Shown piece by piece: positions 1 to 64,000 of a stretch of 64,000 nucleotides of DNA. Origin of the DNA: Desulfuromonadales bacterium (GTDB lineage Bacteria; Desulfobacterota; Desulfuromonadia; Desulfuromonadales; BM103). Both the position numbers and the translations under genes were made by a program. Each line of letters starts with the position of its first letter. The stretch's first letter is position 1. The stretch spans positions 1 through 64,000 of the forward strand of contig JACZKE010000006.1 in NCBI GenBank assembly GCA_014860225.1. Direction: 5' to 3'. The notes under the pieces were generated by a model. The model was not told the origin of the DNA. It did no database searches and saw only the letters and a list, made by a program, of their open reading frames with translations.

Positions 1-134
1 CTTCTATGGCGATATAAAATCAATATCGCTATAAGTTCAACGGCATGAACGTTGAGTAATAATGAACAAAAATAAATTTTACGGTGTGGTTTCTTCGCTC
101 TTCGAGCGTTTAATATGCGGGAAATTGCTTTTTG
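1..134. other. Left edge, no gene seen
   Basis: No reading frame here has a credible start and ribosome binding site. The stretch is AT-rich and contains short palindromes: TCAACG/CGTTGA near 35-55 and CGCTC-TTC-GAGCG near 97-109. The second lies just past the stop of the Ada-type gene on the minus strand and could help end its transcript, but there is no clean T-run, so no terminator is called. Confidence 0.5.
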
Positions 135-980
135 TTACAAGGCCGACGGGTCGCGTTGTTTGAAAATTTCTGCGCTCAAGAGCACTTCTTTGCGCGCTGT
201 TCCGCTGCGGTAACCACCGATGGTGCCGTCGCTGCGGAGCACCCGATGGCAGGGGATGATGTAGCAGATCGGGTTCTGGCCAATGGCACTGCCAACGGCA
301 CGTGAAGCACTGGGTTGTCCGATGTGTTGCGCTATCTGACGATAACTTGCAAGGCAACCGGGTGGAATTTGCAGCAGCGCCTGCCAGACTTTTAATTGGA
401 AATTTGAACCTTGTAAATGGAGCAGTAAGGGTTTCGACGATAGTAATGACCGGGGTGAAAATGCTGCTTGTTTAACGGCCATGGTTGCGTCGAGATCTTC
501 CATGAATTCTGCATTTGACCAATTTTTTCGGAGTTGCTTAAAGGCTGTTGCCCCGTCATCGTCAAAAAAATCAAGATGACAGATACCACGTGCCGTCAAG
601 GCGATAAGAGCCTGTCCGAAGGGGGTTGCGTGAATTCCGTAGCGGATCAGCAGATGTTCGCCTTTGCTGCGGTATTCTCCAGGTGTTACCGCGTCAACAT
701 TGACCAATAGATCATGAAGCCTCCCAGAACCGCTCAACCCGGCAGCAAAGCTGGTTTCCAGAAGGGGCATTGATTGATCCAGTAACTGTTTGGCTTTTTC
801 GCTGGTGAGATATTGCAGATAGCGCTTCGGGCTGATACCAGTGTAACGCCGGAACAGTCGCTGAAGGTATCCGGGGCTCAAATTGAACTTTGTTGCAACG
901 GCTTCAAGGGAAGGTTGCTGCCCCGCGTGTCTTTTGAGAAACAGGATGATTTCGGTCATCCGCTGGTAATCATTCGGCAT
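135..980 (-). CDS. Ada-type AraC/O6-methylguanine-DNA methyltransferase
   Basis: This 281-residue protein joins an AraC-type helix-turn-helix (about residues 5-95) to an O6-alkylguanine-DNA alkyltransferase domain (about 115-275). The alkyltransferase carries the acceptor-cysteine motif IIPCHRV, preceded by the ASRAVGSAIGQNP helix. The family removes methyl groups from O6-methylguanine by transferring them irreversibly to that cysteine. E. coli Ada (about 354 residues) also has an N-terminal four-cysteine zinc domain that repairs methylphosphotriesters and switches on transcription. That domain is missing here, so methylation sensing through it is not possible, and activation of other genes is uncertain. 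The gene stands alone, convergent with the tRNA-Glu region. Domain assignment is firm; the regulatory role is inferred. Confidence 0.9.
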   Translation of the reverse strand: MPNDYQRMTEIILFLKRHAGQQPSLEAVATKFNLSPGYLQRLFRRYTGISPKRYLQYLTSEKAKQLLDQSMPLLETSFAAGLSGSGRLHDLLVNVDAVTPGEYRSKGEHLLIRYGIHATPFGQALIALTARGICHLDFFDDDGATAFKQLRKNWSNAEFMEDLDATMAVKQAAFSPRSLLSSKPLLLHLQGSNFQLKVWQALLQIPPGCLASYRQIAQHIGQPSASRAVGSAIGQNPICYIIPCHRVLRSDGTIGGYRSGTARKEVLLSAEIFKQRDPSAL

Positions 981-1158
981 TATGGGTTTCTCCAGATAAG
1001 TTGGTCACTTTACGCTAACACCGGCAGTTATTGGTGCCAATCCGATTCTTGTCATTTTTTTCTTAATTGTTGGTTTTTTGTTGCAACTTTTGTTTTCTTC
1101 GGGTATCTAGATTGCTTCTTAGCGCAACAGCGCTGATAATGTCTTAAAGTCCTAATAA

Positions 1159-1236
1159 GTCCCTATCGTCTAGCCTGGCCCAGGACACCGCCCTTTCACG
1201 GCGGCGACGGGGGTTCGAATCCCCCTGGGGACGCCA
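1159..1236 (+). tRNA. tRNA-Glu (anticodon UUC)
   Basis: The sequence folds as a full cloverleaf. The acceptor GTCCCTA pairs with TGGGGAC, the anticodon stem CCGCC/GGCGG encloses CTTTCAC (anticodon TTC), and the T-arm contains GGTTCGAATCC. The G discriminator is followed by an encoded CCA at the 3' end. It closely resembles bacterial tRNA-Glu. It stands alone, with no neighbouring tRNA or rRNA, and is followed seven bases later by a strong terminator hairpin. Confidence 0.96.
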
Positions 1237-1243
1237 CAAAGTT

Positions 1244-1278
1244 AAAGGGTCATCTTCTGTTATGAAGGTGGCCCTTTT
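1244..1278 (+). terminator. Rho-independent terminator of tRNA-Glu
   Basis: A 14-base-pair stem with a few G-U pairs (AAAGGGTCATCTTC with GAAGGTGGCCCTTT, loop TGTTAT) begins seven bases after the CCA end and is followed by pyrimidine-rich sequence. A diverged copy of this hairpin and its flanks occurs at 12255-12385. Confidence 0.8.
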
Positions 1279-1710
1279 CCCTTTCAGGTGGGTGAAGTTA
1301 TTTGTTTGGCAAGACAATTGGCAATTGGTTTGGCAGGGCAGGATACTGGTGAGGGAGAAGTCTGTGAGTGGCTCAGGGCAGCACTTCTCTCGTACAGCAT
1401 TTACTTGTTTCTGGTTATCTGCTTTACTCAAGTGAGACTGAATTGGCTACTGAGAAGCAGAAAAGCAAAAGGCATTGGCCGCTGATAAAATCTGATAACA
1501 TCGGATAAACCTTTGAATCAAATCCTAAGGATTGATATTGACTGAAAGCCTTTAAACATAAGTCTATGGCTTTTGACCTATCAGACCTGATCAGATTATA
1601 TCTGCGGCCGATTAAGCTTTTGATGTTTTTTTGCGACGTGAGTTCTCTCCTCTAGATGTCTACTGGAGTTTTGTAGATAACCAAGTACTTGTTTTTATCT
1701 TGAGAGGGTT
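1279..1710. other. Gene-free stretch downstream of tRNA-Glu
   Basis: No convincing gene is seen. The first about 75 bases resemble sequence near 12304-12385 (shared pieces such as GATTGGCAA-like, GGTTTG and CAGGATA). The rest is AT-rich with short imperfect palindromes, for example AAAGCC/GGCTTT near 1544-1572. Flanks of tRNA genes are common integration sites, but no integrase frame is present. Confidence 0.45.
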
Positions 1711-2064
1711 TCAAACAAGTTCAATCTTGTCTTCCTTGTTCGGCACCACACAGATAAACTCGAAGCCATCTATCCCAGCTTTGTAGGAATGAGGAACCAT
1801 GCCTGGAATGTAAACAGAATCACCGGCCGAAACCTCGAATGTTTCCTCTCCTATCACAACAACAGCAGAACCTTTAACAATATACTGCTCGTGTTCGACA
1901 ACGTTCGTGTGCAGCGGCATGCCGCCATGAGGTTTCATGGTGAATTTTCTGAGAGCGAAGTTCGGCGCCTCATCGGAGCCCACCAAAATCTGCATGGATG
2001 TTCCTTGGCCAGCAGTAATGTCTACTGATTCACGAGAGCCGTTTTTCCTTACATATTCAGTCAT
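1711..2064 (-). CDS. Small single-domain cupin protein
   Basis: This 117-residue protein is a single beta-barrel cupin. Motif 1 is seen around residues 44-62 (GGMPLHTNVVEHEQYIVKG) with metal-ligand histidines and glutamate. Motif 2 is seen as GDSVYIPGMVPHSYKA around 80-95. Proteins of this size usually bind one metal ion and act as sugar or acid isomerases, dioxygenases or sensors. Nothing in the sequence or the neighbourhood fixes the substrate. It has no signal peptide, so it is likely cytoplasmic. The gene is monocistronic and divergent from the toxin-antitoxin pair. Confidence 0.8.
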   Translation of the reverse strand: MTEYVRKNGSRESVDITAGQGTSMQILVGSDEAPNFALRKFTMKPHGGMPLHTNVVEHEQYIVKGSAVVVIGEETFEVSAGDSVYIPGMVPHSYKAGIDGFEFICVVPNKEDKIELV

Positions 2065-2382
2065 GCTATTTCTCCTGATTCAATTTGTCTCTAGTTCATT
2101 GTGCAGGTAGCCGGGGGTGTTGAACGGGTTTCAGTTAAAGATACCCTGTAGCACTCTTGTGTTCAAGAAACATGCACTGTGTTGGGGTTTGATGAGTAAG
2201 TTGACTGGGGTGAGTAGAACTTTTGTTATCGATGTCCTGGCATTCAATAGCAAACTGCTAATTTTCATTTTCATAAACAGGGTTTCATGAAACGTTTTTT
2301 GCAAAGCGGTACTGTCCTTTTATTTTTGTGATTTCGGCTACCGTTTCCTTTGCCGGTGAGAGTGATATGTGAAGGTTGGGGA
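2065..2382. other. Intergenic region between cupin gene and toxin-antitoxin pair
   Basis: No gene is seen. It should contain the promoter of the cupin gene, which reads leftward with AGGAGAAAT just before its ATG. The stretch is AT-rich compared with the core region further right. Confidence 0.4.
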
Positions 2383-2430
2383 TTGACTTTCGATCGTACG
2401 AAACGTACAATTTGTACAAATCGTACGGAG
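2383..2430 (+). promoter_or_regulatory. Promoter and phased GTAC operator of the toxin-antitoxin pair
   Basis: A sigma-70-like promoter is readable: TTGACT at 2383-2388, a 17-base spacer and TACAAT at 2406-2411. The tetramer GTAC occurs at 2396, 2405, 2414 and 2423, exactly every 9 bases. The central pair forms the perfect palindrome GTACAA-T-TTGTAC (2405-2417) over the -10 box, and the outer copies are CGTACG hexamers. This is the expected form of an autoregulatory site for a Phd-type antitoxin, which as a dimer binds palindromes over its own promoter. The ribosome binding site GGAGG at 2427-2431 follows directly, so the last repeat touches it. Confidence 0.7.
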
Positions 2431-2439
2431 GTAGAAATC

Positions 2440-2691
2440 ATGACTAAAATTGGGGTTTCAGATGCACGTGACCATTTGAGTGAAGTCGTAGATCGTGCCC
2501 GCTATACCCACGAGCGTATTGTCCTGACGAAGCGTGGCAAAGATGTCGGTGCTATTGTCTCCATAGAGGACTTGAAATTACTCGAGGCTTTGGAAAATCA
2601 GCTTGATGTTGATATGGCTCGTCAAGCGATTGCTGATGCCGGTGAGGAACGCATCCCGTATCGGAGCTTACGTGACAAACTGGGATTGTAA
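2440..2691 (+). CDS. Type II antitoxin, Phd/YefM family
   Basis: This 83-residue protein begins MTKIGVSDARDHLSEVVDRA, the characteristic N-terminal DNA-binding fold of Phd/YefM antitoxins, followed by VLTKRGKDVGAIVSIEDL. The acidic, flexible C-terminal third would wrap the toxin. The start at 2440 is chosen because it follows GGAGG at a good distance; an upstream in-frame extension would run back through the promoter and operator. It lies 3 bases before the toxin gene. It should neutralise the toxin and repress the operon by binding the GTAC operator. Confidence 0.88.
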   Translation: MTKIGVSDARDHLSEVVDRARYTHERIVLTKRGKDVGAIVSIEDLKLLEALENQLDVDMARQAIADAGEERIPYRSLRDKLGL

Positions 2692-2694
2692 TTC

Positions 2695-2976
2695 ATGCCT
2701 TACAGTATTGAATTAACTCCGGCTGTTGAAAAGACTTTATTGCAACTTGCCAAGAAAGATCGTGCATCGATGCTCAGGATTGATCGAGTACTCCTTTCCC
2801 TTGTTGACGATCCAAACCCACCAAACAGCAAGCAACTTGTCGGAGACGTTGCCAATCTTTATCGGCTGCGGGTAGGTGATTATCGAATCATTTATCAGGT
2901 CGATGGTGGCAAGCTCGTTATCCTTGTTGTCCATGTTGGACATCGCAAAGATGTTTACCGTTATTTGAAACGTTAA
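2695..2976 (+). CDS. Type II toxin, RelE/ParE superfamily
   Basis: This 93-residue basic protein has the RelE/ParE plan: N-terminal helices, then NLYRLRVGDYRIIYQVD and a last strand with HVGHRKDVYRYLKR. The arginines and tyrosine in those strands match the RelE-type signature, which favours ribosome-dependent mRNA cleavage over gyrase poisoning, though sequence alone does not settle it. It directly follows the antitoxin gene, so the two are probably translated together. The pair sits in an accessory-looking stretch just before an RHS remnant, which fits horizontal spread. Confidence 0.88.
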   Translation: MPYSIELTPAVEKTLLQLAKKDRASMLRIDRVLLSLVDDPNPPNSKQLVGDVANLYRLRVGDYRIIYQVDGGKLVILVVHVGHRKDVYRYLKR

Positions 2977-2990
2977 TATCTGATTTTAAA

Positions 2991-3122
2991 ACGACCTACG
3001 ATCATGCAGATAGACTCGGTTCTGTCGTGGCTATCACAGACGCATCCGGAAAAATCGTCCAATGCTACACTTATGATTATGAAGCTTTCGGACAGCTCAC
3101 AGCCTTGTATTCAGGCTTTTAA
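2991..3122 (+). pseudogene. Remnant of an RHS/YD-repeat protein gene
   Basis: Translation of this frame gives about 43 codons that include YDHADRLGSVVAITDASGK, YTYDYEAFGQL and a stop codon. This is the conserved end of the RHS core, where YD-repeat proteins carry a DxxGSxxxxTD-type segment before the variable toxic tip. No start codon, upstream core or downstream tip is present. It is best read as a fragment left after deletion or rearrangement of a polymorphic toxin gene, directly behind the toxin-antitoxin pair. Confidence 0.75.
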
Positions 3123-3259
3123 AAACTTATGGAGATGTTTTTGACCCCGAAAATAGGGGCATAGCACAAAATTAAAACTGAATTTGACATTTATTTGTCA
3201 TGATTTCGGTAGTTTAAAATGATCCAACCCCGTTACCTTCGCAGTACCTCACAGTCTCT

Positions 3260-4639
3260 TCATTTCATTTTTGCCAGCCGGTCCGTTCCCAGTCCTGAGG
3301 TGTCAAAGGAGTAGACCTGGCGTGCGTTGGCGGAGAAAATCCGATTCTTCAGCCGCCCGTCGGCGGGCCCAAGGGGGCAAAATCCAAATTTCTTCTGCAG
3401 ATCTTCCGGCATCTCCAGGCGGCGGAGGGCCTCGATCTGCCACTGCGGCGAACCATACCAGACCGAATCTGTCCCCCAGAGCACCCGGTCCTCACCCATT
3501 CCTTTAATCAAGGTACCGAGGATGCCTGCGCAGTAGCGCGGAGCGCTCACCGACGTCACAGCGAAGACGGACCCGAGTTCGGCGTAGACGTTGTCGACTC
3601 CGTATTGTTCCGGGATGCGGGCCAGGTCACTGACCCAGGGGATCTCCCCTTTCTCTTCAAAGAGATTCAGCTGGTCTCCGGTGGGTAATCCGCCGCTGCG
3701 GATGGCGGAGTGATAGATGAGAAAGCGCAGTTGCGGCCAATCGCGGGCTGCTTTAGGGATGTCATCGACATTCCCGTATTGCCAGGTGCCGGCCATGCGC
3801 TGCCTGTAATTGGAGGGCAGCAGTCCTTTGTGAATACAGACCGTCGTAATGCCGGCCTTCACCATCTTTTCATAGACGGGATAAACCAGATCCTCGTCAT
3901 CCATGCGCCAGGGCCATTTTGATTTCCCGAAAGGCATGCCCACCGTATAGCCTTTCCACGCGTCCGGCTTCATGGCAATGGCGCGCTCCAGGTCTTCCAT
4001 CCAACCGGGGCGACCGGGTGAAAATAAGGCATGCACATTAAGACGCTGGCTTCCGGCGCGCTGCTTGACGCGCTCACGGGCATCGATTAAACCTTCATTA
4101 TGCAGAAAATAGCGGTCCGGATTGTCTGCAGGGGCGCTGCTTAGAACCGCAAGGTCCGTGTCGCTGTTCAGAAAAACTTCCGAATAGAAATTCTCGAAAT
4201 GGATTTTCTCCAGGGTCTGTTCTCCCTGCAATTGCGGATTCCAACGCTTGGCTAGCTCGCGCAAGCCGAGTATGCCGTGTGAGGGGTAGTCCGGATAGAC
4301 GAAGTGGGTCTGCACGTCGATGATAAGCTGATCGCGCAGAGACTTCACCCGATCGGAAGCAGCTTCGGGGTCGGCTGCCTCTGCCGGTGCGACATTGAAC
4401 AGCGGCCCGAAGACCGAATTCATGGCCATGAAAGCGGCCGCCATCCCGCAGCTGCTGCGCAGGAAGCGTCGCCGGTCCAACCCGAGTGGCGCTCCCAAAT
4501 GGTCCGCCAGCTCGAAAAGGCGGTTTTCGACCTGACGCATCTCGGATGTCTGTCTTGACCGTTCGCCTTCCGGCCGAATCCGGGTCGGCCAGAGCAGCTC
4601 AAAACCCTTTCCTGTTTCCGCTCCTCGTCTTTTCTTCAT
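3260..4639 (-). CDS. Tat-exported amidohydrolase family protein
   Basis: This roughly 459-residue protein has a TIM-barrel metal-dependent hydrolase domain (Amidohydrolase_2-like, about residues 100-420). A twin-arginine signal (DRRRFLRSSCGMAAAF, about 55-70) is followed by a hydrophobic stretch and an AEAA cleavage-like site near 90, so export is likely, although the signal starts unusually far from the N-terminus. Metal-binding candidates are IDVQTHFV, CIHKG, IYHSA and WGTDSVW. The usual HxH pair is reduced to QTH. The start at 4639 is preferred because GGGAGG lies just before it; an ATG 12 bases earlier is possible. The substrate is unknown and no operon partner is seen. Confidence 0.78.
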   Translation of the reverse strand: MKKRRGAETGKGFELLWPTRIRPEGERSRQTSEMRQVENRLFELADHLGAPLGLDRRRFLRSSCGMAAAFMAMNSVFGPLFNVAPAEAADPEAASDRVKSLRDQLIIDVQTHFVYPDYPSHGILGLRELAKRWNPQLQGEQTLEKIHFENFYSEVFLNSDTDLAVLSSAPADNPDRYFLHNEGLIDARERVKQRAGSQRLNVHALFSPGRPGWMEDLERAIAMKPDAWKGYTVGMPFGKSKWPWRMDDEDLVYPVYEKMVKAGITTVCIHKGLLPSNYRQRMAGTWQYGNVDDIPKAARDWPQLRFLIYHSAIRSGGLPTGDQLNLFEEKGEIPWVSDLARIPEQYGVDNVYAELGSVFAVTSVSAPRYCAGILGTLIKGMGEDRVLWGTDSVWYGSPQWQIEALRRLEMPEDLQKKFGFCPLGPADGRLKNRIFSANARQVYSFDTSGLGTDRLAKMK

Positions 4640-4705
4640 GACGCCTCCCATCGCGCTAGTACCCTGTAACCCATAAACTATCGCATCTTGCTGGTTCTTT
4701 GACGT

Positions 4706-4770
4706 GTCAGCGGCGTTGCGCCTTCAGCTGAGTAGCTACGGCTGGGCAGCTGAAGGCGCGCCTTGCTGAC
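4706..4770. repeat. Long palindrome upstream of the amidohydrolase gene
   Basis: A perfect 13-base-pair stem (GCGCCTTCAGCTG at 4718-4730 with CAGCTGAAGGCGC at 4747-4759) encloses a 16-base loop. It is flanked by an outer GTCAGC/GCTGAC pair. The loop contains TAGCTACGGCT, the same core found in the apical hairpin of the 147-bp repeats at 24.0, 29.0 and 36.8 kb. It lies about 65 bases upstream of the amidohydrolase start and could be a mobile palindromic element or a terminator-like structure. Confidence 0.65.
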
Positions 4771-4893
4771 CCGCCAAATCCCTGCGCAATCTTGCGAAAT
4801 CCGATAGGTTACGTGGTACTGGCCCCACAGAGCATTTGAAATACGAACAGTCTACCCGCTGACAGTGGGCGCACAAGTTTCAAGCACACAAAA

Positions 4894-4966
4894 AAGGGGT
4901 CAAAAAAGTCTACCATCGGAATTAGCAGATGGTAGACCCCTTCATGTTAATCCTTAATGACCCCTT
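4894..4966. repeat. Nested inverted repeat
   Basis: The outer arms AAGGGGTCA (4894-4902) and TGACCCCTT (4958-4966) are perfect complements. Inside them is a 10-base-pair hairpin, GTCTACCATC (4908-4917) with GATGGTAGAC (4928-4937). The arrangement looks like a small REP-type or miniature mobile palindrome. No coding capacity is seen. Confidence 0.6.
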
Positions 4967-4977
4967 AAGGTGGTGTG

Positions 4978-5006
4978 GGAGGTCGGCGGGAGTAATCCCG
5001 CCTCCT
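4978..5006 (-). terminator. Hairpin downstream of msrA
   Basis: GGCGGGA (4985-4991) pairs with TCCCGCC (4996-5002) around a four-base loop, extended by GGAGG/CCTCC with two unpaired bases. It lies about 50 bases beyond the msrA stop in the direction of transcription. No clear T-run follows on the minus strand, so it may stabilise or end the msrBA transcript. Confidence 0.4.
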
Positions 5007-5052
5007 ACCCGATTCTGGATGACAATCAGAGATGTTTTTTCTCGAGGTCATA

Positions 5053-5691
5053 TCAATGACTTACCTTGTCACCCCAAATCTCCTTGAGACGTTGATCGCG
5101 GCCACAGTTCCAACGATAATATTTGTAACGGACGGGACTCTTTTTATAAAAGTCCTGATGATAGCTTTCCTCACCCTTGATGGGATAGAAGGTGGATGCA
5201 TCAAGAATCGGAGTGACCACTTTCTCGCCGGGGAACATTTCGATAACCGCTCGTTTTGAAGCTTCGGCACTTTTTCTTTCTGCCTCATTGGCGACAAAAA
5301 TGGCCGCAAGATAGCTATGCCCGCGGTCGCAGAACTGCCCGCCATCGTCGAAGGGGTCAATATTCACCCAGTAGTGATCCAGCAGCTGCTGGTAGCTGAC
5401 CTTTGCAGGATCGTAGGTCACTTCGACCGCTTCATAGTGCCCGGCGTGGTTGCCGTTGTAGGTCGGGTTTTTGAGTGTGCCGCCGGTAAAGCCGGAGACA
5501 ACATCGGTGACGCCTTCAAGTTTTTCAAAGTCGGATTCCATGCACCAGAAGCAGCCACCGGCAAAGATCGCTTTGGCAGTCATTGCTTTCTCCATATCCA
5601 TCATCTCTTCTTTTTGATTCATCGTGCCACCAACAGCAATGCCGGTTAAGGCGACCATGCTGGCGGCAATACCGAGCAATAACAATTTCAT
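5053..5691 (-). CDS. msrA: Peptide-methionine (S)-S-oxide reductase MsrA, exported
   Basis: This 212-residue protein reduces the S-epimer of methionine sulfoxide in proteins. The catalytic motif GGCFWCMES lies near residue 45, followed by family features GFTGG, YNGNHAGHYEAVEVTYDP and HWVNIDPFDDGGQFCDRG. The first about 20 residues form a hydrophobic secretion signal (MKLLLLGIAASMVALTGIAVG), so the enzyme probably acts in the envelope. It begins 11 bases after msrB ends on the same strand, so the two are one operon covering both sulfoxide epimers. The export signals and the neighbouring two-component system suggest repair of oxidised envelope proteins. Confidence 0.95.
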   Translation of the reverse strand: MKLLLLGIAASMVALTGIAVGGTMNQKEEMMDMEKAMTAKAIFAGGCFWCMESDFEKLEGVTDVVSGFTGGTLKNPTYNGNHAGHYEAVEVTYDPAKVSYQQLLDHYWVNIDPFDDGGQFCDRGHSYLAAIFVANEAERKSAEASKRAVIEMFPGEKVVTPILDASTFYPIKGEESYHQDFYKKSPVRYKYYRWNCGRDQRLKEIWGDKVSH

Positions 5692-5702
5692 CGTATCCTC
5701 CT

Positions 5703-6272
5703 TTACATGTTGGCGACAAATTTCAGAGAGACCGAATTGATGCAGTGCCGCTTTCCGGTCGGTGCGGGACCGTCATCGAAGACATGTCCGAGGTGACCAT
5801 CACAACGGGCGCACAACAACTCGGTGCGGGTCACGAAAAAACTGCTGTCGTCTGCGGTGGCAATATTCTCGTCAGCAACCGGGGCGGTGAAGCTTGGCCA
5901 GCCGGTTCCGGAGTCGAATTTGTCTTTTGATGAATACAGATCGAGACTGCAGCCAGCACAGCGATAAATTCCATGTTCGTAATGTTTGTCGTATTTGCCG
6001 GTGTATGCGCGCTCGGTGCCTTTCTCCCTGAGCACATAGTACTCTTCCGGGCTCAAAAGCTGTCTCCATTCAGCGGCGCTTTTAATCACTTTCTCAGTCA
6101 TGACATAGGCCCCTTTTTCTACGGAGTAAACTTTGATTTGTCCGGCGGTCATTGCTGAATCGGCTGACAGGGCGGCCAGTTGTCGTGGTGAGAGAATCTC
6201 CAGCGCTGCCAGAGAGATCGACGCCCCGCCAACGAATACGGCTGCACTTTTTATAAAAGTTCGTCTGTTCAT
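5703..6272 (-). CDS. msrB: Peptide-methionine (R)-S-oxide reductase MsrB, Tat-type signal
   Basis: This 189-residue protein reduces the R-epimer of methionine sulfoxide. It has the two zinc-binding CxxC pairs (CAGC and CARC), GTGWPSF, HVFDDGP and the catalytic RHCINSVSLKF motif. The N-terminus MNRRTFIKSAAVFVGG followed by a hydrophobic stretch is a twin-arginine type signal, so the folded zinc enzyme is likely exported. About 60 residues between signal and reductase domain are extra compared with minimal MsrB proteins. It is the first gene of an msrB-msrA pair, 273 bases downstream of the sensor kinase gene. That gap contains 11-base direct repeats typical of an OmpR-family binding site. Confidence 0.94.
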   Translation of the reverse strand: MNRRTFIKSAAVFVGGASISLAALEILSPRQLAALSADSAMTAGQIKVYSVEKGAYVMTEKVIKSAAEWRQLLSPEEYYVLREKGTERAYTGKYDKHYEHGIYRCAGCSLDLYSSKDKFDSGTGWPSFTAPVADENIATADDSSFFVTRTELLCARCDGHLGHVFDDGPAPTGKRHCINSVSLKFVANM

Positions 6273-6483
6273 TTTGACATCTCCTTTGCAGGCTTTTTAC
6301 TCACAGCAAAGAATGCTTTCGCCATCCCCGGCGGAATGTCAGCCGTCGCCGAGCAGGCAAGCAATCGAGCTGTCATCAAGATGACCGGTATTGGTAAAGG
6401 CTTTTGCATTGCTCTTATCTATTCACTTCAAAAATTTCGGTGTGACAGGACGATAGCAAATAGGTGTAAAGCGCCGAGAAAGG

Positions 6484-6504
6484 TTTGGTAAAGCTTTGGT
6501 AAAG
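6484..6504 (-). promoter_or_regulatory. Candidate OmpR-family response regulator site upstream of msrBA
   Basis: TTTGGTAAAG is repeated perfectly at 6484-6493 and 6495-6504, giving an 11-base period. OmpR/PhoB-type winged-helix regulators bind tandem direct repeats with this spacing. A weaker TTGGT follows at 6506. The site lies about 210 bases upstream of the msrB start, between the kinase gene and msrB. The adjacent response regulator is an obvious candidate ligand, but this is inferred from pattern and position only. Confidence 0.45.
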
Positions 6505-6545
6505 ATTGGTTGGAGTTGAAGCTCTGTTTTGAATTAAACACAAAA

Positions 6546-7610
6546 CTATAAGGGCAGTTCAAACCAGACCAAGGTCTCTCCAGGAGAGCTTTGCGCTCCC
6601 ACTTTTCCTCCATGCGCTTCTATTAACTGTTTGACAATCGCCAGACCGATGCCTGCGCCACCTGCGTCGCGGGAGCGGGAGGGATCGGCGGTGAAGAATC
6701 GTTCGAAGATAAAAGGGATATCTTTCTCGGGTATCCCTGTACCACTGTTGACAAAAGCAACGTGGGCAACCTGCTTGTCCGCTGTGCAGGTTATTTCAAC
6801 GGAGCCACCTGCCGGGGTGTACTTCCAGCAGTTTTCCACCAGGTTACGGATTGCCTGCAGCAGTTTGTCGCGATCAGCCTGCACTATCAGATGTTTAGGG
6901 AGTTGTGTTTCGATACGAATTTGTTTCTCGTCAAAATTCATCCGGTAGAGCCTCAGAATTCCCCGGAGGCATTCGATCAGGTCAACGGCTTGTCGTTCGA
7001 GAAAAGCGTGTGCGGCGTCAGCGCGGGCAAGCTGACCGAGGTCTTCAACCAGGTTGACCAGGCGCAGGTTCTCCTGCTGCAACATGTCGAAGATCTGTTT
7101 ATCCGGGGGAATAACGCCGTCGCTCAAGCCTTCCAGATAACCGCGCAGGTTGGTCAAGGGAGTACGCAGCTCATGTGCAACATCAGCGACCATCGTTTTA
7201 CGCAGGCGTTCCAGCTTCTCGAGACTGTCACCCATCATGTTAAATGCCGTGCCGAGCTCGCCGATTTCGTCGGTGCGGCTTGCCTCAACCCGTGCCGTAA
7301 AATTCCCTTTGGCAATCTGACCACTGGCTTGGCTCATCTGCACTAGAGGACGCAAGACCCGTCTGGTCAGCAGGTAACTGAGCAGAGAGGCGAGTACCAG
7401 CGCCACCAGGCTCGCCCACAGCAGGTAACGATGCACTGCTGCAAGAAAGGCGTGGTGCGTATCGGTCGGCGAAACCATGTACTTGTCCATCAGCACCATG
7501 AAGTAATCGGCAGCCAGTTGGTCGAATGCAAACCAGATGATACCAATGATCACGCCGATCACCGGAACGGTTGTGAACAACATCAGTTTCCAGTGCAGAC
7601 GAAATTTCAT
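6546..7610 (-). CDS. Membrane sensor histidine kinase
   Basis: This 354-residue kinase has a first membrane helix (about residues 10-30), a short periplasmic loop of about 35 residues, and a second helix (about 60-82). These are followed by HAMP, a HisKA domain with the phosphorylated histidine in VAHELRTPLTNL, and a HATPase domain with NLVENCWKYTP (N box) and AGGAGIGLAIVKQLIEAHGG (G box). The sensory loop is too small for a folded ligand-binding domain, so it may sense the membrane or a partner protein. It overlaps the response regulator gene by 4 bases and is followed on the same strand by msrBA. Confidence 0.93.
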   Translation of the reverse strand: MKFRLHWKLMLFTTVPVIGVIIGIIWFAFDQLAADYFMVLMDKYMVSPTDTHHAFLAAVHRYLLWASLVALVLASLLSYLLTRRVLRPLVQMSQASGQIAKGNFTARVEASRTDEIGELGTAFNMMGDSLEKLERLRKTMVADVAHELRTPLTNLRGYLEGLSDGVIPPDKQIFDMLQQENLRLVNLVEDLGQLARADAAHAFLERQAVDLIECLRGILRLYRMNFDEKQIRIETQLPKHLIVQADRDKLLQAIRNLVENCWKYTPAGGSVEITCTADKQVAHVAFVNSGTGIPEKDIPFIFERFFTADPSRSRDAGGAGIGLAIVKQLIEAHGGKVGAQSSPGETLVWFELPL

Positions 7611-8314
7611 GACGATTCCCGCTCGATAAAACGGTAACCAAAGCCACGCACCGTCTCAATAAAGCGTGGCGCGTTGGGATCATCCGAAAGCTTCTGGCGA
7701 AGATGACCAATGTGGACATCGACAACGCGGTCAACAACGGATTCACCGCGTATATAGATATGGTTAAGCAGATCATCACGTGAAAATGCTTTACCCGGTG
7801 TGCTCATCAGGGCCTGCAATAACTTGTATTCAACCGCTGTCAGGTCAACGTTCTGGTCATCAAGGGTGACGCGGCGTTTTTCCATATCGAGAACCAGGCC
7901 GTTGTGGCTGAAATGTTGAATCGGGACCGAGTTCCTTGTCGTGCGTCTCAGGATCGCCTTGACCCTCTCCACCAGTTCGCGTGGGCTGAAAGGTTTGATG
8001 ACATAGTCATCCGCACCAAGTGAGAGCCCCAGCACCCGATCGATCTCTTCTTCACGCGCAGTCAATATCAGGATGGGGACATCCGAGAACTTACGGAGCT
8101 CCCGGCAGATTTCCCAGCCATCAACGTTCGGCAGCATGATATCGAGAATAACGAAGCCAGGATTCTGAAGGCGAACAAATTCAAGGGCCTCCCCACCATC
8201 GTGTACCATGCGGGTTGCAAATCCCTCCTTTTCCAGGTAGGTGGAAATCAGGGCGGCCGTATTGTGATCATCTTCGATAATCAGAACCGGGTCAGTTCTT
8301 TTTGCAACGCTCAT
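7607..8314 (-). CDS. OmpR-family response regulator
   Basis: This 235-residue protein has an N-terminal receiver (VLIIEDD acidic pocket, phospho-acceptor Asp in VILDIMLPNVDG, LTARE, and KPFSPRELVERV with the conserved lysine). Its C-terminal winged helix ends in VVDVHIGHLRQKL and FIETVRGFGYRF. It is the first gene of a kinase pair with 4-base overlap, so the two are translationally coupled. By position it could regulate the downstream exported methionine sulfoxide reductases, as the HprSR pair does for MsrPQ in E. coli. That parallel is an inference. Confidence 0.94.
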   Translation of the reverse strand: MSVAKRTDPVLIIEDDHNTAALISTYLEKEGFATRMVHDGGEALEFVRLQNPGFVILDIMLPNVDGWEICRELRKFSDVPILILTAREEEIDRVLGLSLGADDYVIKPFSPRELVERVKAILRRTTRNSVPIQHFSHNGLVLDMEKRRVTLDDQNVDLTAVEYKLLQALMSTPGKAFSRDDLLNHIYIRGESVVDRVVDVHIGHLRQKLSDDPNAPRFIETVRGFGYRFIERESS

Positions 8315-8554
8315 TGGAACCCTTTGGCGGATGAATGACTATGACCAATTAAGGATATCATCAGCTTTTTTGTTAACATATCAGCAGATTACACGTAAAT
8401 AGTCTCTCTGGCCAGTGTGACAGCACCCTGATTCGTGCGTGTTGGAAAAGTTAAATTGATAAACTTGACCAGGGGTTGAGAATAGCCTTGCATACCAGGA
8501 TCCTTCTTGTTCATATAATGTCTGAATTTGTCATTTATTTTAAGGAGGGGTGTT

Positions 8555-9436
8555 ATGTCGACTGGTGCACGAGGGGGGCGATTCGCATCGCCGGGACGAA
8601 GTCTGCTCAAGATTGTTTTGCTGCTGTGCTGCTGGCTGCCGTTGCCGGCAGTGTCCGGCAATGCTGCCGAGCTGATGTTGCCGCAGGTCTATACGGGGCA
8701 GGCTGATATCTGTGGCTGGTTGATGAGCGAAAAGCTGGATGGTGTGCGCGGTTACTGGGACGGCAAGCAAATGCTGTCGAAAAACGGCAACAGCTTTTAC
8801 CCGCCGGCAGCGTTTGTCAGAGATCTTCCGCCGTTTCCCGTAGAAGGGGAAATTTGGGGCGGGCGTGGCACATTTGAAAAGACGGCGTCAATCATCAAGC
8901 AGCAACAGCCAGATGACAGCTGGCTGCAGCTCCAGTTCGCCATCTTCGACGTGCCTCTGGCTCCCGGAGGCTTTTCCGCACGGTTATCCACAGCCAACGA
9001 CTGGTTCGCTGCCCAGCCCTCCGCTTATGCTTTCGTCATCGAGCAGGTCACGGTGCGCGATCAGTCCCACTTGCAGCAGGAATTGCAGAGGATTGAAAGG
9101 CTCGCTGGCGAAGGGCTGATTGTCCGCAAACCCGATGCTCTCTACGCTGCCGGACGCAGTTCCGAAGTTCTCAAAGTGAAAAACTATCAGGACGCTGAAG
9201 CGACTGTGATGGCACACCTGCCCGGTAAAGGGCGAAACCAGGGCAGGCTCGGCGCCTTGCTGGTAGCGCTTGCTGATGGCACGCAATTCAAGTTAGGCAG
9301 TGGTTTCAGTGATGCTGAACGGCAATCGCCACCGCCGGTCGGCACAGTTGTAACCTTCAAATTTTATGGTCAATTCAAATCCGGGATCCCCAGATTTCCA
9401 TCGTTCCTGCGCATCCGGAGTGATCAGGGACGTTAG
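8555..9436 (+). CDS. Exported minimal ATP-dependent DNA ligase (Lig E-like)
   Basis: This roughly 293-residue protein has the nucleotidyltransferase motif I as SEKLDGVRGYW, with the lysine that would be adenylated. Further motifs are EGEIW (motif III), FAIFDVP, GEGLIVRK (motif IV) and EVLKVKN (motif V), followed by a short OB-fold ending in FKFYGQFKSGIPRFPSF. It has no extra DNA-binding domain. A secretion signal is visible (LLKIVLLLCCWLPLPAVSGNAAE). Minimal ligases with such signals (Lig E type) seal nicks in the periplasm or outside the cell and have been linked to DNA uptake or extracellular DNA. The start at 8555 follows AAGGAGGGG and is preferred over an upstream in-frame ATG. Confidence 0.88.
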   Translation: MSTGARGGRFASPGRSLLKIVLLLCCWLPLPAVSGNAAELMLPQVYTGQADICGWLMSEKLDGVRGYWDGKQMLSKNGNSFYPPAAFVRDLPPFPVEGEIWGGRGTFEKTASIIKQQQPDDSWLQLQFAIFDVPLAPGGFSARLSTANDWFAAQPSAYAFVIEQVTVRDQSHLQQELQRIERLAGEGLIVRKPDALYAAGRSSEVLKVKNYQDAEATVMAHLPGKGRNQGRLGALLVALADGTQFKLGSGFSDAERQSPPPVGTVVTFKFYGQFKSGIPRFPSFLRIRSDQGR

Positions 9437-9523
9437 TGCCCCTGCTGGTTAATTCTGATCTGTTTCAGCTGAACCATAATGCCCTGACTTTTAGCTGATC
9501 CACAGTATTAATCGCGAACGCCA

Positions 9524-12043
9524 TTAATCAATATCAAGCAGTGCCTGCAGAGTATCCCGCATCGCAGAAATACTCACCGGCTTCTGCAGAAAACCGACCA
9601 AACCCTCTTCGCCGAGGAACTTCTGGGCAACCTCCTGCTCACTGTAGCCGCTCGACATGATGATCTTGATGTCGGGCTGGATTTGCCGCAGCTCCCGGAA
9701 GCACTGCTCGCCGTCCATGTTTGGCATGGTCAGATCGAGGATCACCAAGGCGATGCCGGGGGTTTTCCGGAAAATGGCCACTGCTTCCAGGCCATCGTTG
9801 GCCGAGATAGCAGTGAAGCCCAGCTCCTTCAGCATTTCGACTCCCACCCACCGCACCGTCTCCTCGTCGTCGACCAGAAGTATCGTGCAGTGGCTCCGCC
9901 AGTTGTCCAGGCAAGCATCATTCTTGACAATTGCTGCAGGCTGGCTGCTGGCAGGGAGCAACACCTTGAATGTGGTCCCTATGTCAGGCTCGCTATAGAT
10001 TCTGATGGCCCCTTTGTGGCCCCTTACGATGCCGAGCACGGCGGCCATGCCCAAGCCACGGCCGGTGAATTTGGTGGTGAAGAAGGGGTCGAAAATTTTT
10101 GTGAGGGTCTCCTGCTCCATGCCGCAGCCGCTATCGGTGACCTCCACGTACAAGTAGAGCCCACCGCGGAGGTTGTCATACTGCCAGACGTTGTTCAAAT
10201 AACTTGCGTTGCACTCCATGTAGCCGGTGGTGATGGTGATGACGCCGTTCTTCTCACCGATCGCTTCAGAAGCGTTAATGATCAGGTTCATGAATATCTG
10301 GCGTATCTGGGTGGCGTCGGCCTCAAGGGTTGGTAGATTCGAGGCCAGGTTAAAACGCAGCTCCACCGCTTTGGAGATGGAAACCTCCAGCATATGTACC
10401 ATCTCCTCTAGGAGACGGTTTAGATTCAGGTTTTCTACGACGAACTTTCCTTTGCCGGAATAGGCCAACATCTGTCTGGCCAGATCAGCGGCGCGGGCCG
10501 CGGCGGCCTCAATCTTTTGGAGGTTGTCGATGGCGGGCGATTCTGGATTAAGGCGCATCAGGGCCAGGTCTGCGTTACCGATTATGGCCGTGAGGATGTT
10601 GTTGAAGTCGTGGGCAATGCCGCCGGCCAACACCCCCAGGCTCTCCAGCTTCTGTGCGTGAAAAATTTGGCGCTCCAGGTTGAGACGTTCTTTCTCTGCA
10701 TGTTTGCGCTCACTGATTTCCTGATTGAGCAGCTTATTGGTCCGTAATAATTCAGCCGTGCGCTCCGCAACACTCTGCTCCAGCTCTGCGTTGGTCTGAT
10801 GGAGGTCAGCCATCAACCTTTTCCGCTCGGTGATATCGATCATGGCACCATAAAGACGTATACCATTTCCCGCCGAGTCCCGTTCAAAACGGCCTAGCGC
10901 TTCCAGGGTGTGCACAGTGCCATCAGGCAATTGCACTCTGTATTCAGCCCTGTAATCTTCTGCCCTTTCAACCGCCCGTTGTATTAGCGCCTCTGTTGCT
11001 GGCAAGTCGTCCGCATGGATCCGGTCGGCCCAGTGCCGGTAGGTTGGAATAAAGCTGTCCGGCTCGTAGCCGAACATGCGGTAGTGTTCGCTGTTCCAGG
11101 TGATGGTCCCGCTAGGAAGATGCCAGTCCCAAGTCGCCAGATGCGCGGCATCCAGCGCCAGTCGCAAACGCTCTTCGCTCAGGCGGGCCGTATCTTCCGC
11201 CTCCTTAAGGCGGCGAATATCGAGGTTGATACCAACCCAGCAGCTCACCTCACCATGATCATTAAGAACGGGAACTCCGCGTGCCAAAACCGGATGCCAT
11301 TGGCCATCCACGCCGTGAATACGATGTTCAATGTCCCAGACAGATTTGGCGGCTACACATTTCTTCCACGCCGAAATGGTGCGCTCCGCATCGTCGGGGT
11401 GGAGAACTTTGCTCCAGCCGAAAGAAGAACACTCTTCCTGGGTTAAGCCCACCAGTCTGAGAAAAGAATTGCTGATGTATCTATTCCTTCCATCAGCGGT
11501 GCAGACCCAGACACCGTAGTCTATGGATTCACCTATGGAGCGGTAAATCTCTTCGCTCTGCCGTAGCGCCTCTTCGGCATGTTTCTGTCGTGTTATGTCA
11601 TAGTTGATGCCGAGAAAGATCAAGGCTTGGCCGTCATTAGTAAACCCCCCTTTGCCGGCCATCCAGCGCACCTCGCCATCGGCGCGTATAATGCGAAACT
11701 CCGCATCGAAGATTCCGACCCGTTTCGCTTCATCCCAAGCTCTAGCCAAAAGTTCCAGGTCTTCGGGGTGGACATAGCGGAAGAAGGATTCGGGACCAGG
11801 GGGAACGTCGCCCGGCAGAAGGCCGAGCAGTTCAAACTCCGTGTCGTTCCACCGGCCTTCTCCTGTCCGGAGATCGAACTCGAAGATCCCGGTTGAACTG
11901 GCTTGGAGTGCCAACCGCAAACGCTCTTCGCCAGGGCGCAACGATGCCTTGGCTTGCAGGGTCTCTTCGGTGTTTTTCAATTGGAGCTGGAGGATTTCCA
12001 GTTTTTTTAGAAGGTCTTGTCGGGACATCTTGTCGGGGGTCAT
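9524..12043 (-). CDS. Soluble PAS hybrid sensor histidine kinase with receiver
   Basis: This 839-residue protein starts with a short coiled coil. Three PAS/PAC units follow (about 45-160, 160-285 and 285-410, each ending in a D(I/L)xxRK-type PAC end), then a coiled coil. The HisKA domain (phospho-His in GIAHDFNNILTAI), HATPase (NLIINASEAIG, GRGLGMAAVLGIV) and C-terminal receiver (ILLVDDEE, ILDLTMPNMDG, SSGYSE, LQKPVS) come last. No membrane helix is seen, so it should sense cytoplasmic redox, light or small-molecule signals through PAS cofactors. No DNA-binding output is present, and no cognate histidine phosphotransfer protein or effector lies nearby. Confidence 0.93.
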   Translation of the reverse strand: MTPDKMSRQDLLKKLEILQLQLKNTEETLQAKASLRPGEERLRLALQASSTGIFEFDLRTGEGRWNDTEFELLGLLPGDVPPGPESFFRYVHPEDLELLARAWDEAKRVGIFDAEFRIIRADGEVRWMAGKGGFTNDGQALIFLGINYDITRQKHAEEALRQSEEIYRSIGESIDYGVWVCTADGRNRYISNSFLRLVGLTQEECSSFGWSKVLHPDDAERTISAWKKCVAAKSVWDIEHRIHGVDGQWHPVLARGVPVLNDHGEVSCWVGINLDIRRLKEAEDTARLSEERLRLALDAAHLATWDWHLPSGTITWNSEHYRMFGYEPDSFIPTYRHWADRIHADDLPATEALIQRAVERAEDYRAEYRVQLPDGTVHTLEALGRFERDSAGNGIRLYGAMIDITERKRLMADLHQTNAELEQSVAERTAELLRTNKLLNQEISERKHAEKERLNLERQIFHAQKLESLGVLAGGIAHDFNNILTAIIGNADLALMRLNPESPAIDNLQKIEAAAARAADLARQMLAYSGKGKFVVENLNLNRLLEEMVHMLEVSISKAVELRFNLASNLPTLEADATQIRQIFMNLIINASEAIGEKNGVITITTGYMECNASYLNNVWQYDNLRGGLYLYVEVTDSGCGMEQETLTKIFDPFFTTKFTGRGLGMAAVLGIVRGHKGAIRIYSEPDIGTTFKVLLPASSQPAAIVKNDACLDNWRSHCTILLVDDEETVRWVGVEMLKELGFTAISANDGLEAVAIFRKTPGIALVILDLTMPNMDGEQCFRELRQIQPDIKIIMSSGYSEQEVAQKFLGEEGLVGFLQKPVSISAMRDTLQALLDID

Positions 12044-12254
12044 AGCATCACCTCTGCATTCCGCTTTTGCGTTCAGGAAAGTTCTGTTACGCGGAGCCCC
12101 ACCCCAACCAGCGTGTTCAATGCCAAAGTGGGGCCAGAGGCCTGACAGACAGGCTAATGTCCGTCCTGCGCAGATAAGTGCATATCAATTATCCTGGAAT
12201 CGAGGAGGGAATCAATAGTACCTCAAGACCTGATTTTGCATCATAGCCTTTGAG

Positions 12255-12385
12255 AACACCACAAAATAAAGGGTTATCTTCTGATGTGAGAGTGGCGCTT
12301 TTTTCGTGTTTCTCGAGGTTTATTGCTGCGAGATTGGCAACAGGTTTGACAATGGGGTGAGCAGGACAGGATATCGGAAAGCTGT
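12255..12385 (+). repeat. Diverged copy of the tRNA-Glu 3' flank, with terminator-like hairpin
   Basis: The segment starting ACCACAAAATAAAGGG matches the tRNA-Glu 3' end and terminator at 1232-1278 (GCCACAAAGTTAAAGGG...), and weaker similarity continues for about 80 bases. Its hairpin at 12267-12303 has the same layout as the tRNA terminator and ends in a better T-run. No tRNA body precedes it. This may be the second end of an old integration at tRNA-Glu or the scar of a lost tRNA copy. It overlaps the 3' end of the small membrane-protein gene. Confidence 0.55.
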
Positions 12386-12601
12386 GATGCTGTTGTCTGA
12401 GATACGGTTTTTAGCGTTTGACTTATTCAAAACCAACTCGCTTGATGTGAAAGGTTGTCTCCCGCGTACCGCAAATGCAATCACAGCGGTCGCGAGCATA
12501 CCGCCGAATTCCATTGCGCCGAACGCAACCCAGAACGAGTACTGAACGGTCAGAAAAACAAACAATCCCAAAACGAACGCAAGGAAAATAAGTAAACGCA
12601 T
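12320..12601 (-). CDS. Small membrane protein, unknown
   Basis: The predicted protein of about 93 residues begins MRLLIFLAFVLGLFVFLTVQ and has two hydrophobic segments (about 1-20 and 25-45), followed by a hydrophilic tail. The start at 12601 has AGAGG a few bases upstream. I do not recognise a family. The C-terminal tail is encoded by sequence that also forms the tRNA-flank duplicate, so the original gene end may have been replaced. Treat it as a possible gene with a rearranged end. Confidence 0.4.
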   Translation of the reverse strand: MRLLIFLAFVLGLFVFLTVQYSFWVAFGAMEFGGMLATAVIAFAVRGRQPFTSSELVLNKSNAKNRISDNSITAFRYPVLLTPLSNLLPISQQ

Positions 12602-12856
12602 ATACAAGACCTCTGCAGTAGAAATGGTTGCAAATACGTTTTCACAACAACCCTTTGTTGCCTGATAAGCTACTGTCTTGCCCAATAAAAGTAAACGTGG
12701 GGGTTCGTAAGATATGAAACGATATATCGCGGGGCCTAACTGTATAAAGGCACAATTTGATCACTCTGTTTACGAATTAACAAGTCAGTCATGAAATCCC
12801 GTTATATACGCCGCTGGCAATTGAATGACCTGGCAATCGCCTGATCTTGTAGAATG

Positions 12857-13282
12857 TCACCCTTCTCCTTCTCGATAGTTCGCCGGGATAATAGCCTCCT
12901 TTTTTCGATACACCATCCCTTGGAAAATGGCGACGATGGCATTGTCATCATCGGTAATCTGAACAGAGTACGATGCCAGCCTGGGATTCCGTGTCTGCTC
13001 CCTGGCTTCGGCGTAAAGGGTTCCACTGGTGGCAGCTTTGACGAAAGAGATGCTTACGTTTATGCCCATTGCCAGCGTGCCATGAGAGTTTGAGGCGACC
13101 GCAAAAGCAAAGTCAGCAAGGGTAAATATGGCACCTCCATGTACAGTTCTGGCCCCATTAAAGTGGTACGGCTCAATCCTCATGCTGGCTTTTGCCCGCC
13201 CCGGACCGACCTCAAGAAGTTCTATGCCATTATGTCGGGCAAACAAGTCTTCCGCAGAAAAAAACTGCATTATCTCTTTCAT
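12857..13282 (-). CDS. PaaI-type hotdog thioesterase
   Basis: This roughly 141-residue protein carries the hotdog signature HFNGARTVHGGAIFTLADFA. The HGG turn and the acidic residue of the central helix are typical of PaaI/YbgC-like acyl-CoA thioesterases. These enzymes release coenzyme A from phenylacetyl-type or other acyl-CoAs in the cytoplasm. The start at 13282 (MKEIMQFF) gives the usual family length and follows a purine-rich AGGG; an ATG 60 bases upstream would add about 20 poorly conserved residues. No pathway partner is adjacent, although aromatic acyl-CoA chemistry is predicted at 46-51 kb. Confidence 0.82.
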   Translation of the reverse strand: MKEIMQFFSAEDLFARHNGIELLEVGPGRAKASMRIEPYHFNGARTVHGGAIFTLADFAFAVASNSHGTLAMGINVSISFVKAATSGTLYAEAREQTRNPRLASYSVQITDDDNAIVAIFQGMVYRKKEAIIPANYREGEG

Positions 13283-13536
13283 GAGACCCTGATCCTCTCC
13301 GTTTTGTTTGTTAGGGGTATTTTCTGCAAGCATACCATCCAAAACTCTGCTGCAGGCAGTGTTATTGTTGCAAACACGCTTTCATTAATTAGGGATGATA
13401 TGTAGCAAATCGCGTGGCGATGGCCTGTCCGGTCTGGTTTGCAGCCCGTCATCTTTCTGCCGGTTCCGATGTCGGATGAATTCTTTCATCGAAGTCACCC
13501 GCTGAGGTTGTTGACGATCTTTGAAAAGCGGAAATG

Positions 13537-14343
13537 TTAATTGCCGGGACTTGGCCACATCTGCTTGGCAACCTGTTGGCCATTTTTGATTTGATTCAGA
13601 TTCATTTGTCTCTGCGCGATTTCGATGTTGTCTCGAGCTATTGCGGCGCCATTGGCCTCAGCCTCAACCCAGCATCTGTAAGCATCTTCATAGCTTTGCG
13701 GAACACCTCTGCCCTCAAAATACATGTTCCCCAGATTGTTTTGGGCATCCGCATCTCCTTGCGCAGCTGCCATGCGATACCACCTCACCGCTTGCTTTTG
13801 GTCCTGTCCCACACCTTGGCCATTTGCATACATGTTGCCGAGATTGCACTGGGCAACCGCATTGCCCTGCTCAGCAGCCATGCGATACCATCTTACCGCG
13901 TTCTTATAGCTCCGTTCTGAGCCTTGTCCGCTTTCTAACATGAACCCAAGATTATTCTGGGCAATTGCATGACCTTGCTCGGCGGCCTTTCGATACCACT
14001 TCACTGCTTTCTTGTAGTTTTTAGGTACATCTCGGACTTGAGAATACATAACCCCTAGATTGTTCTGGGCGTCCGCTTCTCCTTGCTCGGCAGCCATGCG
14101 ATACCACTTCACAGCCTCCTTATAGTTCTGTTCCACGCCTTGGCCGTTTGCATACATGGTCCCGAGATTGTTCTGGGAAATGGCGCAACCTTTCTCAGCT
14201 TCAATAAGCCAGAGTTGACAGGCCTTTTTAAAATTTCCTGCAGCATAAGCCTGCAAGCCATCTTCACGATGTTCAGCAATCGGTACAGATGCCAGGGCAA
14301 TAAGAATGAGCACAACAACATTGATTTGAAGTAACTGTTTCAT
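13537..14343 (-). CDS. Exported Sel1-like repeat protein
   Basis: This 268-residue protein has a signal peptide (MKQLLQINVVVLILIALASVPIA) followed by about six Sel1-type helical repeats of 36 residues. Their consensus is visible as AVKWYRMAAEQG-ADAQNNLGVMY. Sel1 proteins are alpha-solenoid scaffolds that mediate protein-protein contacts, often in the envelope. The start at 14343 is set by AGGAGG directly upstream; an in-frame ATG 63 bases earlier lacks such a site and would place charged residues before the signal peptide. The near-identical repeats make the gene prone to expansion and contraction. No operon partner is seen. Confidence 0.85.
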   Translation of the reverse strand: MKQLLQINVVVLILIALASVPIAEHREDGLQAYAAGNFKKACQLWLIEAEKGCAISQNNLGTMYANGQGVEQNYKEAVKWYRMAAEQGEADAQNNLGVMYSQVRDVPKNYKKAVKWYRKAAEQGHAIAQNNLGFMLESGQGSERSYKNAVRWYRMAAEQGNAVAQCNLGNMYANGQGVGQDQKQAVRWYRMAAAQGDADAQNNLGNMYFEGRGVPQSYEDAYRCWVEAEANGAAIARDNIEIAQRQMNLNQIKNGQQVAKQMWPSPGN

Positions 14344-14602
14344 AGGACCTCCTGTTCGCTTCCCAACAGGACACGCGCAAAACAAACAACCGCTGGTCCG
14401 CATCATGCCGGCAACAGCAGTCTATCGGCTGGTCATATTGTTCGGATTGATCAAGACAGTCCTCCGTGGCGATGGAGCGTTGTTGGTTTGTTGTCATCAA
14501 CTTTACCAGGACGTGAACCGAGGTCAAATGTGAGGTGTTTTGTCCTCACGGCAAGACTGCGACATGGCAGAAGCTTTTTGCGCAAGTCCCACTGACGAAT
14601 AT

Positions 14603-14630
14603 TTGCCTGCAGCTTGCAATCGTATATAAA
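14603..14630 (+). promoter_or_regulatory. Possible mscL promoter
   Basis: TTGCCT at 14603-14608 and TATAAA at 14625-14630 are separated by 16 bases; a TATAAT follows a few bases later. It lies about 110 bases upstream of the mscL start in the 394-base divergent gap between the Sel1 gene and mscL. No other feature is recognised in that gap. Confidence 0.35.
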
Positions 14631-14737
14631 CTGCTATAATTCCAGATGAAAAAGTTTAATATTCCGATTTGTTTGTGCTTTGCTTGAGTGGTGATTCTGG
14701 CTGGTAGTTCTAATCGCATTGAAGGGAGGTTCGTGTT

Positions 14738-15196
14738 ATGTCAATGATCAAGGAGTTCAAAGAGTTCGCGGTGAAGGGAAATGTGGTTGATATGGCGGTG
14801 GGTATCATTATCGGTGGCGCGTTTGGCACGATTGTCAAATCGCTGGTTGCTGATGTGATCATGCCCCCTATTGGAATGATGCTGGGCAATGTGGATTTTT
14901 CGCAACTTTTTATGGTTCTTAATCGCGGGGATGCACCCGGCCCTTTTGACACCATTGCCGAGGCCCAGGCTGCAGGCGCTGTAACCATCAATTATGGACT
15001 CTTTTTCAACGCCGTGATCAGTTTTGTGATTGTCGCTTTTGCTGTTTTCTTGCTGATAAGGGTTATGAACAGGCTGAAACGTGAGGAAGAGGTCCCTGCA
15101 GAAGAGCCAACGACCCGTGAATGTCCGCATTGTTTCTCGACAATTCCTATAAAAGCTACGCGTTGCCCTCACTGTACCTCTGAGCTCAATTCGTAG
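14738..15196 (+). CDS. mscL: Large-conductance mechanosensitive channel with C-terminal zinc ribbon
   Basis: This 152-residue protein is MscL, the channel that opens under membrane tension to release solutes during osmotic downshock. The N-terminal helix and TM1 are visible as [21 protein letters not shown] and [10 protein letters not shown], and TM2 as [21 protein letters not shown]. In place of the usual short C-terminal helical bundle, the tail has a CPHC...CPHC pair (about residues 128-147) that should form a zinc ribbon. GGGAGG upstream supports the start. It is monocistronic, followed by a terminator. Confidence 0.94.
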
Positions 15197-15261
15197 CCTA
15201 TTGGGGCACTGTCATTTTTTGCCGGGATCTGGTTTTTAGTCTGCCATAGATGTCACATTCA

Positions 15262-15300
15262 AGCAGCCTCTCTGGTTAATCCGGAAGGCTGCTTTATTTA
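15262..15300 (+). terminator. Rho-independent terminator after mscL
   Basis: AGCAGCCT (15262-15269) pairs with AGGCTGCT (15286-15293) around a loop that can itself pair (CTGG/CCGG). It is followed by the T-rich TTATTTATTG. Confidence 0.75.
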
Positions 15301-15645
15301 TTGTCTGGCACGTTCATACTGCACCGGCCAGTATGCTCTGCCTTGAAAACCTAGGCGGCGTGGATTGGCCAGTAAGGGTTACGCAGGTTTAGTGAACGCA
15401 TCTTCAGGGATGAGAACAGTATCCTCATTCAGGAACCTCGAGGCGCAGAGCGATGTCTTGCTGCAGATTAGCGTAAATAGTTTTCGTCCGGAGTTTCAGG
15501 GTGGGCGCTTAATAATTTCAATCCTTAAAATCAGCATCTTTCCCCATGACATCCAGCGTCCTTTTTTGTGGTCGAGACTGCGTTACAGAGGGAGTGATGC
15601 GGAAAAACAGGCCGTGTATAAAAAATAAGCACCAAAAAATATTTC
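15301..15645. other. Gene-free stretch upstream of gdhA
   Basis: No supported gene is seen. A frame of 87 codons exists on the plus strand, but it starts at TTG without a ribosome binding site and its product resembles nothing I know. The region may hold regulatory sequence for gdhA. No sigma-54 motif with correct GG-N10-GC spacing was found. Confidence 0.4.
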
Positions 15646-17075
<1,430 letters not shown>

Positions 17076-17098
17076 TCTTAGCAAGCAATGATATTTCG

Positions 17099-17135
17099 GG
17101 GCCGGCGAGTTTTTTGCCGGCCCTGTACTTTTTTT
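17099..17135 (+). terminator. Rho-independent terminator of gdhA
   Basis: GGGCCGGC (17099-17106) pairs perfectly with GCCGGCCC (17116-17123) and is followed by TGTACTTTTTTT. It lies 23 bases after the gdhA stop. Confidence 0.9.
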
Positions 17136-17291
17136 ACGGCAGCAGTTAAACGGTGACTTCATTTCATGATGTAAAAACGTTATGATAGTGCACAGGTCGA
17201 CTGCAGCCCCGGTTTTTACCCTGAGTCTTTACCTTGTACCAGTCGACCTTCAGCATCATTCCTTGTTAAAAAATCAGCAAAGGTAACGATC

Positions 17292-19886
17292 ATGACCGAC
17301 AGGTGGGTTACAACTGGTTTCAGCGGCCTTGACGAAATTCTGGATGGCTTGCGTCTCGGTGATAATGTCGTCTGGAAAGTCGACAGCATTGAAGATTACC
17401 GGTACTTTGTCGCACCCTATGTCAAGCAGGCACTGGCCGATGAGCGCGAAGTCGTCTATTTCCGTTTCGGCGAGCATCCACCTGTCGTTGATCCGGAACT
17501 GCCCGTTGAAATTTATGCGCTCGACCCGCGCGAGGGTTTCGAACCTTTTACCTGTGCCATCCACGCGATAGCCACCGAGAAAGGCACCGGTGTCTTCTAC
17601 GTGTTCGACTGCCTCTCCGACCTGCTCACCGCATGGGTCACCGATCACATGATCGCCAACTTCTTCAACGTGACCTGTCCTTATCTTTTTCGTCTCGACA
17701 CGGTGGCTTACTTTGCCCTGCTGCGTAATCGCCATGCCCATAAAACCATTGCCCGGGTTCGTGAGACGACCCAGGTCCTGCTTGAGCTTCACAATCGCGA
17801 TGGGCAGATATTTGTCCACCCGCTCAAGGTCTGGGAGCGGCACTCGCCGACCATGTTCCTGCCCCATCGCCAGGACGGCGACAGTTTTGTTCCTCTGGCC
17901 AACAGTCTGGAAGCAACTGAACTTTTGGCCAGAGCTTATCGTCAGGATCAGGCAGCCGGCAGCCGGCGGCTCGATCATTGGCATCGCCTCTTTCTGCAGG
18001 CCGAGGAGTTGAACTCTGGGGAGGTCTCGTCCGAGGAGCAGGAGATGATGGTGGCCCATCTTTGTCGGCACCTGATTGGCCGTGAAGACAATATCCTCGA
18101 TTTGGCAAGACGTTACTTCTCGCTCAATGACTTGCTCTCATACAAGTCGCGCATGATCGGTACCGGTTTTATCGGCGGCAAGGCGGTCGGCATGTTATTG
18201 GCGCGTCGCATTCTTGAAGCACAACCGGACGCGGATTGGTCGGAACGACTGGAGCAGCACGACTCTTTCTTCGTGGGCTCGAATGTCTACTATTCCTATA
18301 TCGTCAACAACGGCTGGTGGGAACTTTACGCAGCCCAGAAGACCCCAGAAGCTTATTTCGAGGCGGGCGCCGAGCTGCATCAGAAAATGCTGACCGGATC
18401 TTTTCCGGAACAGTTGCGTGAAGATTTCCTGAGCATGCTCGACTACTACGGCCAGTATCCAATTATTGTCCGTTCGAGTTCATTGCTGGAAGACAGCTTC
18501 GGCAGCGCGTTTGCCGGCAAGTACGACAGTTTCTTCTGTGCCAATCAAGGCTCTCCTGAAGATCGTTACAATGCCTTTGAAGACGCCGTCCGCAAGGTTT
18601 TTGCCAGCACCATGAGCGAAGACGCCCTGACCTATCGCAAGCAGCGTGGCCTCGATCAGCAGGTGGAGCAGATGGGGCTGCTGGTCCAACGGGTCTCCGG
18701 CTCCTACCACCAGCAGTATTACTTTCCGGAGTTGGCCGGAGTCGGCATCTCTTACAATACCTTTGTCTGGGACAAGCATATGGATCCGAAAGCCGGTATG
18801 CTGCGTCTGGTCCTCGGCCTCGGCACCCGTGCGGTTGACCGGGTCGAGGGGGATTATCCGCGGATTGTTGCTCTCGATGAACCGATGAAGCTGCCTCTCA
18901 AAGGGTATGAAGATATCCGACGCTTCTCGCAGAAGGATGTAGACCTGGTAAATATCGGCGATAACGACTTGCAGTCGCTATCGCTGTTTCGCCTGATCAG
19001 CGAAGGTCTTGACCTGAACCTTGAACGTTACGGCGTTCCTGATCGAGAAACTATGGATAGACTGCGAGAGCGTGGCAAGCCGAAACAGAAAGTCTGGTTA
19101 CTGACCTTCGAACACCTGCTGACCAAAACGGACTTTCCTGCAAAGATGCAGAGGTTGCTAAAGACCCTCGAAAGTGCTTATCAGTATCCGGTCGATATCG
19201 AATTCACAGTCAATAACACCGCCGACGGCGTTGCCAAAATCAACCTGCTGCAATGTCGGCCGCTGCAGACCAAAGGACTGAAAAAGCGCGTCAGCATACC
19301 GGACCAGATACCCGCGGAAAAGATCTTCTTCAGTGCAGAGGGTGGCTTCATGGGCGGAAACACGGCCTTGCCGATCAAACGGGTGATCTGGGTCGATGGC
19401 AGACATTACTCGCAACTCTCACTTTCCGACAAACATGAAGTCGCCCGCCTGATCGGTCGTCTCAACCGCCGTATTAAAGATCGTGAGCAGCAGCCAACGC
19501 TGTTGCTTGGCCCCGGTCGTTGGGGAACCTCGACCCCCTCCCTGGGAATCCCGGTAAAATTCTCTGAAATCAATAATATGGCAGCCATCGGTGAAGTTGC
19601 GTTTGCGGAAAGCGACTTGATGCCTGAGTTGTCATTCGGCTCACATTTCTTCCAGGATCTGGTTGAGGCCGACATTTTTTACCTCGCCCTGTTCCCGGAC
19701 ACCTTCCCTTGCACGCTGAACAAAGATTGGCTCTACCAGCGGACCAATCTCCTGGAAGGCCTGATGCCGAGCAGCAGTCGCTTCAAACCGGTGGTCAAGG
19801 TTGTTGACATTCCGCCGCAGAATCTGTTGATGCTGGCGGATGTGGTTAGCCAACGACTGGTATGCTCCTGGGTTGACCAAATCTGA
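17292..19886 (+). CDS. KaiC-like domain fused to PEP-synthase-type ATP-grasp domain
   Basis: This 864-residue protein has an N-terminal RecA/KaiC-like domain (about 1-220, beginning TTGFSGLDEILDGL). Its Walker A is degenerate: LRLGDNVVWKV stands where GxxxxGK(T/S) is expected. The middle (about 290-660) matches the pyruvate/PEP-binding ATP-grasp domain of PEP synthase and pyruvate phosphate dikinase, with GGKAVGMLLARR, VRSSSLLEDSFGSAFAGKYDS and FASTMSEDALTYR. The phosphohistidine swivel domain and the PEP/pyruvate barrel of those enzymes are absent. It cannot therefore be a complete PEP synthase and more likely acts in regulation or phosphotransfer. No operon partner is seen. Confidence 0.8.
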   Translation: MTDRWVTTGFSGLDEILDGLRLGDNVVWKVDSIEDYRYFVAPYVKQALADEREVVYFRFGEHPPVVDPELPVEIYALDPREGFEPFTCAIHAIATEKGTGVFYVFDCLSDLLTAWVTDHMIANFFNVTCPYLFRLDTVAYFALLRNRHAHKTIARVRETTQVLLELHNRDGQIFVHPLKVWERHSPTMFLPHRQDGDSFVPLANSLEATELLARAYRQDQAAGSRRLDHWHRLFLQAEELNSGEVSSEEQEMMVAHLCRHLIGREDNILDLARRYFSLNDLLSYKSRMIGTGFIGGKAVGMLLARRILEAQPDADWSERLEQHDSFFVGSNVYYSYIVNNGWWELYAAQKTPEAYFEAGAELHQKMLTGSFPEQLREDFLSMLDYYGQYPIIVRSSSLLEDSFGSAFAGKYDSFFCANQGSPEDRYNAFEDAVRKVFASTMSEDALTYRKQRGLDQQVEQMGLLVQRVSGSYHQQYYFPELAGVGISYNTFVWDKHMDPKAGMLRLVLGLGTRAVDRVEGDYPRIVALDEPMKLPLKGYEDIRRFSQKDVDLVNIGDNDLQSLSLFRLISEGLDLNLERYGVPDRETMDRLRERGKPKQKVWLLTFEHLLTKTDFPAKMQRLLKTLESAYQYPVDIEFTVNNTADGVAKINLLQCRPLQTKGLKKRVSIPDQIPAEKIFFSAEGGFMGGNTALPIKRVIWVDGRHYSQLSLSDKHEVARLIGRLNRRIKDREQQPTLLLGPGRWGTSTPSLGIPVKFSEINNMAAIGEVAFAESDLMPELSFGSHFFQDLVEADIFYLALFPDTFPCTLNKDWLYQRTNLLEGLMPSSSRFKPVVKVVDIPPQNLLMLADVVSQRLVCSWVDQI

Positions 19887-19970
19887 GCGCATGGGCAGTG
19901 AATTGCAAATATAGCTGTGTTAACATGACTTGCTTTTGTTTAATTATCCTTTCGCGAGAGTACAGCGGCA

Positions 19971-20429
19971 ATGAGTAAGTCTGCAGAGATATTGGTAGAA
20001 ATTTTCTCCGATGGTGCCTGTTCAGGCAACCCGGGACCTGGTGGTTGGGGAACGATTCTGCGTTTCGGTGATCATGTAAAAGAGTTCTCAGGTTATGAGC
20101 CGGAAACCACCAACAACCGCATGGAGCTGCTCGGTGCAATTGCCGGGCTGGAGGCTCTGAAGCGCCCTTGCCGGGTCGCGCTGACCACGGATTCGCAATA
20201 TGTTAAAAAAGGCATGACGGAATGGATCACTGGCTGGGTCAAGAGCGGCTGGAAGAATTCGCAGAAAAAACCGGTTGCCAACCGTGACCTCTGGGAGCGT
20301 TTATTGGAACTGACTGAACCGCACCAGATTGAATGGCACTGGGTACGTGGCCACGATGGCCATGCGGAAAATGAACGTTGCGACGCCCTGGCCAGGGCGG
20401 CCATTGAGGCGGGCAGAGCAGGCCGCTGA
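19971..20429 (+). CDS. rnhA: Ribonuclease HI
   Basis: This 152-residue enzyme degrades RNA in RNA-DNA hybrids, for example R-loops and replication primers. All four catalytic acidic positions are present: [37 protein letters not shown] and the [15 protein letters not shown] segment. Length equals the family norm. It sits 110 bases upstream of nuoA on the same strand, but a promoter is visible in that gap, so it is probably a separate unit. Confidence 0.96.
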
Positions 20430-20481
20430 ACTTCTCCGACCGATGGACTTGGCTGTTTTTTATGTTAGGATTGATCGACAC

Positions 20482-20511
20482 TTGGAAGAAATAACACTGA
20501 TTTAATATAAT
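20482..20511 (+). promoter_or_regulatory. Probable promoter of the nuo operon
   Basis: TTGGAA (20482-20487), an 18-base spacer and TATAAT (20506-20511) lie just before nuoA. Transcription would begin near 20518, which rules out the TTG at 20518 as a start codon and supports the ATG at 20542. Confidence 0.5.
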
Positions 20512-20541
20512 TCAGTTTTGTCGAAGAGCGGTTTACCTGCC

Positions 20542-20982
20542 ATGACACCTGCCCCTTCACCGCTGTTGGCGGTATCTCCGGATTTCGAATCATATCTGGC
20601 TCTGGTAATCTACATCGGCATCGCAATCTTTGTAATTGCAGTCCTGTTGCTGCTTTCCTGGGGACTCGGACAAAAAACCCGCTCCCGGCAGAAGCAGGAG
20701 CCCTACGAATCGGGCATCTATCCACTCGACAATGCCCGTATCAAGGGGCCGGTGCCTTTTTATCTGGTGGCTATCTTCTTTGTCATTTTCGACGTCGAGG
20801 TGATCTTTGTCGCGTCCTGGGCGGTCGCCTCTGACCGGCTTGGCTGGCCTGGTTTCGCCCACGTTTGTTTCTTTATCTTCATACTTTTTCTCGGTCTGGT
20901 ACATGTCTGGAAGACCGGTGGTCTCGATTGGGGGCCACGGGCGCAGCGTGAGAAGCTCAGGACGGAACGGAGCGACATGTGA
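20542..20982 (+). CDS. nuoA: NADH-quinone oxidoreductase subunit A
   Basis: This 146-residue membrane subunit of complex I has three transmembrane helices (about 17-40, 75-100 and 108-130). It has the family motif [22 protein letters not shown] and the FDVEVIF segment, whose acidic residues contribute to the quinone-pocket proton channel. It opens an operon of 12 genes that together cover all 14 core subunits. Its stop codon overlaps the GTG start of the nuoBCD gene by 4 bases. The length is slightly above the usual 120-145 because of the N-terminus. Confidence 0.94.
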
Positions 20983-23369
20983 GCGAACAGCTGCCGGACA
21001 ATGTCATTCTGACCACCCTGGACGACGTCATCAACTGGGGGCGCAAGAACAGTCTCTGGCCGATGTTTTTCGGCCTTTCCTGCTGTTTCGTCGAAATGAT
21101 GACAAGCATGACTCCCCGTTTCGATCTTGCCCGCTTCGGTGCTGAGGTTCTGCGCAGTACACCGCGCGAGGCTGACCTGATGATTATTTCCGGGACACCA
21201 TTCAAGAAGATGGGCGCCAGCATGCTGCGTGTCTATGAGCAGATGGCCAACCCAAAGTGGGTTATTTCGATGGGCAGCTGCGCCAACTCCGGCGGCATGT
21301 ATGATGTCTACAGCGTTATGCAGGGTGTCAACCAGATACTGCCGGTTGATGTTTACGTGCCCGGCTGCCCGCCGCGGCCGGAAGCGTTCATGCAGGGGTT
21401 GATCCTCCTTCAGGAAAAGATCGCTCGCGAAGAACGCCCCTCTCGCAAAGTGCTCGGCTTGCAGGGAGGCAATGAGGGGACCTCCTTGCCGTTGAAGGTC
21501 GACGGCGCCAGCAAAAGCCGCGACACACGCGGTCCCGGATTCGGCAACAGTCCGAATCGCGGCACCTCAGCGAAACCGCCAGATTTCTGGGGAAGCCGTG
21601 CCGCACAAATATGGCGTCCGCCGCAAGCGCGCGTCGAGTTTGTTACGTCGACAGCCGACCTGCGCAAAGCCCTGCATGACCATTTCGGTGAACGGGTGCG
21701 TGAAGACGCCAAGAGCGCAGATATGCCGACCTTCTGGACCGAGAAGGAAACGGCTCCGGAGCTGCTGCGTTTCTTCAGGGAGCAGGCACCGCAGAGGTTC
21801 CGTCGTCTCGAAGATCTGACTGCCATCGACGAACGTGCCCGAAAAAAGCGCCCCGACCACGATTTCACTCTCGTCTACCACCTGCTTTCCTACGATGATC
21901 CCGGCTATTTGCGGGTCAAAGTGCCACTTCAGGGTGAGATGCCCACGGCACCGACGATCACCGGCGTCTGGACCTCCGCCAACTGGTACGAGCGTGAGGT
22001 CTTTGACATGTTCGGCATCAATTTTAAAGGCCATCCCGATTTGCGTCGCATCCTTATGCCCCATGACTGGGCAGGACATCCGCTACGCAAAGAGCATGTC
22101 AGTCGCGCTACGGAGATGGCGCCCTTTACCCCGCAAGCAGCCATGAAGATGGTACCGCGGGATGCCGAAAGCTTCTTTGACGGCAGAGAAATGCAACGGG
22201 TCGATGACGAAACCATGATTCTTAACCTTGGTCCGCATCATCCCGGGACCCATGGTATTTTGCGTTTAGTCGCCAAGCTCAGCGGCGAGGTGATTGAAGA
22301 CGTCGACGTCGATCTGGGCTATCACCATCGTGGTGCCGAAAAGATTGCCGAGCGCCAGCACTGGAACCAGTTTATTCCCTACACCGATCGCATCGATTAT
22401 CTCTCCGGCGTACAGAATAATCTGGCTTACCTGTTGCCGCTGGAGACCATGCTCGGCGTTGAGGTGCCGGAGCGTGCTCAGGTCATCCGCGTGATGCTCT
22501 GCGAGCTGTTCCGCATCGCCAACCATCTGGTCTGGCTGGGAACCTTTGCTCACGATATCGGCGCCATGACCCCGGTCTTCTATGCCTTCGAAGCGCGTGA
22601 AAAGATTTTCGATATCATCGAGCAGGTTACCGGCGGGCGCATGCACCCGTCATGGTTCCGTATCGGCGGTTTGCCGATGGATCTTCCGGATGGCTGGAAG
22701 ACGACCGTGGATATCTTCACCCGCGACTTCGACAAGCGCATCGACGAGCTCGACTCCATGCTCACCGATGGACCAATCTTCAGGGCTCGCACCGAAGGGA
22801 TTGGTGTCACGACCCTCGACGAGGCGATCGACGGGGGTATGTCCGGACCCAATCTGCGTGCCTGCGGTCTGCAATGGGATCTGCGAAAAAAGATGCCCTA
22901 CTCAGGCTATGAACGTTTCGAATTCGACATCCCCACCGCTGACAGCGGCTGCAGCTTTGCCCGTTACCTGGTGCGCCTCGAGGAATTGCGCCAGAGCCTG
23001 CGCATCGTCAAGCAGGCTGCTGCCGACATGCCGGATGGACCCTATGTGACCAGCGATTACCGCTATGCCTACCCGGAACGGAATGCCGGCAAAAAGGATA
23101 TCGAAACGCTGATTCACCATTTTATGAATGTAAGCCAGGGTTTGACGCCGCCACGTGGCGAATGTTATCGCGGCATCGAATCGAGCAAGGGCGAGTGCGG
23201 ATACTACGTGGTCAGCGATGGCGGCAACACCCCCTATCGGCTGCGGATCCGCACGCCGAGCTTTGCTCAGATGCAGGCATTGCCCAAGATGGTCAAGGGC
23301 TGGATGATCTCGGATCTGATCATGGTGCTGGGGGCGATCGACTTTGTCTTGGCGGATTTAGACCGGTAG
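20979..23369 (+). CDS. nuoBCD: NADH-quinone oxidoreductase fused subunits B/C/D
   Basis: One open frame of 796 codons joins three complex I subunits. Residues 1-165 are NuoB, with the four ligands of cluster N2 visible as Cys35 and Cys36 (GLSCCFVEM), Cys101 (GSCAN) and Cys130 (PGCPPRPE). A Gly/Ser/Pro-rich linker spans about 166-212. Residues 215-380 are NuoC ([28 protein letters not shown]). Residues 410-796 are NuoD, with [14 protein letters not shown] lining the quinone site. C-D fusions are common in enterobacteria; B-C-D fusions are rarer and, as far as I recall, occur in relatives of Geobacter. The GTG start overlaps the nuoA stop. All catalytic residues I can check are kept. Confidence 0.95.
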
Positions 23370-23375
23370 GGATTC

Positions 23376-23479
23376 AACGCGGAGGCACGGAGACGCGGCG
23401 GAAACCAAAGTAGAAAGTGTTTAAGGGCTTGGAAAAACAAAGAAGTTGTTGCCTTTCAGCAACTCCGCGCCTCGGCGTT
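23376..23479. repeat. Inverted repeat in the nuoBCD-nuoE gap
   Basis: AACGCGGAGGCACGGAG (23376-23392) is nearly the reverse complement of CTCCGCGCCTCGGCGTT (23463-23479), with about 70 bases between the arms. Elements of this type are scattered through intergenic regions of related genomes. It fills the 125-base spacer that separates nuoBCD from nuoE. Confidence 0.6.
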
Positions 23480-23494
23480 AATTTGTAGGATTAT

Positions 23495-23989
23495 ATGACA
23501 GAACTTCTTCCACAAAATCAGATCGACAGCTTTAAAGCCAGGGCGGCGGCGATTGCTCACCCCCATGAGCTGATTGTCGATCTGCTGCGGGCGATTCAGT
23601 CGCATTACGGCTGGGTGCCCGACGATGGCGTGTTGTTGACGGCAGTGACTTTGGGAATTCTGCCGGTTGAAGTGGAGGAGCTTGCCACTTTCTACGACAA
23701 GATTTACCGCCGCGCCGTGGGCCGGAGGGTGATTCATGTCTGCGATTCGATCTGTTGCTGGTCGACCGGTGCGGAGATGATTACTGAGCATCTGCAGAAG
23801 TCTCTTGGCATCAATTTTGGCATGACAACGGCTGATGGGGCTTTCACCCTGCTGCCGAGCTGCTGTCTCGGTGCCTGCGGTGATGCCCCGGCGATGATGA
23901 TCGGTCTGACCACTTACGGCAAGCTCACCCCGCAGCAGATCGACGAAATCCTGCTGAAGGAGCGTGCCGCGATTGCGGCCGCCGATTAA
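23495..23989 (+). CDS. nuoE: NADH-quinone oxidoreductase subunit E
   Basis: This 164-residue subunit of the NADH-input module has a thioredoxin-like fold carrying the [2Fe-2S] cluster N1a. Candidate ligands are in HVCDSICCWSTG and PSCCLGACGDAP. The N-terminal helical part (YGWVPDDGVLLTAV, LPVEVEELATFYDKIY) matches the family. It lies between two repeat-filled spacers within the operon, the second holding a 147-bp element. Confidence 0.94.
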   Translation: MTELLPQNQIDSFKARAAAIAHPHELIVDLLRAIQSHYGWVPDDGVLLTAVTLGILPVEVEELATFYDKIYRRAVGRRVIHVCDSICCWSTGAEMITEHLQKSLGINFGMTTADGAFTLLPSCCLGACGDAPAMMIGLTTYGKLTPQQIDEILLKERAAIAAAD

Positions 23990-24009
23990 AAAGAAGCTGT
24001 CAGGAGTCT

Positions 24010-24156
24010 GTCGGACTTTCCATGAGCCGGCTGCAAATCCGGCTGTTTGGCCCATATTTCTGCTCCTTTTTGGATCATAGCTACGGCTATGAGTCTGCAA
24101 ACGAGCTAAAATCTGTTCTCAAACATCCAAATTTTCGCTTCGGCCCGTATAGTCCG
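24010..24156. repeat. 147-bp structured intergenic repeat, copy 1
   Basis: It begins GTCGGACT and ends AGTCCG, near-perfect terminal inverted repeats. Inside are a hairpin AGCCGG/CCGGCT, a hairpin ATAGC-TACG-GCTAT, a pairing of GCTC with GAGC that encloses the second hairpin, and a conserved ATTTTCGCTTCGG near the end. Copies 2 and 3 lie at 28987-29133 and 36785-36933 and are highly similar over the whole length. It fills the spacer between nuoE and nuoF. There is no coding capacity. Confidence 0.85.
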
Positions 24157-24205
24157 TATTCCTAGGCAAGAGTAGCCAACGGATGATTGCTTTGCGAGAG
24201 TATTA

Positions 24206-25483
24206 ATGAACGCGTATCCACAGGTTCTATTCAAAAATCGCCGGCCGGGAGAGACAGTCCTGCTGTCCGAGTACGAAAAAGCCGGAGGTTACCAGGGCCT
24301 GCGCACCGCGCTGAAGATGTCGCCAGAGGAGGTCAGCACGCAGGTCAAGAATTCCGGTTTGCGCGGCCGTGGCGGGGCAGGTTTCCCGACAGGGATCAAG
24401 TGGTCGTTTTTCCCTGTCGATCAACCGGGCGAAAAGTACTTGGTCTGCAACGGCGATGAGATGGAACCGGGCACCTACAAGGATCGCCAGCTGCTGTTGG
24501 CCGATCCCCACCAACTGGTCGAGGGGATGGCGATTGCCGCCTACGCCTTGCAGACCCCGGTCGGCTACGTTTTTTTGCGCTATGCTTATGAAGACTGCTC
24601 ACTGCGGGTCGAGCGAGCCATTGAAGAAGCCATCGACGCTGGTTACCTCGGGAAAAACATCCTCGGCTCCGGATTCGATGTTGAACTGCACGTGCATCGT
24701 AGCGCCGGGCGCTACATCCTCGGTGAGGAAACCTCACTGCTGAATGGACTCGAAGGGCGCCGTCCAGTTCCGCGTTCCAAGCCGCCTTTCCCGGCCCGGA
24801 GCGGCCTATTCGGCAGGCCGACCAATGTCAATAACGTTGAGACCCTGGCCACCGTGCCTCATATCCTGACGAACGGCCCGGTGTGGTTCCATACCCTGGC
24901 GTTGAGTCCGGATGGCGTCGGCACCAAGCTGTTCGGACTGTCCGGTCATCTCAACCGGACTGAATGTTTTGAACTGCCGCTCGGCATCACCCTGCGCGAA
25001 GTTGTGGAAGATTTCGGCGGCGGCGTACGTGGCGGTCATAAGTTCAAGGCCTGCCTCCCCGGGGGCGCGTCGACCCCCTACCTGACCGCCGAACACCTTG
25101 ACGTAATGATGGACTTCGATCCACTTGAAGTGGTCAACAGTCGCCTGGGCACAGCCGGCGTCACGGTGTTCGATGAACACACCTGCATGGTAGCGGTGAC
25201 GCGTAACCTCAACCATTTTTTCGCCCGGGAGAGTTGCGGTTGGTGTACACCCTGTCGAGACGGCCTGGCGACGGTCTCCTGGCTGCTCGACCGCATCGAG
25301 TTCGGCCAGGCGACCATGGACGACCTGGCGATGCTCAAGGACCAGGTGCGCAATATCAAGGGCCGCTCCTTCTGCGCCCTGGCCGAGGGTGCCATGGGCC
25401 CGGTAGAAGCGCTGTTACGTCTCTTTGAAGATGAGATCAAGGATCACATCAAGCGGGGGGGCTGTCCCTTTGCAGGGAAGTGA
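24206..25483 (+). CDS. nuoF: NADH-quinone oxidoreductase subunit F
   Basis: This 425-residue flavoprotein subunit oxidises NADH. It has the NADH/FMN-binding loop GLRGRGGAGFPTGIKW, CNGDEMEPGTYKD, GAYI-type RYILGEETSLLNGLEG, the SLBB region (GGVRGGHKFKACLPGG), and the N3 [4Fe-4S] motif ESCGWCTPCRDG with the fourth cysteine in SFCALAEGA. Length and order of domains are standard. The start at 24206 follows AGAG. A tandem-repeat spacer separates it from nuoG. Confidence 0.96.
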   Translation: MNAYPQVLFKNRRPGETVLLSEYEKAGGYQGLRTALKMSPEEVSTQVKNSGLRGRGGAGFPTGIKWSFFPVDQPGEKYLVCNGDEMEPGTYKDRQLLLADPHQLVEGMAIAAYALQTPVGYVFLRYAYEDCSLRVERAIEEAIDAGYLGKNILGSGFDVELHVHRSAGRYILGEETSLLNGLEGRRPVPRSKPPFPARSGLFGRPTNVNNVETLATVPHILTNGPVWFHTLALSPDGVGTKLFGLSGHLNRTECFELPLGITLREVVEDFGGGVRGGHKFKACLPGGASTPYLTAEHLDVMMDFDPLEVVNSRLGTAGVTVFDEHTCMVAVTRNLNHFFARESCGWCTPCRDGLATVSWLLDRIEFGQATMDDLAMLKDQVRNIKGRSFCALAEGAMGPVEALLRLFEDEIKDHIKRGGCPFAGK

Positions 25484-25513
25484 GGAGTAAGGGGTGAAGA
25501 GTCGAGAGTTAAA

Positions 25514-25541
25514 CGTCTGACGTCTGACGCCTGTCGCCTCA
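25514..25541. repeat. Heptamer tandem repeat in the nuoF-nuoG gap
   Basis: Four consecutive 7-base units read CGTCTGA, CGTCTGA, CGCCTGT and CGCCTCA. They sit 17 bases upstream of the nuoG start, so a change in copy number would alter the spacing between coupled genes. A second heptamer array lies before nuoI. Confidence 0.7.
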
Positions 25542-25557
25542 CACCGCACAGAATAAA

Positions 25558-27960
25558 ATGCCGAAACTGACGATCGACAATCTGCAAGTGACCGTGGCCG
25601 AGGGAACCAACGTTCTTGAGGCGGCGCGTGCACTCGATATCGTCATCCCCCACTTCTGCTATCACGAAGCGCTGGGGGCGGTCGGTGCTTGTCGTCTGTG
25701 TGCCATGATGTTCGTCGATGGTCCGGTCAAGGGATTGCAAATGGCTTGTATGATCAAAGCCCAGGACGGCATGGTCGTCTCATCGACCGACCCGGATGCC
25801 ATGGATCTTCGCCGGCATGTGATCGAATGGACGATGATCAATCACCCGCATGATTGCCCGGTCTGCGACGAGGGTGGAGAATGTCAATTGCAGGAGATGA
25901 CAGTGGCCGGCGGCCATGGTGTCCGCCGTTATACCGGCAAGAAGCGAACCTTCAGCAACCAGAATCTCGGTCCGTTTGTTCAGCAGGAGATGAATCGCTG
26001 CATCACCTGTTACCGCTGTGTGCGCACCTACCGCGACTATTGTGGCGGAAGCGACTATGGGGTCTTCGGTTCGCGCAACCGGGTTTTTTACGGTCGCGTT
26101 CAGGACGGCAGTCTGGAAAGCCCCTTCTCCGGCAACATTATCGACGTCTGTCCCACCGGGGTGCTCACGAGCAAGCCGTTCCGCTACAAGACGCGGCTCT
26201 GGGATCTGCAGGAGGCACCTTCGGTCTGTCCACATTGCAGCCTCGGCTGTGCGACCGTCCCCGGCGGACGCTATCGGGACGTACAGCGGGTAAGAGCCGG
26301 TATCAACCGTGAGACCAACGGTTTCTTTATCTGTGATCGTGGCCGGTTTGGCTACGATCATGTCAATCATCCGCAGCGTCCCCGTCAAGCACGCGTTGAT
26401 GGTCAGCCGGTCATGATCGATAAGGCGGTTATGGCTGCCAGGCAACGGGTCGCCGAGATGGCCCGGGAGCACGGCCCGAACAGCGTCGCCTTCCTTGGCT
26501 CTTCCCGCGCCAGCCTTGAAGCCAATGCTCTTCTGCGGGACTTGGCCAGTACAACCGGCTCGACACAACTGGTATTCGAGGCGCACCACGGGCGTGATCG
26601 CGCCGCCCGCACTCTTGTTGCCCGTCTCGGTGAGCATGCCCGCAGTCAGGAGGATATCCGCCAGAGTGACCTGATCATTCTTTTTGGCGCCGATCCGCTG
26701 GCGGAAGGGCCGATGCTGGCCCTTGCCATACGCCAGGCGGTGCGCAATGGCGGCAGGGTTGTGGTGATTGATCCCCGGCCGGTAGAGCTACCCTGCGCTG
26801 CAACTCACCTGCCTTTGGCACCGGAGCGTCTGCCTGTAATTCTGACGGCTTTCGGCCGGGGCGACCTGAATGCTTTTGATGCCCGCGAACGCGAGTTTTT
26901 CGCGAGCCTGATTGAGCAACTCCATTCAGCCCGGCGGCCGATAATGGTCGGGGGCGCCGACCTGCTCGGCGACAAGGGCGTCGATGCGCTTTGCTCGGCG
27001 GCTGCAGAGTTGTCAACCGGGGCGCGCAGCGTCGGTGTGATGACCCTGCTGGCCGGGCCGAACAGCTTTGGTGGTGGCTTGCTTGCGGGAGACGGCCCAG
27101 GTTTTGACACGCTCCTTGATGCCGTCCATGAGGGCCGTGTGCATGCGCTGGTCTGCCTGGAGAGTGATCCCTTCCGTGAGGCCATGGACCCGGCACGCGC
27201 CCAGGCTGCCCTCGGTCGACTGCAACTGCTGGTAAGCATTGATGCCACGCCGAGCCTGGCAGCGCGCCGCGCCGATATTTTTCTGCCTGCTCGTGCCAAC
27301 GCCGAGATGGCCGGCAGCTATATCAACAACGAGGGACGTCTGCAGGCTTTCCTGCCGGTCATTGATCCGGGGTTGCCGATCAGGGAGACTGGTGCCGGCA
27401 ACCACCCGCCGCGTGAGTTTTTCCAGGAGACGCCCGGCTCCGCTCCCGAGGCAGACTGGTGGCTTTTAGCGCAGCTCCTTGAACGCAGTGCGAATCTTGC
27501 CGAGGTGCGTAAGACCATAGCGGAGAACGATGAGGTGCTTGCCGGGTTGTTGTCAATCACTACCGAAACCACGGGCCTGCGGCTGACCGCCAGGGGCGTC
27601 ATGCCACTGTCAGCAGAAAAACCGCCGCTCCATGCTGCAGCTGTCGGCATTCTGACCCTGCTGGTGACAACCGCCCCGGTCGGCTCGCACTGGCTGGCGC
27701 ACCTGTCGTCGCCTCTGGCGGCAACGGAGCCGCAGCCTTATGTCTGCCTGCATCCTGATCATGCGGATGCGCTCGGCCTGGTTGCCGGCGACCGGGCCCG
27801 TTTGACCACCCATTCAGGTCATTGTCAGGTTGTGATCCGTCTCTCCGCACAGATGATGAACGGACTGGTACTGACCCCGCAACTCTGGGACACTGCCCTC
27901 GAAGGGATGCGACCGGGCAGCCTGCTCGACTGCCGGCTGGAGAAGGAGACAAAGGCATGA
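25558..27960 (+). CDS. nuoG: NADH-quinone oxidoreductase subunit G
   Basis: This 800-residue iron-sulfur subunit belongs to the NADH module. The N-terminal ferredoxin-like [2Fe-2S] region shows PHFCYH, GACRLCAMM and QMACMIKA. CPVCDEGGECQLQ gives the next cluster, and CITCYRCVRTYRDYCGG with DVCPTGVL another [4Fe-4S] site. VCPHCSLGC with a later cysteine (FFICDRGRFGY) matches the extra N7 cluster of some bacteria. The C-terminal half is a molybdopterin-oxidoreductase-like fold without visible cofactor residues, typical for NuoG. The stop overlaps the nuoH start by 4 bases. Confidence 0.95.
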   Translation: MPKLTIDNLQVTVAEGTNVLEAARALDIVIPHFCYHEALGAVGACRLCAMMFVDGPVKGLQMACMIKAQDGMVVSSTDPDAMDLRRHVIEWTMINHPHDCPVCDEGGECQLQEMTVAGGHGVRRYTGKKRTFSNQNLGPFVQQEMNRCITCYRCVRTYRDYCGGSDYGVFGSRNRVFYGRVQDGSLESPFSGNIIDVCPTGVLTSKPFRYKTRLWDLQEAPSVCPHCSLGCATVPGGRYRDVQRVRAGINRETNGFFICDRGRFGYDHVNHPQRPRQARVDGQPVMIDKAVMAARQRVAEMAREHGPNSVAFLGSSRASLEANALLRDLASTTGSTQLVFEAHHGRDRAARTLVARLGEHARSQEDIRQSDLIILFGADPLAEGPMLALAIRQAVRNGGRVVVIDPRPVELPCAATHLPLAPERLPVILTAFGRGDLNAFDAREREFFASLIEQLHSARRPIMVGGADLLGDKGVDALCSAAAELSTGARSVGVMTLLAGPNSFGGGLLAGDGPGFDTLLDAVHEGRVHALVCLESDPFREAMDPARAQAALGRLQLLVSIDATPSLAARRADIFLPARANAEMAGSYINNEGRLQAFLPVIDPGLPIRETGAGNHPPREFFQETPGSAPEADWWLLAQLLERSANLAEVRKTIAENDEVLAGLLSITTETTGLRLTARGVMPLSAEKPPLHAAAVGILTLLVTTAPVGSHWLAHLSSPLAATEPQPYVCLHPDHADALGLVAGDRARLTTHSGHCQVVIRLSAQMMNGLVLTPQLWDTALEGMRPGSLLDCRLEKETKA

Positions 27961-28952
27961 ATGATCTGCTTATCAGCCTTGTTCTCATCCTGGTCAAGCT
28001 CGGCCTGATCTTGGGTGTGGTCCTCACCATGGCTGCGTACCTGGTACTGGCCGAACGCAAGATTCTCGGCCGCATGCAGATGCGCTACGGGCCAAACCGG
28101 ATCGGCCCCGGTGGCATGATGCAACCACTGTGCGACGTCATCAAGCTGATCACCAAAGAGGACTTTGTTCCCGAGCGGGCTGATAAATGGTTGTTCCTGT
28201 TTGCTCCGGGGTTAACCGCTCTGACCGCGCTGCTCAGCTTTGCCGTGGTGCCATTCGCTCCGCCAATAACACTGTTCGGCCGCCAGATTCCGATGGTGGT
28301 CTGTGACCTGAATATCGGCCTGCTCTACATCTTCGGACTCTCTTCTCTGGCCGTTTACGGTGTAGTACTGGGCGGCTGGGCGTCGAATTCGAAATATTCC
28401 CTGATCGGCGCCATGCGTGGCCTGGCGCAAATGCTGTCTTACGAACTCGCGCTCGGATTGGCGTTGGTGCCAGTGGTGATGAGCGCCAAATCCTTCTCGC
28501 TCAATGCGATTGTCATGGCTCAGGCTGACTGGCCGAATATGCTGCGGCATCCGCTGGCATTTACCATCTTTATGGTCAGCATCGCCGCCGAATCGAAACG
28601 CACCCCCTTCGATATGCCTGAAGCGGAAAACGAGATCGTTGCCGGCTATCATACCGAATATTCCGGGATGCGTTTCGGACTCTTCTTTGTCGGTGAATAT
28701 ATCAACCTGGTCGTGATTGGAGCCATAACCACGGTCTTCTTTCTCGGTGGCTGGCACGGGCCGTTCCTGCCGCCGGTCATCTGGTTTATTGTCAAGGTGC
28801 TGTTTGTGGCCTTCCTGTTTATCTGGGCGCGCGGCAGTATGCCGCGACCGCGATACGACCAGTTGATGCATTTCGGCTGGAAAGTGCTGATTCCGCTGGC
28901 GCTGTTGAATGTGGTGGTGTCGGGGGCAATCTCGTTAGCATTGAGATCTTGA
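27957..28952 (+). CDS. nuoH: NADH-quinone oxidoreductase subunit H
   Basis: This 331-residue membrane subunit joins the quinone site to the proton-pumping arm. The conserved AERKILGRMQMRYGPNR segment, the acidic loop FDMPEAENEIVAGYHTEYSG and the end RGSMPRPRYDQLM are all present, with about eight transmembrane helices. The start at 27957 is an ATGA overlap with the nuoG stop; a longer in-frame extension upstream lies within nuoG and is not used. It is followed by a 237-base spacer holding repeats. Confidence 0.95.
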   Translation: MNDLLISLVLILVKLGLILGVVLTMAAYLVLAERKILGRMQMRYGPNRIGPGGMMQPLCDVIKLITKEDFVPERADKWLFLFAPGLTALTALLSFAVVPFAPPITLFGRQIPMVVCDLNIGLLYIFGLSSLAVYGVVLGGWASNSKYSLIGAMRGLAQMLSYELALGLALVPVVMSAKSFSLNAIVMAQADWPNMLRHPLAFTIFMVSIAAESKRTPFDMPEAENEIVAGYHTEYSGMRFGLFFVGEYINLVVIGAITTVFFLGGWHGPFLPPVIWFIVKVLFVAFLFIWARGSMPRPRYDQLMHFGWKVLIPLALLNVVVSGAISLALRS

Positions 28953-28986
28953 AGGGCAGAGAGAGCTCAGAAGACGTTAGGAAACT

Positions 28987-29133
28987 GTCGGACTATCCAT
29001 GAACCGGCTGCAAATTCGGCTGTTTGGCCCATATTTCAGCTCCTTTTTGCTCTATAGCTACGGCTATGGAGCTGCAAACGAGCTAAAATCTGTTCTCAAT
29101 CATCCAAATTTTCGCTTCGGTCAGTATAGTCCG
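28987..29133. repeat. 147-bp structured intergenic repeat, copy 2
   Basis: It has the same length and internal hairpins as copy 1, with scattered substitutions. Ends are GTCGGACT and AGTCCG. It lies between nuoH and nuoI on the same strand and in the same orientation as copy 1, so the nuo transcript would carry two copies of the folded element. Confidence 0.85.
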
Positions 29134-29160
29134 AAAGTCTCCTAGCCCTACAGCTTACAG

Positions 29161-29181
29161 ATAACTGATAACTGATAACTG
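29161..29181. repeat. Heptamer tandem repeat before nuoI
   Basis: ATAACTG is repeated three times without a break, ending 8 bases before the nuoI start. It overlaps the place where a ribosome binding site is expected, and none is obvious. Slippage here could change nuoI translation. Confidence 0.7.
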
Positions 29182-29189
29182 GTTTTTCT

Positions 29190-29720
29190 ATGCATTTATG
29201 GCGTGACATCAAAGGCACTCTGCAGCCGTTCTGGGTTACCCTTGGCTATCTTTTCAAAAAGCCGGTGACAATCCAGTATCCCGAGGAGAAGCGCTCGCCG
29301 CCGCCACGCTACCGTGCGCGTATCGTGCTCACCCGCAATCCCGACGGTAGCGAACGCTGTGTTGCCTGTCAGCTGTGCAGCGCCGCCTGCCCGGTCGACT
29401 GCATTTCGATGCAGGCCGCAGAAGATGCCGATGGTCGCCGCTATGCTGCCTGGTTCCGCCTGAATTTCGCCCGCTGCATCTTCTGCGGGCTCTGCACCGA
29501 GGCCTGCCCGACCATGGCGATCCAAACCACTCCTGATTACGAAATCTGCAACCGCGATGTGCTCAAGCTGGTGCATGAAAAGCAAGATCTCATGGTTGAT
29601 GGCTGCGGCAAGGACACAGAATATAATTTTTATGAACACGCGGGGATCGGTGTGGTCAATGAGCGTGGCGGCAACGCTGATGAATATGGACCGGTAGATC
29701 CCAAATCTTTGCTGCCTTGA
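29190..29720 (+). CDS. nuoI: NADH-quinone oxidoreductase subunit I
   Basis: This 176-residue peripheral subunit carries two [4Fe-4S] clusters (N6a and N6b) that pass electrons towards NuoB. Both CxxCxxCxxxCP motifs are intact: CVACQLCSAACP and CIFCGLCTEACP. The N-terminus has the amphipathic YLFKKPVTIQYPEE segment that docks on the membrane arm. No strong ribosome binding site is seen, because heptamer repeats lie directly upstream. Confidence 0.95.
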   Translation: MHLWRDIKGTLQPFWVTLGYLFKKPVTIQYPEEKRSPPPRYRARIVLTRNPDGSERCVACQLCSAACPVDCISMQAAEDADGRRYAAWFRLNFARCIFCGLCTEACPTMAIQTTPDYEICNRDVLKLVHEKQDLMVDGCGKDTEYNFYEHAGIGVVNERGGNADEYGPVDPKSLLP

Positions 29721-29721
29721 A

Positions 29722-29800
29722 TGAGCCACACAGACACTAAGGCACCAGGCAAGACTGAAAAGAACAGGGTTTTCTTTATGTCTTCGAGTCTTTGTGGCCA
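29722..29800. repeat. Inverted repeat in the nuoI-nuoJ gap
   Basis: TGAGCCACACAGAC near the left end is an imperfect reverse complement of GTCTTTGTGGCCA at the right end (about 29788-29800). The arms are about 14 bases and the insert about 50 bases. It is another family of intergenic element placed between two nuo genes. Confidence 0.5.
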
Positions 29801-29811
29801 ATGAGAACAAA

Positions 29812-30318
29812 ATGGCAACGGTATTATTCTACATACTCGGCTTCACCATGCTTGCGGCAACGCTGCTCTGCATTACGCGGCGCAACCCGGTACACGCAGT
29901 AATCTACCTGGTGGCAGGACTGTTTGCCCTGGCGCTGATGTTCTACCTGCTCGGTGCACCGCTGGTGGCGGCCTGGCAGGTAATCGTCTATGCCGGGGCG
30001 ATCATGGTGCTGTTCCTCTTCATCATCATGATGCTTGGCCTGGCGCCGCAGGACGTTCCTGAAGGTCCCAGCTGGCAGCGTTGGGGTCCATTGGCCTTGC
30101 TGTCATCGAGCATTATGATCTGCACCTTGCTGCTGATCTTCAAGGATCCGATGGCAGGACAGCAGATCGATGATTTCTACCTGGCGCCGCAGGTCCTTGG
30201 CGAAGCCCTTTTCAGTCGCTATGCCCTGGCCGTCGAGATCGTCTCCTTTCAGCTGCTGTTTGCCACCATCGGTGCTTACATGCTGGGGCGGCCCCTGCCG
30301 AAAGGCGAGGATCAATGA
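29812..30318 (+). CDS. nuoJ: NADH-quinone oxidoreductase subunit J
   Basis: This 168-residue subunit of the membrane arm has five hydrophobic helices and the motif RRNPVHAVIYLVAGLFALA. The conserved VIVYAGAIMVLFLFIIMML includes the glutamate-free variant seen in many bacteria. The ATG at 29812 is preferred; a GTG 18 bases earlier is possible. Its stop overlaps the nuoK start by 4 bases. Confidence 0.92.
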   Translation: MATVLFYILGFTMLAATLLCITRRNPVHAVIYLVAGLFALALMFYLLGAPLVAAWQVIVYAGAIMVLFLFIIMMLGLAPQDVPEGPSWQRWGPLALLSSSIMICTLLLIFKDPMAGQQIDDFYLAPQVLGEALFSRYALAVEIVSFQLLFATIGAYMLGRPLPKGEDQ

Positions 30319-30620
30319 TGATCTCTTTCGGACATGCCCTTGCCTTTGCCGGCGCACTCTTCGTGCTCGGCCTGACCTGTGTGCTGCTGCACCGCCAGAT
30401 TCTGATGATTCTGATCGGTGTGGAGATCATGCTTAATGGCGCATCACTGGTGTTTGTCGCAGCCTCGGCCTACTGGCAGCAGGTGGATGGTCAGGTATTT
30501 GCGCTTCTGCTCATGGCGATCACCGCGGCAGAAGTTGCCGTTGCCCTGGCCATGGTCGTCTACTTGTGGCGGCGCAAGCGCACGCTGGTGGCCGATGAAT
30601 TCAACAGGATGCGCGGATGA
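30315..30620 (+). CDS. nuoK: NADH-quinone oxidoreductase subunit K
   Basis: This 101-residue subunit has three transmembrane helices and belongs to the Mrp-like proton channel set. It carries the membrane glutamates in ILIGVEIMLNGASL and AITAAEVAVALAMV that are essential for proton movement in the family. It overlaps nuoJ and nuoL by 4 bases each, so the three are translated as a coupled block. Confidence 0.95.
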   Translation: MMISFGHALAFAGALFVLGLTCVLLHRQILMILIGVEIMLNGASLVFVAASAYWQQVDGQVFALLLMAITAAEVAVALAMVVYLWRRKRTLVADEFNRMRG

Positions 30621-32497
30621 ACGAGAGCTTGCTCTTCCTCATACTTCTGCTGCCGCTTTTTTGTGCCGTGTTCAACATGCTCTTCGGAATGCGCCTGCCG
30701 CGACTGTTTACCGAGGTTATGGCGGTCATCGGCGTGGCCGGTGCCTTTGTGCTGACGCTGCTCTTCTGGGGGTATGCCGAAGGTGACGGCAGCCGTGCGG
30801 TCCTTTTTACCTGGCTTAACAGCGGTACCCTGAATGTCTCCTTCGCACTCAACTTTGATCGTCTGGCGGCACCGATGACGCTGATGGTGACCGGGGTAGC
30901 AACGCTGATCCACCTCTATGCGGTGGGCTACATGCGCGAAGAGGACGATTATGCGCGCTTCTTCAGCCTGCTCAACCTGTTTGTTTTCGCCATGCTGGTG
31001 ATTGTTCTCGCCGACAACCTGCTGGTTCTCTTCCTCGGATGGGAAGGGGTGGGTTTTTGCTCGTACGGACTGATCGGCTTCTGGTATCGCAAACTGGAGA
31101 ATGCCAAAGCGGGCACCAAGGCTTTCCTGGTTACCCGTGTCGGCGATGTCTTCCTCGGCATTGCCATGCTCTGGCTGTTTGCTTTGACCGGCACCCTGTC
31201 GATCAGCGCGATCAACGCCCAGGCGGCATTGATATCACCGGGGGTCGTCATCGTCCTGAGCCTGTTGCTGCTGCTCGGTGCCTGCGGCAAATCAGCCCAG
31301 TTGCCGTTGATGACCTGGCTGGCTGACGCCATGGCCGGACCGACCCCGGTTTCGGCGTTGATTCACGCAGCGACCATGGTCACCGCCGGGGTTTATCTGC
31401 TCTGCCGGTTCTTTCCGCTGGTTTCTCTGTCGGCGGTCGCCATGACAGCAATCACGGCGATTGGTGCCTTGACGGCAATTTATGCTGCAAGCTGTGCCAT
31501 GGCCCAACGGGACATCAAGCGGGTGCTGGCTTATTCGACCATGAGTCAGGTGGGCTATATGTTTATGGCCGTTGGCGCCGGCACGGTGGCCGGTGCCATG
31601 TTCCACCTGTTGACCCATGCGTTTTTCAAGGCGGTGCTCTTCATGGCCGCCGGCTGCATTATTCACTTGGGCGGGGGCGAAAACAACATCTTTAAGATGG
31701 GTGGTCTGGCCAGGCGCGGGCCGGCTGAACTTTTCTGGGTCTTTCTGGCTGGTGCAGTTTGTCTCGCCGGGCTCCCCCTGACGGGCGGCTTCTTCTCCAA
31801 GGATAGCATCCTGCTCGCGCTCTATACTTATCCCGATCCGGTTTACCGGGTCTTCTGGCTGATCGGGATCGTGACCGCCTTATTGACTTCGTTCTACACC
31901 TTCCGCCTGGTATATCTGGTCTTTGCCGGTGAGTGGCGCGGTTCGGGTCATCCTCACGCCTTACCATTGCTGATGCGCTGGCCGCTCTGGCCTCTGGCCC
32001 TTCTCGGCCTGGCAGGAGGCATGTTCAATCTGCCGGCCTTCCTTGGTGGTGGTGAGGCCCTGCATCATTGGTACGGGACAATGGCCGGACGTATGCTGAC
32101 CGCCAGTCACGACGTGGAATGGATGCTGGCCGGCCTGGCTGCAGCGATCGCTGTCGTTGGCTGGTTTGCCGCCCACTGGCGTTATCGCACTTATCAAGCA
32201 CCTCTGGAAAACGCGCTGAGCAGGTTCCTGTTGAGCGGGTGGCAAGCGGATGCCCTGGTTGACCGGTTCTTTATCCGGCCATTTAACGCCATGGCCTTGT
32301 TCAGCTGGATCGGCTGCGATCGAACTTTGTTTGATGGCTCTCTGGAAGGATTGGCGCGAACCGCGACTCGCTGTGGAGCCCTGCTGTTGAAGATCACAAC
32401 AGGACGACTGACCACGTATCTTTCCGCCTTTGCCTGGGGTTTCCTGATTCTGCTCGGCTGGTTCCTCTTGAAGCTGGTAGAAGGGGGAGGGCACTGA
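30617..32497 (+). CDS. nuoL: NADH-quinone oxidoreductase subunit L
   Basis: This 626-residue antiporter-like subunit sits at the end of the membrane arm. It has about 14 to 16 transmembrane helices, the WEGVGFCSYGLIGFW motif with its glutamate, the channel lysine region SAQLPLMTWLADAMAGPTPVSALIHAATMV (positions about 225-255), and a long C-terminal lateral helix (about 540-600). The stop codon overlaps the nuoM start by one base. Confidence 0.95.
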   Translation: MNESLLFLILLLPLFCAVFNMLFGMRLPRLFTEVMAVIGVAGAFVLTLLFWGYAEGDGSRAVLFTWLNSGTLNVSFALNFDRLAAPMTLMVTGVATLIHLYAVGYMREEDDYARFFSLLNLFVFAMLVIVLADNLLVLFLGWEGVGFCSYGLIGFWYRKLENAKAGTKAFLVTRVGDVFLGIAMLWLFALTGTLSISAINAQAALISPGVVIVLSLLLLLGACGKSAQLPLMTWLADAMAGPTPVSALIHAATMVTAGVYLLCRFFPLVSLSAVAMTAITAIGALTAIYAASCAMAQRDIKRVLAYSTMSQVGYMFMAVGAGTVAGAMFHLLTHAFFKAVLFMAAGCIIHLGGGENNIFKMGGLARRGPAELFWVFLAGAVCLAGLPLTGGFFSKDSILLALYTYPDPVYRVFWLIGIVTALLTSFYTFRLVYLVFAGEWRGSGHPHALPLLMRWPLWPLALLGLAGGMFNLPAFLGGGEALHHWYGTMAGRMLTASHDVEWMLAGLAAAIAVVGWFAAHWRYRTYQAPLENALSRFLLSGWQADALVDRFFIRPFNAMALFSWIGCDRTLFDGSLEGLARTATRCGALLLKITTGRLTTYLSAFAWGFLILLGWFLLKLVEGGGH

Positions 32498-33987
32498 TGA
32501 CGGCTGCTTCCGCTCTCCCGCAATTCCCCTGGCTGACCCTGCTGATATTACTGCCCCTTGGCGGCGCCCTGCTCTGCCTGCTGCACCATCGTCGTGCCGA
32601 GGAATGTCGCTGGCTGGCTCTGGCCACGACCGCGGCTACCCTGGGCATCACCATATATCTGTTTGTCTGTTATGGTCAGGGTGATAGTGGCTGGCTTCTT
32701 TATGAAGATGCCGCCTGGATTCCCCGTTACGGGATCAGGTTTACTCTCGGCCTTGACGGCATCTCGCTGTTGCTGGTGTTGTTAACGGCGTTCCTGCAGA
32801 TGATCGCAGTTTTAATGTCGTGGTCGGAGAAACAGCACGTTCCGATGTTTTTCAGCCTTTTGCTGGTTCTCGAAGCGACCCTCATGGGTATTTTCCTCGC
32901 CCTTGACTTGATGCTGTTCTTCCTCTTCTGGGAAGTCATGCTCTTGCCCATGTTCTTCCTGATCAGTATCTGGGGGCATGAGCGCCGGCATTATGCAGCC
33001 ATTAAATTCTTTCTTTACACCCTGGCTGGCAGCATGGTCATGCTTGTCGCCCTGATCGTACTTTATCTGATACATGGCGAACAAACCGGAACATACACCT
33101 TTGCACTGGCCGAATTGATGCAGACCGATCTGTCATCGCAGCAGGAGATGTTGCTGTTTCTCGGTTTCTTGCTGGCGTTCGCCATCAAAATTCCTTTGGT
33201 GCCATTTCACACCTGGTTACCGGACGCTCACACTGAGGCTCCGGTTGCCGGCACCATCGACCTCACCGGGCTGCTGTTGAAAACCGGCATCTATGGCCTG
33301 ATCCGTTTTGCCTTCCCGCTTTTCCCCGAGGCCACCCGGAGTTTTCTGCCGGTTCTCGGAATTGTCGCCTTGACAGGAATCTTTCATGCCGCCTGGGCGG
33401 CATATCGACAAGACGACATCAAGCGCCTGTTCGCCTATTCCTCGATTTCCCATGTCGGTCTCGTTGTTCTCGGTCTCGCGGCCTGGCAATTGACTGCCTG
33501 GGAGGGCAGCATCCTGCTCATGCTAGCGCACGGGATATCAACCGGAGCACTTTTTGTGCTGATCGCGCTGATTCGACAACGAACCGGAACCCGCAATCTG
33601 GCAGAGCTTGGCGGGCTCTGGAGTCAGGCCCCGCAGATGGCCTTTCTGTTCCTGTTTTTCTCCCTGGCCTCCTTGGGATTGCCTGGCCTGGCCAACTTCG
33701 CTGGTGAAATCCTGGTGCTGCTCGGCACCTTCCAGACGCACCCGGTATGGGCTGCAATAGCAGTCATCGGGGTGGTCTTTACCGCCGCCTATATGCTGCG
33801 CCTGGTTCAGGGAGTCGTCTGGGGTCCGGTCAAAGGCCGCCCGACTTTGCCGGATCTGACTCCGCGTGAGTGGCTGATCCTACTGCCTATGGCGGTCCTT
33901 GTCCTCTGGCTCGGTCTCTACCCGGAACCGTTTCTGAGGCCCTTGCATGGTGCTGTCGTAAATATTATGGCGGGAGGTCTACCGTGA
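32497..33987 (+). CDS. nuoM: NADH-quinone oxidoreductase subunit M
   Basis: This 496-residue antiporter-like subunit has about 14 transmembrane helices. Key features are FFLFWEVMLLPMFFLISIWG with the conserved glutamate, KIPLVPFHTWLPDAHTEAP with the lysine, and DDIKRLFAYSSISHVG. It starts one base before the nuoL stop ends, and its own stop overlaps the GTG start of nuoN. Confidence 0.95.
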   Translation: MTAASALPQFPWLTLLILLPLGGALLCLLHHRRAEECRWLALATTAATLGITIYLFVCYGQGDSGWLLYEDAAWIPRYGIRFTLGLDGISLLLVLLTAFLQMIAVLMSWSEKQHVPMFFSLLLVLEATLMGIFLALDLMLFFLFWEVMLLPMFFLISIWGHERRHYAAIKFFLYTLAGSMVMLVALIVLYLIHGEQTGTYTFALAELMQTDLSSQQEMLLFLGFLLAFAIKIPLVPFHTWLPDAHTEAPVAGTIDLTGLLLKTGIYGLIRFAFPLFPEATRSFLPVLGIVALTGIFHAAWAAYRQDDIKRLFAYSSISHVGLVVLGLAAWQLTAWEGSILLMLAHGISTGALFVLIALIRQRTGTRNLAELGGLWSQAPQMAFLFLFFSLASLGLPGLANFAGEILVLLGTFQTHPVWAAIAVIGVVFTAAYMLRLVQGVVWGPVKGRPTLPDLTPREWLILLPMAVLVLWLGLYPEPFLRPLHGAVVNIMAGGLP

Positions 33988-35402
33988 GTTTACCTGACCT
34001 GCTTGCATTGCTGCCTATATTGATTCTCGTCTTTGGAGGGACGGTCATCCTTATGGCCGGAGCCTGGTATCGTGAACCGCTGCCGTTGATTGCCGGCGGG
34101 ATCGTAACGGCTCTGCTGGGGGCCGTTGCTGCTGGCCTGGTGCAACCGCCCGTCGTTGAAATAGCCGGTCTCTTCAGTGCCGGAGCGTACGCTCGTTTTT
34201 TCACCATTCTCTGGTCGTTGCTGGCTGCGGCCGGATTGATGGCTGCGGCCCGCTATATCATTGAAAACAGCATTGGCGCCGGCGAATATGTCTCGCTGGT
34301 TCTCTACGCCGCAGCAGGCATGGCGCTGCTCTCATCGGCAACACACCTGCTCGCTCTCTTCCTTGCTCTCGAAACCTTTACCCTGGCATTCTACATCCTG
34401 ATTGCCTGTAACCGGCGCTGTACACTGGCAGCCGAGGCCGGTATCAAGTATCTGCTGATGAGCGCCGTGTCTACCGGTTTCCTGGCTTTCGGCATTGCCT
34501 TGATTTATGCGTCGTCGGGCACTCTGTCGCTACCTGAAGCCGTGATCAAACTCAGCGCAGCGACAGGCGAACTGCATGCATGGGGGCTGCTCGGCTGGGG
34601 AATGGTTCTGATTGCGGTTGGTTTTAAAATTTCATTGGTTCCCTTCCATTTGTGGACGCCAGATGTCTACCAGGGTACTCCAGCACCGGTTGGTGGCCTG
34701 CTGGCGACCGGCTCCAAAGGGGCGGTTGTCGCTGTCCTGGTCGGTATGTTGGCGGTCTCCGGACCGGTTTGGCATGGCCTGACTGACCTGCTTTGGCTGC
34801 TGGCGGCTTTAACCATGCTGGTTGGCGCCTTCAGTGCCCTCGGTCAGAAAAATCTGAAGCGCCTGCTCGCTTATTCCTCGGTGACGCATATGGGTACACT
34901 GTTGGTCGGGCTTCTTTGTCAGACCTCTGCCGGGTTGACTGCAACGACTTTTTACCTGGTGATTTATGTGATCACCAGTCTTGGCGCATTTGTTATCATT
35001 GCCTCACTGGCCGACGAGCGCGGCGAACCGATGGAATTCGACCAATGGCGCGGCCTCGGCTACCTGCACCCGGTTCGCTGTGGAGTATTAGCCCTGCTGC
35101 TGCTGTCGCTGGCCGGGCTGCCTGCTACTGCGGGATTTATGGCCAAATTCGTTATTTTTGAGGCGGCGCTGCAATCTGGTTACCTCGGTCTGGTGCTGAT
35201 CGGCGTCCTTTCATCAGTCATTTCATTCGCCTTCTATCTGCGTGTGACAATGCTGCTCTTCGAGCCTGATGAATCTGTTTGTCGCTGGCATACAGGCACA
35301 GCGTCCGAGCATGCTGTCATTGCGGTTTGTACAAGCGCCGTGTTGCTGCTCGGGCTCTTTCCCGGCATCCTGTTTGATCTGATTGGTCGCATCCTGCCCT
35401 GA
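33984..35402 (+). CDS. nuoN: NADH-quinone oxidoreductase subunit N
   Basis: This 472-residue antiporter-like subunit is the last gene of the operon. It shows LFLALETFTLAFYILIA, GFKISLVPFHLWTPDVYQG and KNLKRLLAYSSVTHMG. The GTG start at 33984 overlaps the nuoM stop by 4 bases and has GGGAGG upstream; an in-frame extension into nuoM is not used. It is followed after 45 bases by the CoA-binding protein gene, which could be cotranscribed. Confidence 0.94.
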   Translation: MSLPDLLALLPILILVFGGTVILMAGAWYREPLPLIAGGIVTALLGAVAAGLVQPPVVEIAGLFSAGAYARFFTILWSLLAAAGLMAAARYIIENSIGAGEYVSLVLYAAAGMALLSSATHLLALFLALETFTLAFYILIACNRRCTLAAEAGIKYLLMSAVSTGFLAFGIALIYASSGTLSLPEAVIKLSAATGELHAWGLLGWGMVLIAVGFKISLVPFHLWTPDVYQGTPAPVGGLLATGSKGAVVAVLVGMLAVSGPVWHGLTDLLWLLAALTMLVGAFSALGQKNLKRLLAYSSVTHMGTLLVGLLCQTSAGLTATTFYLVIYVITSLGAFVIIASLADERGEPMEFDQWRGLGYLHPVRCGVLALLLLSLAGLPATAGFMAKFVIFEAALQSGYLGLVLIGVLSSVISFAFYLRVTMLLFEPDESVCRWHTGTASEHAVIAVCTSAVLLLGLFPGILFDLIGRILP

Positions 35403-35447
35403 AAATTGGGTTATAATGAAAAAACGATATTGAAAAGGAGTTGCCCT

Positions 35448-35852
35448 ATGACTGTTTCCGAACGAATCGACACTTTTCTGAGCGCAAAGGCCTTTGGTGT
35501 GGTTGGTGCCTCATCTAAACGCCATAAGTACGGCAACAAGGTGTTGCGCTGCTATCAGCAGAATCAGTACACCGTTGTGCCGGTGAATCCGGTCGAAAAA
35601 GAGATTGAGGGTTTAACCTGTGTCGCGACCGTCAATGACCTGCCGGACGTTGTCGACAGCATTTCAATCATTACCCCGCCCCAAGTGACGGAAAAGGTGG
35701 TCGAGCAGGCGATTGCCAAGGGGATCAAGAACGTCTGGATGCAGCCGGGAGCGGAAAGCGCCCAGGCTGTGGAGGCTTGTGAAGAAGCGGGAATCAACGT
35801 CATTGCCGATGGAAGCTGTGTGCTGGTGGTGATGGGTTACCACGAGCATTGA
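35448..35852 (+). CDS. CoA-binding domain protein (YccU-like)
   Basis: This 134-residue protein is a single Rossmann-like CoA-binding domain, related to the N-terminal part of succinyl-CoA synthetase alpha. It shows FGVVGASSKRHKYGNKVLR, YTVVPVNPVEKEIEGL and NVWMQPGAES. Stand-alone members lack the catalytic histidine domain and their function is not established. The start at 35448 follows AAGGAG. It lies 45 bases after nuoN and may be read from the same transcript. Confidence 0.88.
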   Translation: MTVSERIDTFLSAKAFGVVGASSKRHKYGNKVLRCYQQNQYTVVPVNPVEKEIEGLTCVATVNDLPDVVDSISIITPPQVTEKVVEQAIAKGIKNVWMQPGAESAQAVEACEEAGINVIADGSCVLVVMGYHEH

Positions 35853-35900
35853 GCAACGACATTAAGGGAAACATAGTAGATTTTTTATGGCAGGGAACAG

Positions 35901-36042
35901 CCCGGTCCGGAAGGAGCCAGCGGAGGAGAAGGGGATCAAAGGGACAAAAACTTCAGAGTACCGTCATCGGCACTTTATTTTGAGTCAACAAACACTTGAT
36001 TCTGCCCTGATCCCCTACCTCCGGGAGCCTTTTCCCGGTTTT
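35901..36042. repeat. Large imperfect inverted repeat
   Basis: The left arm, about 45 bases (CCGGAAGGAGCC...GGGGATCA at 35901-35945), is similar to the reverse complement of the right arm at 36003-36042 (TGATCCCC...GGGAGCCTTTTCCCGG). About 57 bases lie between. It separates two convergent genes and may stop transcription in both directions. Confidence 0.6.
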
Positions 36043-36044
36043 GC

Positions 36045-36257
36045 TCATGCCGCAAAGCAATAATCATCACTCTCGACACATTCGGTGAGCGCTTCCAGAA
36101 ATGATGCCTGCTGTGTGTCCTTGACGACTTCTGTCAAGCCATGGCTGACGGCCCAGCTGCTGCCGCAGACGGCACATTCAAACAATTCTTCGTAAAACCC
36201 TTCGACGTGAAGGTCAATCTCGCTGTGTTTCAGGCTTTTGCAGACGGGACATTTCAT
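36045..36257 (-). CDS. Small two-CxxC protein, unknown
   Basis: This 70-residue protein begins MKCPVCKSLKHSEIDLHVEG and has a second pair CAVCGSSW about 25 residues later, so it probably folds as a zinc ribbon. The acidic C-terminal half (VVKDTQQASFLEALTECVESDDY) looks helical. A ribosome binding site AAAGGAAAAG precedes the ATG. I do not recognise a named family; it could bind nucleic acid or a protein partner. Confidence 0.68.
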   Translation of the reverse strand: MKCPVCKSLKHSEIDLHVEGFYEELFECAVCGSSWAVSHGLTEVVKDTQQASFLEALTECVESDDYCFAA

Positions 36258-36784
36258 AATCTTTTCCTTTGTTTTGCGGCCGCTCGCATTCGTTTGACAA
36301 ACGACTTTGAAACCGGCAGACCAGTTTGTGGATGCACCTTGTCCGTTTAGTCACCATCGAAATGTGGTTGAAAATAACCGATAGTGGTGAGCTGTCTTAA
36401 AGATAGATTGTAATTTGCCTTTTGGCAAGCACATTTTTATTGAGAAACCCTTGTAAAACAGCATGTTATAATGTTTTCTGTTTTAGCAGGTAGACCGGTG
36501 GTTTAAAGATTGTCGAGCTTTCGATTAAAGCTCGACACAGATATCGGGTTCTTGCTGCTTAATGACTTGTAATTGGCGGGTTTTAACGATGCAACCACGA
36601 TTCTGTTTCCAGATCTCGCACGCTCAGGCGAATCAGGCGGGGGAATAATTAAAATTCAGTTTCTTTTCGATCGGCTGGATTTCAAACCATGTTTAATCAT
36701 TCAAATCAATGATGAATACCGTTTGTGGTCGAAAGATGGATGGTTATTAACCTCAAAGCTTGCGTGTTGCTGAGCTAGCAACCT
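36258..36784. other. Gene-free stretch with one hairpin
   Basis: No supported gene is seen; a 66-codon frame at 36573 starts at TTG, lacks a ribosome binding site and resembles nothing known. The stretch is AT-rich. At 36512-36536 GTCGAGCTTT pairs perfectly with AAAGCTCGAC around a five-base loop, without a T-run. The third 147-bp repeat begins at the right end. Confidence 0.5.
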
Positions 36785-36933
36785 ATCGGACTATCCATGA
36801 GCCGGCTGCAAATCCGGCTGTTTGGCCCATATTTCAGCTCCTTTTTGGTCCATAGCTACGGCTATGACCCTGCAAATGAGCTAAAATCTGTTCTCAAACT
36901 TCCAAATTTTCGCTTCGGCCCGTAGAGTCCGAC
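36785..36933. repeat. 147-bp structured intergenic repeat, copy 3
   Basis: It is collinear with copies 1 and 2. The right end reads AGTCCGACAG, which is the exact complement of CTGTCGGACT at the left end of copies 1 and 2, showing the full terminal inverted repeat. The hairpin loop TAGCTACGGCTA and ATTTTCGCTTCGG are unchanged. Unlike the other copies it lies outside the nuo operon. Confidence 0.85.
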
Positions 36934-37017
36934 AGGCTGCTAGGGCTGAATAGGCTGTTCTTGCCGGCAAAGCATACGATTTGAGTTGTTGAACCGTGAT
37001 CCTGAAACGAGGTGTCC

Positions 37018-37251
37018 ATGAAAAAAACGGTAGTTTTCTGTTTCGGCCTGTTGTCGGCGCTCTATATTCTGAATCCGACGGCCGGCATCTTTGAGCTTAT
37101 TCCCGACAACCTGCCTTTTATCGGCAACCTCGATGAGGCTGCGGCAGTGACCCTGTTGCTGATGTGTCTGAAATATTTCGGCATCGATCTGCCGAATATT
37201 TTCCGGCGTAGCAAAGCCGACGACAAGACCATCAATGTAGATCCCGGGTGA
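37018..37251 (+). CDS. Small DUF1232-like membrane protein
   Basis: This 77-residue protein has a hydrophobic N-terminus and the segment NPTAGIFELIPDNLPFIGNLDEAAAVTLLL. This matches the pattern of DUF1232 (YkvA-like) proteins, in which a P-x-D-x-I-P-D-like segment joins two helices. It is probably membrane-associated. The function of the family is not known. The start at 37018 is preferred over a GTG 6 bases earlier. Confidence 0.65.
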   Translation: MKKTVVFCFGLLSALYILNPTAGIFELIPDNLPFIGNLDEAAAVTLLLMCLKYFGIDLPNIFRRSKADDKTINVDPG

Positions 37252-37457
37252 GCGAAGGTCGTCATCTGAAGTGTTTGCCCCGAATACAGCCGAATGTGAA
37301 CGGTGAGTCAGGTCAAGCGTGAGGACTTCAAAATGCCATCTTTTATCACCAGGAACGAAGTTCACCAGGGAAATCAAGACAAATCAGTGGTTTATCTTCG
37401 CGTTTTGCGCCTGGCAGGCTTTCGATTTTTGTAGTTGGAAGCAAATCGTCTCCTCTG

Positions 37458-37967
37458 TTAGTCGAGAACAGTCACCCTCTGGATCACGATCGGTTCCTGC
37501 GGGACATCTTCATAATCGGCAACGCTGGTGGTCGCCTGCTGCTCGATGGTGTAGACAACGTCCATGCCATCGACCACCTGGCCGAACACCGCATAACCAT
37601 ACATCTCCGGTTTGAGTCCGCCATGATCGAGGTCCTTGTTGTCCGCGGTGTTGATGTAGAACTGGGCGGTGGCGCTGTTGATTTCACCGGTACGTCCCAT
37701 GGCGACGCTGCCGGTCCTGTTCTTCAGTTTGTTGGAGGCCTCGTTGACGATCGGTTTCCTGGTCGGTTTTTCCTGCATTTCCGGTGTCAGTCCGCCTCCC
37801 TGGATCATGAAACCTTTGATAACACGATGAAAGATGGTGCCGTCATAGTGGCCGGCGTTGGCGTAGGCAATAAAATTTTCGACACTGACCGGGGCTTTGA
37901 CGCGGTCGAGCTCGAGAAAAATCTCACCGAGGGAGGTTTCGATCTGGATCAGGGGTTTATCACTCAT
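37458..37967 (-). CDS. Cyclophilin-type peptidyl-prolyl isomerase
   Basis: This 169-residue cytoplasmic cyclophilin catalyses proline cis-trans isomerisation. Catalytic and binding residues are visible in GTIFHRVIKGFMIQGGG (the FHR arginine), NSATAQFYIN and YAVFGQVVDGMDVV. No signal peptide is seen, so it corresponds to the PpiB type. The start at 37967 follows GAGG; a longer in-frame extension upstream overlaps the next gene and is not used. The enoyl-CoA hydratase family gene lies 61 bases upstream on the same strand. Confidence 0.93.
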   Translation of the reverse strand: MSDKPLIQIETSLGEIFLELDRVKAPVSVENFIAYANAGHYDGTIFHRVIKGFMIQGGGLTPEMQEKPTRKPIVNEASNKLKNRTGSVAMGRTGEINSATAQFYINTADNKDLDHGGLKPEMYGYAVFGQVVDGMDVVYTIEQQATTSVADYEDVPQEPIVIQRVTVLD

Positions 37968-38028
37968 GGTTATTACCTCGCAGGTGGTGTTTGACAGATT
38001 GCCGGGCTCCTGTTCAGGAGCGCTCCGG

Positions 38029-38775
38029 TTAGAATTTTTGGGCAGCATCCTTGAGCAGGCTCTGCACGGAGTCCTCGAACCAGCATTCGAGCATTTTGAC
38101 CAGTTTGGCCCGGTTGTGCAGTTCGTAGCTCCTGCGCACGGCTTCGGTGCGATTCTCCTTGATGATGGCGAAGGCAGTGTGTGGCAGGGCGGCCAGAGTG
38201 TTGATCCTGGCGACGGCATGTTCCTCCACCTCTGCCAGCGGCAGGACGGCATCGACCAGGCCGGTTTCGGCTGCCCTGCTGCTGAGCAGGAACTGGCCAT
38301 GATACATCATCTCGGTGGCGGTTCGGTCGCCAACCACCTGGCGTAGGATCAGATCGGGCAGGTATGGCACCGGCAGACCAATGGTCGCTTCGTTGAGGCC
38401 GATCAGCTTTTTGCCTTCAGCAGCGAAGCGGAAGTCGCAAGTCAACGCCAGCACGTTGCCGCCAGCGACGGCGTGTCCGGTCATAGCGCAGGCGGTGGGC
38501 ATCGGCAGGGTGAAGAGATCTAAGGTCAGCTGGTCGAAGCGGGTGAAAAAGTCAGTCATTCCATCATGGTCGAGTTGCACCAGCTCAGGCAGGTTAAAGC
38601 CAATGGAGAAAAATTTTTCGTTGCCGGCAAGCACCAGCCCCCTGGCACTGTCGCGCAGCTGAGTCAATGCGGATGCCAGGTCGTCGACAAGTTCGCTGCT
38701 GATGGCATTGGTGACGCCATTACCGAGGCGCAGCACGGCGGTCTCGCCCTGCATGGTGACGGTGACTTTTGACAT
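38029..38775 (-). CDS. Enoyl-CoA hydratase/isomerase family protein
   Basis: This 248-residue crotonase-fold protein has an oxyanion-hole segment SIGFNLPEL and a second one AMTGHAVAGGNVLALTCDFRFAA. The two glutamates that catalyse hydration in true enoyl-CoA hydratases are not clearly present at the usual places; NEATIGLPVP carries one of them. It may therefore be an isomerase, a hydrolase or another family activity. It could act in beta-oxidation. It lies next to, but reads in the same direction as, the regulator of the tryptophan cluster. Confidence 0.82.
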   Translation of the reverse strand: MSKVTVTMQGETAVLRLGNGVTNAISSELVDDLASALTQLRDSARGLVLAGNEKFFSIGFNLPELVQLDHDGMTDFFTRFDQLTLDLFTLPMPTACAMTGHAVAGGNVLALTCDFRFAAEGKKLIGLNEATIGLPVPYLPDLILRQVVGDRTATEMMYHGQFLLSSRAAETGLVDAVLPLAEVEEHAVARINTLAALPHTAFAIIKENRTEAVRRSYELHNRAKLVKMLECWFEDSVQSLLKDAAQKF

Positions 38776-38903
38776 GGTGAGTTCTCTTTATGGGGCAGTG
38801 AACTTACTGGTTGCCATCAAATGGGGAGATTCTATGTCAGGGTGCCTCTTCAGTCAAAGGCCTTCGAGAAAAAGACCCGGATTACACGGAGTCATCTGTA
38901 AAG

Positions 38904-39824
38904 TTATTGCTCATTATTCCTGAGCCGCTCAACAAAAGCCCAGTTGAGTTGCTCAGCGCGAAGAACAAAGTCGGTTTCTTCCCGATCAGTGTTGTTGCAG
39001 ATCAATTCTTTATAATAAGCCGGGATCTCTTCCTGGCTTGTCTCCATGATTTTTTTAAGAATCTCTTCCTGAGTCGCATTCCGCGGCATCTTCTCCATGA
39101 AAACGCGTGCTGCAGAGGGGTGGGAGACGAAATCCTCTGAACCGGAGAGGATGATCCCATAAAGAAACTCCACATCTCGCCCCATGTCCACGGGGTTGTT
39201 AGTCACGATCATGACCACCTCGTCGTGGGTTTCGCATTGAGTTTCCAAAACGAAGTGCAGGTTGGAGCGAACCGGGAAAATAAAGCCCTTATAGCTGAGG
39301 AACTTGTTGTCGCGAAAACTTTTAACCGTAACGCGCAGGAAAGGATGACACTCATCTTCGATGCGGACGAGTGTCATGTTGACTATGTCCACATTATTAA
39401 TCGAGTAATTGTAAAGAATATAGTCGCCGCCGATCTTTTCGAGCAGGCGTTGGGTGTAAGATGGAGAAAAGCGGGAGAACACCGAAAGGATGAGGCTCCC
39501 GCTTTGACGTTCTTCTATCCGCTTGAGAAAGATATCCCGATTTCGTTGCGGAATGTCTCGCGCGCGGCATAAAATCTCCACATACTCGGGAAAGTCAACA
39601 TACATGTCGGTCAGACTTACCCCGATCGCCCGGCAGAAAAAGTCCAGTTTGGTCTTGCTGGGCCTGCTCCTGCCGGCCTTCCAAGCCTCCAGAGTGACAG
39701 AGGTCAGCTTCCCTCCGAGTTGATCCTGAACGATGCTGAGCACCTCTCGCATGGGAATGGCCATCAAGGTGAACTGCATCTTCGCTTCAAACTCCTGAAT
39801 ATCCACCAAGCCAATGTTCGCCAT
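38904..39824 (-). CDS. Helix-turn-helix regulator divergent from tnaA
   Basis: This roughly 306-residue protein has an N-terminal HTH-like segment (about residues 20-75: REVLSIVQDQLGGKLTSVTLEAWKAGRSRPS then LDFFCRAIGVSLTDMY). A C-terminal part of about 200 residues follows that I cannot assign and that may bind an effector. The HTH resembles XRE/Cro-type domains. The start at 39824 follows AAGGGA; an ATG 57 bases upstream is less likely. It is transcribed away from tnaA across a 304-base gap, the usual layout of a local regulator. It probably controls the tryptophan cluster, with tryptophan or indolepyruvate as possible signals. Confidence 0.72.
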   Translation of the reverse strand: MANIGLVDIQEFEAKMQFTLMAIPMREVLSIVQDQLGGKLTSVTLEAWKAGRSRPSKTKLDFFCRAIGVSLTDMYVDFPEYVEILCRARDIPQRNRDIFLKRIEERQSGSLILSVFSRFSPSYTQRLLEKIGGDYILYNYSINNVDIVNMTLVRIEDECHPFLRVTVKSFRDNKFLSYKGFIFPVRSNLHFVLETQCETHDEVVMIVTNNPVDMGRDVEFLYGIILSGSEDFVSHPSAARVFMEKMPRNATQEEILKKIMETSQEEIPAYYKELICNNTDREETDFVLRAEQLNWAFVERLRNNEQ

Positions 39825-39968
39825 GTGTTCCCTTTTCAACTTTTCTCGTTGTCCAATAACAAATAAAACAACGTTATACAAACAAAGCTTTTAATCCAGA
39901 GCTTCTTATTTAAATAATACCACTTGAAAATATTTTTTGCAAAGTTTTGAAAAGCCAGGCAAGTATAT

Positions 39969-40027
39969 GCTAAGTTATCGAAATATAACAGCTTTATGTT
40001 GACACGGCAACGGCACCCTGCTAAACA
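39969..40027 (+). promoter_or_regulatory. Candidate operator and promoter of tnaA
   Basis: TTGACA at 39999-40004 is followed after 17 bases by TAAACA (40022-40027), a weak -10. Just upstream, GTTAT (39974-39978) and ATAAC (39985-39989) form an imperfect palindrome extended by GC/GC, a possible site for the divergent regulator. No tnaC-like leader peptide with a tryptophan codon was found between here and tnaA. GAGGAG precedes the tnaA ATG. Confidence 0.35.
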
Positions 40028-40128
40028 TGTATTAAAATAGTAAATAGCTTGGCTGGGAGGGGCGGTATTCTCGGTTTGCTGACCCATAAAGGCATTAACA
40101 AAACACTTTTTTAGCGAGGAGTTTCGAT

Positions 40129-41538
40129 ATGAAAGCTGCGCATCTGGCCGAACCGTTCAAGATCAAGATGGTCGAACCCCTGAATATGATCTCTCGTGAG
40201 GAACGGCAGGCGGCTTTGGTCGAAGCCGGCTACAACCCCTTTTCGCTACGGTCCAGAGACGTTTACATAGACCTGCTTACTGACAGCGGAACCGGTTCCA
40301 TGAGTGATAACCAGTGGGCCGGGCTGATGTTGGGTGATGAGTCCTATGCTGGAAGCAATAACTATTATCACCTTGCCGAGTCGGTGGCTGATATCTTCGG
40401 TTACAAATACACGATTCCAACGCACCAGGGGCGCGGTGCAGAGCAGGTTCTTTTCCCGCAGTTGATTAAAAAGGGGCAGTTCGTGCTCGGTAATATGCAT
40501 TTTGATACCACCAAGGCCCATATTGAGATGTCAGGCGGGCGAGCCCGCAATTTCGTTATCGATGCCGCTTACGACACTTCGACCTACCACCCCTTCAAGG
40601 GCAACTTTGATGTGGAAAAGATGGACCGCTTCATCGAAGAAGCCGGCGCTGACGCGGTTGCTTTTATCCTTATCACGGTGACCTGCAACTCTTCAGGCGG
40701 GCAGCCTGTATCGATTGAGAACATCAAGGCCGTGCATGCCTGCGCCAAAAAACACGGACTCCGACTCTTCTTCGATTCGGCCCGTTATGCTGAAAACGCG
40801 TACTTCATTCAACAACGCGAGGCAGGCTACAACGACAAAGCGGTTCGAGAGATCGTTCTCGAAATGTTCTCTTATGCCGATGGCTCAACGGTCAGCGCCA
40901 AGAAGGACCCGCTGGTAAATATCGGTGGGCTCCTCATCTTCAAGGACGATGAAGAATTATTCCGTACCTGTCAGGCCATGGTTGTTCCTCTGGAAGGGTT
41001 CCCGACCTATGGCGGCTTGGCCGGACGAGATATGGAGTGCCTGGCCCGGGGTTTACAGGAAAGTGTTGATGAAAATTACCTGGCCTATCGTATCGCGCAG
41101 GTCGCTTATCTTGGCAGCCGGTTACGCGACTCCGGAGTGCCTATTCAGTACCCCACCGGAGGGCATGCAGTCTTCGTAGATGCCGGCAGGATGCTGCCGC
41201 ATCTTCCCAAAGGGCAATTCCCCGCCCACGCCCTGGCCAATGAACTGTACATCGAAAGTGGCGTACGCGGCGTGGAGATCGGTTCCCTGCTTTTAGGACG
41301 CGACCCGGAAACCGGCGAACAGCAGGACTCTCCCATGGAATTGCTGCGACTGACCATTCCGCGCCGTGTTTACACCATGAACCATATGGATGTGGTTGCC
41401 GACGCTCTCATCGCAATCCTTGCGCGTTCTAAAGAGATTAAAGGCTTGGAATTTACCTATGAGCCTTCGATTCTGCGACACTTTACCGCTCGGTTGAGAC
41501 CGATCGGGAACGAACCCTCGGCATTGAGAGTCGCCTGA
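40129..41538 (+). CDS. tnaA: Tryptophanase
   Basis: This 469-residue PLP enzyme splits L-tryptophan into indole, pyruvate and ammonia. The family core is clear ([11 protein letters not shown]-like [39 protein letters not shown], the PLP lysine in SAKKD near 259, [13 protein letters not shown]). Tyrosine phenol-lyase is the alternative. Three positions known to separate the two are tryptophanase-like: Asp126 in HFDTT (threonine in the lyase), Ile384 in GVEIGS (arginine in the lyase) and His451 in LRHFTAR (phenylalanine in the lyase). The enzyme likely releases 2-aminoacrylate in its cycle, which links it to ridA at the end of the cluster. Confidence 0.92.
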
Positions 41539-41547
41539 AAACTCTGC

Positions 41548-41593
41548 AACCAAAGAGCATGGCAGCTTGTCTCCCAAGTGTTGCTCTCTGGTT
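41548..41593 (+). terminator. Hairpin between tnaA and dctP
   Basis: AACCAAAGAGCA (41548-41559) pairs with TGCTCTCTGGTT (41582-41593) with one mismatch, around a 22-base loop. No T-run follows, so it may be a processing or partial-termination structure that sets different levels of tnaA and the transporter. Confidence 0.4.
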
Positions 41594-41698
41594 CCATAGC
41601 ATAAATTACGAATCACGCGAGCAAAGGCAATAATGTCCTGGCGCAGATGGTTCGGTGACCGTATGACGGCGGTGCCGTCAGCAAAGGAGAAAGAGAAT

Positions 41699-42724
41699 AT
41701 GCTAAAAAATACGGGTATGTATTTATTGTCGGGAGCATTTGCCGTTGTCCTGCTGGCGAACGTTGCTTTGGCGGGTTCCGCAACTGAGCTGACCTATGCC
41801 AACTTCCCCCCCCCAACGACCTTTCCCAGTGTCCAGATGGAGCGCTGGGTTGCTGAAGTAACCGCCCGCACGGACGGTAAGGTGAACATCAAGACCTTTC
41901 CCGGCGGTACGCTGCTCAAGGCCAAGGCAATGATGGACGGTGTTGTGGATGGTGTGGCCGACATCGGCTGCGTAGCTTTCCCCTACCAACCGGGACGTTT
42001 CCAGCTGCTTGCCGCGGTTGATCTGCCTATTGGCTTCTCCAATTCCAAGGTGGCCAATGCGGTTCTGTGGGACCTCTACAAAAAATATGACCCCGCTTCG
42101 CTCAAGGGCGTTAAGGTACTGGCGCTCTTCACCGCCCCTCCGGCCTCAATCATGTCCAAGGACCCGATCCACAAGATGTCGGATCTGTCGGGATATGAAC
42201 TGCGTGCCACCGGGGCGGGCGTTACTCCATTGAAGATCCTCGGGGCGGTGCCGGTCTCCATGCCGATGCCAGACACGGTCGAGGCCCTGCAAAAAGGTGT
42301 GGTCAAGGGCATCCTCTCCTCCACCGATATCCTGATGGATTTTAAATTCGCTGAGCAGGTCTCCTACACGACCCGCGCCGATCTTCAGACCACCTCCTTC
42401 GGTGTGCTTATGAATCTGGACAAGTGGAACGCCCTGCCCGCAGATGTGCAGAAAGTCTTTGAAGACCTGGCGCAGGAGCATTCCATGTGGACCGGAAGCT
42501 ACGTGGACGATCATGGCAAAAAATCGGTCGAGTGGTCGAAGCAGAATCACAATCATGAGTACATCGAGCTGGCGGCTGACGAATATGCGAAGTGGCACGA
42601 GTTGATGCAACCCATCACAAACGAATGGTTGCAGAAGACAGCTGATGTTGGGTTGCCCGCCCAGGCCTTCCTCGACGACCTTTTGCTGCTCAAGACCAAG
42701 TATGAAGCGGAATTCGGAAAGTAA
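41699..42724 (+). CDS. TRAP transporter substrate-binding protein (DctP type)
   Basis: This 341-residue periplasmic binding protein has a signal peptide (MYLLSGAFAVVLLANVALAG) and the DctP fold. It shows LTYANFPPPTTFPSVQMERW, the helix-linked GGTLLKAKAMMDGVVDGVADIG, and the ligand-contacting arginine region GYELRATGAGVTPLKILGA. Such proteins bind organic acids and some amino-acid-derived acids through an arginine carboxylate clamp. In this cluster the ligand may be tryptophan, indolepyruvate or a related aromatic acid. The start at 41699 follows AAGGAGAAAGAG. It lies between tnaA and the membrane subunits. Confidence 0.9.
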   Translation: MLKNTGMYLLSGAFAVVLLANVALAGSATELTYANFPPPTTFPSVQMERWVAEVTARTDGKVNIKTFPGGTLLKAKAMMDGVVDGVADIGCVAFPYQPGRFQLLAAVDLPIGFSNSKVANAVLWDLYKKYDPASLKGVKVLALFTAPPASIMSKDPIHKMSDLSGYELRATGAGVTPLKILGAVPVSMPMPDTVEALQKGVVKGILSSTDILMDFKFAEQVSYTTRADLQTTSFGVLMNLDKWNALPADVQKVFEDLAQEHSMWTGSYVDDHGKKSVEWSKQNHNHEYIELAADEYAKWHELMQPITNEWLQKTADVGLPAQAFLDDLLLLKTKYEAEFGK

Positions 42725-42737
42725 GGATCAGGTCATT

Positions 42738-42765
42738 GCCGGGAGCCCCGTTCAGGGCTCCCGGC
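42738..42765 (+). terminator. Intercistronic hairpin between dctP and dctQ
   Basis: GCCGGGAGCCC (42738-42748) pairs perfectly with GGGCTCCCGGC (42755-42765) around a six-base loop, followed by CTTTCCC. A strong hairpin here would give partial termination or protect the 3' end, so the abundant binding protein is made in excess over the membrane subunits. Confidence 0.7.
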
Positions 42766-42786
42766 CTTTCCCAAGAAAGAAGTCTC

Positions 42787-43275
42787 ATGAATTCAGTGGT
42801 TCGTATGGTGGCTCAACTCAATCGCATCCTTATGTGTGGGGCGTGCGTCGTACTGCTTGCCACCATGGTGATGGCAGTGGTCAACATGATCGGCCGCCCT
42901 TTGAAAATGCCCGTTCAGGGCTCGTTTGAATTGATGGGCCTTGGCGGGGCACTGATCGTCGCCCTGACACTGGGTTATTCCCAGGAGAGCCGGACCCACA
43001 TCTCGGTGGACATCCTGTTCAACGCCTTCCCTGCCCGCGTCAAAGCCGTCTTTATTGCGACGGGCGATCTGCTCAGCTCAGCCTTCTTCGGCATCGCAGC
43101 CTGGCAGATGACCCGTTTCGGTTACAAGCTCTACACCAGCGGCGAATATTCCGAATCCCTGGGGATGCCTGTCTATCCGGTAGTTTTTGCGGTGGCGGCA
43201 GGCATGGCGGGACTTGCCCTAACACTGTTGGTCTCGGTGCTGGCTGCAAAGAGAGGCCTGATATGGAGCCGATAA
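42787..43275 (+). CDS. TRAP transporter small permease subunit (DctQ type)
   Basis: This 162-residue membrane protein has four predicted transmembrane helices (about 15-37, 50-70, 85-105 and 125-148). It has the DctQ pattern GSFELMGLGGALIVALTLGYSQESRTHISVDIL. It pairs with the large subunit to use a sodium or proton gradient for uptake. The start at 42787 follows the AAGAAAG purine stretch. It overlaps the DctM gene by 13 bases, so the two are coupled. Confidence 0.9.
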   Translation: MNSVVRMVAQLNRILMCGACVVLLATMVMAVVNMIGRPLKMPVQGSFELMGLGGALIVALTLGYSQESRTHISVDILFNAFPARVKAVFIATGDLLSSAFFGIAAWQMTRFGYKLYTSGEYSESLGMPVYPVVFAVAAGMAGLALTLLVSVLAAKRGLIWSR

Positions 43276-44567
43276 CCATCGGGTTGCTCGGCCTCGCCGC
43301 GCTGATGCTCATCCTCTTCTGCACCAATATGCCCGTGGGGTTTGCCATGGCGTTGGTCGGCTTCTGCGGCTTCGCGGCCGTGGTCAATCCTCAGGCGGCC
43401 ATGAGTTCGATGACCTCTTCGCTCTGGGAAGTCTTTTCCTCCTACGGCTTAACGGTGATCCCCTTTTTCATCTTCATGGGCAACATCTGCTTTAACGCAG
43501 GAGTGAGCAACCGGCTCTATAAGTCCGCCTACACCTGGATCGGTCAGATCAGGGGCGGGATCGGTATGGCAACCGTTCTGGCATGCGCAGGGTTCGCTGC
43601 CATCTGCGGATCCAATGCCGCGACGGCGGCCACCATGAGTGCCGTGGCGCTGCCGGAAATGAAAAAGTTCGGCTACCATCCGTCGCTTGCCACCGGATCG
43701 GTTGCCTGCGGCTCGACGCTGGGTGTGATCATACCTCCCAGCGTGGTATTGATCGTCATCGGCCTTTCCACTGGCGAGTCCATTTCCAAACTCTTCTTCG
43801 CCGCCCTGATTCCCGGACTGCTCTTGACAGTGTTGTTCATCCTGACGATCTGGTTGATCTGCCTGCGCAGGCCCGAGCTAGGTCCGAAGGGTCCGGCGAC
43901 GACCTTCAAGGAGAAACTGCGCAGCCTGCCCGGCTCTATCGAAATGTTGATGCTCTTCGCGCTCATCATGTCCGGGCTCTTCCTGGGCTGGTTTACCGCC
44001 ACTGAGGCGGGCGCGGCGGGTGCTTTTTTCTCCATCATCATCAGCGTGGCGGGCAAACATCTGACGTGGGAAAAGTTTGTCGCCGCACTCATGGACTCGG
44101 TCAAAATGAGCTGCATGATCATGATGATCGTCGCTGGCGCTGTGGTCTTCGGGCGGTTTCTCACCGTGACCAGACTCCCCTTCGAAGTGGCCGACTGGGT
44201 CACTGCGCTCCCCATCCCCAGCGTGGTGGTCCTGCTCCTGATGCTGGTCATCTACGCGGTGGGTGGTGCTTTGATGGATGCGCTGGGCCTGCTGATGATC
44301 ACGATTCCGATTTTTTTCCCCGTCGCCCTCCGGCTGGGATATGACCCGCTCTGGTTCGCCGTGGTGATAACCATAATCACCTCCATGGGAGCCGTGACTC
44401 CTCCCGTGGGCGTCAACACCTACATCGTCGCAGCCATGGCGCCGGGTGTGGAAATCGGCACCGTCTTCAGGGGGGTGAGCTGGTTTCTCCTCTCCTTCGT
44501 CATGTGTGTAGCGCTCTTGATACTGTTCCCCGCCATGGCGACTTGGCTGCCAGCGTTTCTCAGCTGA
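43263..44567 (+). CDS. TRAP transporter large permease subunit (DctM type)
   Basis: This 434-residue membrane protein has about 12 transmembrane helices and the DctM hallmarks: VIPFFIFMGNICFNAGVSNR, FAAICGSNAATAATMSAVALPEM, GSTLGVIIPPSVVLIVIG, and the C-terminal VTPPVGVNTYIVA. It forms the ion-coupled transport channel with the small subunit. A single-operon set of all three TRAP parts lies between tnaA and the aminotransferase, which points to uptake of the pathway's substrate. Confidence 0.93.
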   Translation: MEPITIGLLGLAALMLILFCTNMPVGFAMALVGFCGFAAVVNPQAAMSSMTSSLWEVFSSYGLTVIPFFIFMGNICFNAGVSNRLYKSAYTWIGQIRGGIGMATVLACAGFAAICGSNAATAATMSAVALPEMKKFGYHPSLATGSVACGSTLGVIIPPSVVLIVIGLSTGESISKLFFAALIPGLLLTVLFILTIWLICLRRPELGPKGPATTFKEKLRSLPGSIEMLMLFALIMSGLFLGWFTATEAGAAGAFFSIIISVAGKHLTWEKFVAALMDSVKMSCMIMMIVAGAVVFGRFLTVTRLPFEVADWVTALPIPSVVVLLLMLVIYAVGGALMDALGLLMITIPIFFPVALRLGYDPLWFAVVITIITSMGAVTPPVGVNTYIVAAMAPGVEIGTVFRGVSWFLLSFVMCVALLILFPAMATWLPAFLS

Positions 44568-44738
44568 AGCTTCACTGCGTGGTCGGAGTCTTTTACCGCA
44601 ACGGGCATGAAGGCGGCAAGCGTCTGGATGCTCGGGCCAGGTCAGAACAATCAGCAGGATTGCAAACAGGGATGGTGTTGGTTGGCTGAGAACAGTAAAG
44701 GAAGTACCTGTAATCAAGAGCATTGCATGGAGTAACTA

Positions 44739-45923
44739 ATGAGCATAGCCGAAAAGATTCAAAAGAGTATCGAGGGTTCTTCCTGGATTCGCAAGATGTT
44801 TGAGGAAGGAGCCAACCTCAGCCGGATTCATGGCGCGGAAAATGTCTTCGATTTTACCATCGGCAACCCGTCTGTCGAACCGCCGGCGGCATTTCGCGAG
44901 GAACTGCTCAAGCTCGCCAACCATCCGCAGTCCGGGATGCACCGCTATATGAATAATGCCGGCTACGAGGAGACCCGTAGCGCCGTTGCCGAGGTCCTCT
45001 CCGAGACTTCTCCCGTGGCCGTGGGCCCGGAGCACATCGTCATGACCTGCGGTGCCGGCGGCGGCCTCAACGTGGTCTTGAAAACGATCCTCAATCCCGG
45101 CGACGAGGTTCTGATCCTCGCGCCTTTCTTTGTCGAATACAAAGTCTATGTCGACAATCATGGCGGCACAGCCAAGGTCGTATGGACTGATCGGGAAACC
45201 TTTCAGCTCGATCTAGCCGCTATCGAGGCAGCCATCGGCCCCTTGACCCGAAGCATCATCGTCAACTCGCCGAACAACCCGACGGGGGTGATTTACCCGG
45301 ACTCCACTATGAAGGCGTTAGGAGAACTGTTACGGCAAAAAGAAAAAGAGTTTGGCCGTACAATTTTCGTCATATCGGACGAACCCTACGCCCGGATCCG
45401 CTACGATGATGAACCGCCCTCTTCAGTGTTTAATTTTGTGACCAATGCGGTAATCGTGACTTCACACTCGAAAGATCTGGCCCTGCCCGGTGAGCGGATC
45501 GGCTACCTGGCTGCCAACCCGGCGATGGATCAGGTCGGGCAGTTCATGGCAGGAGCCGTTTACTGCAATCGGGTGCTCGGGTTTTGCAATGCTCCCGCCA
45601 TGGCGCAAAGACTGGTGACGAACCTGCAACGGCAAAGCGTCAATGTCGAGGAGTATCGCGCCAAACGCGATACCCTTTACGAACACTTGACCGTTTTCGG
45701 CTTCCGCATGGTTAAACCCGGAGGGGCTTTCTACCTGTTCCCCAAGTCTCCCATTGAAGACGATGTTGCCTTTGTTCGCATGGCGCAGAAGTACAACCTG
45801 CTGCTGGTCCCAGGTTCCGGTTTCGGTGCCCCGGGTTACTTCCGAATTGCCTACTGCATCGATGCGGGAATTATCCGCCGCAGTCTGCCGGCCTGGGAAA
45901 AACTCGCCAAAGAGGTCTTTTGA
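44739..45923 (+). CDS. Class I/II aminotransferase, probably aromatic amino acid
   Basis: This 394-residue PLP enzyme has the fold-type I aminotransferase plan: FTIGNPSVEPP, VMTCGAGGGLNVVLKTIL, NSPNNPTGVIYP, SDEPYARIRYDD, and the PLP lysine in TSHSKDLALPGERIGY. An arginine near FRIAYCID would bind the alpha-carboxylate. Specificity cannot be read from the sequence. Because it stands directly upstream of the indolepyruvate:ferredoxin oxidoreductase gene, it is inferred to convert tryptophan (or phenylalanine or tyrosine) to its 2-oxoacid. The 171-base gap before it has no gene. Confidence 0.88.
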   Translation: MSIAEKIQKSIEGSSWIRKMFEEGANLSRIHGAENVFDFTIGNPSVEPPAAFREELLKLANHPQSGMHRYMNNAGYEETRSAVAEVLSETSPVAVGPEHIVMTCGAGGGLNVVLKTILNPGDEVLILAPFFVEYKVYVDNHGGTAKVVWTDRETFQLDLAAIEAAIGPLTRSIIVNSPNNPTGVIYPDSTMKALGELLRQKEKEFGRTIFVISDEPYARIRYDDEPPSSVFNFVTNAVIVTSHSKDLALPGERIGYLAANPAMDQVGQFMAGAVYCNRVLGFCNAPAMAQRLVTNLQRQSVNVEEYRAKRDTLYEHLTVFGFRMVKPGGAFYLFPKSPIEDDVAFVRMAQKYNLLLVPGSGFGAPGYFRIAYCIDAGIIRRSLPAWEKLAKEVF

Positions 45924-46000
45924 CCCGCACCATAGGATCTCGTACGCTTCAAGCCTCTTCCGGTTTGTAACGCTGAAATATAATAAGGAGTAATAAGGAT

Positions 46001-48526
46001 ATGTCCAAGTTCGAACAGATGGTTGATGCTCCAGCGGGCAGCAAATTTGTCCTGCAGGGAAACCAAGCTTTCGCTCTGGGTGTCATGCATGCCGGATACC
46101 ACAGCGCAGATGGATATCCGGGAACGCCCAGCACGGAGATCATAGACAAGTCGCTGGCCAAAGTTCAGGATCGGATCAACGTTGGCTGGTCAGTTAATGA
46201 AGCTGTTTCAGTTGCGGTTGGGGTCGGCCGCGCTATTGCAGGAGATGACACCCTGGTCACGATGAAGACACCAGGAGCCCTGCAAGCAGGCGATACGATA
46301 ACCACGGCAGCCTTCTACCATGCACCTGCCGGCGCGCTGGTACTGCTGGTCGCCTCTGATTACGCTCCTTCGAGCACCCAGCACGTCATCGATTTGAAAT
46401 ATTTATTCGCCTCATCCAGAATTCCGGTGCTTGAACCGAGGAATCACCAGGAGATGTATGAGTTGCCGAGGCATGCCGCCGATATCAGCAGGAAATTCAA
46501 CACTCCCGTCGTCATTCTGGCCAACGGAATCCTCTGTCACTCGGAGGCCCTGATCGAAACCGGTGAGAGCCGCAAGGTCGGAAGACGAGACGTTTCTAAA
46601 GATCTGAAAAACTGGATGGGCATGCCCTATCTGGCAAGACTGGGTTACAACAAGGCGACCACCGAGAGAATTCCCCAGCTTAGCCAATGGCTGGAATCCT
46701 CTACGCTGGTGACAGAGACCGAAGGGACCGAAGACTGGTCGATCATTGCCGGCGGTGAAAGCAACATTATCGTCGCCGAGGCCCTGAAGACTCTTGGCTG
46801 CAAGCCTGCGATCCTTTCCCTGGCAGCACTCTATCCGATCCCGGAAACGAGAATCACGGAATTTTGTGCAAAATCGAAAGGCAAGGTCCTGGTTTTCGAA
46901 GATGGCGACAAGTTTTTGGAGGAAAAGATCAGACTCCTCGGCATGGATGTGGTCAGTAAAGGCAAGTTCAGTACAATCACCGAGTGGACCCCTGAATCAG
47001 TGATCGATCACATAATTAAACATGTCGAAAGTGTCAACTTCGTCCAACCGGAAAGCAGGAAGCTGGAATTACCGCCAGTCATCAGGCCTCCGTCTATCTG
47101 CCCCGGTTGTCCCTACCGTGCCTTGGGACTGACTGTTGACAAGTTAAGAAAGCAGGGCAAGATATTTTCCAGCTTCGGTGACATCGGCTGTTCTACTCTC
47201 TTGTATTTCCTCAATGCCATTGACACCTGCCTGTGCATGGGCGCCTCCGACGCCATGAGACAGGGCTTTGTCCTATCGCGGCCGGAGTACGCCTCGAAAA
47301 CGCTCTCCGTGGTCGGCGATTCATGCGAGTGCCACTCCGGACTCGATGCAACCAGAAATTCCGTCTTCAGAAATGTCCCTGGCGTAAAGATTGTTCTGGA
47401 TAACTGCATCACCGCGATGACCGGCGGGCAGCCTGCTCCCAGCTCTTCCTCAAATCTAGCTGGAATACCAAACAAGTTCAGTCTCAGGAAAGCCCTGGAA
47501 GCCGAACAGGCAAGGGTGGTCGTCGTTGATTCTTATGACATTGCCGCTGTTGAAAAAGCCCTAGTCGAGGCCCTGGAACGGGCGAAAACGGGTGAGTTCT
47601 CAGTCCTGCTTCTCGAGGGCGCCTGCATCAACGAGGTTGCAAGCAAGCAGAAAGTCCCGGATCTGACGGTCAATGGCGACCTCTGCAAGCAATGCGGCAA
47701 GTGCAACATGTGCCCCGGCATTGAGCTTGACGAAGAAAGAAATCCGCATTTTACCAGTCTTTGCTCAAACTGTGCAGGAGGCATGCAGGTCTGCATGCAA
47801 CTGTGCTCCTTCGGTGCGATAGAGGGGATAAGCGAATCGGGTGCCCTGCACGCAGCAGATCTCCAGGGTGTTCTTCAGCACAGACAAGAGTCAAAAAAAG
47901 TGAAAATGGACCGTTGCAGCCTGCCCGAATCGCTGAGGCTTGCCATCAGGGGCATCGGCGGTCAGGGAAACCTGTTCTTTGGCAAAATCCTGGCAGACAT
48001 GATGTTGAACACGCCTTACGCGGAGACGCATATCGTCAAAGGGGACACGCATGGCATGGCGCAGCTCGGCGGCCCGGTGATTTCAACCTTCAGCTGCGGT
48101 GATGTCCATTCACCGGTCCTGGCCCCAGGTTCCGCAGATGTCCTTGTCGTCATGGAGATGAGCGAGGTGCTCAGACCCGGTTTCTTGGAGCTGTTGAAGC
48201 CTGGCGGGACGATCATCTTCAATACGTTCCGGGCTCTGCCGCCGAATATCAAAAAAGAGAATTATCCGCAGCTTGCGGATGTCAATAGGACCCTGGATGG
48301 ATACAAGGTCATAACCATCGATGCAAACAAGGTGGCTTACGATTTAAACGACAAGACCGGAAAGACAGCCAACGTCGTTGTTCTCGGTCTGCTTTCGACG
48401 GTTGCACCCTTCAACCAGGTCCCCGAAGAGATCTGGCTGAATTCTTTGATGAGCCATTCTCCGAACGATAACGTCAAGTCGGCAAATTACATTGCCTTTA
48501 AGGGGGGAGCCAGCCATGATCAATAA
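46001..48526 (+). CDS. Indolepyruvate:ferredoxin oxidoreductase, fused alpha-beta chain
   Basis: This 841-residue protein joins both subunits of the enzyme that oxidatively decarboxylates arylpyruvates to arylacetyl-CoA and reduced ferredoxin. Residues 1-350 hold the alpha-subunit pyrimidine-binding and transketolase-like parts. CPGCPYR (367-373) and GDSCECHSG with DNCITAMTGG (439-475) form the thiamine diphosphate site. A two-cluster ferredoxin domain follows (CKQCGKCNMC at 562-571; CSNC, C and C at 588-602). Residues 645-841 are the beta subunit (GIGGQGNLFFGKILADM). The subunits are usually separate genes. It follows the aminotransferase by 77 bases and overlaps the acyl-CoA synthetase gene. 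AAGGAG sets the start. Confidence 0.93.
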   Translation: MSKFEQMVDAPAGSKFVLQGNQAFALGVMHAGYHSADGYPGTPSTEIIDKSLAKVQDRINVGWSVNEAVSVAVGVGRAIAGDDTLVTMKTPGALQAGDTITTAAFYHAPAGALVLLVASDYAPSSTQHVIDLKYLFASSRIPVLEPRNHQEMYELPRHAADISRKFNTPVVILANGILCHSEALIETGESRKVGRRDVSKDLKNWMGMPYLARLGYNKATTERIPQLSQWLESSTLVTETEGTEDWSIIAGGESNIIVAEALKTLGCKPAILSLAALYPIPETRITEFCAKSKGKVLVFEDGDKFLEEKIRLLGMDVVSKGKFSTITEWTPESVIDHIIKHVESVNFVQPESRKLELPPVIRPPSICPGCPYRALGLTVDKLRKQGKIFSSFGDIGCSTLLYFLNAIDTCLCMGASDAMRQGFVLSRPEYASKTLSVVGDSCECHSGLDATRNSVFRNVPGVKIVLDNCITAMTGGQPAPSSSSNLAGIPNKFSLRKALEAEQARVVVVDSYDIAAVEKALVEALERAKTGEFSVLLLEGACINEVASKQKVPDLTVNGDLCKQCGKCNMCPGIELDEERNPHFTSLCSNCAGGMQVCMQLCSFGAIEGISESGALHAADLQGVLQHRQESKKVKMDRCSLPESLRLAIRGIGGQGNLFFGKILADMMLNTPYAETHIVKGDTHGMAQLGGPVISTFSCGDVHSPVLAPGSADVLVVMEMSEVLRPGFLELLKPGGTIIFNTFRALPPNIKKENYPQLADVNRTLDGYKVITIDANKVAYDLNDKTGKTANVVVLGLLSTVAPFNQVPEEIWLNSLMSHSPNDNVKSANYIAFKGGASHDQ

Positions 48527-50669
48527 ACAACTGATCGATCCAGACTCTATCGTTGTTGTCGGCGGCTCAAACGACAAGTCAAAGATCGGCGGGGCGCTCA
48601 TCAAGAACCTGACCGAGCATAACTTCAAGGGTACGATTTACGCGGTCAACCCGAAAGAGACAGAAGTTCAGGGCTTCAGGTGTTTTCAATCCGCAGAGCA
48701 GGTGCCTGATGTCGAGATGGCAATCATCTGTGTTGCTGCCAGCTATGTGAAGGCCACTGTCGAAGAGCTTGCAAATCACAAAAACTGCAAAGCCTTCATC
48801 ATCCTTTCTGCAGGGTTTGCCGAAATGGGTGAAGAAGGTCATAAGCTCCAGGACGAGATCCTTGCCGTCATCGACAAGAACGCTGGTGCCCTGATCGGAC
48901 CAAACTGTATTGGCGTGCTTACCCAGAGCTATGCCGGCATCTTTGCCGGACCTATCCCCAAACTAGACCCGCAAGGCTGCGACTTTGTCTGTGCTTCCGG
49001 AGCGACCGCCGCATGGATTGTCGAAAAAGGGATGTTGATGGGTCTTTCATTCTCGAGCATATTCACCGTCGGCAATTCCGCCCAGATCGGTGTTGAGGAT
49101 GTCGTCCAATACTGGGACGAAACCTTCGACCCGCAGACAAGTTCAAAAATCAAGCTCTTCTACATCGAAAGCGTCAGCCAACCCCAGAAGCTGCTCAAGC
49201 ACGCCTCTTCCCTGATCAGTAAGGGGTGCAGGATCGCTGCCATTAAATCAGGCAGTTCCGAGGCAGGAAGCCGTGCTGTGACGTCACACACCGGCGCCCT
49301 GGCAAGTCCCGACAGAGCGGTGGATGCACTGTTTAGAAAAGCCGGCATCGTAAGATGCCATGGCAAGGAAGATCTTGTGACATCGGCTGCGGTATTCTGC
49401 CAGCCTGAACTCAAGGGTAAAAGAATCGCAATAATAACCCAGGCCGGCGGCCCCGGGGTGATGCTGACCGATGCCCTCGAAGCCGGCGGGCTGCAGGTTC
49501 CTCCTCTGGAAGGGCCTGATTCCGAAGCGTTGCTTGCCAAGCTCTTCCCAGGATCAAGCGTCGCCAATCCCATCGATTTCCTGGCAACAGGAACGCCTGC
49601 GCACGTGGCTCATACCATCGATGCTGTGAATGACAAGTTCGACAACATTGACGGCATGGCGGTGATCTTCGGGTCTACCGGGCTGACCGACATTAGCGAA
49701 GCGTTGACCGTGATTTCTGAAAAAACCCTGACGTCGAAGAAGCCTGTCTACACGATCTTGCCCTCGGTGGTTACCGGAAAGAGGGAGGCGGATGACTTCC
49801 AGGCGCTGGGGAATGTTTCTTTCTCCGACGAAGTGCTTTTCGCGAGAGCCCTTGCGGCCGTTGCAAAAACCCCGCAACCCGCTGAACAGGTTGCCCTACC
49901 CGGGATTGATCTTGCTGCCATCAGAAGCATCATTGAAAGCTGCGAGGACGGCTACCTTGCTCCGGAAAAGGTGCAGGCGCTGCTCGATGCGGCAGGAATC
50001 GACCGAGCTGGGGAAGCAGTGGTTGCCAGCAAAGCAGACGCTGTGAAGAAAGCCGTAGAACTTGGTTTCCCGGTTGTGATGAAGGTCGTGGGCCCAGTAC
50101 ACAAGTCCGACGTCGGCGGTGTTGTTCTCAACATCAAGAATACGGCAACCGTGGCAGACGAGTTCGAAAGAATGATCAAGATCGCTGATACGACGGCGAT
50201 TCTTATTCAACCGATGCTTTCCGGCACCGAACTTTTCGTCGGTGCCAAACACGAAGAAAACTTCGGGCACATGATTCTTTGCGGTCTTGGCGGCGTTTTC
50301 ATTGAAATTTTACACGACACGGCCGCAGAACTCTCCCCAGTAAGTACAAGCTTGGCTGCCGAGATGATACAGTCCCTTAAATCATATAAGATCATTCAGG
50401 GGGCAAGGGGCCAGAAAGGGGTCGACGAACAAAAATTTGCCGAAGCCATCTCAAGGCTTTCCGCGCTTTGCCAGGCCGCTCCTGAAATCAAAGAACTCGA
50501 CCTTAACCCCTTGCTCGGAAGCATGGCCAGGGTCGTCGCGGTGGATTCAAGAATAAGAATCGAGCAAGACAAAGTGCAGCAGGTAAGCCGGGTCAACGGC
50601 AAAAGCACAAAGGTTGCAATGGAAACAACGACTCACTGTGCCAACGGGGCATTGTCTAGCGTGGCCTAA
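48516..50669 (+). CDS. ADP-forming acyl-CoA synthetase, fused alpha-beta chain
   Basis: This 717-residue protein is an NDP-forming acyl-CoA synthetase: acyl-CoA + ADP + Pi gives acid + CoA + ATP. Residues 1-130 are the CoA-binding domain (IVVVGGSNDKSKIGGAL). The ligase domains carry the phosphorylated histidine in TSHTGALASPDRA (about 258). The C-terminal ATP-grasp domain (about 475-700) has FPVVMKVVGPVHKSDVGGV. Placed directly after the oxidoreductase with an 11-base overlap, it would cleave indoleacetyl-CoA or another arylacetyl-CoA and conserve energy as ATP. The start at 48516 follows GGGGGGAG. Confidence 0.9.
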   Translation: MINKQLIDPDSIVVVGGSNDKSKIGGALIKNLTEHNFKGTIYAVNPKETEVQGFRCFQSAEQVPDVEMAIICVAASYVKATVEELANHKNCKAFIILSAGFAEMGEEGHKLQDEILAVIDKNAGALIGPNCIGVLTQSYAGIFAGPIPKLDPQGCDFVCASGATAAWIVEKGMLMGLSFSSIFTVGNSAQIGVEDVVQYWDETFDPQTSSKIKLFYIESVSQPQKLLKHASSLISKGCRIAAIKSGSSEAGSRAVTSHTGALASPDRAVDALFRKAGIVRCHGKEDLVTSAAVFCQPELKGKRIAIITQAGGPGVMLTDALEAGGLQVPPLEGPDSEALLAKLFPGSSVANPIDFLATGTPAHVAHTIDAVNDKFDNIDGMAVIFGSTGLTDISEALTVISEKTLTSKKPVYTILPSVVTGKREADDFQALGNVSFSDEVLFARALAAVAKTPQPAEQVALPGIDLAAIRSIIESCEDGYLAPEKVQALLDAAGIDRAGEAVVASKADAVKKAVELGFPVVMKVVGPVHKSDVGGVVLNIKNTATVADEFERMIKIADTTAILIQPMLSGTELFVGAKHEENFGHMILCGLGGVFIEILHDTAAELSPVSTSLAAEMIQSLKSYKIIQGARGQKGVDEQKFAEAISRLSALCQAAPEIKELDLNPLLGSMARVVAVDSRIRIEQDKVQQVSRVNGKSTKVAMETTTHCANGALSSVA

Positions 50670-50700
50670 ACGTACGGTTTTTCTTCCAGGAGAGAGTTCA

Positions 50701-51078
50701 ATGAAAAAAATCATCAGCACCACAAACGCTCCCAAAGCGATCGGCCCCTATTCGCAGGCGGTAAAAACCGGCAACCTTGTCTTTGTGTCCGGCCAATTGC
50801 CCCTGGTTCCGGAAACTATGACCTTTGTTGCCGGAGGTATCAAGGAGCAGACCCGGCAAGCCCTCACAAATGCCAAGGCCATCCTTGAAAGTGCTGGCAC
50901 TGATTTAGAGGGCGTCGTCAAGACCACTGTCCTGCTCAAAGATATCGGTGACTTCGCCGCCATGAACGAGATTTATGGGGAGTTTTTCGAGGCGGACTGT
51001 CCAGCCCGGGCCGCCTACCAGGTTGTCAATCTGCCGCTGGGCGCTCTTGTGGAAATTGAACTTATTGCGGCAGGATAG
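50701..51078 (+). CDS. ridA: RidA family enamine/imine deaminase
   Basis: This 125-residue protein hydrolyses reactive 2-aminoacrylate and related enamines, sparing PLP enzymes. Family signatures are APKAIGPYSQAVKTGNLVFVSGQ, the catalytic arginine in CPARAAYQVVNLP, and the terminal glutamate in VEIELIA. GGAGAGAG precedes the start at 50701. It closes the tryptophan cluster, 31 bases after the acyl-CoA synthetase gene. Since tryptophanase works through aminoacrylate, its presence here makes functional sense. Confidence 0.92.
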   Translation: MKKIISTTNAPKAIGPYSQAVKTGNLVFVSGQLPLVPETMTFVAGGIKEQTRQALTNAKAILESAGTDLEGVVKTTVLLKDIGDFAAMNEIYGEFFEADCPARAAYQVVNLPLGALVEIELIAAG

Positions 51079-51094
51079 CAAACAGAGCACGACC

Positions 51095-51370
51095 ATGAAC
51101 TGGAAGGTCTATATCATCCTCTGCTCGGATGGCTCTCTCTATACCGGCATTACCACCGATGTTGAGCGACGATTTGCCCAGCATCTTGCCGGTACAGGGG
51201 CCAGGTATTTTCGCGGCCACACAGCGCACCGGCTTGTTTTCCTGGAGGCTGGCCACGATCGCGCCAGCGCCAGCCGACGCGAAGCGGCGATCAAGAAGTT
51301 GCGACCGATTGACAAGCATCTGTTGATAACATCGCCGGACAACCAGCTCGGCGACCTCGGTGCTCAGTAA
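51095..51370 (+). CDS. GIY-YIG domain protein (YhbQ-like)
   Basis: This 91-residue protein is a single GIY-YIG nuclease domain: WKVYIILCSDGSLYTGITTDVERRFAQHL (positions about 3-31; the YIG motif appears as YTG), then GARYFRGHTAHRLVFLE and EAAIKKL. Stand-alone members are of the YhbQ/UPF0213 type, with an uncertain role in DNA repair. The start at 51095 gives the usual length; a longer frame overlapping ridA is not used. Its end overlaps the convergent AsmA-like gene by 7 bases. Confidence 0.88.
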   Translation: MNWKVYIILCSDGSLYTGITTDVERRFAQHLAGTGARYFRGHTAHRLVFLEAGHDRASASRREAAIKKLRPIDKHLLITSPDNQLGDLGAQ

Positions 51371-52134
51371 CTGAAGACGCCTTTGAGCTGATCCCCAACC
51401 TGCTCGCCGAGCTGTTTCTTCTCGGTTTCCAACCGCTGGTTGACTTCGCCTTCGAGTTTCATCTTGTACTGATCAAACCCTTGCTTTTTGACCTCGGCCA
51501 TGGCCCGGTCCGTTAGCTCTTGAAGCACCTGCTCGGCTATTTGTGTTGGCGTAGCCCCGGTTTCGCCGCCGAGATTGTTCAGCTCGATTTCCGGCAGCTT
51601 CAGATCGTAATCCTTGTTCAACTGCACCAGCCTGGCGTGGATGTTGCCTGCGGTGAACAGCAACTTGCGGATGATCAGCTTCGGTTCCGCCCCGCCAGTT
51701 TTAACGGCAGAGGAGGGTGGCGATGTTGCAGAAGTCCCGATCGAAAGATTTCGCTTGAGCTCAGCCAGATTGTTCTTGCCAATCTCGTTCAATTCGAAAA
51801 AAACTTCTGGAGCCTGTACAGTGATTTGCTCGATGATGGTCACCTCTTCCGAAAGCGACCTGAGATCAATCCGGATCGCAATTTCACCAAGTGAAAAAGC
51901 CTGCGGTGCAGCGAAATCCGGCGGATTACCGACTGCAACATTGTGAATCACTCCAGAGCCGTCTTTCAGGCCGATCTGTACGCTGCCCACCCGCACTGCC
52001 GTCTGCGTTGCTTGCGACCCGTAGGTTTCGATCGCCGTTTTGACAATGCCATCAAGATTGGACAACAAGTAGTAGATTGCGAATCCTATAGTGAGCACCA
52101 GCACCAGAACCGCTCCCAGAGCCATCTTTTTCAT
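51364..52134 (-). CDS. AsmA-like membrane-anchored protein
   Basis: This 256-residue protein has one N-terminal transmembrane helix (ALGAVLVLVLTIGFAIYYLL) and a periplasmic part. VRVGSVQIGLKDGSGVIHNVAVGNPPDF and ITVQAPEVFFELNEIGKNNL resemble the start of AsmA/DUF748-type beta-rich proteins linked to outer-membrane lipid transport. The C-terminus is a charged helix (VLQELTDRAMAEVKKQGFDQYKMKLEGEVN region). It is much shorter than the full AsmA family, so it may be a minimal version. Function is inferred only. Confidence 0.7.
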   Translation of the reverse strand: MKKMALGAVLVLVLTIGFAIYYLLSNLDGIVKTAIETYGSQATQTAVRVGSVQIGLKDGSGVIHNVAVGNPPDFAAPQAFSLGEIAIRIDLRSLSEEVTIIEQITVQAPEVFFELNEIGKNNLAELKRNLSIGTSATSPPSSAVKTGGAEPKLIIRKLLFTAGNIHARLVQLNKDYDLKLPEIELNNLGGETGATPTQIAEQVLQELTDRAMAEVKKQGFDQYKMKLEGEVNQRLETEKKQLGEQVGDQLKGVFSY

Positions 52135-52207
52135 TGTGTACCTCTTGCATTTTTATGAGTGACTGCGACTTCCTCTCAAAGCACCATTCCGTTCCAGAGT
52201 TACAGCA

Positions 52208-52573
52208 TTACTTCGGTCGTTTCAGTCGGTCAGCCAGGGCGGCGAAGGGTGAATGGGCGAGCGAGGGGCCTTTCTGGCGATCAGCAGGTCCGTCTGACAT
52301 GCGCTGTTCCTGGATTCCGCGGGTATGCTCGTGGTCATGACAGTAAAGGCACAGCAGCTCCCAGTTGCTGCCGTCAGGCGGATTGTTGTCGTGGTTGTGG
52401 TCCCGGTGGTGCACCGTCAGCTCGCGTAGCTTCTTGCCCTCGAATTCGCGGGTGCAGCGGCCGCAGACGTGGGGAAAGAGTTTCAGTGCCTGCTCCCGGT
52501 ATCCGTTCTGACGGAGCTGCTCTTCCTTGCGCATCTCCGCGACGATGTGGTCAAGCTTATTTGGATCATTCAT
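52208..52573 (-). CDS. HNH nuclease domain protein (YajD-like)
   Basis: This 121-residue protein has an HNH fold with two zinc CxxC pairs (CGRC and CLYC) and the catalytic ELTVHHRDHNHDNNPPDGSN segment. It closely resembles YajD of E. coli, whose cellular role is not settled. No methylase or phage gene is nearby, so it is not part of an evident restriction or mobile system. It follows the Kef-type gene by 8 bases on the same strand, so the two are probably cotranscribed. Confidence 0.85.
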   Translation of the reverse strand: MNDPNKLDHIVAEMRKEEQLRQNGYREQALKLFPHVCGRCTREFEGKKLRELTVHHRDHNHDNNPPDGSNWELLCLYCHDHEHTRGIQEQRMSDGPADRQKGPSLAHSPFAALADRLKRPK

Positions 52574-52581
52574 GAAACCTC

Positions 52582-54546
52582 CTAAAGCGGATGCCCGTGC
52601 AGAAGCTCACTGGCACGCTGCACATCTTCTGAGCTGCCAAGCAACATCAGGGTGTCACCCGGTTCGATGCAAAAAGATCCCGCTGGGTTGTAAATGGTTC
52701 GTTCCTGGCGGATGACTCCGACCACGGTGACGCCGGTCAGATTGCGCAAGTCAATCTCGGCAAGGCTGGCGTCGAGGTATGGCGAATCGTCCGGAACCGC
52801 CTGGTAGTCGAGGCGTCCTCCTTCGAGAATTGACAGACCATGGCTCGGGACTCCTTTATGCATCATCGAGGTGTAGTGCTTCTGACGCAACTCTGAGAGC
52901 ACATGCAAGATATGCCCTTCACTGCGGTTAAAGCGGCGCATCAGGTTGGCGCCGAGTTGCAGGCTGGCCTCGAATTCGTCGGGAATGACCTCGTCGGCGC
53001 CGAGTTGGCAAAGGTGCTCAAGCTCAGCGACGTAGCGAGTCCTGGCCAGGATGTAGAGGTCAGGATTGCTCTGGCGGGCGATGCTGATGGTCCGCGCCAG
53101 GGCAGCAGGGTCATTGATCGCCAGTACCAGTGCCTTAGCGCGCATAACCCCGAGTTCGCTGAGCACCTCGGCCGAGGCAATGTCGCCGTAAACGATGAAC
53201 TCACCTTCGCGACGTCCCTTGCTGACATTCTCGGCATTCAGCTCCACGTACAGGTGAGGGATGTCAAAGCGCCGCAGAACTTGTCCGACGTTGCGTCCCG
53301 AGAGACCGTAGCCGGCGATCAGGACGTGGCCGGACAGGTTGGCGGTGCGCTCCTGCATCTCCGGCTGCATCTTTCTCAGCGACTTATCGAACAGTACGGC
53401 GATTGCTGCAGACCAGCGTTCTGCTTGTGTGGCTAGCAGTGGTGTGGTGATCATGGTCAGAGCAATGACCGCCAAGATCACCTGGTAGGTGTTCTCGGGA
53501 ATCAGTGACAGGTCGGTAGCGGCCTTGAGGAACACAAAGGAAAATTCTCCTGCCTGAAACAGCAGCATGCCGCTCAACAGGGCGATGCGAAGTGGATAGC
53601 GACACAGAATGGTGGCAAGCGCTGCAGCGCCAAATTTCACAATGCTGATAACTACGGTTGCGGTCAGCACAAGCTGCCACTGGGCGATCACCAGGTCGAG
53701 ATTGACCAGTATGCCGATGGAGACAAAGAAGATTGCCAGGAATGTGTCGCGAAAAGGGAGGATGTCCGACAGCGCCTGATGGGCGTAAGGGGACTCGGAC
53801 AGCGCCAATCCGGCCAGGAACGCACCCAACTCTAACGAGAGCCCGACCTCAGCGGTCAACCAGGCAGTAACCAGGATCAACGCCAGGATGGTGATGCGGA
53901 ACAGTTCCTGGGAGCGTGACTTGAGAATGCTCAGCAGCATAGGTTGCAGCAGGTAACGGGAGAAAACCAGCAGTCCACCAAGCAGCAGCGCAACCTTAGC
54001 GATTTTCCAGAGGGAGAATGACAAATCCTGTCCGGCCAGCAGCGGTAGCATGACGAGAAAAAACACCACCGCCAGATCTTGTGCCAACAGGATACCCAGT
54101 GACATGCGGCCGTGTGCGGTATCAATCTCACCACGTTCGCTGAGCAGCTTGAGGACGATTGCCGTGGAAGAGAGCACCAATGCCATGGCAATGGGAATCG
54201 CGGTCTTGATGTCGAGACCACATAAAATGCCCAGGCCTATGAAGGCGGCGCCGCTGAGCAGCATCTGCGCAAGTCCGCCTCTTAACAACAGGCGCTTGAG
54301 GCGCAAAAGGCGTGTAACCGAGAATTCCAGGCCGATGGTGAAGAGCAGCAGGATAACTCCGAACTCGGCAATCACCTTGACTTGCTCAATATTCCTGATC
54401 AGATGCAGGCCGTAGGGACCGGCGATCATGCCGGAGACCAGATAGCCGATGATCGGTGATAGCCGCAGGCGGGCGAAGACCAGGCCGCTGGTCAAGGCCA
54501 GGGTGAGCAGAATCAGCAGTTCGATGAGAAATTGGTGGTCCGACAT
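52582..54546 (-). CDS. Kef-type monovalent cation:proton antiporter with RCK domains
   Basis: This 654-residue protein has an N-terminal antiporter domain of about 12 to 13 helices (about 1-385). It includes ILLLFTIGLEFSVTRLLRLK, SSTAIVLKLLSERGEIDT and LGAFLAGLALSES. A TrkA-N nucleotide-binding domain (about 405-525; VLIAGYGLSGRNVGQVL and YGDIASAEVL) and a TrkA-C domain (about 575-654) follow. Such proteins export potassium or sodium ions in exchange for protons, gated by nucleotide or thiol ligands. No KefF/KefG-type partner is seen. The gene heads an operon with the YajD-like gene. Confidence 0.92.
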   Translation of the reverse strand: MSDHQFLIELLILLTLALTSGLVFARLRLSPIIGYLVSGMIAGPYGLHLIRNIEQVKVIAEFGVILLLFTIGLEFSVTRLLRLKRLLLRGGLAQMLLSGAAFIGLGILCGLDIKTAIPIAMALVLSSTAIVLKLLSERGEIDTAHGRMSLGILLAQDLAVVFFLVMLPLLAGQDLSFSLWKIAKVALLLGGLLVFSRYLLQPMLLSILKSRSQELFRITILALILVTAWLTAEVGLSLELGAFLAGLALSESPYAHQALSDILPFRDTFLAIFFVSIGILVNLDLVIAQWQLVLTATVVISIVKFGAAALATILCRYPLRIALLSGMLLFQAGEFSFVFLKAATDLSLIPENTYQVILAVIALTMITTPLLATQAERWSAAIAVLFDKSLRKMQPEMQERTANLSGHVLIAGYGLSGRNVGQVLRRFDIPHLYVELNAENVSKGRREGEFIVYGDIASAEVLSELGVMRAKALVLAINDPAALARTISIARQSNPDLYILARTRYVAELEHLCQLGADEVIPDEFEASLQLGANLMRRFNRSEGHILHVLSELRQKHYTSMMHKGVPSHGLSILEGGRLDYQAVPDDSPYLDASLAEIDLRNLTGVTVVGVIRQERTIYNPAGSFCIEPGDTLMLLGSSEDVQRASELLHGHPL

Positions 54547-54911
54547 CTGTAGCGCTTTCGGAAAAATATTTGTCAGAGTGAAAAGCTCTGGTCACCAGTC
54601 TACACCATGCCTTGAAATTCATACACGATATATTGAGTTTCAGCAAGCGCCAGTAGACTTAACCGTTGAATGATGTTAAGCAGTTGATATCGTTACAACT
54701 TAAAGTCAGAGCTGCAAAGACCTGGCAATGCGTGAGCGTTAATCGTAAAAAGTCGGGCACACCAGGGTCTGGGAGAGTGTCGACAGACTTCTGGTATCGG
54801 GAATTAAGTCTTGCAGATCAAGGAATACGCGGGGTATCGTCTCAGTTAGCATCATGTGACTGGTTCTATCAGTCATAGCCTTCTTGACTTCAATAAAGGC
54901 TCATCCAGACC
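54547..54911. other. Gene-free divergent gap
   Basis: A 365-base region between the Kef-type gene and the VF530-type gene. No supported gene is seen; a 70-codon frame at 54666 lacks a ribosome binding site. Promoters for both flanking genes should lie here, but none is convincing. Confidence 0.4.
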
Positions 54912-55139
54912 ATGAGTGAACAACAAGCAAATGACCCGCTGCACGGTGTGACCCTTGAGCAGATCGTCAATAACCTGGTTGAATTTTATGGCTGGGACGA
55001 GCTGGGAAAACGCATCGACATCAACTGTTTCAACAGCAATCCTTCTGTGAAGTCCAGTCTCAAATTTCTGCGCAAGTCGCCTTGGGCAAGACAGAAGGTT
55101 GAAGTTTTGTACCTCGACATGAAAAACCACATGCGTTAA
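54912..55139 (+). CDS. VF530-type small DNA-binding protein (DUF2132)
   Basis: This 75-residue protein matches the VF530 family closely: [52 protein letters not shown] and KVEVLYLDM. The family fold is a small helical bundle proposed to bind double-stranded DNA; its role is unknown. It is monocistronic, 133 bases upstream of the Na/Pi transporter gene. Confidence 0.85.
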
Positions 55140-55272
55140 TTGCCGACTTCGATTCGGCTGGCTTGCCGCTATACTTGACAGGGCATGCAAAGCCGATTAG
55201 ATTGCGCCTCATCGGCACGGGCCGAGTTGTGAAATTGATGATGCAAGCCATTAATTCTCAAGGACTTCCCAA

Positions 55273-56958
55273 ATGATCGAACCTTTCAAAATGGGTTATA
55301 CCGCCATCGGCGGGCTCGGGATTTTCATTCTCGGCATGAAGTACCTCTCCGACAGTCTGCAGTCGCTTTCGGGAGGCCTGATCCGCAAGGCAATCTCATC
55401 AGTGACCAGCAACCGCTTCCTGGCGGTCGTGGTCGGTCTGTTCGTCACCACCTTCGTGCAGTCTTCATCGATCACAACAGTTATGGTGGTCGGCTTGACC
55501 AACGCCGGTCTGATGCAACTGACCCAGGCGATCGGCGTCATTCTCGGTGCCAACATCGGCACCACCATCACCGGCTGGATTCTGGCCGTCAAGGTCGGCA
55601 AGTACGGTTTGCTGCTGATCGCTCTCGGCGTCTTTCCCATGCTCTTTTCCAAGAACGATCGGCTCTCGGCGAGTTCCAAGGTTCTGGTTTCCCTTGGCTT
55701 GATCTTTTTCGGCCTGGAGATCATGAGCGACGCCTTTAAACCGCTACGCAGCGATGAAGGCTTCATGAACCTGATGCTGGTTCTCGATGCCCAGTCGCTG
55801 CTGAGTATTCTCGGCTGTGTTGCCATCGGCTGTCTGATGACCATGGTCATCCAGAGCAGTTCGGCGATGCTCGGTATTACCATCGCCCTTGCGGTCACTG
55901 GCGCCATCCCGCTGCATACCGCTATCGCCCTGGTCATGGGTGAAAACATCGGTACCACCATCACCGCCCAGTTCGCAGCGATCGGCGGCACCATTGTCTC
56001 ACGGCGTGCGGCGATGGCCCACAGTGTGTTTAATCTCCTCGGTGTCTTCATTATCCTGTCCATATTTGCGCACTATGTCAGCATGATCGAGAAGTTCGTC
56101 CCGGGTTTTTCAGGTTTTGTCGATGCCGAAGGCAACCACCCCTACGTTGCGGCCCACATCGCCATGGCGCATACCTTTTTCAATGTGACCGCCACCCTGG
56201 TGATGCTGCCATTTCTCAATCATCTGGCCAGGCTTGTTACCAAAATGGTGCCGGAGAAAGAGGGTGCAGTCAAAGGCTCTTTCAAGTATATCGGTGCTCC
56301 CGGCAGCATGCCGGTGGCGATGGGCATTTCGATGGTTTTCGAGGAACTCAAGCGGATGCAGGGACGTGTACACAAGGCCCTGCGCCATGCCGGCAGCTTT
56401 CTGCAGCGCGACCTCAAAGGCCGCGAGCGTTTCTATCAGAAGGTGAAAGCACTCGAAGATGAAACCGATGTAATGCAACACGAGATCACGACCTTCACCG
56501 TCACCCTGATGCAGGCCGGGAATGCCAACAAAGAACAGTCGGATAGGGCCTACAGCTATATCCGCGCAGCAGACGAGCTTGAGTCGATTGCCGACTACGC
56601 CGCCTCCCTCTGTTCATACATGAAGCGCCTCGACAAACACGAACTCGATTACAGCGAAGATGGCTGGAAAGACCTGCTCAATTTCCATCGTGAGGTGTTC
56701 GCCTTCTTCACCCATGTCTGTCGAGCCTTCAATAACGAAGATGTCAGCAGTACACGCAAGATATACGATGAAGCCAGTCGGCTCAATGATCTGGCTGATG
56801 AGGTTCGTAAAGCGCACCTCGACCGGATGAAGGAGGGCTCCTGCGGCGCTCTGCCTGCCCTGACTTTCAGCGATATGGCCGTTGCCCTGCGACGGGTCAA
56901 GAACCATACAGTCAACCTGCATGAGGCGCTCTTCCACGAAATCTCCGCAGACACCTGA
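55273..56958 (+). CDS. Na/Pi cotransporter family protein with PhoU-like tail
   Basis: This 561-residue protein has two inverted transporter repeats (about 1-330), each with the QSSS motif that binds substrate. The first reads TTFVQSSSITTVMVVGL with GANIGTT, and the second VIQSSSAMLGITIAL with GENIGTT. A PhoU-like helical domain follows (about 350-555). NptA-type proteins move phosphate with sodium; the PhoU-like tail probably regulates flux. No pst or pho genes are nearby. The direction of transport cannot be told from sequence. Confidence 0.93.
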   Translation: MIEPFKMGYTAIGGLGIFILGMKYLSDSLQSLSGGLIRKAISSVTSNRFLAVVVGLFVTTFVQSSSITTVMVVGLTNAGLMQLTQAIGVILGANIGTTITGWILAVKVGKYGLLLIALGVFPMLFSKNDRLSASSKVLVSLGLIFFGLEIMSDAFKPLRSDEGFMNLMLVLDAQSLLSILGCVAIGCLMTMVIQSSSAMLGITIALAVTGAIPLHTAIALVMGENIGTTITAQFAAIGGTIVSRRAAMAHSVFNLLGVFIILSIFAHYVSMIEKFVPGFSGFVDAEGNHPYVAAHIAMAHTFFNVTATLVMLPFLNHLARLVTKMVPEKEGAVKGSFKYIGAPGSMPVAMGISMVFEELKRMQGRVHKALRHAGSFLQRDLKGRERFYQKVKALEDETDVMQHEITTFTVTLMQAGNANKEQSDRAYSYIRAADELESIADYAASLCSYMKRLDKHELDYSEDGWKDLLNFHREVFAFFTHVCRAFNNEDVSSTRKIYDEASRLNDLADEVRKAHLDRMKEGSCGALPALTFSDMAVALRRVKNHTVNLHEALFHEISADT

Positions 56959-57105
56959 TCTCGACTTCCGCCGCAAACCCTCTTGAAATCAGGAGTCGGG
57001 TCTTATTCTCAGGTGTTAGCAACCTGTCCATTATTATTTCCCCTTCAAATCCTGTGGATGCATAAGGTATGGTGTTTGTATCCACCAACCTGAAACCGGG
57101 TCGTC

Positions 57106-57618
57106 ATGCCAAACCTGAAAACAGCCAAATCTGCTCCGATTTATATGACGCCGGCCTGTGCCTTGAGACTTCGGGCCGAACTCAAAGAAATTCTGTACAA
57201 GCTGCGGCCCGAGATGGCCAACACCGCAGCCTGGGCTGCAAGCAACGGCGACCGGAGCGAGAATGCCGATTATCATTACGCCAAGAAGAAACTTCGGCAA
57301 TATGATGGACGCATCCGTTTTCTAAGCAAGCGCCTGGAAAACGCGACCATCGTTGACCCGGTTGAGCAGGAGAAAATCGCCCACGGCAAAGCGTTCTTCG
57401 GCTCTACTGTCACCGTTGAAACCGCTGAGGGCGAAGAGAAAGTGTTCAGTATTGTCGGCGCCGATGAATTTGATATCTCGCGAGGTTACGTGAGCTGGGT
57501 TTCACCGGTCGGCCGTGCCCTGCTCGGCTCATCCGAAGGGGATGTGGTCACTTTTGCAACCCCCGGCGGCCGGACAGAACTAGAGATTATCAAGGTCGAG
57601 TACAAGGCCCTCGGTTAA
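57106..57618 (+). CDS. greB: Transcription elongation factor GreB
   Basis: This 170-residue factor enters the secondary channel of RNA polymerase and triggers cleavage of backtracked RNA. The N-terminal coiled coil carries the acidic tip NGDRSENADYHYAKKKLRQ. The C-terminal FKBP-like domain has ISRGYVSWVSPVGRALLG and GDVVTFATPGG, and the basic patch typical of GreB. An N-terminal extension of about 10 residues is present. It is followed by a small gene of unknown function on the same strand. Confidence 0.94.
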   Translation: MPNLKTAKSAPIYMTPACALRLRAELKEILYKLRPEMANTAAWAASNGDRSENADYHYAKKKLRQYDGRIRFLSKRLENATIVDPVEQEKIAHGKAFFGSTVTVETAEGEEKVFSIVGADEFDISRGYVSWVSPVGRALLGSSEGDVVTFATPGGRTELEIIKVEYKALG

Positions 57619-57674
57619 GGATGACATACGCTGGCAGCGCGCAAAGCATACAGAGCACCTTTGGAGAACAGGCT

Positions 57675-57893
57675 ATGGAAATCGATCTGGAGCAATTAAG
57701 AAACCTGATATACAGACGAACCGATGAAATTGAAAAGAGTGTTGCCGGCACCGGTTATCTGCCCAGAACCGTCATCGGCGTCGGCATTTTTCTGCTCGAC
57801 AACCATGGCGATCTCGATCTGCTGACCTCCAAACAGCAAGCCACTTTTGAAAAGTTTATCAAGCCGTTGCTGGAAACCTCTGTGCGGCGGTAG
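57675..57893 (+). CDS. Small hypothetical protein
   Basis: This 72-residue protein begins MEIDLEQLRNLIYRRTDEI and has a GTGYLPRTVIGVGIFLLDNHGDL segment. It is mostly helical, without membrane segments, cysteines or a known motif. The start at 57675 follows GGAGAACAGG at a good distance. I do not recognise the family. It lies 57 bases after greB and 95 before thyX on the same strand. Confidence 0.6.
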   Translation: MEIDLEQLRNLIYRRTDEIEKSVAGTGYLPRTVIGVGIFLLDNHGDLDLLTSKQQATFEKFIKPLLETSVRR

Positions 57894-57987
57894 GCACCCG
57901 GTGACGGACTCCTGAGCCGATTTAAAGTGTTACCCCGCTTCTCCGGCCGTCGGTTGTCCCATTGTAAAAACAACCTGGGAGCAAGTT

Positions 57988-58908
57988 ATGAACAATCAGG
58001 ATCCGGTTTTGTCCCGACCATGCAGTGGTAATCTTGACGGCATCCTCGGCATCAAATTTCCGGTCCTCGATGACGGTTTCATTCGCGTCATTGATTATAT
58101 GGGGACGGATACTTCGATCGTGCAGGCCGCGCGCGTCTCTTATGGGGCCGGCACCAGGAAAGTCAGTGAAGATCGCAGCCTGATCCGCTATCTGCTGCGA
58201 CACAGGCACACAACCCCATTTGAAATGTGTGAGCTCAAGCTGCATGTGCGGGTGCCGATGGATTGTTGGAGGCAATGGATCCGTCACAGAACGGCCAGTG
58301 TTAACGAATACTCGACCCGGTATTCCGTGGCCGTTGATGCCTGCCGCACAACACGACCAGACGAGTGGCGCACGCAATCGGAGGTCAACAAACAAGGCAG
58401 CGGTGAAGCGATCAGCGCAGAGCTTGGTGAAAAGCTGAGTGCGGCGGAAGCGGAGCTGCATGCCCTCAGCAAGGAGGTTTATACAAACCGTCTTGATTGT
58501 GGCGTTGCGAGAGAGCAGGCCCGCAAGGATTTGCCCCTTTCAACCTACACAGAAGCCTACTGGAAGGTTGATCTGCATAACCTGCTGCATTTCCTGGCTC
58601 TACGCATGGACGCGCATGCTCAATATGAGATCCGCGAGTACGCGCAAACTATCGGCCAGGAGATTGTCAGTAAATGGGTTCCATACACATGGGAAGCGTT
58701 TCTCGAATATCGTTTTAATGGCTTTTACCTGTCAGACTCTGAAACCAGGGTGATATCCCTGCTCAGCCAGGGGAAAACCGCTGAAGCCAAACAGCTGCTC
58801 TTTGAGATAAACTGGCTGGAAGACAAGCATGCGGCAATCAAGGAGTCGCGCGAAGCGACCGAGTTTAAAGAGAAGCTGCAAAAAATGGGGATACCAGTAC
58901 CATGGTAG
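57988..58908 (+). CDS. thyX: Flavin-dependent thymidylate synthase
   Basis: This 306-residue enzyme makes dTMP from dUMP with FAD and methylenetetrahydrofolate. It has the ThyX signature RHRTASVNEYSTRYS at 99-113 and flavin-contact segments RHRHTTPFEMCELK and HNLLHFLALRMDAHAQYEIREYA. The length is longer than the typical 220-260 residues because of an N-terminal extension and a C-terminal helical stretch. It replaces ThyA in many anaerobes. Its stop overlaps the radical SAM gene by 7 bases, so the two are coupled. GGGAGC precedes the start. Confidence 0.95.
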   Translation: MNNQDPVLSRPCSGNLDGILGIKFPVLDDGFIRVIDYMGTDTSIVQAARVSYGAGTRKVSEDRSLIRYLLRHRHTTPFEMCELKLHVRVPMDCWRQWIRHRTASVNEYSTRYSVAVDACRTTRPDEWRTQSEVNKQGSGEAISAELGEKLSAAEAELHALSKEVYTNRLDCGVAREQARKDLPLSTYTEAYWKVDLHNLLHFLALRMDAHAQYEIREYAQTIGQEIVSKWVPYTWEAFLEYRFNGFYLSDSETRVISLLSQGKTAEAKQLLFEINWLEDKHAAIKESREATEFKEKLQKMGIPVPW

Positions 58909-60002
58909 CAATTGACATGAACAGCTTTGAGACCGGCCCTATTCGTCCACCCAGCGAGGCGGGGAGTTATCTCCTCCGCCTGACGCGCGGCTGCCCCTGG
59001 AACAAGTGCAAGTTCTGCCGCACATACCGCAGGCTTGCCTTCGAGATTCGCGATGTCGCCGAAGTCGTGTCGGATATCGATGCCATGGCGGTGATCAGGG
59101 ACGACATAAAGAGCGGCAAGCCCGCGCTCGACCAAAATAGCTGGCTAGTTGAGAATGCCCTCCGCAGCGGCGGCACAACAGCCTTCCTCCAGGATGGCGA
59201 CTCTCTCGCCATGAAGCCCGATGCCGTCCGTCACATCCTCGGGCACTTGCATAAGCGCTTCCCGGAGATTACCAGGATAACCAGTTACGCGCGCTCCAGG
59301 ACGATGGCAAGTCGCTCCGTCGAGGATCTGACCTCCTATCGCGAGCTCGGCCTCACCCGCATTCATATCGGCATGGAGAGCGGACACGACCCCCTCCTTG
59401 AGATCATCAAAAAGGGGGCTACCGGTGATGTCCATATCCGTGGAGGCAGACGGGTCGTAGAGGCCGGGATAGAACTCAGCGAATATATTATGCCGGGGCT
59501 CGGCGGCCACGAACTCAGCAAGGGGCACGCCCTCGACTCCGCGCGTGTCCTCAATCAGATCAGTCCCGACTTTATCAGGCTCCGCACCGTGTGTCTTGGA
59601 CCCAAGCTGCCGCTCTGGGAAGAGTTCTCCTCTGGTAAATTGACCAGACTCAGCGATATCGAGATCGTAAAGGAGATTCGTACCTTTATTGCAGCCCTTG
59701 ATGTCGATGGCGCAAAGATTGTGAGCGACCACATCCTCAACCTCCTGGGCGAACTCGAAGGGCGTCTACCGACGGAGAAGGAGAAACTCCTTGGCATCAT
59801 CGATTCCTTCCTTTCTCTGCCAAAAACAGAACAAGAGCTCTTTCAGGTCGCACGTCGCGCCGGGATGCTGGAGAAACTCTCTGATCTTGACCATCAGGGG
59901 ATACGCGCCAAAGCTGAAAAGGTGTTGGCGGAGATTTATCGCCACTACGGCAAGGATGGCGTCGATGAGGCGACCCAGGAAATGATGGGACGCTATCTTT
60001 GA
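58902..60002 (+). CDS. Radical SAM protein, function unknown
   Basis: This 366-residue protein has an iron-sulfur motif RGCPWNKCKFC near residue 30. The spacing is C-x4-C-x2-C, not the usual x3 spacing, and is typical of one branch of HemN/elongator-like radical SAM proteins. TSYARSRTM, RIHIGMESGHDPLLEIIKKG and GIELSEYIMPGLGG follow. The C-terminal part is helical. Its start overlaps the thyX end by 7 bases. The substrate is unknown; co-translation with ThyX may suggest nucleotide or tRNA modification, but this is a guess. Confidence 0.82.
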   Translation: MVAIDMNSFETGPIRPPSEAGSYLLRLTRGCPWNKCKFCRTYRRLAFEIRDVAEVVSDIDAMAVIRDDIKSGKPALDQNSWLVENALRSGGTTAFLQDGDSLAMKPDAVRHILGHLHKRFPEITRITSYARSRTMASRSVEDLTSYRELGLTRIHIGMESGHDPLLEIIKKGATGDVHIRGGRRVVEAGIELSEYIMPGLGGHELSKGHALDSARVLNQISPDFIRLRTVCLGPKLPLWEEFSSGKLTRLSDIEIVKEIRTFIAALDVDGAKIVSDHILNLLGELEGRLPTEKEKLLGIIDSFLSLPKTEQELFQVARRAGMLEKLSDLDHQGIRAKAEKVLAEIYRHYGKDGVDEATQEMMGRYL

Positions 60003-60046
60003 TGGCGTCGCAAAAAGTCCATCCCATGAGTTTTTGCGAGTGCATC
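60001..60046. repeat. Palindrome after the radical SAM gene
   Basis: TCGCAAAAA (60008-60016) pairs perfectly with TTTTTGCGA (60031-60039) around a 14-base loop, extended by GATG/CATC. The T-run lies inside the right arm. It starts at the stop codon of the radical SAM gene and resembles short mobile palindromes seen in related genomes; it may act as a terminator. Confidence 0.6.
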
Positions 60047-60092
60047 ATCTTTAACTCTGCGGCAAAGTGATAGGCAAACGGAGGCACGGAGC

Positions 60093-61418
60093 GTGGCGAG
60101 AGGAGAGGCACTGAAGAATCAAACGAACCACATCAAGTTCCCTCCCTCGCGGCTCTCCTGGAGTATCTGGGGACTCGGCGCGGCCCTTTATCTCATCGGC
60201 TTTTACCAGCGGGTCGCTCCCGCCGTGATAACCGAGGAGTTAAGCAGGGATTTCAGCCTTGGTGCGGCGGCGCTGGGCAACCTCTCGGCCTTTTATTTTT
60301 ACAGCTACGTCGCGATGCAGATTCCCACCGGTATCCTCGCCGACAGGTGGGGGCCAAGGAAGCTCCTCGCAGCAGGGGCCTTCGTTGCCGCCCTCGGCTC
60401 GATTATCTTCGCCCTTTCCGGCAATATGGTCATGGCAGGAATCGGCAGATTGCTCATCGGCGGCTCTGTTGCCGTGGCTTTTGTGGGGATGCTCAAGATC
60501 GCCAGCGTATGGTTCGCGCCGCGGCAGTTCGCCCTTGCCACCGGGCTGGCCCTGTTTGTCGGCATCTCCGGTGCGGTTTTTGCCGGAGTGCCCTTGCACC
60601 TGCTTGTCATCCGCTTCGGTTGGCGGTCCGTCATGGCGGTCTCTGCGCTGCTGACTTTCTGCATCGGCGTCGCCATCTGGATCGTCGTCCGCGACGACCC
60701 CCGTGAAAAGGGCTATAAAAGCCACGGCCACGGTCACGGCGAAGACGATATCAGCGCGCCCGGGGTGGGTATTGTTGCTGGGATGAAGGAGGTTCTCAAA
60801 TACCGGAACACCTGGCTCTTAATCCTGGCACCGGGCGGGATTGTCGGCTGCATCCTGACGTTCTCCGGTCTCTGGGGAATACCCTTTCTGACGACCCATT
60901 ACGGCATGACTACCACCAGCGCCGCGACCCTCACCTCAGTCCCGCTTGTTGCATGGGCGGTGAGCAGTCCCTTTTTCGGCGCTCTTTCCGACAGGTTCGG
61001 CAAACGCAAACCCTTCTATCTCATCGGCACCCTCTTCGTTGTACTTTGCTGGGGCGTCATCATCCATATCCCCGGGCTGCCAATGCCAATACTCACCGCA
61101 GCCCTGGCTGTTGCGGGAGCGGCCTCTGGCGGGATGATCATCGGCTTCGCTTATGGCAAGGAGTCTGTCCCAATCCACCTGGCAGGTACCGTCTCGGGGA
61201 TGATCAATATGGGTGTGATGGTGGGACCAATGATCCTCCAACCCCTGGTCGGCTGGTTTCTCGACCTTGGTTACAAGGGTGGGGTCGTCGATGGCACGAG
61301 GGTTTACGAGTGGGGTGCCTATCGCGCCGGTTTCTCAATCATGCTCGGCTGGGCGGTTCTCGCCTTCCTCCTCCTGCTGTTTACCAAAGAGACCCATTGT
61401 CGTCAGGGCTCGCACTGA
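60093..61418 (+). CDS. Major facilitator superfamily transporter
   Basis: This 441-residue protein has 12 predicted transmembrane helices. It has the loop 2-3 signature GILADRWGPRKLLAAGA and its second-half counterpart FFGALSDRFGKRKPFYLIG. A histidine-rich loop (KSHGHGHGEDD) lies between the halves. The start is GTG at 60093. The substrate cannot be told from the sequence. It follows the radical SAM gene by 90 bases with a palindrome between, so cotranscription is uncertain. AACGGAGGCACGGAG upstream resembles an intergenic repeat arm. Confidence 0.88.
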   Translation: MARGEALKNQTNHIKFPPSRLSWSIWGLGAALYLIGFYQRVAPAVITEELSRDFSLGAAALGNLSAFYFYSYVAMQIPTGILADRWGPRKLLAAGAFVAALGSIIFALSGNMVMAGIGRLLIGGSVAVAFVGMLKIASVWFAPRQFALATGLALFVGISGAVFAGVPLHLLVIRFGWRSVMAVSALLTFCIGVAIWIVVRDDPREKGYKSHGHGHGEDDISAPGVGIVAGMKEVLKYRNTWLLILAPGGIVGCILTFSGLWGIPFLTTHYGMTTTSAATLTSVPLVAWAVSSPFFGALSDRFGKRKPFYLIGTLFVVLCWGVIIHIPGLPMPILTAALAVAGAASGGMIIGFAYGKESVPIHLAGTVSGMINMGVMVGPMILQPLVGWFLDLGYKGGVVDGTRVYEWGAYRAGFSIMLGWAVLAFLLLLFTKETHCRQGSH

Positions 61419-61491
61419 CCTCATGAAAACGGCAGCACAATTCCAATGTGTGCCGACCTGTCCCTTTTTACCTTCCTTTTAAAACCTTCTG

Positions 61492-62745
<1,254 letters not shown>

Positions 62746-63085
62746 TGAAGAGAACCTGTAAGTCATATTAACCTGTCCGAGGGTTCTTACTGTAGCAGAT
62801 ATCGGATAAAAGGGCTCTCCTTTTAAGGCAGATTTGTTTGAGTGCCCTGTACCGTTCACGGATTTGGAGGCAACTTCAATCGAATACTGACTTGCGTGAA
62901 TGATGATCTGCAATATAGTTGAGAAGACGAGCGCTTCGAAAAATGTGTCATCACGGATAGCGTGTCCCACCTGACTCAGGAGAGATCGAGAGCCATGAAA
63001 AGGCACCAAACATCTACAAGATAATGTTGGATTCTCCTCGGGTCATGGAAGAGAGGCCAAAAAACCACCACAAAGGAGGCTTTGC
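62746..63085. other. Gene-free divergent gap
   Basis: A 340-base region between the RlmI-type and DJ-1/PfpI-type genes. It contains an open extension of the methyltransferase frame but no better start. AAAGGAGG lies just before the DJ-1/PfpI start at 63086. No other feature is recognised. Confidence 0.4.
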
Positions 63086-63601
63086 ATGGAACTCAAGGGA
63101 AAGGAAATCGCCGTTCTGGTGGAACAACTTTACGAAGATCTGGAACTCTGGTACCCGGTCCTGCGCTTTCGAGAGGCCGGTGCCATTGTGCATATTGTAG
63201 GTCCGAAGAAAGCACGTTATCCCTCCAAACATGGCTATGAAGCGGAAGCGGATCTGTCAGCAGACATGGCCAAGACAAAAAACTTCGATGCCGTCATCAT
63301 CCCGGGTGGTTATTCTCCGGACCACATGCGCCGCCACCCGGCAATGGTCGATCTGGTGCGCGAGGCGGCAAAGGCGGATAAGGTGGTGGCAGCCATCTGT
63401 CATGGCGGCTGGATGCTTTGTTCGGCTGGAGTGGTGAAAGGTAAAAAAGCGACCTGTTACTTCTCCATCAAGGACGATTTGGTCAATGCCGGAGCCGAGT
63501 ATGTCGATGAGGAGGTGGTGCGAGACGGAAACCTGATTACCTCGCGCTTCCCTGACGACCTCCCTGCCTTCTGTCGAAGTATCATAGAAGCATTACACTA
63601 A
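63086..63601 (+). CDS. DJ-1/PfpI family protein
   Basis: This 171-residue protein has the flavodoxin-like fold of type 1 glutamine-amidotransferase-like proteins, with the nucleophilic cysteine in AAICHGGWMLCSAG and the N-terminal VLVEQLYEDLELWYPVLRFREAG. Members act as chaperones, glyoxalases or protein deglycases, or have unclear activity; the sequence does not decide. AAAGGAGG lies before the start. It is followed by a DksA/TraR-type gene, 87 bases downstream on the same strand. Confidence 0.88.
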   Translation: MELKGKEIAVLVEQLYEDLELWYPVLRFREAGAIVHIVGPKKARYPSKHGYEAEADLSADMAKTKNFDAVIIPGGYSPDHMRRHPAMVDLVREAAKADKVVAAICHGGWMLCSAGVVKGKKATCYFSIKDDLVNAGAEYVDEEVVRDGNLITSRFPDDLPAFCRSIIEALH

Positions 63602-63688
63602 TGATTCAAGACAGGTCAGGGATGGCCTGACGATGAGACGCAAGTTGTGCGGTTGTCTCCAGCAAAACCTGAACATGAGGAGGAATCC

Positions 63689-64000
63689 ATGCCACGAGTA
63701 TCAGAAGAACGCCAGGCAAAGCTCACCAAGCTGCTGTTGACGGAAAAGCAGCGGGTGTGGGCCGAGGTTCGCCGTGATCTGTTCGAAAAAGTGGGAGAAG
63801 AGCTTCACGGTCAAAGGGAAATCCCTCAGGATGCAGGGGACCAAAGTCTCATCGACCTTTTGGAAGATACCAACCTGGCCATCGCAGATATTCGACGTCA
63901 GGAATTGACCCGCATCGACGAAACCCTGGAACGGCTCAGGCAAGGCCGCTACGGCATTTGCGAAGATTGCGGCGCGGCGATTAGTCTCGAAAGGCTTCGA
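63689..64000 (+). CDS. DksA/TraR-type C4 zinc-finger protein, partial
   Basis: The window ends inside this gene; 104 codons are visible. The start at 63689 follows GAGGAGGAA. An N-terminal helix pair (RQAKLTKLLLTEKQRVWAEV and EETNLAIADI-like DTNLAIADIRRQEL) leads to the first zinc pair in YGICEDCGAAIS; the second cysteine pair lies beyond the edge. DksA-like proteins bind RNA polymerase in the secondary channel. Whether the coiled-coil tip carries the DksA aspartates is not clear, so a general TraR/DksA-type call is made. Confidence 0.85.
   Translation, partial: MPRVSEERQAKLTKLLLTEKQRVWAEVRRDLFEKVGEELHGQREIPQDAGDQSLIDLLEDTNLAIADIRRQELTRIDETLERLRQGRYGICEDCGAAISLERLR

Follow-up and report, generated by a model that had tools for sequence, protein, structure and literature searches.

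The window, i.e., the whole 64,000-nt stretch of contig JACZKE010000006.1 from a Desulfuromonadales bacterium, carries an ORF of 864 aa downstream of a glutamate dehydrogenase (GDH) gene, gdhA (Table 1). A terminator-like hairpin was predicted in the gap between them. Eight terminator-like sites were counted in the region, where shuffled sequences gave 5.9 ± 2.3, and the hairpin is supported only by its own strength. At 14 loci, the GDH gene and the gene were convergent. Because of the hairpin and this convergent arrangement, gdhA and the ORF need not form one operon.

Table 1. Features predicted at the locus (positions in the window)
Feature	Position	Strand	Description
gdhA, NADP-specific glutamate dehydrogenase	15726..17075	+	NF006929, 767 bits vs cut-off 536; conserved neighbour
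Intrinsic-terminator-like hairpin, gdhA-ORF gap	17097..17125	+	13-bp stem, T-run
ORF, 864 aa	17292..19886	+	KaiC-like + helical linker + PPDK_N ATP-grasp + C-terminal GRWG/GSHFF domain
KaiC-like domain, aa 5-195	17304..17876	+	Without Walker A; GDN motif aa 23-25; Walker-B-like D106
Helical region, aa 196-290	17877..18161	+	Between KaiC-like and ATP-grasp domains; secondary structure of the model
PPDK_N ATP-grasp, aa 294-673	18171..19310	+	PF01326, E 3.3e-49; K297, R394, E637, Q654, R656
C-terminal domain, aa 674-864	19311..19883	+	No Pfam family; modelled fold resembles swivelling beta/beta/alpha domains
GRWG motif, aa 742-745	19515..19526	+	R743 and G745 in 91/91 rows; W744 in 90/91
H785 codon	19644..19646	+	Candidate phospho-accepting histidine; 91/91 rows

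The ORF was accepted as real, being a single and conserved frame. Its full-length relatives showed 37-90% identity and were present in 19/22 genomes of the host's family. The gene was found at 86 places in the host's phylum, counted as match rows after the split matches of G195 and G240 had been joined. By hand count, the ORF family occurs under 32 family labels in one phylum, and it also occurs in other phyla. Three classes of places were set by aligned range and order in the match table, and two places of the KaiC-type class were assigned from partial matches, i.e., G175:C264 (a 4.3-kb contig, aa 459-859 only) and G203 (aa 114-858 only). Scans of IMG/VR with the whole protein and with the C-terminal alignment found no relatives, and PHROGs gave no match for the protein. 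In open-access literature, searched by titles and abstract beginnings, no paper was found on the family, its GDH link or the KaiC fusion. The protein family is apparently bacterial, widespread and unstudied.

The sequence-only reading of this DNA had described an incomplete PEP synthase, i.e., a PEP/pyruvate-binding domain with conserved catalytic-type motifs but no barrel, and this description held. The middle of the protein was recognized as PPDK_N, the only Pfam domain in the 864 aa at E ≤ 1, and no PEP/pyruvate TIM barrel was detected. The five ATP-site residues were invariant in all 91 rows of the conservation alignment, which was built from stop-free frames only, so the ATP site looks intact; they were also kept in 10/10 relatives and 5/5 PEP synthases when these were aligned. 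Four further frames of the host genome (841, 596, 918, and 805 aa) have a classical PF00391 domain. Because of these four frames, it is reasonable to consider a regulatory role, or phosphotransfer to another target, for the 864-aa protein.

The RecA/KaiC-like fold and the degenerate nucleotide loop proposed for the N-terminus were both borne out. Residues 25-161 of the model were superposed on KaiC 5jwq with Z of 12.1 (rmsd 2.7 Å, 129 aligned), and aa 10-161 matched FlaH 4yds with Z of 9.5. Foldseek by itself was weaker, the best hit being FlaH at E 1.0e-3. The whole-protein model had a low mean pLDDT of 55; in ten-residue blocks, pLDDT was 73-84 over residues 31-80 and 32-39 over residues 1-30. 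By sequence, Pfam gave no KaiC match on this stretch, and a separate relative of the stretch at locus L083 matched PF06745 with E 0.0022, below cut-off. The P-loop (Walker A) was absent in all 22 aligned KaiC-type relatives, its position being occupied by GDN(V/I)V, and D106 of the Walker-B-like strand was kept in 22/22. Since Walker A is lost, the domain should not act as a normal ATPase. The two tandem RecA-like domains of KaiC were not found here: the KaiC-like domain ends at about aa 195 and PPDK_N starts at 294, with about 95 aa between.

The core, i.e., PPDK_N and the C-terminal domain, was found with varied N-termini, namely KaiC-like, receiver-type and others without assignment. Four relatives (L083, L084, L086, and L101) are without the KaiC-like domain, and their alignment to the 864-aa protein starts at aa 197-205. 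In relatives of 757-792 aa, the N-terminus appeared mostly helical by eye; one was tested and gave only weak, unconvincing Pfam matches. A GAF-like reading of the L089 and L090 N-termini was dropped after no Pfam match was obtained at E ≤ 10.

The C-terminal domain was the part in which the earlier description was divided. It had held that the protein lacks a swivel histidine domain. At sequence level this stood: no PF00391 match was found in the protein, and aa 660-864 searched alone gave no Pfam family. In hhalign, a probability of 0.5% was reached when 41 C-terminal sequences were compared with 21 swivel segments; the swivel profile was narrow, being made of PEP synthase and EI-like frames, PPDK frames having been missed by the motif. 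When the protein was aligned directly to PEP synthases with MAFFT, the histidines did not line up, and the GGxTSH-type loop of the PF00391 swivel domain differs in the 864-aa protein. The signature T/SxxGGxxxH, described for swivel domains in PMC12167813, was absent from the domain.

By structure, the claim of absence became doubtful. The finding that the earlier reading had named as its own refutation, a swivel-type histidine domain in the C-terminal part of a predicted structure, may be present at fold level, with weak Z and no trace in sequence. The AF2 model of the C-terminal ~190 aa was confident (pLDDT 87, pTM 0.88). Its fold list of 50 rows had Z of only 4.0-5.6, and the folds ranked there are, as we take them, mostly swivelling beta/beta/alpha. 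PPDK chains 5jvl, 5lu4, 5jvj, and 1kbl were aligned over the phosphohistidine domain (Z 4.1-4.7), and the pyruvate kinase C-terminal domain was also listed. Foldseek by itself gave nothing at E ≤ 0.001. In the model, a strand and an S-x-G-[ST] loop lead into a helix, of which H785 is the second residue. H785 is the only invariant histidine of the family, and the next best histidine was conserved in 74/91 rows. A swivelling beta/beta/alpha fold is thus possible for this model; given the hhalign and MAFFT results, the idea is drawn from fold and position only.

Analysis of conserved neighbours, which had been suggested as a check, tied the gene strongly to ammonium and glutamate genes. This tie is the most informative line of evidence, and it is out of reach when only the sequence is read. 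GDH was located within 5 kb of the gene at at least 67 of the 86 places in the phylum, and Amt/PII/GlnD or glutamate synthase adjoined eight further places (G157, the second copy of G224:C59, G067, G097, G131, G030:C9, G207, and G230, corresponding to loci L157 and L159-L165). PII and NrpR were among the neighbours. Eleven places were without a nitrogen gene, i.e., the first copy of G224:C59, G132, G104, G174, G237, G105, and G145:C6, and four at contig ends (G175:C264, G094, G057, and G199). The 67 GDH places are composed of at least 60 from a genome-wide GDH table and seven from locus inspection. GDH was added by tblastn at G140 (L156), G244 (L155), and G184 (L078), at the loci themselves at G296:C22 (L076), G214 (L077), and G253:C111 (L082, a partial GDH frame), and by a second tblastn round at G268 (L167, partial, at a contig end). 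Neighbour genes were located by tblastn; its scan of 88 loci, which include some with two stretches of one place, found a nitrogen gene in 68 and GDH in 56. Two distant GDH families take part in the linkage.

At genome level, GDH was found in at least 79 of the 80 genomes with the gene versus at least 72 of the 217 without it (Fisher's p = 3e-28, in which independence is overstated by the relatedness of the genomes). However, GDH does not need the 864-aa protein, because at least 72 of the at least 151 GDH-bearing genomes are without the gene. As a control, the flanks of PF00391 (PEP-utilizer) genes were searched. GDH or another nitrogen gene was nearby in 0/20 loci with flanks of ~5-6 kb, four of them clipped by contig ends; 18 of these loci sit in GDH-bearing genomes, and 17/19 control genomes have GDH. 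A control with flanks of ~1.5 kb, which are too short, gave a nitrogen gene at 0/33 PF00391 loci.

Outside the phylum, GDH adjoined the gene in 2/3 records from Bacteroidota, in two of five loci in the phylum of G329 and in one MAG that bears the title beta proteobacterium. It was not found in the sequence around the gene in a Prevotella record (L139) and at loci L150, L147, and L143; L143 is a 3.3-kb contig, and the L147 match stops 25 bp from the contig end.

The 864-aa protein probably serves to switch nitrogen use in an energy-driven way and not to make PEP. Its nitrogen link is strong, and its catalysis is an inference. With a little less than even confidence, we read it as a sensor-gated regulator of ammonium/glutamate metabolism, in which ATP is spent via the PPDK-type ATP-grasp domain for phosphotransfer to H785. 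In this reaction, the phosphate would be moved from ATP to H785 and AMP would be formed, as in the first half of the PPDK/PEP-synthase cycle. The phosphorylated C-terminal domain might then hand the phosphate to GDH or another nitrogen-assimilation protein, or change its binding to such a protein. The KaiC-like domain would bind a ligand or partner and gate the core. GDH is the candidate target.

The same observations can be read without catalysis. The ATP-grasp domain would then bind ATP, ADP or AMP as a non-catalytic energy/nitrogen sensor and allosteric GDH partner, with no phosphate transfer and a structural C-terminal histidine. The loss of Walker A in 22/22, a histidine domain that is unrecognisable by sequence, and neighbouring PII and NrpR, which are known nitrogen sensors, are consistent with this. 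However, five ATP-site residues and H785, invariant in 91/91, seem to exceed the needs of mere binding, and this sensor is considered unlikely, though worth keeping in view. A small-molecule dikinase, passing the H785 phosphate to a glutamate/ammonium metabolite that is held in the N-terminal region or the linker, has precedents among PPDK_N enzymes, as described for rifampin phosphotransferase and HpeHI (PMC4844700, PMC12167813), and the gene is located among metabolic genes. But the N-termini, which are left to bind the substrate, vary among subfamilies with the same neighbours, so no common substrate domain is seen outside the core. Such a dikinase is a quite improbable explanation.

Two further explanations were considered. 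The PEP-synthase type of the ATP-grasp domain would suit a PEP synthase in two parts, with the barrel on a separate subunit. However, the genome already has frames with PF00391 that are as long as a full PEP synthase or PPDK (841 and 918 aa), nitrogen genes make up the neighbourhood, and an unsystematic look noticed no barrel gene among the listed neighbours; this makes a split enzyme very improbable. The missing Walker A and barrel could also point to a degenerate remnant without function, which is scarcely credible for a protein that is kept under 32 family labels in one phylum and also in other phyla, with invariant ATP-site residues in 91/91 stop-free frames.

The regulator reading matters because the balance of carbon and nitrogen hinges on GDH and on the uptake of ammonium. 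To our knowledge, no post-translational GDH regulator is known in Desulfobacterota or Bacteroidota. The conserved ATP site, swapped N-termini and tight genomic link make the protein a direct candidate for such a regulator, and the mutation pair K297/H785 makes the idea testable. More broadly, and doubtfully, the family may represent an unrecognised widespread class of ATP-driven histidine-phosphotransfer nitrogen regulators, in which a cryptic swivel histidine, diverged in sequence, is loaded by the PPDK-type ATP-grasp domain. Swappable sensors, i.e., a Walker-less KaiC, a double receiver and others still without assignment, would set the time at which phosphate passes to GDH or another ammonium-assimilation protein.

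Among known systems, Mycobacterium tuberculosis has VadK (Rv1127c), which is described as a PPDK without the PEP/pyruvate domain that autophosphorylates a histidine; it reportedly interacts with enzymes of the methylcitrate cycle and tunes this pathway (PMC13400623). As described there, it shares with the 864-aa protein a PPDK-type ATP domain, then a histidine-bearing domain (only a candidate here), and the absence of the barrel; pathway-enzyme tuning, reported for VadK, is only proposed here. Unlike VadK, which is described with PPDK's central histidine domain, the C-terminal domain here is unrecognised by sequence, an N-terminal domain is added, and the linked genes are those of ammonium/glutamate. 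If the regulator reading is true, PPDK-type catalysis was again recruited to regulation, as in VadK. Rifampin phosphotransferase and the HpeHI/CreHI/PpsAB dikinases also have an ATP-grasp domain with an acceptor other than pyruvate, whereas the substrate-binding and recognisable swivel domains described for them (PMC4844700, PMC12167813) were not recognised here by sequence.

PEP synthase and PPDK share with the 864-aa protein a PPDK_N ATP-grasp domain that has the K, R, E, Q, and R positions and precedes another domain, but here the barrel and PF00391 are absent by sequence and the N-terminus is KaiC-like. The fold of aa 25-161 is that of the KaiC/FlaH RecA-like ATPases; unlike them, it is a single domain with Walker A lost and is fused to an ATP-grasp core. 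WP_041525632.1, a Bacteroidota 'PEP/pyruvate-binding domain-containing protein', has the same core, carries the H785 motif as GTHFFQNL and adjoins gdhA, but its N-terminus is receiver-type, not KaiC-like, and the record is without assigned function. PTS-Ntr enzyme I belongs to a PEP-driven histidine-phosphotransfer chain tied to nitrogen status. The idea of histidine phosphotransfer is shared with it, whereas an ATP-grasp domain stands here in place of the PEP-driven step, and if the class reading is true, the family would be the counterpart of PTS-Ntr that runs on ATP.

In the Pfam search, PPDK_N was the sole domain of the protein (aa 294-673, E 3.3e-49). The PEP-synthase-type ATP-grasp domain which the sequence-only reading placed in the middle was thus confirmed. 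Its claim that the PEP/pyruvate barrel is missing also held, as none was detected by Pfam in the protein. NCBIfam gave partial matches, far under the cut-offs, to the ATP-grasp part of the PEP synthase, PigC, rifamycin phosphotransferase, and PPDK models. The ORF is a single copy in its genome, where one other match, a weak one, fell on a PEP synthase-like frame.

Features of the window, of its genome and of loci holding relatives
Feature	Location	Strand	Remarks
ORF	17292-19886	+	864 aa
Frame apparently joining NuoB, NuoC, NuoD	20979-23369	+	796 aa, by eye
Hybrid sensor kinase containing PAS and receiver domains, 4HBT thioesterase, Sel1-repeat protein	9524-14406	-	Upstream of ORF; ordinary neighbours
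Fourth PF00391 match of the window's genome	G000:C44:41865-42083		Within 805-aa frame
KaiC-like gene	L083 2571-3878	-	Without P-loop; XRE and cupin domains
KaiC-like gene	L153 13116-13784	-	Without P-loop
Relative with unassigned N-terminus	L090 5514-8729	-	Also with C-terminal NTP_transf_2 (PF01909); recalls GlnD-type chemistry
Copy of one MAG in two overlapping frames	L010 2272-4862		366 and 521 aa; sequencing error or decay

Five residues, i.e., K297, R394, E637, Q654, and R656, were identical in 10/10 relatives and 5/5 PEP synthases of the group. They were also identical in all 91 rows of a wider alignment, i.e., 90 distinct cores, with the window's protein entered twice. In PPDK these positions serve the ATP site. 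Judged by sequence, the ATP site agrees with that of the PEP synthases of the group. An effect of Lys22 in rifampin phosphotransferase is documented in PMC4844700.

The region of aa 660-864 matched no Pfam family. Folded alone with 14 aligned sequences, the C-terminal domain gave a model with pLDDT 87 and pTM 0.88. In structural comparison the Z scores were low (best 5.6 among 50 rows), and about 43 of the 50 rows probably belong to the swivelling beta/beta/alpha fold of SCOP. They comprise cyclase/kynurenine formamidase, the CCT apical domain, LD-carboxypeptidase, RraA, the PA domain, the pyruvate kinase C-terminus, and the PPDK phosphohistidine domain. PPDK chain 5jvl matched at residues 375-512 (Z 4.7, rmsd 3.5, 122 aligned), and chains 5lu4, 5jvj, and 1kbl were also among the matches; Foldseek alone found nothing for this model at E <= 0.001. 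H785 was the only invariant histidine (91/91 rows; the second best, 74/91), and R743, G745, E768, S781, G783, F786, and F787 were each kept in 91/91 rows. In the model, a strand and a Ser-x-Gly loop lead into a helix with H785 as its second residue, a placing of the kind seen for the phospho-histidine in swivel domains. The earlier claim that a swivel histidine domain is missing stands by sequence, with no Pfam family and no relation to swivel domains in hhalign (0.5%), and is doubtful by fold, given the low-Z PPDK phosphohistidine match and invariant H785. T/SxxGGxxxH, the swivel signature according to PMC12167813, is absent from the domain. On balance, the domain is termed a candidate cryptic swivel domain, outside PF00391.

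The proposed RecA/KaiC-like fold of the N-terminus was borne out by the AlphaFold model, poor as a whole (pLDDT 55; 73-84 for residues 31-80 and 32-39 for residues 1-30), in which this part matched KaiC 5jwq with Z 12.1 and rmsd 2.7 Å over 129 residues. Other RecA-like chains also matched, and Foldseek alone was weaker (best E 1.0e-3). The nucleotide loop is degenerate as suggested, i.e., a P-loop was found in 0/22 aligned KaiC-type relatives, which keep GDN(V/I)V where it would stand. D106 of the Walker-B-like strand was retained in 22/22.

Relatives at E <= 1e-30 were found in 80/297 genomes of the window's phylum, covering 32 family labels by hand count, and in 19/22 genomes of the window's own family. 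The core shared by these proteins, PPDK_N plus the C-terminal domain, carries a KaiC-like N-terminus in 56 places and other N-termini in 18 (the middle group, 757-1071 aa where the whole frame was read). In 12 places it lies in longer proteins, mostly of about 1000 aa. Both of the longer proteins tested have PF00072 receiver domains, i.e., L092 (1.9e-8) and L096 (two stretches, 1.4e-7). In 8/8 aligned sequences, one of them from Parabacteroides, an acidic pair, an Asp, and a Lys are conserved, by eye, in the second receiver-like stretch. L096 also has a weak DUF5752 match (PF19027, E 0.0002, just under the cut-off) between its receivers and PPDK_N. A by-eye reading of the middle-group N-termini as GAF-like was not borne out by Pfam. 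Of the 22 loci with a KaiC-free relative, two (L083 and L153) have a stand-alone KaiC-like gene nearby, and both of these genes lie, by eye, close to NuoE/NuoF-like frames. With the variety of N-termini, such stand-alone genes favour a reading of the N-termini as exchangeable inputs to the core.

The window gene is preceded by gdhA (NF006929, 767 bits) at a gap of about 217 bp, which holds a strong terminator-like hairpin. Downstream, an RNase HI-like gene and then nuo genes follow, as in near relatives. GDH lies within 5 kb in at least 67/86 places, i.e., 60 from the main count (36, 14, and 10 by class) and 7 from locus inspection, two of which are partial GDH frames. By class, these are at least 43/56 KaiC-type, 14/18 middle-group, and 10/12 receiver-type places. 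Eight further KaiC-type places adjoin glutamate synthase, or Amt, PII, GlnD, or type III glutamine synthetase. Pfam matched 9/10 example proteins of the neighbour families. A sigma-54 activator with a GAF domain is also among these neighbours (by Pfam in L162, similar proteins by eye elsewhere), and NrpR was found in 10/88 loci scanned. The neighbouring GDHs are of two distant families, i.e., an NADP type of 445 aa and an archaeal-like one, which at 606-616 bits stays under the NF040817 cut-off of 750. Gene order and orientation vary, with 14 pairs convergent. For these reasons the pairing does not look like a single inherited block.

As control, 0/20 PF00391 genes of the same order, with flanks of about 5-6 kb, had any of these nitrogen genes, compared with 37/48 target loci, a set that includes loci picked because GDH had not been listed there. 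GDH was nevertheless present in 17/19 genomes of the control genes. Genomes with the gene have GDH in at least 79/80 cases, versus at least 72/217 without it (Fisher p 3e-28, genomes treated as independent despite their relatedness). The lone gene-bearing genome in which no GDH was found is 88% complete (G199).

In other phyla, GDH adjoins the relative in 2/3 plasmid-collection records, i.e., Parabacteroides and Phocaeicola, not Prevotella. It also does so in a MAG labelled beta proteobacterium (L011/L151), which is possibly mis-binned at this locus, because its GDH is 80% identical to that of the window. In the phylum of a MAG labelled Propionibacterium (G329), 5/149 genomes have a relative and 2 of the 5 have GDH adjacent; 2 of the other 3 relatives sit at contig ends.

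Beside the established features, i.e., the conserved ATP-grasp site, invariant H785, no detected barrel, exchangeable N-termini, and nitrogen context, a mechanism is proposed. H785 would be charged from ATP, and the charged C-terminal domain would act on GDH or another nitrogen-assimilation protein. A serious rival is that the protein is a purely allosteric sensor. Phosphorylation of H785 with an action on nitrogen metabolism would make the family a new signalling class. Open-literature searches, judged by titles and the starts of abstracts, turned up no paper on this family or its GDH tie. A precedent for the phosphorylation mechanism, i.e., a barrel-less PPDK type tuning a metabolic pathway, is VadK. 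According to PMC13400623, VadK is a truncated PPDK of ATP and His domains only; it phosphorylates itself at His422 and adjusts the methylcitrate cycle. VadK is known already, and the present family is a variant beside it.
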